From Golubevia sp. BC0850 (Eukaryota > Basidiomycota > Exobasidiomycetes > Golubeviales > Golubeviaceae), in NCBI GenBank assembly GCA_012976225.1, contig JAAVVG010000002.1, positions 1,054,001 through 1,118,000 of the forward strand: a stretch of 64,000 bases of DNA. The letters run 5' to 3'. Position numbers and translations under genes: made by a program. Positions 1 through 64,000 of this stretch are shown here, one piece after another; the first letter of the stretch is position 1; the number at the start of each line of letters is the position of its first letter. The notes beneath the pieces were generated by a model. It had not been told where the DNA came from. It made no database searches and saw only the letters and a list, made by a program, of their open reading frames with translations.

Positions 1-308
1 CGTTCGAATGCCTGTCTAACTCTACCAAATGAGATTCGACGCTGTCTCGTGTGCACCTGCTGTCGCTGTCACTTCGCAACCTGGTTCCTTCCCGCACTCC
101 TGCCTGTAGCACCAATTCACACTCTCTTTCAACCTCAACTCCAAAGTTAAACAACTTTTGATTAACATTCAATCTGAAGACTCATCTCAAAAGGAAGAAT
201 CAACGTCAAACGAAAAAGGAGAAGAAGAATAGAAAGAAGAACAAAAAGTTGGATTCAGAGGAAAAGAAGGTAATTTCAGTTTCTGAAGGTTTGATTCCAA
301 CGAGAAGA
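1..308. other. 5' flank of the vWA gene
   Basis: No coding exon was recognised here. The stretch is purine-rich just before the ATG at 309 and is probably promoter and 5' UTR of the first gene. Anything upstream is cut by the window edge. Confidence 0.4.
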
Positions 309-3300
309 ATGAATAACAATCAGGATGCAGGTCCAAGTCGTTTGGGTGGTGTTTATAGGTGAGTCGCAATTGAAGCCGCTCCTTCAAAGCGCAGTACAGG
401 TTTAGAGGAGAGAGTGGAGAGAGTGATGGCGAGCAAGTGCTGATCTTTCATGGTGGGAAGCTCGCAAGACAAAGGCAACTGGCCTACCACCTCAAATTCA
501 GGCTGGGGATCAGAAGCTAAGTTTATCTTGAGTTTTTCAAGGCTCTTTGAGTGGGATTGGAGAGAGAATGAGAGTCGCTGGGCAGCTCCAACGGCAAGAC
601 ATCACTCTGTGAGGTGTCTCTGTGGAAGCCCTCGCTCTCACAAGATCTTGATTGAATCTCTCCATTTCTTTCACGAAAGGAGGGCTAAACATTTTGAGCT
701 TGTGTCTCTAAGATAGAGCTCGAAGGGAATGCAGTTTTGGGTTTCAAGAGCACCGGCTGACTCTTTCCCTCCTCATCTCCAAATACTGCCTTCTTGTCTC
801 CCTCGGTCTTCTAGCATGTTTGGTGCTGCAGCAAGTTCACAGATTGCAGATGATGCCTCCTACCCGATGGATCCCACTGTCTCCAACTCAGCAGCTGGTT
901 TCGATTGGGAAGTGGAAGAAGCAAGGGCTTTAGATCTTGTCTTTGTGAGTATCTCATTCTGTCTTCTACTAACTCCATCCCCTGGCCGATTGAGATCGAA
1001 GAGAGCATTAACTGAATCTTCTGCTTCTGTCTCTTTCTCCTTCCTTGGCTCAAAGATCATGGACGCCACAGGATCGATGGGAAGCTAGTGAGTGTCTCCC
1101 TCCAAATTCCTCTCTTCTCTCCCTCCAGCATTACGCCTGGCAGGAGTCTCGAAGAATTTAGTCTCTCCCAAAGGGGTCCAATGTTCATCTTGCGGATAAC
1201 CTTCACGAACCCTCTCCTTCTCGGTGACTAACTTCTTCCTTTGTTCTCCGCCTCAACCAAATCTGCTTTCTTGGACACTTCAGCATCGCAGTGAGTTTTG
1301 ACTAATTGGGCTTTCTAGGCTCGCCTAGTAGCTGGCTGACCCCCTCTTCCTTGTGGCCCATCAGTCAGCGACGAAGAACATCGAAGCGATTTGTGACAAC
1401 GTGAGTTTGTTTCCCCCTGCTTGAACCTGCATCTTCAACCTAGATCCTCATCTGACATTGTTCGATTTCTCCCGCACTCTCTTCCGTCATCCACTAGATC
1501 ATCCAATCAGAACGTCTCAGAGGTCCAGGAGCTCTAAGAGTTGGACTTATCGCTTACAGAGATCACCCTCCTCAGGTGAGTGTCTCTTCCCATAGCATCT
1601 TCAGAAAGCGTTCAGAGCAGTTCTATGAATGGCCAGATCTTCGAACGGAGCTCACATTACTCCTCGAATCTTCTCCCCCCTCAGGATCACACCTACGTGA
1701 CTAAGACAGTCCCCTTGAACGCTGATATCCAAGTGACGAAGGATTTTCTGAAGAAGCTTTACGCTTCAGGTGGTGGTGATGGTCCAGAGGCGGTTACAGC
1801 TGCCATGGCTGAGGTTTTGAGAATGGTGAGGTTTTTGTGGATCGACGAGGATTGCTGCTGGACGATTCGCTGACCTTTATCTCTCTCACTTCTCGTTCTC
1901 GCTTTTTCAAGGATTGGAGGCCCAAAGCTACGAAACTCACTGTCTTGATAGCTGATGCACCGCCGCATGGAATTGGAGAGGTAAGTGCAAATCTCTTAAA
2001 GCGACTAGCTTCTTTGCGCTCGATGTCGATTGAATGCCACTCTTAATTCGATCTGACCTTTTGTTGCTTGTTGCTACCCAACATCTCTGTTCTCAGTATG
2101 GGGATGGTTTCCCTAATGGAAGTCCAGATGGAAATGACCCGCTAGTAATTGCAAAGGCGATGGCAGCAGCTGGAATACCCTTGTTCATGGTAGCTTGCGA
2201 GCCTGCTCTTTCAGGTTATGCGAACGGTGAGTCATTGATCTACAGCAGTTCGGATCTTAGATCTCAAGATGGCTTTCCCAGGCGACGAGTTCCTTAAGAC
2301 CTTCTATCTCTTCCCCTTCTCAGCTGCCGACTTCTTCCAAGGTCTAGTTAAGATCACTGGAGCTCTTCTGGTTCCTCTCACGACGGCTTCTCTTCTCTCT
2401 GCAGTCATTATCGGTGCTGCTGGTGAGGCGATGGATCTGGAGAGACTTCACAGAGAAGTTGGAGATGCTGTGGCTGATCGATTGCGATCTCTGAGCCTCG
2501 ACGGAACTAGTAACACAGAGACGGATATGGATCAGGTGGCTAGACAGCTTCATCAGACTCTTCTTGGAAGGAACGAGAACACTAAGCAGCTACATGTTGA
2601 AAATATCTACAGAGAAAGCGAAGGTGAGTTGAGCAAGTGAGGTAGTGGTTCGAGACTTAGGCCCCCTTCAACTCGATCTTGACTCACGCTCATCCTCCTT
2701 ACTTTAATATCCCTCCCTTGCGATCATCAGAATCAAGACACAATATCGAAGTCTGGAGTCAAGCGCCAGACGTTGAGCACGCCAAACGTTAGTACTTTGT
2801 CAGCGACTTTGTGCGCCTGTTAACTTCCAGCTGATCCCCTTCCCTCCCTTTAATATCGTTTCAGCTTTCATCAAGAAGGTGATTGGCTCTCGTCTCTCCG
2901 ACAAGTACCTTTCCACTCGAAGCACCACCTCATCCTACAAGCCTTTTACTCCCTACCCACATCCTCGAGGAGGAACTTCCACTTCTACCGATCTCTACGG
3001 AAGCAACGCTGGCGGAAGCGCCAATCCTTCTCCTTCGGGTTCTGCTGGATCTCGAAGAGTCATCTCTGATTTCTCCTCCTTCTCAGCTTCTCCTGGCTTG
3101 AGTATCTCTCCTTCAGCTAAAGGTGGTTTCAATTCGAACAACTCTGGATCAAACTCCTTCTCGACTCCTTCCAAACTCAGTGCATCCTTCAGAGAAAGGA
3201 ATGTGATGAGTGGGATGGATGACGACGACGATGATGATGAAGATGTTGGAAGAGGTGGAAACCGAGGGAATGGAATGAGGGATGATGAAGATGCTTCGGA

Positions 3301-3451
3301 TATGCCTGCTTCGAGCGTAACGGTTAATGGGATCCTCGAGGTGGCGGGAGACGATGGGCAGAAGTTGAATTATCGACAGGGGGCTATCAGCCTTGAGCAG
3401 GCAAGAAGACTGTTGCTCATGAGTGCTACTAGAGGTTCTGTTACTGGTTGA
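309..3451 (+). CDS. von Willebrand factor A-domain protein, 12 exons
   Basis: Exons: 309-358, 815-944, 1056-1087, 1284-1290, 1365-1400, 1498-1575, 1685-1825, 1912-1980, 2097-2226, 2324-2623, 2731-2787 and 2865-3451. The chain keeps frame and gives 538 aa. Residues about 57-260 form a vWA domain with the MIDAS motif DATGS at 63-67, followed by conserved stretches such as LIAYRDHPPQ, YASGGGDGPEAV and LIADAPPHGIGEYGDG. The rest is Ser/Gly-rich with an acidic Asp run and looks disordered. vWA domains bind metal and protein ligands; this intracellular fungal family has no firmly known function, and I see no signal peptide. Exon 4 is only 7 nt and is needed to read GSYIASATKNIE across the junctions. 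The start was chosen because the 309-358 exon joins exon 2 in phase; the 456-nt first intron could hide another exon. Confidence 0.85.
1284..1290 (+). other. 7-nt coding microexon of the vWA gene
   Basis: The sequence catcgca lies between a CAG acceptor and a GTGAGT donor. It completes a TA-phase codon to give Tyr-Ile-Ala and restores frame to the next 36-nt exon. Confidence 0.75.
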
Positions 3452-4233
3452 AAAGGGATGACGATGGGGAAACAAGGGTTGAGGGAGAAGAGGTCGGCTG
3501 CCACCTGAAGACATACACTACTCTCTTCAATGTAATTAGTTGTGCTTGTATGAATGAAAGTCTTCGACTGCATTTCAAAAAAAAGTAAAAGTTGGAGGAT
3601 TATGATCCACTCATTCTCATTCTTTCATTCATCTTGAGTTCGCACCCCTGAGATTGGAACTTCATTGACGCTCGAACCTCCAACAAGGGGCTTAAACTCT
3701 CGACTCTTCACTTGATCGAAGTCAGCTGCTGCAAAAATCTCATTTTGGACAAACAACACGAGGAGAGGAGTCCAAAAGTTCTGAAATTCTTCTGGCTTTG
3801 TTTGTACTTCTCATCTTGAACTTGATCACCTTTCTTCTTCTTTCAATCAACATCAGCATTGACATCAACACACAGTACTTCAACTTCAAGCCAATCACTT
3901 CTTTCAGATTCTTCTACCACTGACTTCTACCAGTCCCACCACTCAAAAATTTCGAGTTAGCGACTGAGTCGCCTCAATAGGCAGAGCAGACCAAGGTCGC
4001 TGTGCGATTCATCTTTGATGCCAGAGTCACAAAGTGAGTTCAGATCCTGTAAGGGAGAACCAACGTAGGCTATCTTTTCAATTCCGTTGACGTCTCTTTT
4101 TTCTCTCTTGCCCTTTCCAGCCTCATCTACCCTCAAACCAAGCTCGCCATTCGCAACATTCTCTCCATCTTCCAGAAAACCTTTCACTCCAGTCAGTAAT
4201 TCAAAAAAGTACCAAATAGATCATTCAGTCCTC
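3452..4233. other. Intergenic between the vWA and kinase genes
   Basis: This is the 3' UTR of the vWA gene and the 5' flank of the kinase. The 3950-4230 part is open in some frames but has no ATG-initiated conserved peptide. A 5'-UTR intron ending near 4120 (tttccag) is possible. Nothing else was recognised. Confidence 0.4.
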
Positions 4234-7200
4234 ATGTCATCAAACAAAGTAGCAACTTCAACTATCACAACTTCTTCTCAAACCACCTTCACTCCACCTA
4301 GACATCGTGCTGGACAACTTCAAGAACCAGATCAACCAAGAGAAGTAGAGACTGAGCAAATGCAAAGAAGTGGGATTCAAGCTCTACAGGCTCAAAGACA
4401 GAGGGTCGATGAAGAGGAGGAGCAAAAGAAATTGAGAGAGAGGGAACTCAAGGAGAAGAAGCGTAGAGAAAAGGAGAAGGAAGAAAGAGAGAAGAGAGAA
4501 AGTGAAGATGTAGAGATGGGAGGAATCTATTCTTTGACGGATAAGCAGCTAGGTGAAAGATGGAATTTTGAAGAAGAGATTGGTGAGTTTGGAAAGAGAA
4601 AGAGCTGGTTTGGATTTGGGTCTGGAAGCTGGGTTGAGGAGGAAGGAAAGGGGGCCAGTGCGCCACATGGTGTTCTCGTGAACGAAGATCGATCTTCGAA
4701 GATTCCCAACTCTTCTCCATCTCACCAAATGTTCTCAATCTCTTGCTTCTATCTATTCCTTCCGTCCCATCTTCCTATGTCTAGGGTTCGGGTGAGTCAA
4801 ATCGAAAATCGAGGGAGACCGTCTTGTCCTCGCCCACGGTCGCATCTCTAACATCCTCGCTCTTCAATCTCCTCCTCTTCGACAGAAACTGGGGTTCAGT
4901 CTGGCGCTGTACCATGCTTCAAGGTAATCATCCCTCTTCTCGCTCTAGATCTAACTCCACTTCTGACGGATCAGGATCGAATCTCGTCCCTCCTCAAGAG
5001 CAAATGGTTGCCAAACTCTGCCATCGTAGTAGAACCGGTCCTTCTCAAGCAAGAGTCCGATCCTTGTGGAACGAGTTCAAGGTCTTGAGAGGAGTCGCAT
5101 CTTCTGTTCGAGCTGAAAGGAGAAGACGTAATGGAAGAGCTGGAGATGGAGACGAGAGCGGTGATCTAAGCTCTAGCCTCGCCGGGAACAAGGAGAATGA
5201 TCCTGATTGGTGGCATCCAAACATCGTCAAGTTCAAAGAATTCATCATCAGTCCTTCTTATGCTTCTTTGCACATGAACTACTATCCTCAACCCATGAAC
5301 GTCGCTCTGCCCGAGCACATCTACCGCGACTACTTCCAAGGGCTAGCTTGTGAGTTTGACGGAAGCTCTGCATTGCCTTTGAGTCTGCAACATCGATATT
5401 ACCATACAGTGGTTTGCATGCAGCTCTTTCGGCCGAATTCCGAGCGAACCACTAACTTCGCTCCTTCCTCTTTCTTCTCGAACCTCTGTCAGCCGGTCTC
5501 TTTTGGCTCCATTCGAACAACTGCACTCACAACGACATCAAGACTAGCAACATCGTCATCAGTCAAAGCTCTAGCTGTGAATGGGGAGTTCCGATTCTGT
5601 TGGACTTCGGTTTCGCTGTTCTTCACTCGAGAGACGGTGGAACTTCTAATTTCGGAGCTGGCGGAGGTAGTTCAGTCTCTTCGAAACGTGGTCAGAATGA
5701 AGATGGAAGCAAGAAGGATCCAGAGCCGAAGAAGCTCAAACCTTTCTTCAGTCAACAGTCTTGGGGTACGCCTGAGTATCTAGCTCCAGAACGCGCTCGA
5801 GGAGACGTTCACGACGAGAGGGCTAGCGATGCTTGGAGTTTGGGAGTTACTTTCTTTGAGGTGAGTGATGATGGGACGTTTGAGTTTAAATAAGAGTCTT
5901 TGAAGTTTCGAGAAACGTTGCAGTCGTACGCGCTTTGTTTCTAAACTTCTTTTCTTTCCTCCTCTTTACCTCACTCCCCCTTCTTCAGATCGCCACTGGT
6001 AGAACTCCTTTCGAATCTGAGAGCGAGCAATTCCTCACTCCCGAAGCTCTCAAAGTCTATTACGCTAGAACAGCCAACTCGGAGTGGCAAGGAACTTGGG
6101 ACAACCTCTCTTCGGAATTCGTAGAGCTGGTCTCTGGTCTTCTTCACGTCAACCCCAAAGAGAGAATGACCCTACCAGACGCTATGCTGTCTCCTTTCTT
6201 CGACCCTCTCTCGGAGAAAGACGAAGGAGACAGAAGCGTCGGACGGCTTCTAGGCGGAGAGAGTAGCTTGGAGAGAGAGATTGGAGAACTTCGTAACGAA
6301 GACGAGCAGGAGAGAAGAGACAACTCTCATCGTCATGACCGAGACGGATCTATCTCGCGCATGAGCCACAGAGGAAAGGAGTCGGACCAAGAAGCCTCAT
6401 CTCGCCGCGGGTCGTCGATCTCCTCCGAAAGAGATACCTCTCCTGGTCTTGAATCTGTCATGAAAGCCTATCAAGACGGAAGCGATTCTATGCAAACAGA
6501 CCTGGTCGGAGACGCTTCAGCCTGGAAGAACATGGAGACTTCTCGTTCTTATCCGAGACTGGAAGCCACGAATCTTTCGAAGGTCTCAGCTGAAGGAGAC
6601 GTATCGGATCTCAACTTAGGAACTCAAGTCAATTCAGCTTCCAAAGCTCATCCATATCTCCCTCGCCGCTCGTCACCTCTCAAACCAGGATTGAGAGCTT
6701 CCGAAAGCGACGACGAGGAACCAGATGGAGCTTCTATCCCAAGCGCGCTTTCCACTCCAAGCGTCACTCCGATTCAATTCCCTCAACACTCTTCGCCAGC
6801 TCCGAAAGTCTTGAAAGATAAGACTAACCTTCCGAAACAGAAGTCGCCTCCTACTCCATCAGAGAAGCTGGCCATGGGTGTGGAGTCGTCTCTTCCTCGC
6901 ACTCCACCATCGACCAACAGAGCTAGGCCTCTCTCCTTCGGAAGCGCACCTAGACCTCGTTCACCTACAGTTCAAGATCAAGGACAGTCGCCGATCGCAG
7001 AAGTCACCTCTTCCTCGAGCTTCACAGGAAACAAGACTCCACTCAGAAACGCTCTTCGTAATGCAGCCTTCGCCGCAGCTAGGAAGCTCTCACCCAGCTC
7101 TGGAGCTGAACAACGTTCCCCTGTGATCACCAACAGAGGATTCGAGTCTCCAGCTCCAGGAAATCAACTTCCCGTCTCGCCGTCGCCTGTCAGAATCAAG

Positions 7201-9507
7201 ACAACTGCTCCGGAAGCTTCGAGACAAGGAGGAGTCAGGAAAGGACTTCAAGAGTCTCCAGCTCTCCCTCCATCTCCCACTAAATCAACCGTTCAAGTCT
7301 CACAAGTCAAAGTAGCTACTCCTTCGGTTGCAGAGGGAAGACGTAACTCGAGTCTCGCTTCTTCGAACTCGATTAGGTCCAAGACAGCTGGAGCTCTCAG
7401 AGCTGCTGTTCGCAGTGCTGAAAGGAGAGCGCTTTCTCCACCAGTTGTAGAGTCAAGTAGACGCAACACGTTGGAAGAACACGGCTCGCTTCTCTCTGCG
7501 ACGACCAACTCGACCGCTCCTCCCAAGTACGACGAGGTTCAGAGACACCAGAGTCTAGAGTCTCACCAGTCCAGCGAAAGGGAAAGTCAAAGTGGAAGTG
7601 AGCCAGTCTCCATTCCAGCTAGAGATCCAATGGAGGATTCTCTGACTTTCAAATATGACGACGAGGAGAGCTCTGAAGACGAAGGCAACTCCACCCTCGA
7701 GAGAGAAGATGACGAAGATCCAACATGTCGTCAGAACGCTGCTGCCGCTGGTGGTGGTCAAGGACAGTCTCGAGGTGAGCTGCAACCGGTCTATCTTCAT
7801 CAACCACGTCAAGATGAGGCTCCTCTCAATCAACCGAGACGCATGTCTAGCAACTTTGGAATCTCCAAACCCTTCTCCAATCCTATCTCAAAACCTCAGG
7901 AGGTGAAGAGAAAGCAAGTCCCGGCTGCTCTAGAAGAGGAGTCTCCAGAGATGACTGGTTGGGGTGTCCAGGAGAGAAGCAATGGAGAGTTTCAGTCTCC
8001 TCCAAGACGGAACCAAGGTCACCGTCGAACTCAGACGGCTCCAAGCGAAATCTCGGTTTCATCGATAGAGCTAGAAGAAAGATTGACTCAAATGGCTCAA
8101 CTAGCTGCCACTTTGACTCAAGTCGTCGAGGAGACTCGCAAGAGCTTTAGAGACGGAACTTCTTCTTCTCAAACCGAGCACGACCTTCTTCAGGCTCAGA
8201 TCAAACAAGCGCAAGCTCTTCTAGCCATGTCACAAGCTCCTCAAGAAGGTGGTGCTGGATTGGACTCTCATGAAATTCCGAGATCTCAAGCAGGAGAGAC
8301 TTCTAATGAGACCTCGTCTTCTCAAATCTCTCGCGTAACTAGTGTTGACTCGTTCAATCAGAGCTCGAGTGACAGGCACGTGGCTTTCAGAGAGAAAATC
8401 GGACACTTCTCTCCAGATTCTACTCCAGGTCTCGAGTTCGTCAGTGGAGGAAGAAAGCAACAGAACTCCTTCGCTTTCCCCAGCATCTCAAGCTCTACTG
8501 CATCCAAGGACATGGAGCGTGCTCGTGGTCTCAAGATTCCTTCAAACGGTCAACCTCAGAGCGGGAGCTCAAGAACGAACTCGTACGGAGAAGGTCTGGA
8601 AGGCTACAACTCCGACAGCCGTCAAGAGAATTCCTCTCACCAGATGACGTCTTCTCAGACCGACGTGTCTCAGCCAGTCTCTGCTCCATCTCTCACCTCA
8701 GCCTCTTCCTTCGAAGCTGGCCAACCACCTTCTTTAAGCTTGTCATCTTCTAGAGCTCGCTCTCAAAGAGCAAGGAAGGAGAATTCGGATTTTACCTTTC
8801 CTTCAAAGATCCCCATCTTGTCCGAGAGAAGGAAGCCATCGGCAGCTTTCAGCTATAACACGACTCCTAAGAGACCGTCTCTCGACGAAGAAGAGGAAGA
8901 TGGAGTCCTTGTCGTCGCTTCTCCCAGGTCCAGAATTCCAACTTCAAATCGCAACAGCTACATCTACACCAAAACTAAGAATACAGGCCAGCCCTACGTT
9001 CCCGAGACTCCAAGAACTGCTCAAAGGAACGAGTCGAACTTCTCTCGAAAGGTGCTAGCAGATGGTAGCTCTGTGAGGAGACAAGGAAAAGGATTCACAG
9101 GCAGACCTACAACTACAGTCGCCACCTCTGCCGAAACAGCTTCGAGAGAATTCAATCACTCTGATCACAACAGCAAGTCAAACAGGTTCGGATCGGTTGG
9201 GTCGAAAGTCGGAAGAATGGCTTCAGGCCTGACTCGCTTCAACAGCTCAGGAGCTTCTTTGGTAGGAACTGGATCCAACCCGAATTCCAAAGCTACTGGA
9301 GCGTCTGCAGCTTTCCCAAGTCAAGGTCCAAGAGGACATCGAAGGGTTCCTTCTCAAGATCAAACTCTACCCGGCTACATGGGAGACGCTCCCAACAGCA
9401 GACTTCCGAATGGGAAGGGACCAGCCACCCCTGCCAGAGGCGGCGCACTCTGGAGACTTCTAAGAGGTGTCGCAGTCAAATCGAAAGAAATGCAGAGGAC
9501 TGTCTAG
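4234..9507 (+). CDS. Large Ser/Thr protein kinase with a disordered C-terminal region
   Basis: Exons: 4234-4582, 4785-4791 (7 nt), 4886-5349, 5493-5860 and 5989-9507, giving 1568 aa in frame. The N-terminus is charged and coiled-coil-like. The kinase domain spans about residues 105-430: glycine loop IGFGNWGSVW (116-125), the lysine in VAKLC, catalytic loop HNDIKTSN (286-293, HND in place of the usual HRD), DFG (311-313), and APE (371-373) followed by SDAWSLGVTFFE. About 1,140 residues of Ser/Pro-rich, low-complexity sequence follow, with many SP/TP sites and a short coiled coil near the middle. The family is not one I can name; Asp and Lys of the catalytic loop are kept, so it is probably active. 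The ATG at 4234 is the first in this frame; the earlier open frame has no ATG. Confidence 0.85.
4785..4791 (+). other. 7-nt coding microexon in the kinase glycine-rich loop
   Basis: The sequence ggttcgg is bounded by tctag and gtgagt. Joining it to the upstream ATT-G and the downstream A-AAC-TGG restores Ile-Gly-Phe-Gly-Asn-Trp, the nucleotide-binding loop. Skipping it destroys the motif. Confidence 0.8.
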
Positions 9508-11133
9508 ATTGGTCAGGACGTTTCAACTCATTCGTGCCTTCAATCCGCTCTCGCTCCTTCATTTCGAATCAAAATCTAGCTTCAAGCTCTGAACACAGAA
9601 TCTCAAATCTCAGTTTACACATAACTTCTGTTCATACTTACAAAAACAAATCTCAAACAATGTCTCCTTCAAAAAGTCTATTTGACCTTGTCTTAGCCAG
9701 ATTCTTTTGCACCCCTTCTCAGTCCTCAATTATCCTGTCCCTCTCATAAGAAATGAGGGAATCCCTTTTTCTTCTTCCAATTTCTTTCACTCGAGCTTTT
9801 CGAGACAATTCATTCTTTTTCTTTGTGTTTCGTCCTCAACTACAACACTCCCTGTCCCGATCATATTCACATGCTCTCTAATCTATGCCCACCTTCGTAC
9901 CTTTTAGGTGAAACATAAACTTCCTTTTTCCCGGTATCATCGAATCATCATCTCCATCGACTCTTTTCCGCATCATCAGTTCAATTTCCACTTCATCACC
10001 CACCTAATTCTACCTTCATTTTGCTTGTGTCCACAAGATGCCTGAAGATTGATTAAAAACAACTGAGAGCTTTGGATGATAGAGAAAGAAGAAGAAGGAG
10101 AAAGGGAAGAAGTTTAGAAAGGAGAGGTCCTTTTAGGCAGATAGACCTCCCAGCACGCTCTTCCTATGTGCGAGGGAGAGATTGACATCTGACCCCGGAA
10201 CGCCGTAACGAAGACACGTTGCTTTTAAGGTTTTTAGTTGGAGTAGGGGTTTCACGGATATAGGGGAAGGTTTAGTCGACAAGGACAGACCGAGCCAGCG
10301 ATCTCGGATCCCTTCTCGTCTTCTCTCATCCCTGACTTTAGTTCAACGTTCAAAGTTGACTTGTTCGACTTTGAGTGCCCCTCTTCTTGATTCATTCAAT
10401 CTGACCCTTTCTCTCTTCCCCACCTCTAGCCTGAAGGACCAATCACCGTAGGAGAGTGCTGGAAGGATTCTGTTGACTCATGTCTCAAATCTCAAGTACT
10501 TGGGAGAGTTCGGTTGACAATTCTTTTTCATCACCCCTTCTTGTCTTTTAAACAGTCAAAGAAACGATCGCTGCTCGAACTGGCTAGCCATTTGGCAACG
10601 CTCAGCTCAAGTTTGAAGGGAATGAGCTTCAAAATCAGTTTCCTCTTCACATGTACAATGTTGTGGATGCATCTGAGATGTCTTTCAAATCGGTAAACTC
10701 CAAAGTGGAGATCTGTGTCTCTAAGATCTGCATCTTCTCCATGAGTCCCAAGCCTTCTGATTCTATACTAAAGTGTGAGTCAATTTCATTACTGTGCTGA
10801 CTTAATAGGCACCAGCTTTTCCTCTCTTCATCCTCCCCCCTCCCCTCTTTCTGTTCCCAATGATCTTCGCGCTGACTCAGTATTCTCTACTCGACAACCG
10901 AACAGTCAAATAAAGATCAGAGAAGTTTCTGTAGATAGACTCCCTATCAAAAGCTCGGTCCTTTCCATCGGAGGTCCTTTGATTATGCTCTTCTGAAAAA
11001 AGAAAAGAAAAAAGAAAAAAAAAGGGGTCAAGACTTTTTTTTTGAGGAACAGAAAAGAGAAGAGCGGCATACATTCGACGAAACACCGCCGAGACAAAAG
11101 GCAGTGAGCACTCACCATTTCAAGTTTTCGAGA
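9508..11133. other. Intergenic, with one possible Ubl relic
   Basis: 9508-10040 is the pyrimidine-rich 3' flank of the kinase. 10060-10440 shows no coding pattern I trust. The part at 10551-10745 is described separately. 10995-11040 holds an A-rich then T-rich stretch. The right end is the spliced 3' flank of F-box copy 1. Confidence 0.35.
10551..10745 (+). pseudogene. Possible ubiquitin-like domain remnant
   Basis: Right after a tttaaacag acceptor, one frame reads VKETIAARTG, then a TAG stop, then PFGNAQLKFEGNELQNQF and LHMYNVVDASEMSFKSV. The pattern (valine-led helix, Gly-Leu/Pro-Phe-Gly, Gln-Lys-like turn, F-x-G-N-E-L, Y-N-V at the end) resembles ubiquitin-like domains such as the one at the C-terminus of splicing factor SF3A1/Prp21. 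The in-frame stop and the lack of flanking exons suggest a relic of a host gene. This rests on pattern memory only and could be chance. Confidence 0.25.
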
Positions 11134-12260
11134 TCAGATCTCGACCTCCCACAACGGCTCACGAGCTGGATCAAGGATTGTTTCTACTAGTTCCTTGAGA
11201 TGCTCCAGATTTTGCGGACTCATTCCTTCGAAAGGAATGATCAGTTTCTTCAGAGGCTCCATCTGGATTTTATCGTCTTCAACCCCAGCTTCGAGGTTGT
11301 CTTTCCTTGCTCGAAGGAAAGCCACAAACCTTTCGTGATAGTAATTCATACGAGCCGAATAACTAAGAACTCGTAGACGGGGACGCCTAGATTCGGCATC
11401 AGTTTCCACGAAAGTTAGTTCTACCTTCATTTCATGAATTGGAGGGAGTTCAGAGAGTAGAAGGTAGGAAGATAACTTCGAGATTGAGGATATGACCATC
11501 CATTCAGGGAAGTTATAATGACCACCTCTCAGTTCCAGTACCTCTAGGAGTGGTTATTGGAGGGGAGCGACTCCATCGCTTTCTCCTCTCGGAGCGATGT
11601 AGAGATGTTTGAGGGTTCCGGCACTATGGTTAAGGATCTCTCTCCACTCCGAATGACCCATTCCGTTGTATAGGACAGCGAGAAAGACCAGATCCTGGAA
11701 GATGACCGGTTGTCGCTGAAGAAGAGTTGGGATTGAGGGCATCCAAAGGACTTGGAGGGGAGAGATTCCATCTTCGATGAGTTTGCCAATTCCTGTCTTC
11801 CTCAGTAGGCGTACCTTTGGGAGATATACAGTATCAGTGGCTCTAAAATCCACCAAGTTCTCCAGCTTGGGAAAACCTTCTTCCCTAGTTGCTCCAGTTT
11901 CTCGTGTAATCCGCCATTCCAATAAATTACCACCAGAGAGAAAGAGAGAAGGCTTCCGTTCGATCTTAGTAGTGCCGTGGTAAAGTGATTGACATTCATG
12001 TCGTCCTCACTCTCCACTTCGAGAGAAACTTCCTTGAGAGTCGAACCACTCTTCCCATCGAAGAGGTCTAAGACAGATTCGTTCCACTCTACCTCTCCTC
12101 CCAGCACTAGAACCTGCCTCAAGGCTTTGTTCTCGTCGATGATCTCCAACCACTGCTTGCAGACTATTCTAATCTTGAAAACTCGATTCCCATCTAACCA
12201 CTTGAAGGCGATAAAGAGGAGTTCCGATGGAAGAGAGTCGTTGATGGAAGGGGAGACCAT
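11134..12260 (-). pseudogene. F-box gene copy 1 (degenerate)
   Basis: The N-terminal frame from 12260 encodes an F-box: INDSLPSELLFIAFKWLDG followed by RIVCKQWLEIIDENKAL. A downstream leucine-rich part ends with LVETILDPAREPLWEVEI. Compared with copy 3, one base is missing near codon 130, shifting the frame, and a TAA interrupts the later part before PLLEVLEL, so the gene reads in three pieces. F-box proteins recruit substrates to SCF ubiquitin ligases; this copy probably no longer makes a full one. The same two lesions occur in copy 2. A GTGAGT donor lies shortly after the stop codon, so the 3' UTR was probably spliced. Confidence 0.8.
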
Positions 12261-12848
12261 GTCGGAAGACGCTCATTAGAGAGAAGGGGAGTGAGTTGAA
12301 CATACCAAGCAAAAGAAATCACCGAATAGATGGAATTAGTGTGAGAGAGAGGTACTTACCACCCTGAATTGTGGAACGAAGGTTTGGTATGGATTGAAAA
12401 ATTTGCTTCTGGCGAGAGACTGAGATTGCTGACGAATGCAAAGATGATGTAGCTATCAGAGATAGAGTCAGAGAAAGAAGGAATGGTAAAGCGGATGAAA
12501 AGAAAGGCGACTTACTCCTTGAGAGATCCGAAAAGAGCGAGCGTTTGGAATGGAAAGGATGATATTGATAGCTGAGTCCAATGAGGTGCTGCCTAGCTGA
12601 TAACGTTCGACTCTCTCTCAAATTGAGATTGTCAATCTAGCAGAGTTGAAAGACTTTAAGTAAATCACAAACCATCAACCCATCAAACTCAATCCTCTGA
12701 AGAAGGATTGATCTGAGTCTCGCAGTAGCATCTCACCTGACTTTGGCAATAACCCAATTGCCAAACGCGCAAAGACAGAGCTGAAAACAAAACCACGACT
12801 CCTCAAACAACATCATATTAATTAAGTCAAGAAGTTGGAATCAAGAAG
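12261..12848. other. Divergent intergenic, F-box copy 1 / SMC2
   Basis: Holds the 5' flank of F-box copy 1, including a GGTAAGT donor near 12355-12360 on the minus strand that suggests a 5'-UTR intron, and the SMC2 promoter with the CGCG element near 12766. No further gene was seen. Confidence 0.4.
12763..12773 (+). promoter_or_regulatory. CGCG (MBF/E2F-like) element upstream of SMC2
   Basis: The sequence aaacgcgcaaa lies about 76 nt before the SMC2 ATG. CGCG cores of this kind bind MBF/SBF factors and drive G1/S genes in fungi. Binding here is inferred from the motif and the gene's role. Confidence 0.35.
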
Positions 12849-15800
12849 ATGAGGATAGAAGAGCTCATCATCGATGGCTTCAAGAGGTGAGCATAAAAGA
12901 ACCGTAGCCACCGAGAGAGGTTGATTGGTTTAGGGTTTGGGAGGGAGCAGCAAGGAGGCGAGTCCAACACACCCAGACCTTCACTCCATGATGAGTGCGT
13001 TATATGGTGGTTGGAATGGAATCAATGGGCTAAAACGATTTCAGAGACGGAGAAGAGATGGAGAGAAAAGGGTCGATAGAGAGTAGGGTTAGGATGGAGG
13101 ATCCAAATCCAATCAAAGGTACATGTCCCATGATGTCACCCTTCATTCAACCTGGCTGCAACTGACGCGCTCTCAGATTTAGCAATGGATCATACGGATG
13201 TATTTTAAAGGATGAGAGGGGGCAAGAAGGAGGGAAAGAGAGGCAGGGGGGCATGCTCTGCAGTTGAAGAGGTGGGCAAAGCTGCAAGTGTTAGAACGCA
13301 GCCTTCAGAGACTCTCTGTTCTGAGAACTTGCAGGAAGTTATACGGAGGATGTATTGAACTGTCCGAGAGCATGCTCAGAAGGAATGGTTGGGTCGTTAG
13401 GGAGTGGTCTTGTGCTGCTGATAGAGAATAGCTGCGAAGCACAACACCATTCCCTTCTTTCTCTTCTCTTGTTTCGACTCTGAGAATTGGATTCATCAAT
13501 CGGATTGCCTGCAAGTGGAATTCAGATTCTGGGTTACTGACCTGGTACACCCCTCCCTCCTCCCTCTCTCCCACTTCAGTTATCCAGTCAGAACTCATGT
13601 TTCTGGTTTCGATTCCTCTTTCAATGCCATCACAGGCTTAAACGGTAGTGGTAAATCAAACATCTTGGATTCGATTTGTTTCGTCTTAGGAATCACAAAT
13701 TTATCAGCTGTAAGTTTATCGTCTCGTCCTCATCCCCTTCCCTTCTCCTCACTAACCCTCCATCCCCCCTTCCCACAGGTACGAGCTTCAAACCTTCAAG
13801 ATTTGATCTACAAACGCGGACAAGCAGGTATAACAAAAGCCTCGGTAACAATAGTCTTCGACAATTCAGATCGAGCAACTTCACCAGTTTCCTTTGAGAA
13901 TTATTCTTCAATCACTGTTACTCGTCAAATTGCTATGGGAGGTTTATCGAAATATCTAATCAATGGTCATAAAGCTACTCAACAATCGGTTCAGAACTTG
14001 TTTCAATCTGTGCAACTCAATATCAATAATCCTAACTTCTTGATCATGCAAGGTAAAATCACAAAGGTTTTGAACATGAAACCTCAGGAGATTTTGAGTA
14101 TGATTGAAGAAGCTGCTGGAACTAGGATGTTTGAAGATAGGAAGGAAAAGGCTTTCAGAACTATGAATAAGAAGGATATGAAGGTTAAGGAGATCACTGC
14201 TGTGAGTTCTAGGGAGAGGTGCAGAGAGTTTGGGGTAATATTGGAGACGAGAGGTTTGCTGAACTATTTGGCTTCTTTCTCTATCCAACTTCCACTCGCA
14301 GATCTTGGCCGAAGAAATCACTCCCAAGTTAGACAAGCTCCGAGAAGAGAAGCGCTCTTTCCTAGAATACCAGAAGGCTTCTACCGAATTGGAACGTCTA
14401 ACTAGACTTTCAAAAGCCTACGAATATCAATCGTTGAATTCCAAACTTTCATCTAGAACGAATCTAGTCACTTCTAAGAGATCCGAAATCTCAGCATCAG
14501 AAAAGAAAATCGAAGAATTCTCAAAACAGATCAAGGAAGTCGAGAAAGAACTTTTGGAGATTGAAGCTAAAAGAGAGGCTGAATTAGAGAAGGGAGGGAA
14601 ACTTCAAGGATTGGTGACGAAAGAAAAAGAAATGGAACATGATCTCGTTAAGAAGAAGACAGGTCTGAAATTCAAGGAAGACAATCTTGAAGAAGAGAAG
14701 AAGAAATTAGGAAATGATAGAGATTATCTTAAGACTCTGGAGAAGAATCATGAAGAGAAGAAGAAGGAATTGGAGGAGCTGAACAACAACTTCAAAGAAA
14801 TGAAAGAAAGTTATGAGAATTCTTTGAAGGAATTGAATGTCAAAGATGAATTGTTACAGACTTTACTGACTGGTATGGCTAGTAACAAGAAGAAGAAAGA
14901 AGATGGTGAAGACGATAATCAAGGAGGTTATATTGGAGCTCTTGCAAATGCTAAATCGAAGGAAGCCAATGCCATTACTGAGATCTCTCAAACCAAGTTA
15001 AGAATTTCACATTTGACTAAGGAGTTGTCTTCAAAGGAACCTGCTGCTAAGAAAGCTTCTAAAGAGAATCAAGGTTTGATTTCTGAACTAGAAGAATTAA
15101 AGGAGAAATTGACTGGTCTGGATCAAGAAATGAGCAAGATGAGCTGGAACTCTGAGAAGGAAGTTGAGTTGAATGAAAGGAAGTCTACACTTGAAAAGGA
15201 GATTAATGATCTAAGTGAGAAGAGAGACTTCCTCAAAGCTAGATTAGGTGGTCTTGACTTCAATTATCAAGATCCAACTCCAGGTTTCGATAGATCAAAA
15301 GTTCAAGGTCTGATCGCTTCTCTGATTACTCTACCAGCTTCTAATGCATCTTTCTCAACTGCTTTAGAAATCGTAGCTGGTGGAAGGCTATACAACGTAG
15401 TGGTGTCAGACGAAAAAATCGGTTCTTCTCTATTACAGAAAGGTCAACTCAAGAAGAGAGTCACTTTGATCCCTCTCAACAAAATTTCAGCAAACGTAGC
15501 TCCAGCCGAAAAAGTCAATGCTGCCAAATCTCTAGCACCTCAAAAAGTCGAACTCGCTTTGGAACTGATCGGATATGAAGATGAAGTTGAAAAGGCTATG
15601 AAATACGTCTTTGGTAACACTCTTGTCTGCAAGGATTCCGAAACCGCTAAGAAAGTCACTTTTGATCAGAAAGTTAGAATGAAATCTGTCACTATGGAAG
15701 GTGATGTCTATGATCCTGCTGGAACTCTTAGTGGTGGATCTAAGAACCAGGGAGGTGGAGTTCTTTTGAGAATGACTGAACTTTTGAATGTGGAGAAGGA

Positions 15801-17793
15801 ACTGAAGGCAAAGACGGAAGAATGGAAGAAATTGGATGGAGAGATGAAAGAAGGAAATGTTGAGAAGAATAAATGGGAGGTTAAGAGAAGAGAGAAAGGA
15901 ATGTTGGTTCATAGGATTGAATTGTTGGAAGGGCAGATTAAGGGAAGTAATGCAACTAGGGTGAGTCAAAGCTGATTCAAAATGTGTTTGACTCGTCCAA
16001 GCTCTTCACTGACACCCCTTTCTCGTCTTCTCAGGTCGTAGCCGAAGTCGCTGCTCTCAAAACCTCGCTTCAAGAACTCGAAACTGCTTCGGAAGCTGCA
16101 ACTCAACGACTTGAAATCTCTAAAGCTTCCGTCATCTCCTTGACTAAGGAACTTGAGGAATTCAACAATAACAAGGATTCTAAACTCGATGAGCTCAAAG
16201 CCGAATTGAAGAAGATGAAGAGCGACATTCAGAAAAGTAGTACTGGAGTTAAAAGCAGACAGAATGAAATTAGAACTATGGAACTGGAAACGGAGCAAAG
16301 TGCGAAGGACGTTGAGAATCAGGAGGCCAAACTGGAAGAAGGAAAGAAAGCGCTCGGAAATAGAGAGAAAGAAGTAAAGGATGTGAAGGTTGAGATCGAA
16401 CAGTTGCAGGTGAGCCTTCAATGCATGCTCCGAAGCAGAGACAGCGACGGAGAAGGAATCGAATGACCTCTAACCTGTTTCCTTTGTCATTCCACAGAAA
16501 AAATTCGATTCCCTTCAAGAAGCTCTAACAGCCGAACGAGCCACTCTATCTCGTTATGATTCTTCCTTAACTTCCTTAGCAACTGTCCTCAAAACCAAAC
16601 GCCAATCAATTTCAGACCTCTCTCTACTCCTTAAACAACACAATCACGAAATCGAGAAGCTCGAAACGGAAGTCAAATCAACTGAAAAGATGCTGGAAAG
16701 TCTAGTCAAGGATTTCGATTGGATTGAAGAAGAGAAAATGGATTTCGGTAAAGAAGGTACGAGTTATGATTTCGATAAACAAGACATGAAGGAATTGAGA
16801 AAGAATTGTAAGAAATTGGAAGAACAGCAGAGTGGGATGAAGAAGAAGGTCAATCCGATGGTCTTGAACATGATTGATAGGTAAGTCTATTGAGAGAAAG
16901 AAAGGTTCTTTGGTTGATTCTGACTCCCATCTGTCGTTGCTCAACTTTTAAACAGTGTCGAGAAGAAAGAGACCAGTCTTAAACAGATGCTCTCGACAGT
17001 CTTGAAAGACAAGAGCAAGATCGAAGCTACTATCGATGAGTTGGACAGATATAAGAAAGATGCTCTGCAGACCACTTGGGAGAAAGTCAACGGGTGAGTA
17101 GCAATTGTCTTGGATGGGAGACAAACCAACGAAAGCTGACTTTTGTTTTTGTTTTTTGGTTTCGTGCCCCAGTGATTTTGGAGATATCTTCGCCGAACTT
17201 CTACCTGGGAACTACGCCAAGCTTCAACCTCCCGAGGGACAGGAATTGACTCAAGGTCTAGAGGTCAAAGTCAGACTAGGTTCGGTTTGGAAAGCGAGTT
17301 TGACTGAATTGTCTGGTGGTCAGAGGTGAGTAGAGCAACCTCACGACTAGGACTGCAACATTAAACGTCTCTGACACCCCTTCTCCTTCCTTTTATGTCT
17401 CCGTTCAGATCCTTGATCGCCTTATCGCTCATCATGTCACTCCTTCAATTCAAGCCAGCTCCGATGTATATTCTCGACGAAATCGACGCAGCTCTGGATT
17501 TGTCTCACACTCAACATATCGGACAACTCTTCAAGTCTAGATTCTCAGGTTCTCAATTCATCGTCGTCTCTTTGAAGGAAGGTCTATTTACGAACGCCAA
17601 TGTTCTCTTCAGAGCTAGGTTTAGAGATGGAACTTCTATTGTCGAAAGGGTTGGTCAGAAAGGTTCGAGTGCTTCTGCTAGTGCTGGAAAGGAGAATGAG
17701 AGTGCTAACGGAAATGGGAGGGCGGAATTGAACGTCAATGGTGGTAGGAAGAAGAAGGTCGCCAACCCTCCAAGGAGAGCTTTGGCGGCTTGA
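12849..17793 (+). CDS. SMC2: Condensin subunit SMC2
   Basis: Exons: 12849-12886, 13580-13709, 13779-14201, 14302-15960, 16035-16409, 16498-16880, 16956-17093, 17173-17325 and 17409-17793, giving 1227 aa in frame, a normal SMC2 length. The N-terminus [18 protein letters not shown] is typical of SMC2. Walker [10 protein letters not shown] is at 32-40 (Lys38), the ABC signature LSGGQR at 1095-1100 (split by the last intron), and Walker [12 protein letters not shown] near 1120-1130. Long coiled coils flank a hinge around residues 510-690. SMC2 pairs with SMC4 to make the ATPase core of condensin, which compacts mitotic chromosomes. Intron 1 is 693 nt, long for this window. The C-terminal tail is basic and Asn/Gly-rich. 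The gene converges on COX12, with 368 nt between the stop codons. Confidence 0.96.
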
Positions 17794-18161
17794 TCCTTCT
17801 CACTTTCATCTCTCTCCACTCTTCGTCCGTATCCCTGCCACTCTTTCTTTGGATGATCTTTCCCTTCTCTTGTTCCAATTTTTCTTGTCTCGACCATCGT
17901 CCCTTGTCACTTTATGTCTCGTCCGTCTTGATGCAGTCTTGTACTATCTTTGATATTTTTAACAACGTTCCGATCAAACTTCGATTTCTGAACAGAGAAA
18001 TTTCAACCAGGCATTTTGGAGGCAGCAAACGAAAAGGACGATCATGATTTTGCATTGCTATAAAATCTAAAGAGAAAACCAAACAGAGCCTCTTTCCTTC
18101 AGACTTCGATCGATTGTTCCGCCACCGAATCCACCATTTGACTTCAGAAAAAGAAGCATAT
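17794..18161. other. Convergent 3' region, SMC2 / COX12
   Basis: Shared 3' UTR space of two converging genes. T-rich and AT-rich stretches are present; no further gene was recognised. Confidence 0.5.
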
Positions 18162-19810
18162 TTATGGGTCAAGCGAGGCAGGGAAGTTGTTGTTCTCCCT
18201 TTGCTCGTCCCATTTGGCTAACTGTGAGTTGTGAAAAGAATTGGTAGAGATATAGAAGGATTGAAATCAGAGACGAAACGAAACGATATTGATGAAAGGA
18301 AGGAGCAGAAAAGCCTGGAGACATTAGCGAAAACAAAATGATTGAAGATATTCCTGTTGAGCAAGAGACCGGGCAGGTGGGTTCTCTCAAGGAGGCTATC
18401 CATTCCTTTCCGTTCCCTGATTGCCCTCCTTCTACGGGAGAGGCGAATGCCCTCCTCCACTGCAATCTGTTCTCCTTAAATCCGATGAAAACCCTCGATG
18501 AAGCTCAATTTCTGGGCTTCTTCGCAGGGAAGCGAGCCTGAGGAGTTTCCTTCCCATCTCACAAGACTTTCTCCAAGGTCCTACCCCGCCTTCCTCTTTC
18601 TTTGCTCTCTTTGCGACTCTTTGACCAGCCAATCTCTCTTTGATTCTTCCAATTAGAGCTCGGCTTCCTTCGTTACCTTTCAAGATACGTAAAGAGATCT
18701 CACTATCTCCCAACCTTTCGCCTCCTTGAACCAGGACTCTATGCGTTGCCAAAGAACGCTTCTGCTCCTATCATCCCGAGATGCTGATTCTGGATTCCTC
18801 TCCTGCCCTTTGCCTTGCTGATCCCGCCCTATCTTGCTGATCCTGCCCTATCTTGAACAGAGGAGTCCTTCCTCCTCTTGTTCCTCCTCGCCTGTTCTTT
18901 ATTTGATGTTGGTTTCCGAACGAGAAAGACCTTCTGAACCTAATTCCGTCAAGTAAAAGGGACCGCCTTAGAGAAGAGACTTACCCATTCGTCTGAGTAA
19001 GGAGAAGAAGAGGAGGAAGGAGAGAATCGTAAGCAATCTTCCTGAACCAATCTCGTGCGCTCCACCGACGTCATCCTCGCAACCAGCCCTACCAGCTTGT
19101 ATCCGAATCGTAATACGCACTTGGACATAGAGAGTGGTAGGCACGGAAGAACTGCTTGCATGGAGTGAATTCCTCTCCTTTGGCGTTCACACACTTGTAG
19201 TAGTCGACGTAGCTAAATGGTTGAAAAGTGGAGTTGCGGGATGCCAGAGCAAAGGTTGATTGAAGAAATTGGAATGAGATTGGAATACGCGATGAGGGTT
19301 GAGGTTGAAGAGAATAGACAAGATGAAACGTTTGGAGAAAGGGAGGAAGATAGAGGAAGGTGAGCAGGTCCATCGACTGTCAAGTCAAAGCTAAGAGGCG
19401 GTTTGAGCGTAGAGACAACTCACTTTTGCCAGCTTTTGAAATCAATTCCAGATTCCATGAGAGCCAAGATAGAGAGAGAAGAAGAAGAGAGGACATGAGC
19501 AACTCACACCGAGCATGGTTGCTGTTGGATCTTCTGCCGCTCTCAACTCACCAGTGCTTCGTTTGGTTCTGGTTTGGGAACCTAGCATCGAACGAAGCGG
19601 CTATAAATGAGAAAGTCGAAATTGGAAGGAACCGATTGCTTGTGAGTAAGACGTTGAATTGATGAATTGTCTTGTCATCTTCAACCTGGTTGGTTGATAT
19701 CGTCCGCTTGGCGCTTATGAAGCTCCTGGCTCTGCTACTGGTACCAGTTGAAGTTGAAGATACTTACTTTGTAGGGTGTAAGAGGAGGAGGAAGATTCAG
19801 AGTCGGTCAT
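18162..19810 (-). CDS. COX12: Cytochrome c oxidase subunit 6b (Cox12)
   Basis: Exons in transcript order: 19810-19768, 19600-19552, 19432-19424 (9 nt), 19212-19121, 18992-18985 (8 nt) and 18221-18162, giving 86 aa in frame. The protein matches the Cox6b/Cox12 family along its whole length: [20 protein letters not shown], then YYKCVNAKGEEFTPCKQFF, then LCPNEWLAKWDEQRE and a FPA-containing end. Cysteines at 31, 41, 52 and 63 give the family's CX9C and CX10C pair, which forms disulfides in the mitochondrial intermembrane space. Cox12 helps dimerise and assemble complex IV. No exon exceeds 92 nt and the last intron is 763 nt. The two microexons supply Cys31-Trp-Gln-Asn and Asn-Glu-Trp, all conserved, so both must be spliced in. 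The 9-nt exon's acceptor (tttcaaaag) is weak. Confidence 0.93.
18814..18851. repeat. 19-bp direct repeat, two units, in COX12 intron 5
   Basis: Two adjacent copies of cttgctgatcccgccctat differ at one base. They lie inside the 763-nt last intron of COX12. Confidence 0.7.
18985..18992 (-). other. COX12: 8-nt coding microexon of COX12
   Basis: On the minus strand acgaatgg sits between ttactcag and gtaagt. With the preceding A it encodes Asn-Glu-Trp of the family motif CPNEW. Confidence 0.85.
19424..19432 (-). other. COX12: 9-nt coding microexon of COX12
   Basis: On the minus strand ctggcaaaa sits between tttcaaaag and gtgagt. It encodes the junction Cys-Trp-Gln-Asn, which includes the first conserved cysteine of the twin motif. 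Confidence 0.8.
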
Positions 19811-20373
19811 CTTGGATGAGGAGAGTGGTTGAGGAAGAACTCGTAGAGGCTTCACTTCGGACCTTCTCTCCAACAGAAAGGAGACCAAGCATGGCCCCAC
19901 TCCCTTGCCATTTCTCTCGAGGTTGGGATTGATTTTCTTTCTGGAGATAACTTTATTGGGACTCTCGATGTAGATGAGCCCGGACACAAACAAGGAGGGC
20001 TCCTTGAACGGTGCCAGTCACCCTTTGCAGTCGAAGTCAGTGATAGGACTAGTTACAGAGTTTTACAGAGTTATAGAACCCAATACATCGATACCTTCGG
20101 GATTTACGAATCATCTCTCTGCCTGACCATCTCAGACTATAGCACTGAGGCCTTGATGTCAACGACGAGAGAAAGCTCTTCTCAACACATCACCGTCTGA
20201 CCCCTCCCAATCATGATGTGTCGTGGCCTACAAAAGCCTTCTAAGGAAGATGGATCTGCGATGAGAGAGAGTGGGGAGAGAGTAGAGTCCGAAACTCCAA
20301 ATCACATCTGAGCAGCCTCCCAAGTTTTCAGCTCAGATATCAATACCAATCAACTCACCAAGAGGAGGTCCTG
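19811..20373. other. Upstream of COX12; no gene seen
   Basis: COX12 promoter side and the 3' side of the minus-strand locus that follows. No convincing exon or known promoter motif was recognised. Confidence 0.4.
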
Positions 20374-22316
20374 CTAAAATCTGCCGAATGCTGCGCAAAA
20401 TAGTAGAATCCACCATGTTGTCTGAAGAGGGTGAACAGAATTGATATTCAAAGTGTTGATCTCGTGAAGAAATCGTTGTAGACAAGTGACACCAGCCAAG
20501 TACTCACGAGAAGAAAGAACATCAGTATCAACAAGTCTCTTTCCATCATCCTGTTCAGATGGAGGGACCCCTGTTTCTTCGTGAACCCTCACTTTCAAGT
20601 TGGGAACGTCTTCTTTGCTGCCAAAGGTAAATGTATAATTTCTTCCCGAGAGAGGCCTGACATACAGTCGGATGGTTGAGGATAACCGAAGTTCACTTGG
20701 ATTGTTGTTTAGAGGGAATTGAGGTGGGAAATTCAAAAGAACAAGAGACAGAGAACCATTTTCGTAGGTGTGGCCTTTGCGAGTTAGAGTCTGAGCCCAA
20801 GCAATGACGTTGTCGTGGGCTTGAATCTTTCCTTTTACTAGAGTAAGTTGATCAATATTTTCCAAGAAAAGAAAATCAAAAAGGAAGAAGAAACAAAGCA
20901 GAGATCAGATTCATTCCTTGACACTTCTCCTGGGTATAGTTCCACACTCATTCTGCACTCACCATGTCTGATCGTATCTGCAGCGCAAACTTCAATGAAG
21001 TAGACCTCTGAGGTGACGGTATCTATGATCTTCATGTAGTACGAGTCGAGGCAGAGATAGAAGTACGATTGATTTTTTTTGACCTCTCTGAGAGTAAACT
21101 CATCCGCAAGATCCTTCTGGTCGAAGTTGATTGTTTGATGAGAGATGGGATACTGCTTCTCCTGATAGATCAGTTCCTTGACTGAGGGCGAGTCGAGTCT
21201 CAAAAAAATATCAGGAAAGGTTAGCTCTGCTTCTCTCTTGATGGTGAAGAAGTTCGAAAGACTCACCTTCTTTGATGGATGTTGAAGCCTTGACGGTAAG
21301 GCTGAAATAGTACCCTCGGCAGACAATCCTGATGAGGATCTCTCTATCATCAGATCTGGCCAGATGCTAGACGCATCCAGCTTCGCCAAATTCTAACTCG
21401 CCAAAGCATGTATCTCCGACTAGAAGAACGCCTTCCAAGAGCAAGTCGAAAAAACCACCGCCTTCAAGATCTTGACCGACTGTTTGCCAAATCTCTACTC
21501 TGGTTTTAACGATTCGTCCCTCCCCTTGAACGGAGATCTTGATCGGAAGCTCTTTATGTTGAAATTGAAAGGGTTGATTGGTACCGATCGAGTCGAGGAG
21601 GTTGTGATTTAAAAGAGCGACGTGCTTGCAGACCAATTAACCTCTGCTTGCATCTTTTAGACCACATTCAGATTCTAACTTCCTAAGAACTACAAAAGGT
21701 AAGAAAGAAAGGATCAAAAGGGCGATTCTGTAGATTGATTGGAGAAGAGAGTACTTATTCTTGTCATACTAGCCGATGGGTTTACGGCTGGTATGACAAG
21801 AATGTGTGTCTTGAAGTACTTCTTTGGATCTAGCCCTCTATACCCCTTGACAATCAGAGTCAAGATGTAAGGTTGAGTACCGTCGCGAAGTTCGAGATGG
21901 GATCCGGTCTCGACGTTCGATTCACACAGGTTAGAATCAATATCCAAGGGGATTCCGTTCAAGTAAAGAACAGTTCGTTTCATCTCAGGATCAACGGAAT
22001 TGATGACTATGGAATCAAGCAGGATAGCCGAGAGATTCGAGGGGAGAGTGAGAGCGAAGGAAAGAAGTCAAAGGACGTCAAGAATTGAAGAGTGAAGTTA
22101 GCTCTCTCGAAAAGTGTTTCCGTGTAAGCATACGGAAATTCAGTCATCCATTATTACACACTCACCATCTCTGACCAAGAGGGACCTTGGAGCACGAAGG
22201 GTGAGGATCGCATCCTTAATTCTGAAATCGAGAGTGAAGATTGCGAGGGTAGGATGAAAGATCAAATCCATCTCATTGGTGACCTCAGGAGTAGGATGTA
22301 AACCTTGTACCAACAT
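20374..22316 (-). CDS. Unrecognised multi-exon protein or decaying gene
   Basis: A likely first exon runs 22316-22166 (MLVQGLHPTPEVTNEMDLIF onward, 50 codons plus one base, GTGAGT donor). It joins in phase to an exon starting at 22006 (VINSVDPEMKRTVLYLNG and a beta-rich continuation with KGYRGLDPKKYF). Further open stretches lie at 21636-21367, 21389-about 20900 and 20865-20374. They share a style (short strands, LxLxFPxxxL patterns) but I could not join them all: the step near 21390 changes frame without a clear intron. I do not recognise the family. It may be one gene with unresolved introns or a gene losing its frame. Confidence 0.4.
21757..21803. repeat. 19-bp near-perfect hairpin
   Basis: Arm 21757-21775 is the reverse complement of 21785-21803 at 18 of 19 positions, the exception being a G-U-type pair. 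The loop is 9 nt. It lies at the end of the second exon of the unrecognised minus-strand gene. Confidence 0.85.
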
Positions 22317-22474
22317 CTGTCAGAAGAGCAAAGTTAAAGAGGAAAGCCATCGGATGCGAAAGGAGAATCAGAATGGATTCGCGAAATCGGAAAAGCGTTT
22401 CTGCCTTGAGGATCAGCTTGAAGAGCTCGCCCCCTTCTTCCACCCGACTCTCAGAGACTGCAGAGATGATGTTC

Positions 22475-23031
22475 TCACTTACTTGATAGAGGTTTGAGGT
22501 GAGAACAGTGCGTTGGATTATAATGGGAAGGAAGTAAGAAGTTTTCCTTGCCCATCGTTCGCGACGCGCCTGGCTCGAACTGAACGTTGGAACGCTGCAT
22601 CAAGGACTCGAATACAGCTGCTAAGGAGAGATAATTAATCTCTGACATTTCTAGAACCTTCGAAGTTGAGGAAATTTGTTGAAACAATCGAAGCCAACGA
22701 TCACAACCAAGATCTGCCATGGTTGACCATTCAGGTCTCTTGTCACGGTTGTCCCGATTTTCATGAAATCGGTTGAATCGGTAGAGACGATTAAAGTCTG
22801 AATCCTTCTAGCTATCTCTGAATTGGATACAAAGAAGTGAAATTTTTCGTCAGAAATTGTACTTTCCCTATCACTCCAATGTCGAAAGGAGTGGATTGTC
22901 TTGGTTAAACTTAATTTGGAGAATCGAAGAGGAGAAACTAAATGATGAAAGTCAGGTGAAGTGAGAGCTAATGTTGATAGAAATTGAGTTTGATCGATTA
23001 ATTGATGGGAAGACAGCTTGGAAACCATCAT
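22475..23031 (-). CDS. F-box-like protein fragment or pseudogene
   Basis: From the ATG at 23031 the frame reads MMVSKLSSHQLIDQTQFLST, then LALTSPDFHHLVSPLRFSKL, which fits the F-box shape (leucine-rich helices, then a hydrophobic 'L-x-R-x-L' end). It stays open to about 22651. A second overlapping frame continues (RWLRLFQQISSTSKVLEMSE onward) to a GTAAGT donor near 22480, so a frame change occurs around 22690. No intron explains that change, which suggests a pseudogene. It is divergent from DNA ligase I with 289 nt between. It is not closely similar to F-box copies 1-3. Confidence 0.4.
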
Positions 23032-23278
23032 CCAAACATCGATTGGAACTTTAGTTGTCGCTATTGAATAGAAGAATTCACACAGATTCGAACGAGCGGA
23101 GGAATTTGATCGTTTGAGGAGGATCCGACTGAAAGGTTCGATGCCATCCTTGAAGCCTTGTCAATCGGAACCTAGATTCAGGTTTGATCTGCTAGGTAAA
23201 TCAGGTAAGAAAGAAGTTGAGAAATGGAAGTGAAAGGCGGTGATAGGAAGCAGGAAGAGGTTTTGACTATTGACACGC

Positions 23279-23303
23279 TCGCGTTGGAGATTGGGCAACG
23301 CGA
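23279..23303. promoter_or_regulatory. Inverted pair of CGCG (MBF-like) sites before DNA ligase I
   Basis: TCGCGTT and AACGCGA form a perfect inverted repeat with an 11-nt spacer, ending 17 nt before the ATG. AACGCGA resembles MCB/SCB-type sites, and CDC9, the yeast ligase I gene, is a known MBF target. Regulation here is inferred. Confidence 0.5.
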
Positions 23304-23320
23304 ATCTTTTCCCTTAAGCC

Positions 23321-26300
23321 ATGTCTGATCAATCAACTCTTGGGTAAGTAGAATTAGAAAAGGGTAGAATAGAAAGTCTTGAAGCTAGTAGCAAGCAAGA
23401 ATCTGGTTCACCTACCATGCTCACACTACGTTTGATACCAACTGACTCGCTCTCTCTCCCCTTCTCCCCACTCTGGCATTCCCTCTTACCCTCAGCAAAT
23501 TCTTCAAACGTTCTGACGGATCTGCACCCAAAGCCACAATGAAGCAACAATCTCTCAAAGCCTCCTTCAAAAAGGGAGTCGCAAATGAGAAGAAGAAAGA
23601 GAAAGAAGCACAACTTTCACCAGCACCAACAACCAAAGCTACTACTTCCACTTCCAAATCGCCTTCTCCCTCCAAATCTACCTCTTCTTCTAAATCACCA
23701 GTCAAAAAGGCTTCAAAAGATAAGTCAATCTCTCCTGTCAAAGGAAAGAAAGATGAAGATGAAGATGTGGAAATGGTAATTGAAGAGAAAGAGGTCAATG
23801 CTGCAACTGACAAGAAAGAGAAAGAAAAGGAATCAAAGAAACGTAAAGAACCTGGAACCAAGAAGGAGCCCATTGAGATTGGGCATCAGGAAGAGGAAGA
23901 TGATGAAGATGAAGGTGAGTCTCTTGGTTTATGGGATTGAGAGGAAGCATTTGGGTAGAGTGAAGAAGCAAGGTCTCAAGCGGAAGGCGGATTGTGGGTG
24001 GCAAATCTCTTTACGTCAAGATTCAACGTTATCCTTTGATTCGAATCGAATAAAACTATCTTACACGTTGGATTCTGATCGCGACGATCCAAGTTAAATC
24101 AAAAGCGTTTTGAGCTCCAGTTCCCTAAACTCTCCCCTCTGCCCCTCTCCTGCCTTCCAACTTCTCCAAAACCTCTCCTACAGTCATCCAAGCTCCATCA
24201 CGTAAGAAATCTCGTGTCACATCCAAATATAAGAAAGATTCCATCGTTCTCGATTCAGACGATGATGAAGAATTAGAAGAAATGAAACCTACTGCTTCAT
24301 CTTCATCAAAACCTTCTTCTTCTTCTTCAAAGAAAGTCTCTTCTGATTTAAAGATCAAATCTTCAATTTCCGATTCTTCTAAACCTTCTTCTCAGATCAA
24401 TAGATCTAAATCTCCGGTTTCTACTAAAGAGAAAGGGAATGGGAAAGAGCAAGCTAGATCTAATTCTCCGGAGAAGAAATCGATCAAAGAGAAATTGGAT
24501 GAGAAGGACAAGAGGAAGAAGGAGAAAGAGAAGGTCGTTGAGGTAGATGAAAATGAATCAAGTGAAGAAGAGGACGACGAAGATGAAGAGGAGGAAGATG
24601 ATTCTGAAGCTGAGGAGGAAGCGACTGAAGGATTGTGAGTCATTTCTTGTTTCTGCCTTCTGTGGAGATTCTCTTCTCTCATTCGTTTGGATTCAACTTG
24701 CTCACTCTCTTCCCATTCTTCTTCATGTCTCTGTTCATGTGTTCCACTCTTTCCCCCCAAGAGCCACCCTCTTCACCAAAGGTTTCAAGGACACAACCAC
24801 CGCTAAGAAAGAAAAAGGTAAAGCTAAAGGCAAAGGAAAAGTTCCAGAAGAAACTGATTTCGAAGTTCCGGATTGGAAAGAAGGTGACTCGTAAGTCTTC
24901 CAAAGATCCTTTTCCTCCTTTGTTTCTATACAGTATAGCCTTTTGACTTCTCTCTCCTTCCTTTTCCCCGATTTCTTCTTCCCTTCAGAGTTCCTTATGC
25001 AGCTCTAGCAGCTACTTTCTCTGCAATCGAAGCAACTCCAGGTAGACTCTTGACCATGCAAATCTTGACTAAACTTTTGATCAAGGTTATTGAGAAGAAA
25101 CCTCAAGAGTTGGTTTATGTTGTTTATCTCTGTGTCAATAGAGTGAGTATTTGATTCTAGAAATAATACTGGAAACAATTGTGAAAGTGCATGCAGATGA
25201 AAGCTTATCATATCTCTTTGGTTCAAATCAGATCGCTCCGGATTATGCTGGAATTGAATTAGGTATAGGAGAAACGATTATCATCAAGGCAATTGCTGAA
25301 GGAACTGGTAGGAAAGTTGCCGATGTCAAGAGAGATTTGGAAAATCTTGGTGATTTGGGAACGGTTTGTCTTGTAAGTTTTGAGGAGGAAGGGAGACTTT
25401 CTAGGATTGAGAGGAAAGAGACTTCGAGTAAAATTTGTGCCGACAAATCTCCTCCTTGTCTTCGTCCCACTGACTGTTTTTTGTCTATCCCAGAACTCGA
25501 AAAAGGGAGTGAGACAAATGTTCAAACCAACAGCTCATACCGTACCAAAGCTCTTCGCCGCCCTAACTTCAATCTCTTCAGAAACCGGTACTGGATCCGT
25601 AGCAAAGAAAGTCAACACCATCTCACGTCTAATTGGAGCTTGTCAAGGAAATGAATCCAAGTACTTGATTCGTTCTTTAGAAGGAAAATTAAGAATCGGT
25701 TTAGCTCAGAATAGTGTTGTGGTTTCTTTAGCTCATGCTATGGTCCTATCAGAAAATCTGAAGAAAGGAAAGAAGATGATTACTGATAGAGAAGAATTGA
25801 AGGAGGAAATGGAAAGGGGAGTTGAAGTCGTCAAACAGGTCTTCAGTGAATTACCTAACTTTGAATTGGTTTGTAGTGCTCTTTTGGAGAAAGGTTGGAG
25901 GGGTCTGAGAGAGGTTTGTAAGCTTACTCCTGGTGAGTTCTCGAAAGGGAGCAGCAAGGTGATAGGGGTGGAAGAGGGGGTTTTGTTGAAAAGTGGAATG
26001 AGCTTGAATTTCCTCGAACTGACCCTCTTTCTCTTTCTCCTCTTATTCTCTACTCCGCTTCTGGTTTCTTCTTGCCCTTCTCAGGAGTGCCTTTGAAACC
26101 TATGTTAGCAAAGCCAACCAAATCCATCACAGAAGTTCTAGATCGTTTCGAAGGAAAGAAATTCACCTGCGAATACAAATACGATGGAGAACGTTCTCAA
26201 ATTCACTTCTATCCCAATCCAAAGTATTCTATTATTTCTTCTTCTAACGACTTGAAAGACATGAAAACTTCCAACCTCTTACTTTCACCTTCAAAGAAAG

Positions 26301-28157
26301 CTCCAACTAAATCTACCTCAAACAATAAGTCTAACATTGGAGTCTTCTCTAGGAATTCAGAGAACATGTTAGCTAAGTATGTCGATTTAGTTGAGCAATT
26401 ACCTCGTGCTTTGAAAGATGGAGTTGAATCCTTGGTCGTCGACGCTGAAGTCGTAGCTTGGCAGGTTGAAAAGACTACTACCGGCAAAGATGGAAACGAG
26501 GTTCAGGAAGAAGCTAGATTGCTTCCTTTCCAGGAATTGAGTAAGAGGAAGAGGAAAGATGTCAAAGTGTGAGTTTGGGCTTAAATGAAGTGTGACAGAC
26601 ACAGAATCGGCTTTGAAGGAGAGCCTGGAGTGACTGGAAGTCAATTTGGCTCTGACAAACTTCTCTTTCTTTTTTCCCCTTCTTTTCGATTGGCAGTGAA
26701 GATATTACTACCAAGTGCAAGCTGTATGCTTTCGATCTCCTGTACCTCAATGGGGAGGTGAGTTGACTCGGAGACAGTGCCGCTTTATTGCTCACTCAGA
26801 ACTAATCTGACTTTCTCCTCTTTCTCTACCTCCCTTTCCAGTCATTGCTTCATCTTCCTCTGACAGTCCGTCGTGAGAAACTTCGTGAAAGTTTCCATGT
26901 AAGTGCGCTCTCCCTTCTTTGCTCTTCGTCGCAAGAAGCGACAGCTGGATAATTCGAATCTCTTGATCGCGTTCCGTCTCTGATCTGATTTTCTTGTGCT
27001 CTTTTTCTTCTTGAATTTCTCTAGGTTGTTCCAGACGAGTTCGACTTCGCCACCTCGGAAGATTGTACTACTACCGAAGAGATTCAAACTCTCTTGGATG
27101 CTAGTATCAAATCAGGCTGTGAAGGATTAATGGTCAAGATGCTGGAAGGCACTGAATCCTACTATGAGCCAAGTAGAAGAAGTATGAACTGGTTGAAGGT
27201 GAGCATCGAGAAAGTCGTTCAACCTTGACGACACGTCGACGTCCTTCTGACTTCGCTCCTTTTCCCTCGTCATCCCACTCGCAGGTCAAGAAGGATTATC
27301 GTGAGTCAAAAGATTGTCGAGCGCTTCAGCGAAAGGTCCAGAAGATGAATGCTAACGCTCGACGCACCTTTTTCTTCCCCTCTTCAGTCGCTGGTTTAGG
27401 AGACTCTCTCGATCTAGTCGTCATTGGAGCCTTCCTTGGTAAAGGAAAGCGTACCAATGTCTATGGTGCTTTCTTGCTGGCCTGTTACGATGCTGAAAGT
27501 GAATCTTATCAAGCTATCTGCAAAATCGGAACTGGATTCTCAGAGAAGAACTTAGACGACTTCTACGCTCTATTGAAACCTCATGAGGTCACAACAAAGA
27601 AAGGCTACTTCGACGTTGGTGATGCTAAACCTGATGTTTACTTCGATGCTAAGGTTGTTTGGGAAGTCTTGGCTGCTGATCTGTCTTTGAGGTTAGTGTC
27701 GACGTCTTGTCCGAGGATCAGAAGGAGCTTTTTAATGCCTTTACCATTTCTGACGCCGCTGTCTTATTCTTTTCATCTCGACAGTCCGGTTTACACTGCT
27801 GCTAAAGGAATCGTTGAAGCTCGTGGAATCTCTCTTCGTTTCCCTCGTTTCATCCGTGAGTCTCGAGACAGTCTTCCCTGATTTTGGGTCTTAATATCTG
27901 ACGCTCTTCTTTCCTTTTCTTTCTGCTGTCAGGTGTTCGTGACGATAAAGATGTTGAGGAAGCTACTGGATCTGAGCAGGTAAGTGCAAGAACTCTGACA
28001 TCTCCCCTTTCTTCCTCTGTTCTCTATCGTTGTTTGCTGATCAACGTCTTCTTCTCCTGCAATTTCTATCATCGAACATCAGGTCGCTGAGATGTACAAT
28101 CGTCAAGCCGTGATGACTCTTAAGGGTAAGAAGGAAGCAAATGACGACTACTGGTGA
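23321..28157 (+). CDS. CDC9: DNA ligase I
   Basis: Exons: 23321-23343, 23496-23914, 24184-24634, 24762-24890, 24989-25142, 25232-25372, 25494-25932, 26085-26568, 26697-26757, 26842-26898, 27025-27198, 27285-27300 (16 nt), 27388-27691, 27785-27855, 27933-27979 and 28083-28157, giving 1014 aa in frame. The N-terminus carries the PCNA-binding PIP box QSTLGKFF, split by the first intron. A long Lys/Glu/Ser-rich linker follows, then the ligase DNA-binding domain (MFKPTAHTVPKLF, GKLRIGLAQNSV). The catalytic core has EYKYDGER with the adenylated lysine at about 617. The OB-fold part contains KKDYLAGLGDSLDLVVIGAF. It seals Okazaki fragments and repair nicks using ATP. It is somewhat longer than yeast Cdc9 because of the linker. 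Confidence 0.96.
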
Positions 28158-28808
28158 AGAGAAACTCCACTCCTTCCCTTCAATCCCCGTTCCACTTTCT
28201 TCCCTTCGTCTCTTCTTAATCCCCATATCAAATGTGACAAGTGAAAAACAAAGCGACAAAATTCGAATTCAAACCATGTACTAGTAAACATAAAGAAACA
28301 ATTCTTTCTCCTCTAAAACGCTATCACCATTTACCATCACTTTGAATTCAAAGTCGGGCTTTTTGGCATTTGATTCAAAAGCCTGTTTGTGTGTAGGTTG
28401 AATGTAGGACATGTGTATAAGTGAGAATGAGGCGAGCTGTCAACAAGAAGGAAACGTCTTCTTTTACCCTTCTACTCACAATGATATCTCGAACTGAAGA
28501 TCGCACTTTGACCATCTGAACTTTTTGGAGCTTTCGATCATGCTCAGATCTTCAACAAGCCTCCCATCCTCTGGGTCAAATTCGGTAAAGCCGTTCCAGT
28601 TACTTTCCGCTCCAAGAGATTTCGTTCGAAGAACTCATGGCTTTTACCGAGACTCCAATCTTCTTCAAAGGGAACTCTGAACCACTCGTCGTGGAAGCTG
28701 GGTTTATCTAGAGAGACCCTGACCAGCATTCCCTTTGATTCACCTTTCAACCTCTGACTATCCGGCAGTTTCATTCTCCTTTCATTCGCCCTCTCCCATC
28801 AGCAGGCC
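28158..28808. other. Intergenic, ligase / F-box copy 2
   Basis: 3' UTR of the ligase gene and 5' flank of F-box copy 2. The 5' flank of copy 1 is not repeated here. No other gene was recognised. Confidence 0.4.
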
Positions 28809-29949
28809 ATGCTCACTCCTTCCATCAACGACTCTCTTCCTTCGGAACTCCTCTTTATCGCCTTCAAGTGGTTAGATGGGAATCGAGTTTTCAAGATTAG
28901 AATAGTCTGCAAGCAGTGGTTGGAGATCATCGACGAGAACAAAGCCTTGAGGCAGGTTCTAGTGCTGGGAGGAGAGGTAGAGTGGAACGAATCTGTCTTA
29001 GACCTCTTCGATGGGAAGAGTGGTTCGACTCTCAAGGAAGTTTCTCTCGAAGTGGAGAGTGAGGACGACATGAATGTCAATCACTTTACCACGGCACTAC
29101 TAAGATCGAACGGAAGCCTTCTCTCTTTCTCTCTGGTGGTAATTTATTGGAATGGCGGATTACACGAGAAACTGGAGCAACTAGGGAAGAAGGTTTTCCC
29201 AAGCTGGAGAACTTGGTGGATTTTAGAGCCACTGATACTGTATATCTCCCAAAGGTACGCCTACTGAGGAAGACAGGAATTGGCAAACTCATCGAAGATG
29301 GAATCTCTCCCCTCCAAGTCCTTTGGATGCCCTCAATCCCAACTCTTCTTCAGCGACAACCGGTCATCTTCCAGGATCTGGTCTTTCTCGCTGTCCTATA
29401 CAACGGAATGGGTCATTCGGAGTGGAGAGAGATCCTTAACCATAGTGCCGGAACCCTCAAACATCTCTACATCGCTCCGAGAGGAGAAAGCGATGGAGTC
29501 GCTCCCCTCCAATAACCACTCCTAGAGGTACTGGAACTGAGAGGTGGTCATTATAACTTCCCTGAATGGATGGTCATATCCTCAATCTCGAAGTTATCTT
29601 CCTACCTTCTACTCTCTGAACTCCCTCCAATTCATGAAATGAAGGTAGAACTAACTTTCGTGGAAACTGATGCCGAATCTAGGCGTCCCCGTCTACGAGT
29701 GCTACGTTTTCTAGATTGATCTACGGTCCCGAAACACTGGTGGCTTTCCTTCAAGCAGGAATCCTTCAAGCAGGAAGAAACAAAATCGAAGCTGGACTCG
29801 AGGTCGAAGGAGTGCGGATGGAGACTCCGAAGAAACTCGTCGTTTCCTTCAAAGAGCGCAACTCGGAAAGTTTGGAGCAGTTCAGCTCATTAGTAGAAAC
29901 AGTGATAGATATGGATCTCGAGCCCACGCTATGGGAAGTAGAGATGTAG
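28809..29949 (+). pseudogene. F-box gene copy 2 (degenerate, inverted relative to copy 1)
   Basis: From the ATG at 28809 the frame gives the F-box (SLPSELLFIAFKWLDGNRVF), then loses frame at the same missing base as copy 1 and meets the same TAA before PLLEVLEL. From about 28815 to 29700 it matches copy 1 (reverse complement of 11369-12254) base for base as far as I checked, with equal length and one silent difference noticed near the start. After 29700 it diverges sharply to a different paralogous end (VAFLQAGILQAGRNKIEAGL, then LVETVIDMDLEPTLWEVEM), and the join is itself out of frame. It is best read as a pseudogene partly overwritten by copy 1 or the reverse. Confidence 0.8.
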
Positions 29950-31014
29950 TTGGTGAGTGTTGGCTCTCGAGTTTTGATCCTCTGTCCGCCGCTGACTCGC
30001 TCGTCCTTCTTTCTTGCGGATACATTGCTTCAGAGCTTGGATAGGAGCCATCACTCGGAGAAATGGAGTCCTCCAGTCTCGTACTGAAACCCGAAATGTG
30101 AGTCATTATCGCACAGTATACTCGATGTTCGACGGGCTCGTCTTTGGTTTTTTATTTCCTTGCTTTTTGGCTTTTTCTCATTTTACCTTGATACTAATTT
30201 GACAAGTCCATCTGCTCTTCTCATTTCCTCCAGTGCCATCTCGTTCTGACCTTCAAACACGTCTCATCCATTCCGACTCTCCTCTTCAAGATCAACTACG
30301 ACCCGAGACTTTTTCCTTCCTCATTGTCAATATCAGCAAACAAATCTTCGACTCCCCTCTAGAGACCACCTCCTTTCTTCTCGCCCAAGATGTTCTCAAC
30401 TTCTCTCTTGCCCTTGCTCTTTTGCCTGGTCTCTTCTCCCAAAGAGTAGACCTGTTTCTTCGTCAGCTAAGTACAGTATGTACTAAAAAAACAAAGCGAA
30501 ATTTCCTAGAGAACGATTAAAAGAAGGGACAGCAGATCAGGTGCAAGCGACAAGAGAAACGATTGTCTGACACTTGAGCACGATTTCACATGTTCAGGCT
30601 CCCGAACCGCAGGAAAGTAAACCTTATTGTCATTTTGTGATTTTGAATTCCACATTCAAAAGTTCGCATAAAAAAAGAAAAGAGAGAAGCGAGGGGTGAA
30701 GCGAGAAGCGAGGGACGAAGCGCGAAGCAGGGGAAGGGGGGAAAGTTGAAAAGGAGATAGAGAGAAGAGACCACTGGGAAATGAGAGCAGAAGAATTAAC
30801 AAAGAAGTTGAAAAGAGATAAGATTTGAGAGAAGCTTTAAAAGGGCAAGAAAGAAGGGTGACAAGTTAAGAGGGCAGAGAGAAAACTGAAGAGAAGAGAA
30901 GTCGTAATTGAGGCTGAGTTGATCTAGAAGATTTACAGAAAGAGTAGGTAGATTGGTCATCTGAGAATGTCCTAATCTTCTACCATGCTCACTTCTTGTA
31001 AAAGACTTTACTTC
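29950..31014. other. Downstream of F-box copy 2; probably spliced 3' UTR
   Basis: A GTGAGT donor at about 29953 and a bounded segment 30035-30099 (cttcag before, gtgagt after) suggest a spliced non-coding tail. An open frame at 30233-30520 follows a tcctccag acceptor but resembles no known family. 30660-30740 is an imperfect purine repeat (gaagcgag units). Confidence 0.35.
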
Positions 31015-33358
31015 TTAAAGCTGGAACAGAGGCTGATCATCATTCTGTTGTTGCTGTTGCTGCTGACCTTGTTGAGGTTGTCGCTGAGCAGCATTTCCAA
31101 AAGCCATTTGACCAAGAGCACCAGTACGTTGAGAGCCAATACGAGCAGCATTTGGACCCACTAAAGAAGAAATGAAAATCGAAAAAAGGTTAAAATTGTC
31201 AGCATATCCCACTTAAATCATTCCACTACATTAATCTCCTTGGCCATGGCATCGAGAATACTCACTTCTCATATCACCAACATTACCAAAAGTATCAATT
31301 CCTTCACCAGTAGCCAACATTCTGTTGAGTTCAGCGAATTTAGGATCTTGAGAGGTTTTAGCTCTTGGAGGACCTGAAGGTTGAGGAGTTGGAGTTTGAG
31401 CAACAGGTTGAGGAGTTGGAGGAGTTGGTTCTGAAGAAAAGAGATCCCCAACTGGAACATGTTGTTGTTGTTGTTGAGGAGGAGGTAATTGTTGTTGTTG
31501 AGGTGCAGGACTTGAACCAAAAGTAGGACCGAAAGGATTGTTGGATCCAAAAGCTGTAGGTTGAGGTTGAATTGGTTGTTGTTGCTGCTAAGAAAGGCCA
31601 TAAGAAATAATAGAAAAGAAAAGAAGGTTGAGGATCGTAGTCAGAAACGCAAGAACTCAGCCAAACCAAACAAACCCCCCACCCATTCTTCATCTTTCCT
31701 GTCTCTAATTCCAAAGTCAGTCCAATTTCTCTCCTTCAAAAAGGTCTCACCTGAGTCATCAGCTGTTGATAATGTTGAGCCTGTTGTTGCAGTTCCAATT
31801 GTCTCTGTTGTTCAGCCCATTGTTGTTGCATCATTTGTTCCTGTTGAATTTGTTGTTGTAAAAATGGGTTATAACCAGTTTGCATAGGTTGTTGTTGTTG
31901 CATATAAGGATTATAACTTGTATATTGAGGTTGAACTCCATAAGTATTTTGTCCTTGAGAATTGACATCCACTAAGGGATTTCCGAAAAAGTCCACTTGT
32001 TGATTTTGTTGATTGGCGTAGGCCTGAAAGGATGGGAGAGAGGAAAAAAGAGAAGGAGGGAGAAGAAGAAGGTGGATGAGAGGAGGAGTCAAAAAGGTCA
32101 GGATTGGAGGGAAAGAGGTGAGAAGAGGGAGAAGGGTTTCAGGAAGGACTTACGTTAGGTCCATCTAAATTAATAGAATCATCAAACAAAGCATTCTGGT
32201 TTGCCATTTCCAATTCACGAATACGTTTCTCTTCTTCTTCCTTTGATAATTTGAGAGCTCTTTGAAGTTCTTCCTCGCTGAAAAAAGGATGAAAGGGGGA
32301 GGGGAGAGATAAATGTTTAGCGATCAATTCCCAGCCTTGCAAATTCGAGGTTGTGAGTGGCACCGCTTCTTATCGGACTGTTGATGAGTGGGTTCCAGTT
32401 TCTGAATTTCCAAGAAGTTGGTATTCAACCATCGATGAGAAATTGCCAATCTCATTCCAATTCGCAGCAAGTGTAGAGGAACCCGGAATCTGATCAACCC
32501 ATCGCCCTTCCAATCTCTCCTCTTCCTCCACCTTTGAATTCTCAGCCCTCATTATCAAATTCAAATACTCACTCCTTAGCTTCCCTCCTAATTTTCTCCT
32601 GTTCCTCTCTAGCCATTCTCTTACTTTCCTCAATAGCCTTTCTCAATTCCTCATCTTCATTTCCCTTTCTCTTATTCATTTCATTTCTTCTCCTTCTTTT
32701 ACCTTCTTCATCTTCAAAGTCATCTCTTTCTCTTTCTCCATCTCCATCTTCGCCACCCATTCTATCTCTCATGGTAGCTCTACTTCGTCTTTCATCTCTC
32801 AATCTACTTTCATCCTGGAGTAAATTCGTAATGTCTTTAGCTTTTTGTCTAACGTTTGCACCTTGATCTTTACCATATTCATCAACGTATTGAAATTCTT
32901 TCAACGTCTTTACAACATAAATGTTGTCTCTGAAATAGATTACACAGTTCTCTGAACCTGCGTGGAGGAGATAATCTAATAATGTTAAGGCTTTGAAAAC
33001 GTGTCTCCAGTTTTTACCTTTGTCGTTTAGACGTTTGTCCATTAATTCCATCATTTCTACAAAGTCGTTTCTGAGGAAGAGAAGAGGAGGAAGGGGATGG
33101 GGTTAGGTTGGAGATTGGTGGGTTGATAGGATAGAAGTGAAGTGGAACCCCATTGGGATGCCTTCTTGATTGATTAGGTTGGTTAAGTGTGACTCACTGA
33201 TTGTAACTCATTTGAGCCAATTCGTTCATTTGAGTTCCACTTGGACCCCAAGGATCATTTGAAGTTGCATCTCTGACTTTCACTTGAACGTCCGAATATC
33301 CTTTAATGTAATTCTTCCCCACTCGAACCGCTGACTTTGACATGTTTTGAATTGACAT
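31015..33358 (-). CDS. ENT1: Epsin (ENTH-domain endocytic adaptor)
   Basis: Exons in transcript order: 33358-33198, 33070-32573, 32277-32154, 32023-31751, 31587-31266 and 31160-31015, giving 507 aa in frame. Residues about 1-145 are an ENTH domain (VKVRDATSNDPWGPSGTQM, MMELMDKRLNDKGKNWRHVF, LTLLDYLLHAGSENCV), which binds PI(4,5)P2. Two ubiquitin-interacting-like helices follow (EEELRKAIEESKRM near 193, EEELQRALKLSKEEEE near 221). A Gln-rich tail then carries NPF motifs (NPFLQQ, NNPFGP) for EH-domain partners. The protein ends in LFQL, a clathrin-box-like sequence in the same terminal place as in yeast Ent1/2. It links ubiquitinated cargo, membrane and clathrin in endocytosis. Ent1 versus Ent2 cannot be separated from the sequence. 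It is divergent from SPC1. Confidence 0.95.
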
Positions 33359-33701
33359 CTTGTCAATAGAATTGGAAGTTTGATGAGGATTAGATTCAAG
33401 ATTCGTTTGATTGTAAGGGGTAAAGATGCAGAAGAGAACGGCAGCTGATAGCACAATGGGGATAGGGATGGATGGAGCAGGGACAGGAAAGGGTCAGCAA
33501 CTCAACTCATCCTGTCTCTCTAAATCTGATGAGGCATCTGCATCCGAGTCTGACTTGACGATCTCAATTTACTCACCAAATAAGAGTGATGACTTTAATG
33601 GTAATGGCCTACGGGAAGGAAGCTCAATCTCGATTTGCCTTCGCGTTTCCGGTTCCAGCACAGCTTCTCTCTTTCTCCTCTCCTCTCCTCTCCACAAAGT
33701 T
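33359..33701. other. Shared promoter region, epsin / SPC1
   Basis: A 343-nt divergent intergenic stretch. It is open in one forward frame but has no conserved peptide. A CT-rich tract just before the SPC1 ATG is typical of fungal 5' ends. Confidence 0.4.
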
Positions 33702-34275
33702 ATGGAGGCAATAAGAGAAGCAATTGAAGGCAAAATCGACTTCAAAGGTCAAAGATTGGCTGATAGAATAAATCAAGAAACTCTAGTCTTTGTCACTGTA
33801 AGTCACATCACACCTTCCCTCTTATCTGTTCAAAGATCCATCTTTTATTTACCCTCTCTCGACTCTCTTCTTCTCCTCTCAGGTTCTATCCTTCGCTTTA
33901 GGCTGGTTATCAGATTCTCTTTTCATCTGTCTAACAATATTCGGTCTAGGCTTCCTTGGGTCCTTGGTGGTGAGTTATCATTCATTTCTTTCTTTCCTTC
34001 GTTCCATTCTTTGCCTTCCAACTGACTCTTCTTCTTTCTCTCTCTTGAATTCTCTCGTACTCAATTTCATATTGCACATCAAACCTTCGTGCCTCTCATA
34101 CTCTCTACCCATCTTCATCTTTCGTCTTGAATTCAACTCTCAAATTCCTCGGTCCTTCATTAACACCCCTCAGGCATGCGTACCTCCTTGGACTTTCTAC
34201 CAAAAGAACCCAGTCATCTGGTTGCCTAATCGACCTAGTAATGCCGAATTGGAGCAGAGTAGGAAGGACTCGTAG
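33702..34275 (+). CDS. SPC1: Signal peptidase complex subunit 1
   Basis: Exons: 33702-33797, 33883-33969 and 34174-34275, giving 94 aa in frame, the usual SPC1/SPCS1 size. IEGKIDFKGQRLADRI matches the family signature (D-F-x-G-Q-x-L-A-x-x-I) just before the first membrane helix. Two hydrophobic segments (about residues 28-44 and 46-63) form a hairpin, ending in PPWTFYQKNPVIWLP, the family's PPWPxYxxNPLxW motif. It is an ER membrane subunit of the complex that removes signal peptides; it is thought to shield membrane proteins from cleavage. The ATG at 33702 was chosen because the family starts close to this motif. Confidence 0.93.
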
Positions 34276-34705
34276 CCTCTGGTAGAGCGATTGTAATCTT
34301 TAGTTTCGTTTCATCCCCTCTTTCAACTTTCTCTCGTCTCTCTCTCTCGCCTCTTTGTCAGATCTGTGGCGAATGGTCTGAGCTGTTGAGATCATAAAGA
34401 AAGAATTAGCAAGCGGAAAGGAGGCAAAATTCATAGCTTCGCTCGAGGCAGATCCACATTCCACTTCTGCCAGCAGTAAGATCTGTTCTCCCTGGTTTTT
34501 TTTAGCTCATCCCTCAACACAGATTCATTCTGAAATATTTTTGGAATAAAAATTTTCTACATAGAATTTGTATCTGAACTTGCTCCTAAATGAATCAAAC
34601 TTAGAGTGAAAAAGAGGTGCAGCTGCAGTGCCTTCACCTCCCTCAGAACAACACGTCGGCTTCTTCCTTCCCAATCATACCATCTTGCATCTAGCATCTT
34701 CAAAC
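34276..34705. other. Intergenic, SPC1 / MTHFR
   Basis: 3' flank of SPC1 and promoter of MTHFR. T-rich 3'-end signals lie around 34495-34560. No gene was seen. Confidence 0.4.
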
Positions 34706-38040
<3,335 letters not shown>

Positions 38041-39060
38041 AGAGGAGAAGGTGCATGTTGAAATTTTTGTTTCCAATCAATCGTAATTACATTCCTATAG
38101 AAATTGCAGGGTCATAGGTCAATTTGGCAATCGTCATATCGTCATCAGAAGGAACTGGAACCGCTTAGGAGAGGCTCTCACGACTCAGTATCGAACTGTT
38201 CCGAGTAAAAGGTTTTGGATGGATGGATGGATGGGCTGGGAAGGAGGGAGGAATCGTGCTGCAGCTTTCAGTCTTTTACTCTTCATTTGGAGGGATCTCT
38301 CTCAGCTCTGTCGCCGAGCAACCAAGAAAACTCACGATGAAACCTTTCTATTTGGTTCTGAGCTCTGGAAAGACTCGCGCTCTGTGAAATGCATCGTCAA
38401 TCTCTCCTCATTTAACCTCGGTCATCTTCCTTCTCGGCGTGAACATAGCTAGAGCCTTATAGAACAGAAGCAATGAGCGAGAGAGAGAGAGAGAGAAACT
38501 GGAAATTCGATTACTTCAGTCAAAAGAGGGAAAAGGGGGGGGGGAAGTTGCTGAACAGGTGCTCAAAGCAAAAGAAAAGATGAAAAGAGCCGGAAACAAG
38601 GAAGACGAGTAGTCAAGAGAAATCATTGTTGATGCGTAGCTAGTTTGGTAAGAGCTGGAGGGATGATGTGTCCACGAGTTGGGTTGATCTTGAAGATCGA
38701 TGTTGGAGGAGGGTAGAAAGATGATTGACATGAACCTTGCTTTATCGGCGGTGGCAGAAGGAGAAAGAGCGAGCAGGATAGACAAGAGGGTCAATACGAG
38801 AATCAGAGATGCGCTATAGAATTGCTATGGTAGAGAGACGAGGCAAGACAAGCTGTCGAAAAAGGACAGGTTGGGAGGGACTCTCAGATTTCCAACGGAA
38901 TCATTTGAGTGATGGAAACGATTGAACGAATAACAGTTGCAGCTGGAAGGAGACAGACAAAATGTGTTGTGCGTCAGCTTGCAAGCAAAGGAGCGCAAGA
39001 GGTATATCGAATAGAGACGAGGAGAAGGCAACGTAAACTCACCTTTTCAAGCCTCCGAGT
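38041..39060. other. Intergenic, MTHFR / F-box copy 3
   Basis: Contains a short (atgg)n run near 38217-38233, a (ga)n run near 38474-38494 and the spliced 3' flank of F-box copy 3. On the minus strand 38640-38800 has a hydrophobic stretch (LILVLTLLSILLALSPS) and, in another frame, INPTRGHIIPPALTKLATHQ before a stop. This hints at a small gene that I could not assemble. Confidence 0.35.
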
Positions 39061-40215
39061 TCAGATCTCGAGCTCCCACGACGGCTTATGAGTCCACTCA
39101 ACGACTGTTTCTACTAGTTCCTTGAGCTGCTTCAAGTTTTTGGGACTCATTTGTTTGAAAGGAACCGCGAGTCTCTTCAGAGGTTCCATCCGTACTCCTT
39201 CGACCTCGACTCCAGCTTCGACGTTGTTGCTTCTTGCTTGAAGGAAGCCCACCAATTCTTCGTGATAGTGATTCAAAAGCGAATAACTAAGAGCTTGTAG
39301 ACGAGGACATCTAGATGCGGCATTAGTTTCCTCCGTAGGAGCTCGCATTACCTTCATTTCATCGATTGGAGGGAGTCCGGAGAGTAGGTAGTAGGAAGAT
39401 AACTTCGAGATCGAGGATACTACCATCCAGGCTGGAAAGCTCTTTAACACACCTCTTCCATTCAGCTCCAGCACCTCTAGGAGTGGTAAACGGAGGGGAG
39501 CGACCACATCGCTTTCTCCGTTAAGAGCGATGAAGAGATGTTTGATGGTTCCGGCACTGTGGCTAAGGATCTCTCTCCAATCTGAATGGCTTCTTAGAGA
39601 GAATGGAACAGCGAGAGGGGTCAGATTCTGGAAGATGACCGGTTGTTGCTGAGGAGGAATCGAGATCGATGGAATCCAAAGGACCTGGAGTGGTGAGATT
39701 CCATCTTCGATGAATCTGCGAACTTCTGTCTTCCTCAGTAGGCGAACCTTAGGAAGATCTACATCATCGAAGGCTCTGAAATCCACCATGTTTCTACAGC
39801 TTGAAAAAATCTTCTCTTCTAGCTGCTTCAGTTTCTTGGATAATCCGAAATTCCAACCAATCACCAGAGAGAAGGCTTACGTTCGATCTTAGTAGTGTCG
39901 TGGTGAGTTGATCGAACAATGAGTATTCAGGGGATGTAAGCTGATCCTACCTCTCTTGAACTCAAGTGAAACCTCCTTGAGAGCCGAACCACTCTTCCCG
40001 TCGAAGAGCTCCAGGACGGATTCGTTCCATTTCAAGTCTCCCTTCTTCTCCAGTACTAGAAATTGCCAGAAGGCTCTGTTCTCGTCGATGATGTCTAGCC
40101 ACTGCTTGCAAACTACTCTGATCTTGAAAACCCGGTTCCCGTCGAGCCACTTGAAGGCGACGAAGAGGAGCTCAGATGGAAGAGAGTCGTTGATGGAAGC
40201 CAAATTGTGCAGCAC
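39061..40215 (-). pseudogene. F-box gene copy 3
   Basis: The F-box part (INDSLPSELLFVAFKWLDG, RVVCKQWLDIIDENRAF) and a 267-codon leucine-rich part (39864-39061, ending LVETVVEWTHKPSWELEI) are in different frames. Compared with copies 1 and 2 the join around 39860-39960 has small deletions that shift the frame, and no intron with good signals repairs it. There is no ATG at the position used by copies 1 and 2; GTG stands there. The long second part lacks the frame loss and TAA that break copies 1 and 2, so it decayed independently. An upstream first exon that supplies the start and a short intron remain possible. Confidence 0.65.
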
Positions 40216-40645
40216 CGTGAGCGGAAAAAGGGATAAGGGTAAGAAGAAGGAACCAAGGAGGATCAGAACTCGAAGACAAGAACCTACTTTCTGTTTGCAG
40301 ATGAGCTTGAAGAAGAGGGAAAGATTTTGATATGGATTGAGGTGGTTCCGTGGTTGGTCGGTTGTTCGCAGCTACGACTGCACCTGCCAAAATAGAGTGA
40401 ATTGAGCTCAGATAGTGAATATGAGAGACTAGCAAGGAATAATGAATCTGTTGAATGAAAGAATCCTCACAATCAAATCTTTGAGATGGACGGCTGATGG
40501 GAAGGAGAATTGAGATTGATGTGTCCGGCACAGCAGCAACTCTCCTCTCCCTCTCCCTCTCCCATGCCACATCCCCTTCTTTTCTTCAGAGTCAAGAAAA
40601 GGGAAGTCAAGCTCCCTTCTAAACTTTTCCTACCATCAGGTCAGA
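40216..40645. other. Divergent intergenic, F-box copy 3 / membrane protein
   Basis: The minus-strand side resembles the 5' flank of copy 1 (both have a caatccata-containing stretch). The plus side is the promoter of the membrane protein. No separate gene was seen. Confidence 0.4.
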
Positions 40646-42210
40646 ATGAGTTCACCTTCAAGTCAGGTGAAGCTGAATAAAGGCAAGCAGAGACAATTGG
40701 ACCCTCATCCTCAAGTAGTAACCAATCAAGAAACTTTTCTATCCGCTTCAACTTCTTCCTCCTCTTCTTCTTTCAAATCTTCTTTGAATGCATTATCAAT
40801 TCCTCAAATCCTTCCAGCCAATTCGACATCTTTCATTTCAGCTTCAAGAAGAGCCAGAAGACGATCCACCAAAAATAGATCCCTTTTGCTTTCATCAATC
40901 ATAGCAACCGTAGCTCTCCCACACTCTATCGGTGCCATTAATGTCACTTTACCAACAGATGGTTATGTTCAATGTGCGAACGCTGTCACTTATTTCACTG
41001 CAACAGGTCAGGTGGTAGTAGATGTTAGGTATAGTGAGTTGAGGTTGGTCCTCCCTTCTCGCCAAGAGCCTCCTCTCTCTTCAGAATCAGACGTCGTAGT
41101 CATGTTGAAGGGGATCAGAGTCAATGGAATGACAGTTGGGTTCTATTTCAATGGTGTCAGAATAAATTCGAGACACAGGGTGGGCAGGGAAGGAAAATGG
41201 CAAAGAACAACAGCTGGGTTTCAACCCTTCTGGCCACCAGGTATTACAGTCAAAGTTCGACAGAATGGCATTTTCAAGTGAAAAGATCAATTCAGGGAAG
41301 CTATGCGGAACTGGGAGTCGTGGAATTAAGAGTGATTCTTGGTCTTACCTCAATGAACGCTCTCTGACCTCCCATTTGTGATTCCCCCTTTCCCCCTCTT
41401 CACCTTTCTTCAGCCGATGATCTCGGACAAGCAATTAACGAAACGATACCAATCGGACAACAACTTTGGAATTGGTGAGTTACCTCTTGATTAAGTCCCA
41501 TTCCAATCCAACCTCACTCAAACCTCTCCTCCTTTTCCAGGACCTCTGTCAACATTCCAGCCGGAACTCCCTTCATCTTACTCCTTACCGATGAAATGGC
41601 CTATCCCTCATCAAATCCATCAACAGGTTTCAGAGCTCCTTATGCTCAATCTCTATCTCATGCAACGGTCCTACCCTCTCCAACTAACGATACTTCCTGT
41701 CTACGAGTTCGAACTCGACATCGATGGGAACCAAAAGGAGGAACAGGAATCGAAGGTCCAGTAATTGGAGGAGTTCTTGGAGGTTTATTACTCTTCTTCA
41801 TGGCTTTAATCTTTTGTATGTGTTGGAGAAGAAGAAGTGAGAAACATTCAAATGCAGGTTATGGAAATGGAAATGTTCAAGAAGAAAGTAGTGGTAGTGG
41901 TGGAGCTGGTTGGTCTTATATGGCAAATTTAGTTCCTGGTTTGACTCCTGCAAATGCTCCTGCTGGTACACCGACAGGTAGGAGGAGGAGAAGAGGATTG
42001 AGAACTAGAAGAAATGATGGTGAAGGTGACGTTGAACTTCCTAGTTATGGTCAAAGTCAAAAAGATGCTAAAGGTCCTCCTAAATATTTACATGAATTCG
42101 AAGATGATGAATACGAAGAGGAGTATTTGAGAGAGGATGGGAATGTTAGTTTGGATGGTGAGTTTGCAAAAAAAGAGGTAGTTGAACTCGTTAGAGCCAT
42201 TTGTCAGTAA
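40646..42210 (+). CDS. Single-pass membrane protein with Kre9/KNH-like ectodomain
   Basis: Exons: 40646-41006, 41214-41240 (27 nt), 41414-41474 and 41541-42210, giving 372 aa if the last exon runs to its stop. A Ser-rich, basic N-terminal region precedes a hydrophobic segment (SLLLSSIIATVALPHSIGA). Next comes an ectodomain with NVTLPTDGYVQCANAVTYFT and WTSVNIPAGTPFILLLTD, a pattern seen in fungal surface proteins related to Kre9/Knh and Ser-Thr-rich anchored proteins. Then come a membrane helix (GPVIGGVLGGLLLFFMALIF), a basic stop-transfer patch and a long acidic cytosolic tail. The function is unknown; a cell-wall or surface sensor is a guess. A good GTGAGT donor at 42158 could instead splice this gene into the methyltransferase part that follows, in frame. 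Confidence 0.7.
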
Positions 42211-42236
42211 TAGTCTGGAACTGACAGCTTTATTTC

Positions 42237-42243
<7 letters not shown>

Positions 42244-42278
<35 letters not shown>

Positions 42279-42291
42279 CATTTTTTTTTTT
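42244..42291 (+). repeat. Long poly-T tract (T35, CA, T11)
   Basis: Thirty-five T, then CA, then eleven T. It separates the membrane protein gene from a methyltransferase fragment and lies upstream of a tctttag acceptor at 42305. A tract of this length is a likely place for assembly error. Confidence 0.95.
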
Positions 42292-42305
42292 GGAAACGTC
42301 TTTAG

Positions 42306-43405
42306 ATATCGCTGACGTCTCAGTCGACCAAGCTAGGACGCGGTACGAAGAATTCAGAAGTCAAAGTCACAGAAGAACGTTTGACGCTGAGTTCTTTGCT
42401 TTTGATTGTTTCTCCGTGAGTAATAGGGCCCAAAGCTCCCTGATTCTTTGTCCATCTGGACTGAAAAAGATCGAGCTAAACCTTTATTTCTTCTGTCCCT
42501 CTTTGCTTTTCATCCACTTCAGCTACCTTTGGCAACCAAACTTCCGCCTCAGGTTCTTTCTCGACCATTCGACAACGTCTCACTTCAGTTCTGCATGCAC
42601 TACGCCTGGGAATCAGAACAGAAGGCAAGAGTCATGCTGGAAAACGTTTCTCGTTATTTGAGGTCAGGCGGGATTTTCTTGGGTACAATTCCTGACAGCG
42701 GGGAATTGAGGTGAGTTGTCGATAGCGAGGGATGACAGAGGTCAGGCATTTCAGAATTGAAGAGAAACTTTGAATCTGAAGAGGTTCATGCGTCCTCTAA
42801 GTTTTACCTTACTGAACGGTTTCCTCGTCTCTGTTCTTCCACAGACGGAGGCTTGAAGCCACTCCCACCCCTTCAGATCTTTCATTTGGAAATGACACCT
42901 ATAGGATCACATTCGACAAGAGAGATGGCTGGGCACCTTTTGGAAATCGTTATCATTTCTTCTTGGTGGACGCTGTTGACGTGCCTGAATTCGTGGTGGA
43001 TTGGGAGACGTTTGAGAGGTGAGTTCTTTTTCCTTGCGTTAGTTGTTCTTGAAAGACCCGATGCCTAAATCATCTAACCCTCTCTCTGCCTTTCCCACTC
43101 TTTCATTTCACAGTTTGGCTGATGAATATGGCCTGAACCTCCTCTATCGACAACCTTTCAGCTCAATCTTTCAGCAAGAAATCCAAGTTCCAGAATATCG
43201 TAATCACTTGAAACGACAGATTGGGCTGGATAATTGGAATAATCATGATATCCCTCAGGATATGTGGGAAGCTATCAGTGAGTAATTGGTGGTCGGTTGA
43301 TCATACAAAGCTCTGCAGTTGAACTGTGAGCTAACCTAACCTCTCCTCTCGCTTCTCTTCCTCTCTTTAGCGATTTACACTGGCTTCGCTTTCTTCAAAC
43401 GATGA
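42306..43405 (+). CDS. ABD1: mRNA cap guanine-N7 methyltransferase, C-terminal half only
   Basis: Exons: 42306-42415, 42523-42710, 42845-43018, 43114-43277 and 43371-43405, in frame to a TGA. The peptide reads DIADVSVDQARTRYEEF, FDAEFFAFDCF, RPFDNVSLQFCMHYAWESE, GGIFLGTIPDSGELR, FGNRYHFFLVDAVDVPEFVV and ends TIYTGFAFFKR. This is the SAM-dependent cap methyltransferase from just after motif I to its natural C-terminus. The N-terminal half, including the LGCGKGGD-type SAM loop, is missing. In its place are the poly-T tract and the neighbouring gene. It is therefore a truncated gene, a pseudogene, a fusion, or an assembly join. Confidence 0.85.
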
Positions 43406-43815
43406 GGCTGTCAGCCTTCTCTTTCGCGTTCGACAGGTGTTCCCTTCTCCACTTCCAACTCTTCTCTTGTTCTCGTTCCTCCTCCCCCCTCACCATACCA
43501 TCTGTAACTCTAATTGCAATCCCAGTTCGCATCTCAATTGAAATTGCTTCTTCTTTTTCCTCTCTCCACCCAATTCGAGGACCTCTTCGCGTCCAATCTC
43601 CTCTTTGCCTCCACAGCTGGATATTTTGCTCTCGAGATTCTCATTGTGTGTAAAATTTCATTGAAAGAGTTTCGAAGGTGGAACGTGGAATCTAGGACTC
43701 GTTCGCTCGACTAGTGGTGGTGACTACTGACAAGGGGTAACAGGGCTCAAGCAGTTCTTCACAGCGATCTTCCGAACCTCCTCTCTCTTCTTGAGAACAC
43801 TAGGCAAAAGGAAGG
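43406..43815. other. Intergenic, ABD1 / MIC60
   Basis: A hydrophobic open stretch (QFASQLKLLLLFPLSTQF followed by YFALEILIV) follows a cccag acceptor near 43523. No in-phase first exon was found and no family was recognised. Confidence 0.3.
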
Positions 43816-46662
43816 ATGAATCGAGCTACAACGATTTCAAGGCGATCTTGTCTAAACGCAAGAATCTCAAAAAACCTCAACCCTTCAACGGTCAGTAGCG
43901 TCTCGACACAGGATAGGAGGAGCAGAGTCAGAGGAGAGCAGAGCAGGCTTGTGGAAGGAAGAACTGCCTCCCAATCGAACCTATCCTATCCTCTCCTCTC
44001 CGAGGCCGATGCGATCTGAATTGGAGCATTTTCAGGCTAGATCAGTCAGATTCACATCAAAGAGTGTCTAAACCTACTTGAGCGAGGAGTACTGACTTCT
44101 TCTACTCCCCATCCTACTCCACTCCTCTCCTCTCCTCTCCTTCCGTTTCCTTCCGTTTCCTTCCGTTTCCCTTCGTTTCCTTCAGCGATCCTTCACTCAT
44201 GAATCAGTTCCACCTCCAAAGAGGAGTAGGTCCTTGGGATCAAGACTCTTCTTCACCACTTTGGTTGGAACGACGCTCTTCTATGGTGGAAGTTCAATCG
44301 CTGCCATGAACAATGACAGGTATCAAGGTGAGCCTAACATGTCTTGCGATCGATTCCATAAGAAGGAACATGCGGAAAGACGGAAGTTCATATCGGAAAG
44401 CGAGACGCTGGAGAAAGATTGAGGAGCTAAAGGGAGCAGGGCGAGAAGAAACTCAATGAGACTCAAGTCCTTCTCGAAACAAAAGATGGAATAGGAAGAT
44501 TTGGATTCTCAGGCATATCTGTAATTCGAAATGAAGAGGATCGGGGGTGATGGGGCCAGGGACAGAGCTGAGATAGATCTCGCGAGTGAACCAGATCGGG
44601 AGAGGAAGGAAGGGCTGGCAGGCTTGAATGGACATAGAAGCTGGACACATGGTGCAAGTCAGCGAGGCACCGCTTTGAGTGTAATCTTCTGAAAGAGTCG
44701 TCTACTCAGCCGCCTTAAAACAAGACGAGAGCAGCTCCTACCAGGAACATTCGAGATCTAACCGTCCCCTTCTCTCCTCTCCCCATCCCCTCCCCTAGAC
44801 TTCTTTGTCGAATCAGTACCACTCGGTTCAACCATTGTCGACTACCTAGAAACTCATGATATTTCCGCCGATCTCCAAGGAGTGAATCTAGGAGAATACG
44901 GAAACAAAGCAGTAGACCTTTCCAAGAATGCCTATGGATCAGTTTCAGAAGCAGTAGACCGAGTTCTTCATTCGGATTCTACGACTCTCAAACCTCTAGC
45001 TTCAGATGAAAGGGATGCAAGAGATCAATTAGCCGATGCCAGAAAGAGGGCTCAGAAGAGGTTTGATGAATTAGCCAACAAGGGTGAAGAAACCAAAGAA
45101 GACCTTAAGGAAAAGACTTCAAATTTAATTGAGAAAGCTAAGAATCTAGCTTCCAAAGCTGAAAAGGATGTTCTCAAAAAAGGGGAAGAAATGAAAGACG
45201 CAGCAGTTCAAAAGAAAGAGGAAGCAAAGAGATCTTTGAGATTGAAGAATAACAATGAAGCTGGAAAGAACAAGGCTTGGAATGAAGCTCTACCTGTTGA
45301 TCATTCTGCTCCAACTGGTTATGTCGCTCCAAGATCTGATAGACCTTTAAAAGCTAATGATCCAGAAGCTACTTTAAGAAACGATCCAGGTTTGAAAAGG
45401 TTACCTAGGTTAAGTCCTTCTATCTCTGCTTTATCTGCTTCTGAACCAATGGTTGCTCAATTAGCCTCTACTATTGATGAATTATCTGCTTTCTTAAAAG
45501 ATGAACCTGGAAAGGGAAGTGCTGCTAAATCAGTCATCCATTCTGCTCAGAAAGATCTTGAAGGATTGAACAAGAGACTGGAATTCATCAAGAAATCAGA
45601 ATCTGAGAGAGTTGATAGGGAATTGGAGAAGGTTAAATCTAAATTCGATGCTCAACTAGAAAAGACTGAAAAGGAAAGCTTGAAAGCTTTGAATTCGAAT
45701 GATAAGAAATGGGAGGAGGAAATGAAGTCGAATAGAGAGAAACAAATTAAAGAATACGAAGAGAAATTGAAATTGGAATTGACCACTCAAAGTGAAATCA
45801 TTAATGAGAGGTTAAGAGAAGAGGTTATCTCTCAAGGAATCGAACTTCAAAGGAGATGGATGAGAGAGTTGAAATCTAGAGTCGAGGAAGAAAGAGGTGG
45901 TAGATTGGCTAGATTAGAGGAATTAGCCACTGAACTTAAACAATTGGAGAGAATTCAAAGTGAGAACTCTACAATTTTAGATTCAACTACTAATGCCCAT
46001 ACTCTTTGGGCAGCAGCCAGAGCTGTTTCTTCAAAATTGAACGCTACGGACTCCGCAGATGAAGAAGCTTCTTTCGCAGGTTCAGAACTCAAGAAACCTT
46101 TCAGAGAAGAGCTCAGAGTCCTAAGATCTAAATCCGCTTCTCAAAATTCCAAGACTCTGGAGGCAGCCTTGGAGACTTTGGAGAATTCAGAATGTGCTGA
46201 TGTTGGAGTTGAAAGTCTCACTACTCTCTCTACTTGGTTTAATACTAGAGTAGCCCCTAGAATTCAAAAGGCTAGTTTGGTTCCTACTGATGGTACAGCT
46301 GGATTCTTATCTCATTTAACTTCTAGCATTTTATCTCCTATCATGTTTAAGAAAACTGGTTTCCCTGAAGGAACAGATACTCCGGCTGTGTTGGCTAGAG
46401 CTAGATATTATTTGGATAGAAAGGATTTGGATGGAGCTGCTAGAGAAATCAATTCTTTGGAAGGTTGGCCAAAGGCTTTGGCTAAGGATTGGCTGGAAGC
46501 TAGCAGAGCTAGATTGGAAGTTCAACAGGCTGTTGAGGTGAGTTGAAAAGGAATTGAGAATGAGTTCGTGGAAAACTTCGAAAAGCTGATTGTGTTTTTG
46601 TCTCCTTCATGATATAGGTCATCAACACGGAAGCTTCTCTAGCGACTCTTTCTGTTGTCTAA
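43816..46662 (+). CDS. MIC60: MICOS subunit Mic60 (mitofilin)
   Basis: Exons: 43816-43890, 44186-44327, 44799-46537 and 46618-46662, giving 666 aa in frame. The N-terminus is Arg/Ser-rich (MNRATTISRRSCLNARISK), fitting a mitochondrial presequence. It is followed by one membrane helix at about 46-65 (LFFTTLVGTTLFYGGSSIAA). A long charged coiled coil with Lys/Glu repeats comes next. The C-terminus carries the conserved mitofilin signature (ARARYYLDRKDLDGAAREIN, LEGWPKALAKDWLEASRARL, EVQQAVEVINTEASL). It organises crista junctions in the inner membrane. Introns 1 and 2 (295 and 471 nt) are long. The ATG was chosen because the first exon has a presequence and joins in phase. Confidence 0.94.
44141..44180 (+). 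repeat. 10-bp tandem repeat, four units
   Basis: Three exact copies of ttccgtttcc and one variant (cttcgtttcc) sit just before the 3' splice site of MIC60 intron 1 and enlarge its pyrimidine tract. Confidence 0.85.
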
Positions 46663-47248
46663 AGATCGAGTAGACATCGAAGCTCTGTTGCATCAGGAGA
46701 GTATCGCTGCTGTCAAGTCGAAATGGGACGAGCGAAGGAGAGAACAAGGATCAGAGGGGGCTGGAAGCTGCAATGTTGTATAGACACTCTTCTCTCTTCA
46801 AAAGTGCAGACCAAACACAGAATATCAAACGTTGTCATGATCGAATGATCATCAGCGACCTTGCTTGACTGACGGTTTGAAATGCTGGCTCGTTTGGCAT
46901 CTGGTACTGATTGAGGATCATCGTCAGGTCTCTTAGACAGCTTGATGAGTTTCTGTTCCCTTAGAATGGTCTCTACTGGTTGGAAAGAGAGGAAAGAGAA
47001 GAGTGAAGAAAGGAAATCATGGTTCAAAGGGGAAGATGATTCGCGTTTCTAGAAAAAGAGGAAATAATCGAGAAGGAGTTCACTTTCTGTTGATCAGACC
47101 AACTTGACAAGATTTCTCATCTGTTTCATTTGTCGAGGAAAGTTCTGGCAACAGTTGTTACAGCTCTTTAGAAGAGAGTCGAAAGATGACTTGGAGGTAC
47201 AGAACAGTACAAGTTAAAGATCCTTCTCCCACCAACCAGAAAAAAAAA
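46663..47248. other. Convergent intergenic, MIC60 / SDR
   Basis: 3' flanks of two converging genes. One short open stretch after the MIC60 stop (DIEALLHQESIAAVKSKWDE) looks protein-like but lacks a start and splice support. Confidence 0.4.
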
Positions 47249-48151
47249 TTACCAAGGGAAGATGCCTTCCCCACAAACAAAAATTCCAGTTTTTCCATCT
47301 TTATCCAAAGCAGCTTTCCCAATGATTTCAGCTCCAGATTGAGGGGTGTTTGGACCAGAGTTTCCATTCAACTCGGTGGCACAGTATCCAGGAGTGACGA
47401 CGACGACTCTCATGTCTGGCAGAGTATTAGAATAGTAAGCTGTGATTCCGTTCAGAGCGGATTTGCTGGAGTTGTAGGCAAGAGCGTTGGCCATCTTGTA
47501 AGGTGAATCTGGATTGAGTCTATCAGTCACTGATCCTAGCTCACTTCCGACATTGATGATGCTGGCCCTTTGCGTAGAGGTTCTGAGGATGACGAAGGAG
47601 GTGTCAAGCGACAGAGGACGTCAGTGGTTGTGTTTGGGTGTTCAGGGTTCCCTCGGAGAGATAGACTCACTTCAGAGCTGGAATGAAAGCCTCAGTGAGA
47701 GCAGTGACACCAAAAACGTTGACTTTGTAGGTTTGCTCCATGAGATCTTTTTTGTTGGATTCGTCAGACTCTGGGACTGTAGAGAGCTCAGGCAAAGGAG
47801 GTAGGGAGGAAGAGAAATGAGTCGTGTTGACTCAGAAAGATCGGTAACTCGCTTCTCAGCTGACAACTTACAATAGACTCCAGCGTTGTTTACCAGAATA
47901 TCTAAGGTCTTCAGATCGTCTAAAGCCGCAGCTTTCTTGACACTCTCGTCATCGGTGACATCGAGCTGAACGACTTTGACTTGAGAAGTTTCGTGGTTCT
48001 CTGGATTGCTTCTGAGCTTCTTTGCAGCTTCTTCACCTTTGTCGACAGATCTTGAGCCTAGAAAGATTTGATTGTTTGGGAATTGGAGAAGGTATTCTAC
48101 CAGGTAGAAACCTAGACCTTGATTGGCGCCTGAGATGAGAATTCTTGACAT
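47249..48151 (-). CDS. Short-chain dehydrogenase/reductase
   Basis: Exons in transcript order: 48151-47872, 47776-47671 and 47582-47249, giving 239 aa in frame, a classical SDR size. It has the Rossmann motif GANQGLG at 8-14, NNAG at 88-91, a catalytic serine in NVGSELG (142), and the YNSSK catalytic pair (Tyr165, Lys169), followed by TPGYCATEL, where the PG motif is typical. It should oxidise or reduce an alcohol or carbonyl with NAD(P)(H). The overall pattern is like the carbonyl-reductase type, but the substrate is unknown. It is likely cytosolic; no signal peptide is seen. Confidence 0.92.
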
Positions 48152-49063
48152 ACTTGACAGAAGGGTTTCTTGAGGGATATGGCTGTGTTAGGAGACTTCC
48201 AGTAAATTTGGAGTATTGAATGAAGAGATGGGGGGGAGGAAAGTCTCTATCGAGATTCCCCCCTTTTTATTTGCAACCTCGGCGCTCAGTTCGCTTCGGG
48301 TGTTGTGTAACGGGCGAAGTTCAACGTTACCGACGAGAGGATTGGTCAGAACGCTCGACCCTCCTCTGAAATCAAAGAGCAGTTGCGAAAGGAGTGTCAA
48401 TTCTAGTCTAGGGCGAGAATTAAAATAGTCCTTCAAATCGCAAGAGCTTTTCCGCAATCCAAGAACTTCTATAGTAAAGTGAAGGAACCTTCAACTTTCT
48501 GCAATTCATTCAAATCATGAGTAGCGTCAGGCAAGCCTGGCAAGTCCCCGACTCACTCTCTTTTATCTGAATCCTATAATCTTTTGACCTTTGTATCCAT
48601 GTCTATTGTGATAGCGGTCCAAAAAGGTCGAGGCAAAACCCAAGGCTGAATTCAAGCACGCGAACTTTCGGTTCCCTTTCGCTCTCGCCAGGTAGTTCGA
48701 GTTTTGGATCGAGGATTACTTTCTAGGAAAATTAATGACTACGATCTTCAGAGAACCTCTAGAACCCCAAAGTTGCGCTCTTCTCCTTCTCCCCAAATCG
48801 CCCCGCCCCTCTTAGCTCTCATGATCCCATACCTTTGCCCTTCCCAGAATTCACTTCGCTGTCTTTCGAAAAAGGAAAGGAAATAGCTCTTTCCGTTGAT
48901 GCTGTTCCCGAAGGCTCATCACTAAGGAAAAGGACAGATCCACTCATAAGTCGACGGACAGCGCTCTCCCTTTGTATCATCGCCAACTGACAGAGAAGAG
49001 AGGATGATTCAGGTCAGTTGGGATCCCACTCTCTTCCACTCAAAAGTAAAGGTGTTACGTCGT
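48152..49063. other. Intergenic, no gene seen
   Basis: 5' flank of the SDR gene and 3' flank of the F-box/LRR-like locus. Short open frames only, without recognisable domains or splice-supported chains. Confidence 0.4.
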
Positions 49064-50716
49064 CTACCCACCTGTTTCACCTACTTCCAAAGTCCTTAGC
49101 TTCACCTTGCCACTTTTGATCATCTCATTCCCTTGCAGGACTTCCCTTGCCTCTTTCCAACGTTTGAGCGACCGCTGGGAAGAAGTCACTGAACCTATAA
49201 TGTTGATCGGTCTAGATGGAACTACCATGTCTTTGAGAGCTAGAAGACCTTTGCTCGAGAGAATAGTAGATAGCAGGGTCTCTTCTGCGAAGTCTTCGTC
49301 CTGAGGATCAGGTTCGCTGAACCAGTAAAGAAGTAGATGAAGCACCTCAACTCTTGACAAGGAGGCAACCAGCTGCTCTCTCTTTATCAGATTAGACAGT
49401 AGAATGTCGTCCAGGTTTCAGATCTTCAGTGTCTTGAATTTCGAGAGATGCAAACTCATGGAGTTCGAGCAACGGATTGTAATGAGACGAAGGTGCTTCA
49501 TCGAACAATAAGATTCGGCGAGACCTGAGAGAAAGTCCACTGAGACTCTTGCTGTCGAACCTGCTCCAGAAGTAGTAAATGCGTTTCCGCCTATGATTTC
49601 CAAAGAATCGAGAGAGTTGGTGACCAGAAGAAAGTAATAAACGGCTGCTGTCTCTAAATTCCCTCCCGCCAAGCTACTCTCTTCACCTCGCCATCTTTTC
49701 CATCCTCTACTGTTGATGGAACCATCATCCCAGATAATATTTGGTCTGAGAGCTAGCTGCTTGACGTTTGATATCCCTTTGAAGGTTTCCGAGTTCTCCA
49801 AAAGATAAGCGAAGGCTGAGTAGTCTATATTGAAACCTAGAGAAGCTTGAATTAAGTCAGAGCAGAACACTATTGCCAATCAGATCAAGTGGGAAAGATT
49901 GGAGGCCAGGGGCAAGATTGAAGGTCAATTTGTGGGCAAGTGGCGAAGTGGAGAGACATGGGACTTTTCAACTCATCCAGGATCCAGATCATGCTCTGTG
50001 CTGCCATGTTCCATTTGTGATCTGCATCATTTGTGATCTGCACCAGAGCCCACAAAGAATCTCTTCAGGGAATGAGTCAGGAAAGGGAGTGGGAGGCTCC
50101 TTCCTTGGCTAATAGCCACTAGTGGGAACGAGAGGGTTTCACCTGCTAGGACTAGAGTCTGGAGGTTTTGACACTTGCTCAAAATGGTTCCCAACACTTG
50201 ATATTTAACTTCAGCTTGAGTCAGAATTCGCCCAGCCGCAAAAGTAAAACTGTACCATAGCCTATGAACATGGAGGGAATCGCTTTCTTCCTGAGTTGGA
50301 TTGGCTTTGAAGGGTCGCATCACCAGCTGCTGAATCTGGGTACCCACTTCTGTCTCTCTTTGAAGTAGAGAGTTGATCGATCCCATGGTGAGACTAGTGA
50401 AAGTAATGTTCTGGAGCAGGAAACGATGCCAACTGGAGTAGGCCGATCTCGAAGTCGAGGCAACAGAGAGAAGCCCAGAGTCTCTGAATCTGTCGACAGA
50501 AGAGTCAAGAAGACAAGAAGATGGTCAGAATTTGGATATAGGGAAAGTAAAGAGGCAAAGAACTTGAGGTCATATTCACCTTCTTCCTCTTTCTCTTTTC
50601 TCTTGAATCTCTTTCCAACCTTTTCCGCGCTCCTCTTCCTCAGCCCAGCTCCGGATGAATCCGACGACTAGAGGAACCAAATCTTCAGATAGAGTACTGA
50701 AGCTTGCTGGATTCAT
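49064..50716 (-). CDS. F-box/LRR-like protein, exon chain partly resolved
   Basis: A likely start at 50716 reads MNPASFSTLSEDLVPLVVGF, a usual F-box opening, up to a GTGAAT donor near 50580. After a gtcgacag acceptor near 50484 the frame continues FRDSGLLSVASTSRSAYSSW, HRFLLQNITFTSLTMGS and TQIQQLVMRPF, completing an F-box-like fold and entering leucine-rich repeats (KCQNLQTLVLAGE). Further leucine-rich parts lie at 49879-49418 (NVKQLALRPNIIWDDG, NSLDSLEIIGGNAF, MKHLRLITIRC) and 49360-49064. I could not fix all introns between 50100 and 49880. It probably acts as an SCF substrate adaptor. It is not closely related to copies 1-3. Confidence 0.5.
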
Positions 50717-51190
50717 TTCTAAACTTTTGAGGGCGAGTTCCTCATCGATGATTGAACGGCTGGATGGAGAGGATGAGAACTCAAATCAGGTTAAGGCTTA
50801 CGACCCTTTGTTCAGTCTGTTCAGCCTGAAAGGTACTTACCCTGATCAAAGGTTCTTCTTGTAGATACGATCCATCTTTTCCCAAGTCGAAAAGACGAAT
50901 GATGTGAAAGAGGTGATGGTTCGGAAGAGAAGGGTCGACTGCCCTCTCTTTAGTCTGGCACCAAACCCACCTCCCAACCGGGAGGTGAAACGACGCCCGG
51001 AGTTTGTTGCTTCGTCCCCCTACGCGGGGGGCTTGAGCAAGACTAGCCCTCTCTTCGATCAAGATATTGAGGAGTTCTTTCTCTTCCACCCATATCCTCT
51101 TTGATTCTTCTCAACTCTCTTTCGTTCTAGCTATTCAGGTTTCTCAGGCTACTAAAGCCTCCCTCAAGCTCAAGCTCAAGCTCCTCAACC
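50717..51190. other. Divergent intergenic, F-box/LRR-like / NHA1
   Basis: Promoter region of NHA1. Contains two adjacent GC-rich hairpins, listed separately. Confidence 0.4.
50968..51031. repeat. Two adjacent GC-rich hairpins
   Basis: 50968-50987 is a perfect 8-bp stem (cacctccc/gggaggtg) with an AACC loop. 51016-51030 is a 5-bp C/G stem with a TACGC loop. Both lie about 160-220 nt before the NHA1 ATG. Confidence 0.75.
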
Positions 51191-54144
51191 ATGTCAAAGC
51201 TACTCCTTCCAATCTCAACTTTAGATCTTTCAGTAGCTTCTGCCGGACTCTTCTTAATCGCTTGGGGAACCTTCTCATACCTGGCTAAGGAAAGACTCTT
51301 TCTAGGAGAAGCTCCTTTCGCAGTAGCTATCGGAATTCTGCTAGGCCCATATGGTTTGGGAAATGTCTTTGGTTGGACACAACCTGGTCAACCGGAAGAG
51401 CCTGGAGGCAGCATAGATCAGCTCACTCTAGGTTTGAGTAGGATTGTCATTGGAATTCAGCTAGTCTTGGTTGGAATTCAGCTTCCACCTGGAATCTTGA
51501 CTAAGGAGTTCAAGAGTTTGGTACTGCTGTTGATCCGTGAGTGGGAAGGTATGAGGGTGGACAGATGAATTTCAGCCAGCAAAGGACCGGGACGTGGCCA
51601 TGGGTAGACATGCAATCAGAAAGTATCCGGCGATATGGTTTCTCGAGTGTTAGGGGAGATCAGAGTCGAAAGGAAGAGATCCCAGCAAGCGATGAAGCAG
51701 AGAGAGCTCAGGAGAAAGGCAACAGCTCCTCCTCCTCTACACGCATGCAGGTACACTTAGGATTGAAGAATGATTCGGAACCTCTGCGTTCATCATTCAC
51801 ATTCTCGATTGCGTACCGATTGCGATCCTCTTTCGTGGAAGAGGCCAATGTCTTAAAACAAGTGCCCCCCCCCTATTTACTCATCTCCTCTCTCCCTTGA
51901 ACCCTTGCTTCTCCCATTCCCAGCTGTAATGACTACTATGTGGCTCTTTACTACAGCTTGTCTCTATTTGGCAGTACCCGGAATTCCAATCGTAAGTCTT
52001 TGAAGCTTAGTCTTGCTGCGTCTCGAGGGACCTCTTCTGAAGCCTCCAGAACTCCCTAGAACCCCATTCTTCCAACTCTTCGCATCAGTCAATCTGATCA
52101 TGAATACCTTCCCCCAATTATCTCTACTTCATTTTTCTTCTCCAGCTCGTAGCGCTAGTAATTGCCTCCTGCATGTGCGCCACCGATCCAGTTCTCTCCA
52201 ACGCAATCGTCAAAGGAGCTTTCGCAGATCAATACGTCTCACCAAGACTCAGAAACATCATATCTGTCGAGAGCGGCTCAAATGATGGATTTTGCTATCC
52301 CTTCTTATTCCTAGCAGTCCATCTCTTGAAAGCTCCTTCCACCGGAAAAGCTCTGAAGTTATGGGTCTTTGACACCATTTTATATCAAGTTGGAGGATCA
52401 ATTCTGTATGGAATCTTGATAGGCTATATAGGAGCTAGGATTCTAAGATTCTCTTCTAAGAGGAATTGGATCGACAAGGAGAGTTTCTTACTCTGGGGAG
52501 TCGGACTTGGTTTATTCACAGTTGGAACTGCTGGGATGCTTGGATTGGATGATCTCTTAGCCTGCTTCTTAGTAGGATGCATTCTCACCAATGACGATTG
52601 GTATAGAGTTGAAACTGAAGATGATGAGATTCAAAATTGTTTGGATTTACTTTTGTGAGTTGTCTTTTATTCGCTCGGCTGGCCAGCATGGCCCTGCTTA
52701 GCGACGAGGAAGGAGGCTAATTCGCTCTCTCAACTTGACCTGTCTTCTCTCACTTCTCTGACTTTCTTCCCTTCTAAAATTTTTTAAATAAACAGGAACG
52801 TGATCTTCTTCCTATTTGTTGGGTCTTCAATTCCTTTCAATTCTTTCAATCAGCCAGAATATGGAATCACTCCCTTGAGATTGCTAGTTCTTGCGATTTT
52901 GATCCTCTTATTTAGAAGATCACCCGCCATGCTCATGCACTACCCAGTGATCCCTAGTGTCAGAGACTTAAGAGAGGCTAGTGAGTTAGCCTTATGAGTG
53001 AAGATGATCGAATGTTTGCTGACCTTTTGATAAATCTTTCTTCCTCCTTCCAGTCTTCGTCGGTTACTTTGGTCCTATCGGAGCTGGAACGATCTTCTAC
53101 TCAGCTTTAGTCCTCGAAGAATTTGAAGAAGCAGACGGGATCCCTCATCACAATCTGATCAAGATCTTAGTCAAACCGATTTGCTATGCTTTAGTTCTAG
53201 CCTCTATAGTAGGACACTCTTTAATGATCCCGGTCACCAAAGCCGTCTTTACCTACTTTGGAGTCGAAAGGATTAGAAGTGAAGAGACCGAAGATACAGA
53301 TGATGAAGGAGATGGAAAAGAAGACTACGACGAAGATCAATATTCAAACCAATACGAAGATGAAGAAGAAGAGGTAGAGAACGGAGGACCGAGTAAGATC
53401 TCTACTGGAGGAACTGAAGATGGTGGAAGTGGAAGACCAACTTCCTATCATAGAACGAACACTATGGGATCAACAACTAGTTCTAGTGGTCGTGCTGGAA
53501 ATTCTGAACTCTATCGTAGACCTTCAACTATCCGTAAAGGTCAAAACAGTAGAAGAAATTCGGTCAATCCAAACTACGAAGCAGATGAAACTGGAACCAT
53601 TGATTCAAATGAAGAAGAACATCATCAACACGTACCTTCTTGGAGACATTCTAGTGCTCACAAGTTGTTGGGTCCAGATGCTATTGCAGTTCACAGACAT
53701 TCAACAATTCTAAGACATGGTGGAAGCGATGATGGAATGGACGTGGTTTTACCAGGAGGTTGGGGAGGAGTTAGAAATGAAGGTGAAGGTAGAAGAGAAA
53801 GAAGTGGAAGTACTGCAAGAGCTGGAGGTTCGACCATTAAAGGAGCTCGTAAAGCTTCTTTGTCTACTTCTCCAGGCCAGCCGTTACAACAAAGTTCTTC
53901 TCAGATCTCTTCGACTAGTGAAGAACGTCCTCTTCTAACTGTCGATGGATCTTCTGGACAGGAAGCTGACTCTGGGAAAGCAAGTGGATCTTCCAAAACT
54001 AAACGATATGGAACTTTGGATCAAACTCCGGCTCCACTTCAGAAGGCTGTTTTGAAGGCTAAGAAACAAGCTAAGGAGAAAGCTAAGGAAGATGGTGAAG
54101 ATGCGGAAGATGTTTTGGAGGAGGAACATCAGGAATCCAAGTGA
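51191..54144 (+). CDS. NHA1: Plasma-membrane Na+(K+)/H+ antiporter, Nha1 type
   Basis: Exons: 51191-51536, 51924-51991, 52146-52654, 52796-52980 and 53054-54144, giving 732 aa in frame. The first about 440 residues form a multi-pass CPA1-type transporter with family marks: LGPYGLG, ATDPVLSNAIVKG (Asp152), ISVESGSNDGFCYP (Asn184-Asp185) and GAGTIFYSAL. The C-terminal about 280 residues are hydrophilic, acidic and Ser-rich, as in fungal Nha1/Sod2 proteins, where the tail regulates activity. It exports Na+ or K+ in exchange for protons, giving salt and pH tolerance. The ATG was chosen because the family begins close to this first helix (LSVASAGLFLIAWGTFSY). Confidence 0.95.
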
Positions 54145-54928
54145 GAGAGAGAGAGGTGTGATCGTTTGTAAATACAGTACTTATTCAAAATCAATAGACC
54201 TCATTTGTTTGATCCAATCTGTTTTCAGGAGAGAGCCAAGAGGGATGGATGACTCTTGCTGCCACCCGATAGTAGAGAGAAGACAATTTGGTTTCTGATT
54301 TCTCTCTGGAACCACAACACCTCAATCGCTCGAGATCGCCTATCAGCCTCAAGAGAAGCCTCAAGAAAGAGAGTAGAATAGCCAGAAAGGTCAGCTGAAG
54401 AATAAGGCAGTTGAATTGTTGAGTTGAAAGAGTAGGGAGAAGAGATAAGTGGCATGGTTGGGCGAGTAAGATGAAGAGAGAGAGCCGAGAGAGAGTAAAA
54501 GAAGGAGGGTCAATAACTGATGGGAAGAGATTAATGACGGGAGAAAAAAGACCGATGACTCACTAGCTCAAGAATACGGCTGCGATCAGAGACCAAGCCA
54601 TGGCAGGGAACAAGGTCCAATTCGAGGTCTTTCGATCTCCCAGAAGAACTTGCTGGAAATTTGTCGCTAAATCTCGAATGCCCAACAGATGAACGAAGAT
54701 TAAAGGACTATTAGGATTTTGAAAAAACAAATTACAGGTTGTGGATCGAGGGAACTCTGGAAACAAATGAGGAAGACAAAGCAAATTGGCAGACGTCCAG
54801 ATTGAATAGAAAGCAAGAAGATACAGAAGGTGTCTTTGAAGTTGAAGATGTTCTGAGATATAGATTACATCCTAGAAAGAAGATCATTCAACACAGAACT
54901 ACTTGGGTAGGCTAAGATATCTACGCTG
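54145..54928 (-). other. Intergenic with a possible membrane-protein exon
   Basis: On the minus strand about 54860-54563 reads LYLLAFYSIWTSANLLCL, then IRDLATNFQQVLLGDRK and SNWTLFPAMAWSLIAAVFLS. A GTGAGT donor follows directly, so a multi-pass membrane protein exon is plausible. I found no in-phase next exon and recognise no family. Confidence 0.25.
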
Positions 54929-56740
54929 GTGAGTATAGGCCCTCAAGAGATCAGAAAAGACTCACTGTTTGCACCGTCCCGAGTGGATCTGTCTTACCTT
55001 CACTATCCTGACCTCTTCTACTACCTCTCTTATCTCACAGCTGAATGGCTAATTGAGAACCAATCTGATGACAATAGCCTCGTCAAGGACTTCTGGAAGG
55101 CCCGAGGTGGCAGACCAAAAGGAGTTCCTAAAGCATCTACTTGAATAGCTCCTGCAAATTGGCAGCTAGGTCCTTCAGATACTGAGGAGGAAGCTTACAG
55201 ACACCCAAAGGCCAAGGCCAAACGAGCTAGAAAGAAGATGAGAGATGAGATCAGAAGGGACAAGATGATTGTCAGAAGAAAAGCTGATGCAGCTAACAAG
55301 TCCAGCAACAGCCATGTCGATGTCTCTATGCAAGATTCTGATGCTGAATCCGACTCAACTCCTATGCTCAAGGATTCCATCCAAAGGAAAAGGAAGAGCA
55401 ATTGACGAAATCATCCCTTCTAAACCAAGAATCTCAGCTGCTGCTTCAGATTCAGAGGATGAAGATGTGCCTCTTCCAGCTGAAGAGAGAGAGAAGAGTG
55501 GTGCTGACTCTGCTTGGAGGACTGGATCAGGAGGGGACCTATTTGCGGAGATGATTCAGATATATACCGGATGATGCACCACCTCGACAGCAAGTGAAGG
55601 GGCCTCAATCAATCTCAATCAAATCAAGAGAGAGAGAGAATAGCAATGCACAAGTCTCGGATTCAGACGATGAACTTATCCCGTCAAGCCAACCAAATGG
55701 CAAGGCTCAAGGTGGATCAAATTCAATCACAGGAGTAGGGATTGCAAATGCTTCTGGAACTCCTTCACCAACTCTGGATTTAGCAGGTCAGGAACTTGAA
55801 GTCACTTCTACTCAACCTCAAGCTCCTATTCACAACACAAACCTCAACCTCAATCTGAAATCAAGGAATAGGCCAAGCCTAGCTGGAGAGAGGCTCACAA
55901 GACAGCTCCCAGAGCCCAGCTCTCAGAGGACCCACAGACCGGGACCAAGTCCAAGTCAAAGGCTGGGACCTCCGTTCAATCTCCACCCAAGAAACCAGCA
56001 ACAACTTCAACTGCATCTTCAACTTGAATATTGTGTATATCCTCATCCAACAAAGCGGTCACAACTTCAACAGCACCTTCAGCTTCAACATTCTATCAGC
56101 ATACTCCTCTCCAAAAATAAAGACCTGGTATCAAGCTTCTAAACCCTCCTGGACCTTCTGCCACTCTTCCCAAGCACTCTCCAACTTTCTCTGCAAGCAC
56201 ACAACCTGCCGCCTCTCCTAATCTTCCACTTTCCAATTCCAAACCTCTTTCCGAACGTCTTGGAATGAGCCCAGAGTCACTTCAAATTATTCAAGATCGA
56301 CAGTACAATCATCTAGTCATTGGACCAACTGGTACCAACAACACTCTGCATGCTCTACTGGAGAATCATCAAGCCAAGTCTCTAGCCCCCATAATCACTT
56401 GGAAATCATCAAAACTTCAAAGGTCAAGCTGCCAAGAACCTTATTGGATGAGGTAGATGACCATGTTTTTGATCCTAGGTTTGCTAGAAAGTTAGACTTT
56501 GATGAGACCAATTCTTCAGAAAAACGTGTGGAAGGAAATGAGTATGTTAGGGTCTTGAAGAATTTAGATGAGGAAGTTTTAGCAACTATGCACAAGTTGC
56601 AAAGATTAACTATGAGGGAAAAAAAGGTTTCACATCATTTTAACTGTAACCCAAGCAGATGCCAAAATGACTAGAGGGAATGAAAGGTGGTCAGAATTTG
56701 GAGGTGTTGGGATGCAGTCCTTGACAGGCCTTAGAGACTT
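54929..56740 (+). pseudogene. Decayed coding remnant, unknown family
   Basis: A run of overlapping open pieces in different frames of one strand, all hydrophilic and Ser/Asp/Lys-rich (DFWKARGGRPKGVPK, KGKGRAIDEIIPSKPRIS, SDSEDEDVPLPAEERE, LPRTLLDEVDDHVFDPRFAR, EYVRVLKNLDEEVLATMHK). The pieces keep order and style, which suggests one former protein that has lost frame several times. I see no transposase, polymerase or other catalytic motif, so its origin (host gene or mobile element) stays open. Confidence 0.45.
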
Positions 56741-56791
56741 GGTAGATAGACACAAGTGACTGGGGGAAACGATTAGATGCTGATCAAAGCA

Positions 56792-56843
56792 AGCTTCCTA
56801 TGAGCTTCCTATGAGCTTCCTATGAGCTTCCTATGAGCTTCCT
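56792..56843 (+). repeat. 11-bp tandem repeat, 4.7 units
   Basis: Four exact copies of agcttcctatg and a partial fifth, just downstream of the decayed remnant. Confidence 0.9.
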
Positions 56844-57004
56844 TCCGTTTCGTTTAATGCCTCTGCTTTCTTTCTCTCCTTTTTTATCTTTAATGCTTTC
56901 TCTGTGATTTTTTTCTGTTTTTCCATTCTCCCCCTCCCAGTAACATTGTACACATTCAACATAAACTTCATTTTCTCAAATTCATAATTCACGAATCACT
57001 GCGT

Positions 57005-57023
57005 TTCGCGTGGGTGGACGCGT
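57005..57023. promoter_or_regulatory. MCB (ACGCGT) and SCB-like sites upstream of HEH1
   Basis: ACGCGT at 57018-57023 is a perfect MluI cell-cycle box. ttcgcgtg just before it, read on the other strand, is cacgcgaa, close to the SBF site. They lie about 130-145 nt before the ATG. Cell-cycle control is inferred. Confidence 0.45.
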
Positions 57024-57149
57024 GTTTAGCGTGGTAAAGTGGTGTTGTTTCAAGAGCTTCTTTTTTGTCCCAACACCATCCTTTCAAAATTACCATCATC
57101 TCTCTTCTTCTTTGATCCCTTTTATTCTGCCTGCTGGAAACTGCATCCG

Positions 57150-59825
57150 ATGGCGCCAATCCCTCAAGACGTCGATGTGACGGATCCGAGCTTCGATCCT
57201 TCCTCTCTCACAGTGGCTCAACTGCGCTCTTTCCTTCAACACCAAGGTGTCATTCTACCTTCTACTGCAAGGAAACCAGCTTTGATACAAGCGTTCAGAG
57301 AACAAGTTGATTCTATGGGTAGTGGGGGTCAAGGTTCGACCAGAGTTTCTGTGAGTAGCCACCGATCGACTGAGCAAGAGGGAAGGGACAAGGATGAGCC
57401 GGCATCATCTGGAAGGCATACCAAAGCTCAAAGAGGGGAGCAGCTCTTCTAATGTATCTTTACCTTTTCTGCTCTTCTTTCAGGCGCACAAGAAGACCAA
57501 GCCAAGGCAGTCAGCTCCTGCTGCCACCATCCAGCCTCGATTGAGCTCTTCCTCTTCCTCCTCCGGACTCCCTCGCTCCACCACTTCCAAAGCGGTCAAC
57601 AGAGAGCTCGATGATCACGAAGAGGAGGAGCCTGCTTTCTCAGACTTCAATCCTTTCCAGTCACCTAGCGGGAACGAATCCACAGGTCAAGGTATGGCTG
57701 CTTCCAAAGGCAAGAAAACTAGAAGGAAGGTGGGTACTAGTTGAGGAAGGAGCGTCTTCATAAGATCTCTCACTCACCTTCCAACGTCTTCTCCGCATCT
57801 TGATATCTCCTTCTCCATCTTCAAAGACGGTCGATTCTAGCGCCGGTTCAAGGCAAATGACCTCCTCTCCTCCACCAGAGGAAGATAACTCTGTCAAGAA
57901 GCGAATGCCTTCTACCCACAAGGAGTCTTCTAGTCGTTCTGGATCTGGTATCGGATACTCATCTTCCCCTCCTCCACGCTCTACTAGTGCCTCTTTCAAG
58001 AACTTCATGGATCCTGGCCTAGCTGCGACGACCAAGCCAAGAGTGATCGACGCTGTTAAGAGAGGAATCTTTAGATTCAGTCCAGCTCCAAAGAAGGAAG
58101 AGTCGGATGTAGATGAAGAAGAGGATGAGAAGAGAGCCGAGGAGGAACAGGAGCGAAGACTCGAAGAGCTACAGGAGGAAGAAGAGCTTGATCCGGAAGA
58201 GGACAGTATGATTTCCAGCGATTCTGAAGGTGTCAAGGCAGACGCATCTCGAGACGCCTATTCATCTCCGCCTAGAAGTCCTTCAGCTCAAGTTTTATCA
58301 AAAGCCAGAAGGGTCAAGTCCAAGCTCAGCAAGCAGACGTATCTCCACAACTCCGAGGAGCTTTCCACGGGAGAGAAAGCTCTCCAAGTTCTTTGGGCTA
58401 CTCTGATGGTCGCTGCTGTCCTTTGGGGTCTTTGGTACGTCAGAGAGAGCAAGAATGTAGGGTTCTGCGATACTGGATCGGACTCGAATGACCTCCTACG
58501 TTCAAGACAAAGAGATGTCCTCGCCAGAGCAGCCAAAGCAGCTCTTCGCGCCGACGACTCTTACGTGGAGGATGATGACGACGATAGCCTTCTCTCTGGA
58601 CCTTTCGTTCCTCAATCTTTCCGTCCAAGCTGCTCGGTCTGCCCCTCTCATGCGGTCTGCAACTCAGGTTCACTCCAACGCTGCGCTTCTCCCGACTATG
58701 TTCTTTCGCCTTCAATCTGGATCTACTTTCCTATTCTTCCAAAGGTGCTACCTCTGTCCAAAATTACTCCGCAGTGCGTTCCAGATGCTCACAAGCTAAT
58801 TTTGGCCGCTGAACTGGGAGACGAGGTTAGAAAGGTCTTGAGCAGTTGGAGAGGAGGAGTTCTCTGCGGAGGAATCCCTCCACACAAAGAAGCTCTATCT
58901 CTAGGCAAAGGCAAGTTGGATGAGACTGCTCCTCTCTACAGGTTCTCGCTTCCAGAGAAGGAACTCAAGGACGATCTAGCGGACCGGAGAGACAAGGATC
59001 TAATCGACGATGGCTACTTCTCCCAACTCTGGGATCTCGCTTTGGAAGAATTGGAGCGCAGAGGTACCGTTCTGAGGATCAGCTCCTCAGTTCTAGATAC
59101 TTTGGATCCAACCAAGTCTAGTCCCGACCTTCTGGTTGCCAGGAATGCTAGCGTCTCTCTCACTTGCAGCGCCAAGTTAGCTTTCGGTAGTTTCCTCCAA
59201 AAGACCAAGCTCTACCTAATCACTGCCATTCTCGGACTCGCACTCGTATCTTGGTTGAGATACAAGTTTAGGAAGGAAAGGGGAGAGAGAAAGAAGGTCA
59301 AGGAACTAGTTGGAGTCGCTCTCGAGAGATTGCAAGAACAGGTAAGTCTCGCTCGACATTCCTCATTTCCTCTTCTCTCTTGAAAGGAATGCTTTCTGAT
59401 TCTAACATGTTTTCCCATCCTTTATTCCCTTCCAGGAGTACTCTCACGCTGTCGACCCGGTCCTCAATCCAGAGCCTTACCTCCCAACTTCTCATCTTCG
59501 GGACCACGTTCTCTCTTCTGAGCACTCAACCAAAGCTCGTCAAAGACTTTGGGCCCGCGTAGCTAGGATCGTGGAGGAGAACGCCAACGTCAGGACTAGA
59601 CAGGCTCAAAGAAGGGGAGAGTGGTTGAGAGTGTGGGAGTGGGTCGGCGCCGTCGGTTCTGGAATGGTGAGATCTAGGTCTTCAAACCCAACTTCTGATT
59701 CTCTCAAATCAAAGAGTCACAGTCAGATCGAGCCAAAGTCAGAGACCGAGAATTATCAGATGGAATCGAGAGATGATCAAGTCATGGTGGAGAAAAGGAA
59801 TGGGAAGGGGGTTTCTATGAGATGA
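57150..59825 (+). CDS. HEH1: Inner nuclear membrane protein, Heh1/Src1 (LEM/MAN1 family)
   Basis: Exons: 57150-57350, 57484-57729, 57827-59341 and 59436-59825, giving 783 aa in frame. Residues about 15-50 are a HEH (LEM-like) helix-extension-helix domain (FDPSSLTVAQLRSFLQHQGV, LPSTARKPALIQAFREQV). A Ser-rich, acidic linker and basic patches follow. The first membrane helix is at about 334-354 (VLWATLMVAAVLWGLWYV), then a lumenal segment with four cysteines (SCSVCPSHAVC), a second helix near 611-628 (LYLITAILGLALVSWL), and the MAN1/Src1 C-terminal winged-helix part (HLRDHVLSSEHSTKARQRLW, VARIVEENANVRTRQ). It tethers chromatin and nuclear pores at the inner nuclear membrane. The exon 2 donor is GTGGGT, slightly unusual. 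Confidence 0.92.
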
Positions 59826-60473
59826 ACAAGATTTGGCTCCGATTTCTCTTTCTTCACTCTTCTTCTTTAATTCACTTCTTGTCTGCCATCCACCTCCTTC
59901 TCTTTCCCATCGTTGCTCCTCGCTTCCACCTACCTGTATTCTGCCTTTTCATTCCTGTAATCGATACACACTTCTGGAGAATGCTCAGGAACGTCATTTG
60001 ACAGCGAGATCGAAGCATGACTTGAAGATTTCATAGGTGAAAGAAGAGGATTTCGAGAAAAACGAGACCTCGTAAGACTAGATTCAACCCGGATCTACCA
60101 AAAGTGAGAGCATTCATTTCGTCAAAGAGAAAAGGAGGTTGTTGTTACAAAGAATGGAGATTTGAGAGATGCTTGGGCTTTTTTTTGAGGTTTTGCTGGT
60201 TTTTTGTTGAGATCAAGAATCTGTTGAATGAAGTTTCGGAAAGCCAAAGGTAATTGAAAGACGAGCAAAGGAAGAAGGGAAGGAGACCTTAGGCGAGAGA
60301 ACCCTTTCTACTTCTGAGCTGCTTCATGCTCGAGACGCCTGTAGAAGCAAGAAAATTGTTCAGGGAAGTCGAGGAAAGGGGTTCAAAGCGAGGAAGGAAG
60401 GGAGAAAAGCGTTTGTCAGTCAACTGGATCTTCCACCACCTCGCCCCCTTCTCCGCTCTCATCTCAAATCAAC
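59826..60473. other. Convergent intergenic, HEH1 / prefoldin 3
   Basis: 3' flanks of two converging genes; T-rich signals near 60180-60205. No gene seen. Confidence 0.5.
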
Positions 60474-61810
60474 TCACTTCTCCCTCCTCCTCCCCACATC
60501 CCAATTATGGACCCTGGCAGTATTGACCTCCATAGTAGTGATTTGATCTCTCAAGAACTCTAAGTCCATCTTGAAGTTCTCCAAACTCTTCTTAGCTCCC
60601 GCTAGTTTCGTTTCTAGTAGAGTGATAGCTTCATCTAAAGGATAAGAGAGCATGACATTAGCTCCTAGCCAGAGATTGACAGTTGAAGTTGGTGGGATTG
60701 TGGCTGCTGAATAGAGAGTGTCGGAGAGAGAGAAGGAAGTTTGGAGAGGTTCGGAGGCGGCCTGGAGAGAGAGGGAGAGAGAAAGGTTGGAGGTGAGAGT
60801 GAGATGAGGGTTTGAGGAGAAATGAGAGTTGCAAGGAAGAGAAGAGAAAGAGTTTTGGAGGGAGAGGCAGAGAACTCGGTAAGGAAAGACGTTTCTTCCT
60901 TCTCCTTTCGAGATGATTCTTCCTTATTTTCTCCCGCTGTTGCTAATCAGAAATCACAAAGCCAAGCTCCATTTCCTCTCTCAAGATCTGTCGGGCCAGA
61001 GCCTACTTACATTCTTTTCCTTCAGAATCTTGACCATCTCCAAAGTCTTCTTGATATCTGGAATCTTATCTTCCAGCCCTCTACGACGAGCAGAAGTGTT
61101 TAACTCCATCATCTTATATTTCCTGGTACAAACAATCAGATTCAATTGATTGAAAAGAGTGTCCGGTCATGAGGTACGAAGTGTGAGATTGTTTAAAGAA
61201 TTGATAGTGGAGTTGGCGGGAAAGGAGAAGAGAGACTCATTAGTGAAAGACTTCAAAGTGCAACTGAGAAGCTGCCCTTCTCTTCCATTGAGCTCATGAA
61301 GCCGTTTAGAATTAAAGGAAGACCAAGGCGGAGGTAGGAGAGGAAGATGGAGGAACAAAGGTGGAAAGATAGACTCACGACATGGCTTCCTTGAATTTGA
61401 GTAAAGTTGGCTCTACTGCCTCATCTGGACCTCCGAGATGTTTCTCCACATCTTCCTTAAAGACATTGATGAATTGGTATAAAGAAGAGTGAGAGAGATT
61501 GAAGGGAATGAGTAGCTGATTGAGTGGGTGACATGGTCTTGAACAAGAGAGCTCTCCTTTCTCCTAACGTTCGAGTGCTTTCCCTTGATGATGACTCCTT
61601 GTTGTTTAATACTGTTCCATATGCTATCAATCTCAATCCACCTATCGTCTTTGGGGAAACTGAAGCATTGGCTCTTTGAGTGGTGCCATCTACCTATCGA
61701 ACACTCACCACGAAAGGAGCCATTGGAATACCATTTGGATTAGATTGTAATCCTAATCCTTTCATTCCTTCGATCGTCTGACTGTTGATTCCCCCAGTTT
61801 CTGTTGACAT
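60474..61810 (-). CDS. PAC10: Prefoldin subunit 3
   Basis: Exons in transcript order: 61810-61709, 61455-61379, 61122-61011 and 60761-60474, giving 192 aa in frame, normal for the family (VBP1/Pac10/Gim2). Conserved marks are GIPMAPFVEDVEKHLGG, KYKMMELNTSARRRGLEDKI, PDIKKTLEMVKILKE, VNLWLGANVMLSYPLDEA and FLRDQITTMEVNTARVHNWD. Two coiled-coil helices flank beta hairpins, the alpha-type prefoldin fold. It is part of the hexamer that hands unfolded actin and tubulin to the CCT chaperonin in the cytosol. The start is supported by MSTETGGINSQTIEGM leading straight into the family's GIP motif. Confidence 0.95.
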
Positions 61811-62150
61811 TTTGATGAGTGTGAGTGAGTGTGGAGTGGGCAAAGAGAGGAGGTGAGGCGGTGAGAAGGAGAGGAATCTGGAAATCATGGCAAAGACGCT
61901 CGATGCTTCTGACCACAACGACGATTTCCTCAACTTTCTTCAAGTTTTTGGTGCTGTCTTCAATCATCTTTAATCAGGCTACAGTGATCGCATTGAGAGT
62001 GAACTCAGTCTAGAGTCATCATGCTCAGCCTTTCCTGCTTAGCCTTTCCGAGACTCTCTTGCTTCCTTCTCCCACCTCCCGCTCTCTCAGGTGGCTTCCC
62101 TCTCAACAACTGCATCCTCTAATCATCTCGTGACTTTCGATGATTTTCAG

Positions 62151-62231
62151 TTCGAAATCGGACTTCGAATCTTCAAGTAACTTTCGTCTACCGAAGTAGC
62201 CGTCTTCAGAGAGGTCTGCAGCCAATGGTGA
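62151..62231 (+). pseudogene. F-box motif relic
   Basis: One frame reads FEIGLRIFK, a TAA stop, then LSSTEVAVFREVCSQW and a TGA. The spacing and the V-C-x-Q-W end match the F-box of copies 1-3 (R-I-V-C-K-Q-W). It is a decayed family member. Confidence 0.5.
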
Positions 62232-63248
62232 ATGGTCTCAAGTCTCAACTCTCGAACGATGGAAGACACCAAAGTCGAAAACGTAGGGTGTTTTCCTTGT
62301 GGTAGGCCTTAGTATCTCTGCATTGTGGATCGATTCATGCCTCAACTGTGGCAGTCTAGAGAACAGACATTCGCTTCTAGATGGAGTTGGGAATATCCCA
62401 TCCTGAGCCAATCTCAGGTGTCCAAGCCAAATTCACCTTACTAGAGAGAAAGAAAGAGAATGTGGAATCTGGAAAAACGGCGGTAGGTGGATTTGAAATG
62501 GCTCACCTGAGAAAGTTGTTTCCTCTTCAAGTCTTTCTCGAATCTGGAGGAGCTGAGACGGTGAAAGGAGTTGTCGACTGGACTCGGTCCCGAATTATGT
62601 CGAACTAGATATTTGAGCATGAGAAGAACGGTAACCTTTCTCTTCGGAAGTCTTCAACAAGGTAGGCCCAACATCTCCAAATTTTCGAGACCCTTCATCC
62701 TCTCCTCATCTCCTTGCTTCACTGTCTGTCTCAATCTCTCTTCAAGCCCCCCTCTATTCAAAAACCTTCTTCTCATCTCTCATCAAAGCTTGTAAAGCAG
62801 CTTTTAATCTCTTCTGACTCCGCTTCTGGATCTTCTTGGATCTGAAAGCTTCTCCAAATTCAGTTCGTCAACATCAATCTTGTCTCTCCGACAGCGTCTG
62901 AGTCTATTCGTACGTCGACGAGACACCAAACCGTCCCTATGCGAAACCTTTTCTCTCGCACTCTAAGTCGGACACAAAAAAGTGGAAAGAAACTTTTGAT
63001 TCAGCATATTCTACGACACATTCGAATTCATTTTTGGGCTTCTTCTGCCAAATCAAACTTCGCCATTGATCCTCTCCAACTCAAGTTTTCCTTCAAAAGC
63101 TCTTTTGTCTCTCATTTTCCTTCGTATTTCATTTCTCCCTTTCCAAGCTTTGCACCCTTTTGAACACTCGCCAAAGATCTTTCAACCCCTCCCCTCCAAA
63201 AAAAACCCTCTAAGCTCAAAGCTTTCCACCAAAACCAGCACTTTACCC

Positions 63249-63503
63249 CTAAACATTTCCCATGAATTCGCATAGTGGTAAATTTTTCTTCCACAAGTGA
63301 TTGACACGAGTGTCTTCTTCCCAATCACGTCCTAAATCGCAGTCTGTAACTTGAAAGCTTCTTAGATTAGGATACTTGAAGTTGGCGAATACCTTCAAAA
63401 ACTTCAGAGCTGATTTTTGTATGATTAGAGTTCGCAGACTGGGAAGTGTTAATGACTGGTCTTCTTTGCATCTTGCTGCTATTTCTTCTTCACTGTATTG
63501 CAT
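63249..63503 (-). pseudogene. Leucine-rich fragment of an F-box/LRR protein
   Basis: An 84-codon frame with leucine-rich repeat spacing (LPSLRTLIIQKSALKFLKVF, YPNLRSFQVTDCDLG). It resembles the repeat part of the 49-50.7 kb locus in style. No F-box or splice-supported neighbour exon was found nearby. Confidence 0.35.
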
Positions 63504-64000
63504 CCTTCCCAGGCTGAGCCACTACTCTTACAGATAATCTTCCTCAAATAGAGCTTCCTCATCTGATTTACTTAGGAACAGATTCCAATGATGCAGGAAT
63601 TTTATTCTTAAGGATCAAAGCTCCACGTCTATCGCACCTCTCAGGTCCCCAGCAATCATTTCTTGACCATCCATTCATAGGTTTATAAGGGCTGGAAACT
63701 ATGCTTTGGAAGTATCAAGAGGTTGAAGAAGACGTCAGTCTTCACGCAGCTGAGAGTCTCATCAAGATAGTTAAACGTTAAGAGTCCACCCTAACTTCAC
63801 TTCGGTTGTTCGAAAATCAAGATTGGCCAGACCTTATTCTCTATTGATTTCTTCCTTCGTTGGCTCAAAGTTAATCTACTCTTTCCTCCAGTTTTGCCTC
63901 TTCTATATCGACCCTCAATTAGCAGGTTTCTGACCTTTAACTTCGATCTTCTAGCAGAGGTGATGTTCTCTCGTAACTATTCTTCGAGAAAACATTTTGA

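Follow-up and report, generated by a model that had tools for sequence, protein, structure and literature searches.

The minus strand of the window, by which we mean the whole 64,000-nt stretch of DNA analysed here, carries COX12 between positions 19810 and 18162. Its six exons (43, 49, 9, 92, 8, and 60 nt) add up to 261 nt, encoding 86 amino acids and a stop codon, and are separated by introns 1 to 5 of 167, 119, 211, 128, and 763 nt in phases 1, 2, 2, 1, and 0, all five with GT-AG ends. Exon 1 (43 nt, 19810–19768) opens with the start codon at 19810 and ends at a GTAAGT donor, while exon 2 (49 nt, 19600–19552) ends at GTGAGT. Exon 3, CTGGCAAAA (9 nt, 19432–19424), lies between an AAG acceptor and a GTGAGT donor, and exon 5, ACGAATGG (8 nt, 18992–18985), between a CAG acceptor and a GTAAGT donor; with lengths inside the limit of about 30 nt and consensus splice sites on either side, both are predicted microexons. 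Between them, exon 4 (92 nt, 19212–19121) contains three of the four cysteines together with a PF02297 match of 37.1 bits, and is parted from exon 5 by intron 4 (128 nt, 19120–18993; donor GTGCGT). Intron 5 (763 nt, 18984–18222), which begins with the GTAAGT of exon 5, leads to exon 6 (60 nt, 18221–18162), where the stop codon lies. The sequence-only reading of this DNA had proposed that six small exons, the largest of 92 nt, join in phase into a complete 86-aa Cox6b, and both the joined 261 nt and the spliced alignment bear this out. The six exons, their phases, and the gene itself are supported, the splicing being predicted.

Exon 1 is the least certain of the six and is weakly supported. 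Only its last 7 nt align, with one of two references and at intron costs of −8 to −14 with splice-site scoring; the other reference aligns instead into sequence upstream of exon 2. Extending exon 2 upstream into intron 1 meets a stop before any ATG, so a separate first exon is required, and position 19810 offers an ATG followed 43 nt on by a GTAAGT donor. The two microexons are cut across codons. Exon 3 starts with base three of the first Cys codon, continues with full Trp and Gln codons, and ends two bases into an Asn codon; exon 5 supplies the last two bases of another Asn codon and then encodes Glu and Trp. The microexons had been said to carry conserved residues, which is true of the Trp in one and the Glu-Trp in the other, but the first Cys codon contributes only its last base and the Asn codons are split. 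It had also been said that ORF-based annotation would miss the gene entirely. The gene as such is indeed not found in this way, but exon 4 sits within a 94-aa ORF; exon 4 alone, translated out of phase from its first base, gave no Pfam match.

Several other features were noted in the window. An SMC-family gene on the plus strand (13515–17793; SMC_N match at 17395–17790), which we take to be SMC2 from the way it reads, is convergent with COX12, and the stop codons of the two genes are about 370 nt apart. A 901-nt inverted repeat, with arms at 11361–12261 and 28808–29708 that are 99% complementary and an F-box ORF in each arm, is a recent local F-box gene duplication. Stretches of a third, diverged copy of this repeat (76–82%) lie within 39025–40199, and the ORF tested there had no Pfam match. 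At 44882–46546 on the plus strand, a 554-aa open stretch with a Mitofilin match of 351 bits is, after COX12, another mitochondrial inner-membrane gene of the window.

The 86-aa product of COX12 scored 83.3 bits against Pfam COX6B (PF02297), for which the cut-off is 26. Twenty-four distinct solved sequences were matched, of which 21 bear cytochrome c oxidase subunit names (12, VIb/6B, or without further label) and the other three are COA6, with a solved Cox12 at the top (127 bits). The top chains, named subunit 12 with a single 6B, scored 114–127 bits against 29–35 bits for the COA6 chains, and this comparison places the product nearer Cox12 than its sister family COA6. Cx9C and Cx10C are the motif names of the cysteine pairs of COX12/Cox6b. 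Here, the cysteines at residues 31, 41, 52, and 63 form C31–C41 (Cx9C) and C52–C63 (Cx10C), a spacing identical to that of the aligned fungal Cox12 chains, and the earlier claim that both pairs keep the family spacing was confirmed.

The assembly (25.77 Mb in 64 contigs) was searched with the PF02297 profile, and two matches were returned: exon 4 of COX12 and one locus on contig C44 (G000:C44). The C44 locus was considered as a second COX12 and rejected, its two-exon protein (joined by eye) aligning best to COA6 at 35 bits; the chains listed for this protein were three COA6 and one ATPEG5. An intact COX12 elsewhere, which the sequence-only reading had named as a finding that would speak against it, was looked for across the assembled 25.77 Mb and did not turn up; apart from exon 4, PF02297 matched only the locus that reads as COA6. 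No relatives were confirmed in viral contigs. The genome is taken as fungal from the Cox12 similarity and its gene set, with a resemblance to basidiomycetes, and a search for a 5.8S sequence found none.

All five COX12 introns are of the U2 GT-AG type with G at +5. A CTNAY motif was present at −70 to −8 in every one of them and in 38 of 43 background introns from other genes of the genome (described below), compared with 20 of the 43 at a control position; in intron 3, the branch-like motif occurs at −66 only. Intron 2 ends in AAG without an adjoining pyrimidine tract, and AAG is the ending of three of the 43 background introns. Intron 4 has a CTTAC branch-like motif starting 41 nt from its end, and its pyrimidine-rich 3′ end runs up to the 8-nt exon. 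Each end of intron 5 has an alternative site 4 nt away from the modelled one (18992–18981, 18221–18217); use of both alternatives or of neither keeps the frame, with LA becoming VT after Trp. A mobile element or repeat within this 763-nt intron was considered and rejected, as its one genome match was itself in a search that skips very common words. No RNA gene was found in intron 5, with no Rfam match at the gathering score anywhere in the window, and two sub-threshold matches in 18000–20000 (E = 0.62 and 0.84) resemble chance hits. Three ORFs of intron 5, one inside it and two running into exon 6, gave no Pfam match over the cut-off; a single match below it was to DUF7617 (E = 0.082).

We then examined the two microexons by enumerating the splice paths between the flanking exons, whether or not they include an internal exon, and scoring each on its protein. 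In the gap from exon 2 to exon 4, the path with the 9-nt exon was the best of 457 with a score of 296.5, and the best path lacking an internal exon reached 271.5. Between exons 4 and 6, there were 116,185 paths, among which a 12-nt exon scored 298.5, the 8-nt exon 296.5, and the best path lacking an internal exon 269. For a test against chance, the flanking exons were kept fixed and each gap was dinucleotide-shuffled 2000 times. With any GT accepted as donor, an equally good microexon arose in 1 of 2000 shuffles for the 9-nt exon and 14 of 2000 for the 8-nt exon; with a GTRNGT donor required, the count was 0 of 2000 for each gap. A general spliced aligner given no exon information placed both microexons in eight of eight runs. 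A wider set of 20 runs combined two solved Cox12 references, intron costs up to −26, and splice-site scoring on or off. With scoring on, all 10 runs recovered the 8-nt exon and nine of them the 9-nt exon; with scoring off, the 9-nt exon was recovered in eight of 10, and exon 5 appeared as 12 nt in nine runs and was absent from the tenth. Exon 3 was dropped in three of the 20 runs, all at high intron cost on one reference. A strand control at an intron cost of −14 yielded 26 and 29.5 points antisense vs 242.5 and 269.5 sense. Overall, a predicted microexon at each of the two places is well supported.

These results bear on two other accounts of the microexons. Both could be chance matches, in which case other sequence, or nothing at all, would join the larger exons. 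The 14 shuffles that equalled the 8-nt exon with any GT donor lean this way, as does the fact that the aligner can fill a shuffled gap with a spurious internal exon (in 16 of 60 shuffles around the 8-nt exon and 1 of 60 around the 9-nt one), but none of those spurious exons was as good as the observed one, no shuffle succeeded for either microexon once a consensus donor was required, and the paths without an internal exon fall well short of 296.5 in both gaps. We regard chance as highly improbable. The other account keeps a microexon at this place and alters its length: exon 5 would be 12 nt (18992–18981) joined to 18217, and the protein would read NEWVTKW where the 8-nt form gives NEWLAKW. 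This form has the slightly higher protein score (298.5 vs 296.5), was the one picked in nine of 10 runs without splice-site scoring, and places a Val after Trp, as in one of the two references. Its donor, however, is GTCTCT, and the C at +5 occurs in no background intron, whereas G at +5 was found in all 43 background introns aligned with splice-site scoring, which itself favors G, and, with scoring off, in 41 of 44 at a cost of −14 and 38 of 39 at −18. The 8-nt form uses the first AG and the donor GTAAGT, which is shared with seven of the 43 background introns, and it won every one of the 10 runs with scoring on. Because its donor is GTAAGT rather than GTCTCT, we prefer the 8-nt exon and consider the 12-nt form unlikely.

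Loss of either microexon is predicted to be costly. Skipping of exon 3 would keep the frame and the first Cys and turn Cx9C into Cx6C, and skipping of exon 5 would shift the frame; the COX6B score would drop from 83.3 bits for the full form to 67.3 without exon 3, 70.1 without exon 5, and 53.6 without both. Retention of any single one of the five introns would yield a truncated product of 31 to 78 aa. A regulated switch, in which exon 3 or exon 5 is skipped under some condition so that another form is made or COX12 is shut down, would be compatible with the in-frame skip of exon 3 that retains the first Cys, and a glucose-dependent microexon switch in Trichoderma offers a precedent (PMC11121469, in excerpt). 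The same skip nonetheless leaves Cx6C for Cx9C and costs 16 bits, the donors at both microexons are strong, and no regulatory hint was noticed in a plain reading of the sequence; we hold a switch to be quite unlikely. The heavy fragmentation of COX12 could alternatively mark this copy as a decaying pseudogene, with a working COX12 elsewhere. Against this, there is no internal stop or frame break, GT-AG ends are intact at five of five introns, the four cysteines and aligned motifs are kept, and the 25.77 Mb searched held no other COX12, so that we see decay as very improbable. Our main reading, to which we assign a probability of roughly 90%, is that the gene is the genome's ordinary nuclear COX12, encoding the small cytochrome c oxidase subunit Cox6b with a presumed role in complex IV, and that it has Cx9C and Cx10C pairs and two conserved motifs placed in constitutive exons of 9 and 8 nt between close introns.

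To place COX12 in its genomic context, a background of eight genes was analysed by spliced alignment: EF1A, calmodulin, DNA ligase 1, actin, CDC42, two other Rho-type genes, and cytochrome c. These were picked for conservation and for the availability of a reference, not randomly, and RHO_C5 aligned only in part. The 43 background introns ranged from 77 to 747 nt with a median of 149 nt, and seven were of at least 400 nt. Internal exons, counted without the first and last aligned exons, were 30 nt or shorter in five of 35 cases. Two of these are near the start of EF1A (22 and 10 nt; 473–494 and 693–702 of L035, G000:C11:415000-418600, reverse complement), two are in calmodulin (7 and 14 nt; 1046–1052 and 2137–2150 of L036, G000:C14:93600-97200), and one is in DNA ligase 1 (16 nt). 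The DNA ligase 1 gene lies in the same window as COX12, at about 24987–27958, and has 11 aligned exons at costs of −14 and −18; its 16-nt exon (27285–27300, plus strand) encodes the whole codons VKKDY right after a conserved NWLK, was recovered at three of three intron costs, and was equalled in none of 60 shuffles. With splice-site scoring off, the same five small exons were found among 36 at a cost of −14, and four among 31 at −18, where the calmodulin 7-nt exon was lost; the longest background intron was then 829 and 747 nt, respectively. When each gap was shuffled 60 times, four of the five background microexons beat all shuffles, and the calmodulin 7-nt exon, the weakest of them and lost in one of four settings, was equalled once. 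The aligner does add spurious internal exons to shuffled gaps (up to 25 of 60), with scores below the observed gene except in the calmodulin case.

In COX12, two of four internal exons are of 9 nt or less and the longest intron is 763 nt. COX12 is thereby at the far end of the local exon and intron range, hardly outside it. The special mechanistic interest that had been attached to the splicing of an 8-nt exon ahead of a 763-nt intron is weakened, as other genes here have exons of 7–22 nt and introns of up to 747 nt, and similar or smaller microexons have been published for fungi and plants. Tentatively, and with more doubt than confidence, we suggest that this fungal lineage may have constitutive microexons as a general habit (about one-seventh of internal exons in the conserved genes sampled) along with introns of up to about 750 nt, its spliceosome pairing sites across long introns and reliably including exons of 7–10 nt. 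If true, this would be a regime outside the usual fungal short-intron one, with COX12 as a compact model. Such a genome-wide microexon habit is a more interesting lead than COX12 alone.

We can postulate how exons of this size would be spliced. Under intron definition, each intron may be recognized as a whole through the donor, branch site, and acceptor it carries, and exon size would then be of little importance. An 8-nt exon would leave no room for the spliceosome on its two sides simultaneously, so that intron 4 and intron 5 would be removed in sequence, as would introns 2 and 3, and splicing of the first flanking intron would merge the microexon into an exon of normal size. Both the sequential removal and the order of the introns are inferred; in plants, reads indicate consecutive removal of the introns around microexons (PMC8831610, in excerpt). 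Since skipping or retention would lead to a truncated, frame-shifted, or Cx6C product, inclusion would be expected to be near complete. The 8-nt exon before a 763-nt intron would make this a compact and convenient gene for testing a fixed order of removal of microexon-flanking introns in fungi. There is also a consequence for annotation: ORF scans do not see this core respiratory gene, and predictors that impose a minimum exon length can easily lose it, so a report of "COX12 missing" from such a genome would be an artifact. Models of calmodulin, EF1A, and DNA ligase 1 are equally at risk in this genome.

A limited literature search by gene name found no paper on microexons in COX12, and PMC3990503 uses the word "microexon" once, as a mapper setting. 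Comparable systems are described in the following papers, which we cite from excerpts. The bglA genes of basidiomycete yeasts resemble COX12 as intron-rich fungal genes with tiny exons: by cDNA comparison, the smallest exon is 5 bp in one species and 6 bp in another, with up to 10 microexons (<30 bp) per gene (PMC9142197). They differ in encoding a beta-glycosidase and in having introns of at most 139 bp, as opposed to the 763-nt intron of COX12 (PMC9142197). In Phanerochaete chrysosporium, the shortest P450 exon is 6 bp and microexons occur across many genes of the genome, although these belong to the P450 family, have introns of 21–620 bp, and have been suggested to undergo alternative splicing (PMC1184071). 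Fusarium CYP621A shares with COX12 a tiny exon that contributes to a conserved motif, was identified through length and phase, and is easily missed in annotation; that exon, however, is 1 nt, from an ascomycete, and backed by Fusarium orthologues and SRA reads, whereas COX12 is described here from the sequence of one genome (PMC12940212). Plant microexons of 1–15 nt likewise encode conserved motifs, are often missed by annotation, and have flanking introns for which consecutive removal is indicated, but they come from land plants and draw on RNA-seq and cross-species conservation (PMC8831610). Xlr2 of Trichoderma virens also has a microexon in a filamentous fungal gene; its glucose-dependent inclusion alters the DNA-binding domain, whereas no sign of a switch was seen in COX12 (PMC11121469). 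The observation of predicted COX12 microexons holds up; they belong to an ordinary gene and are a further example of a phenomenon already known in fungi.
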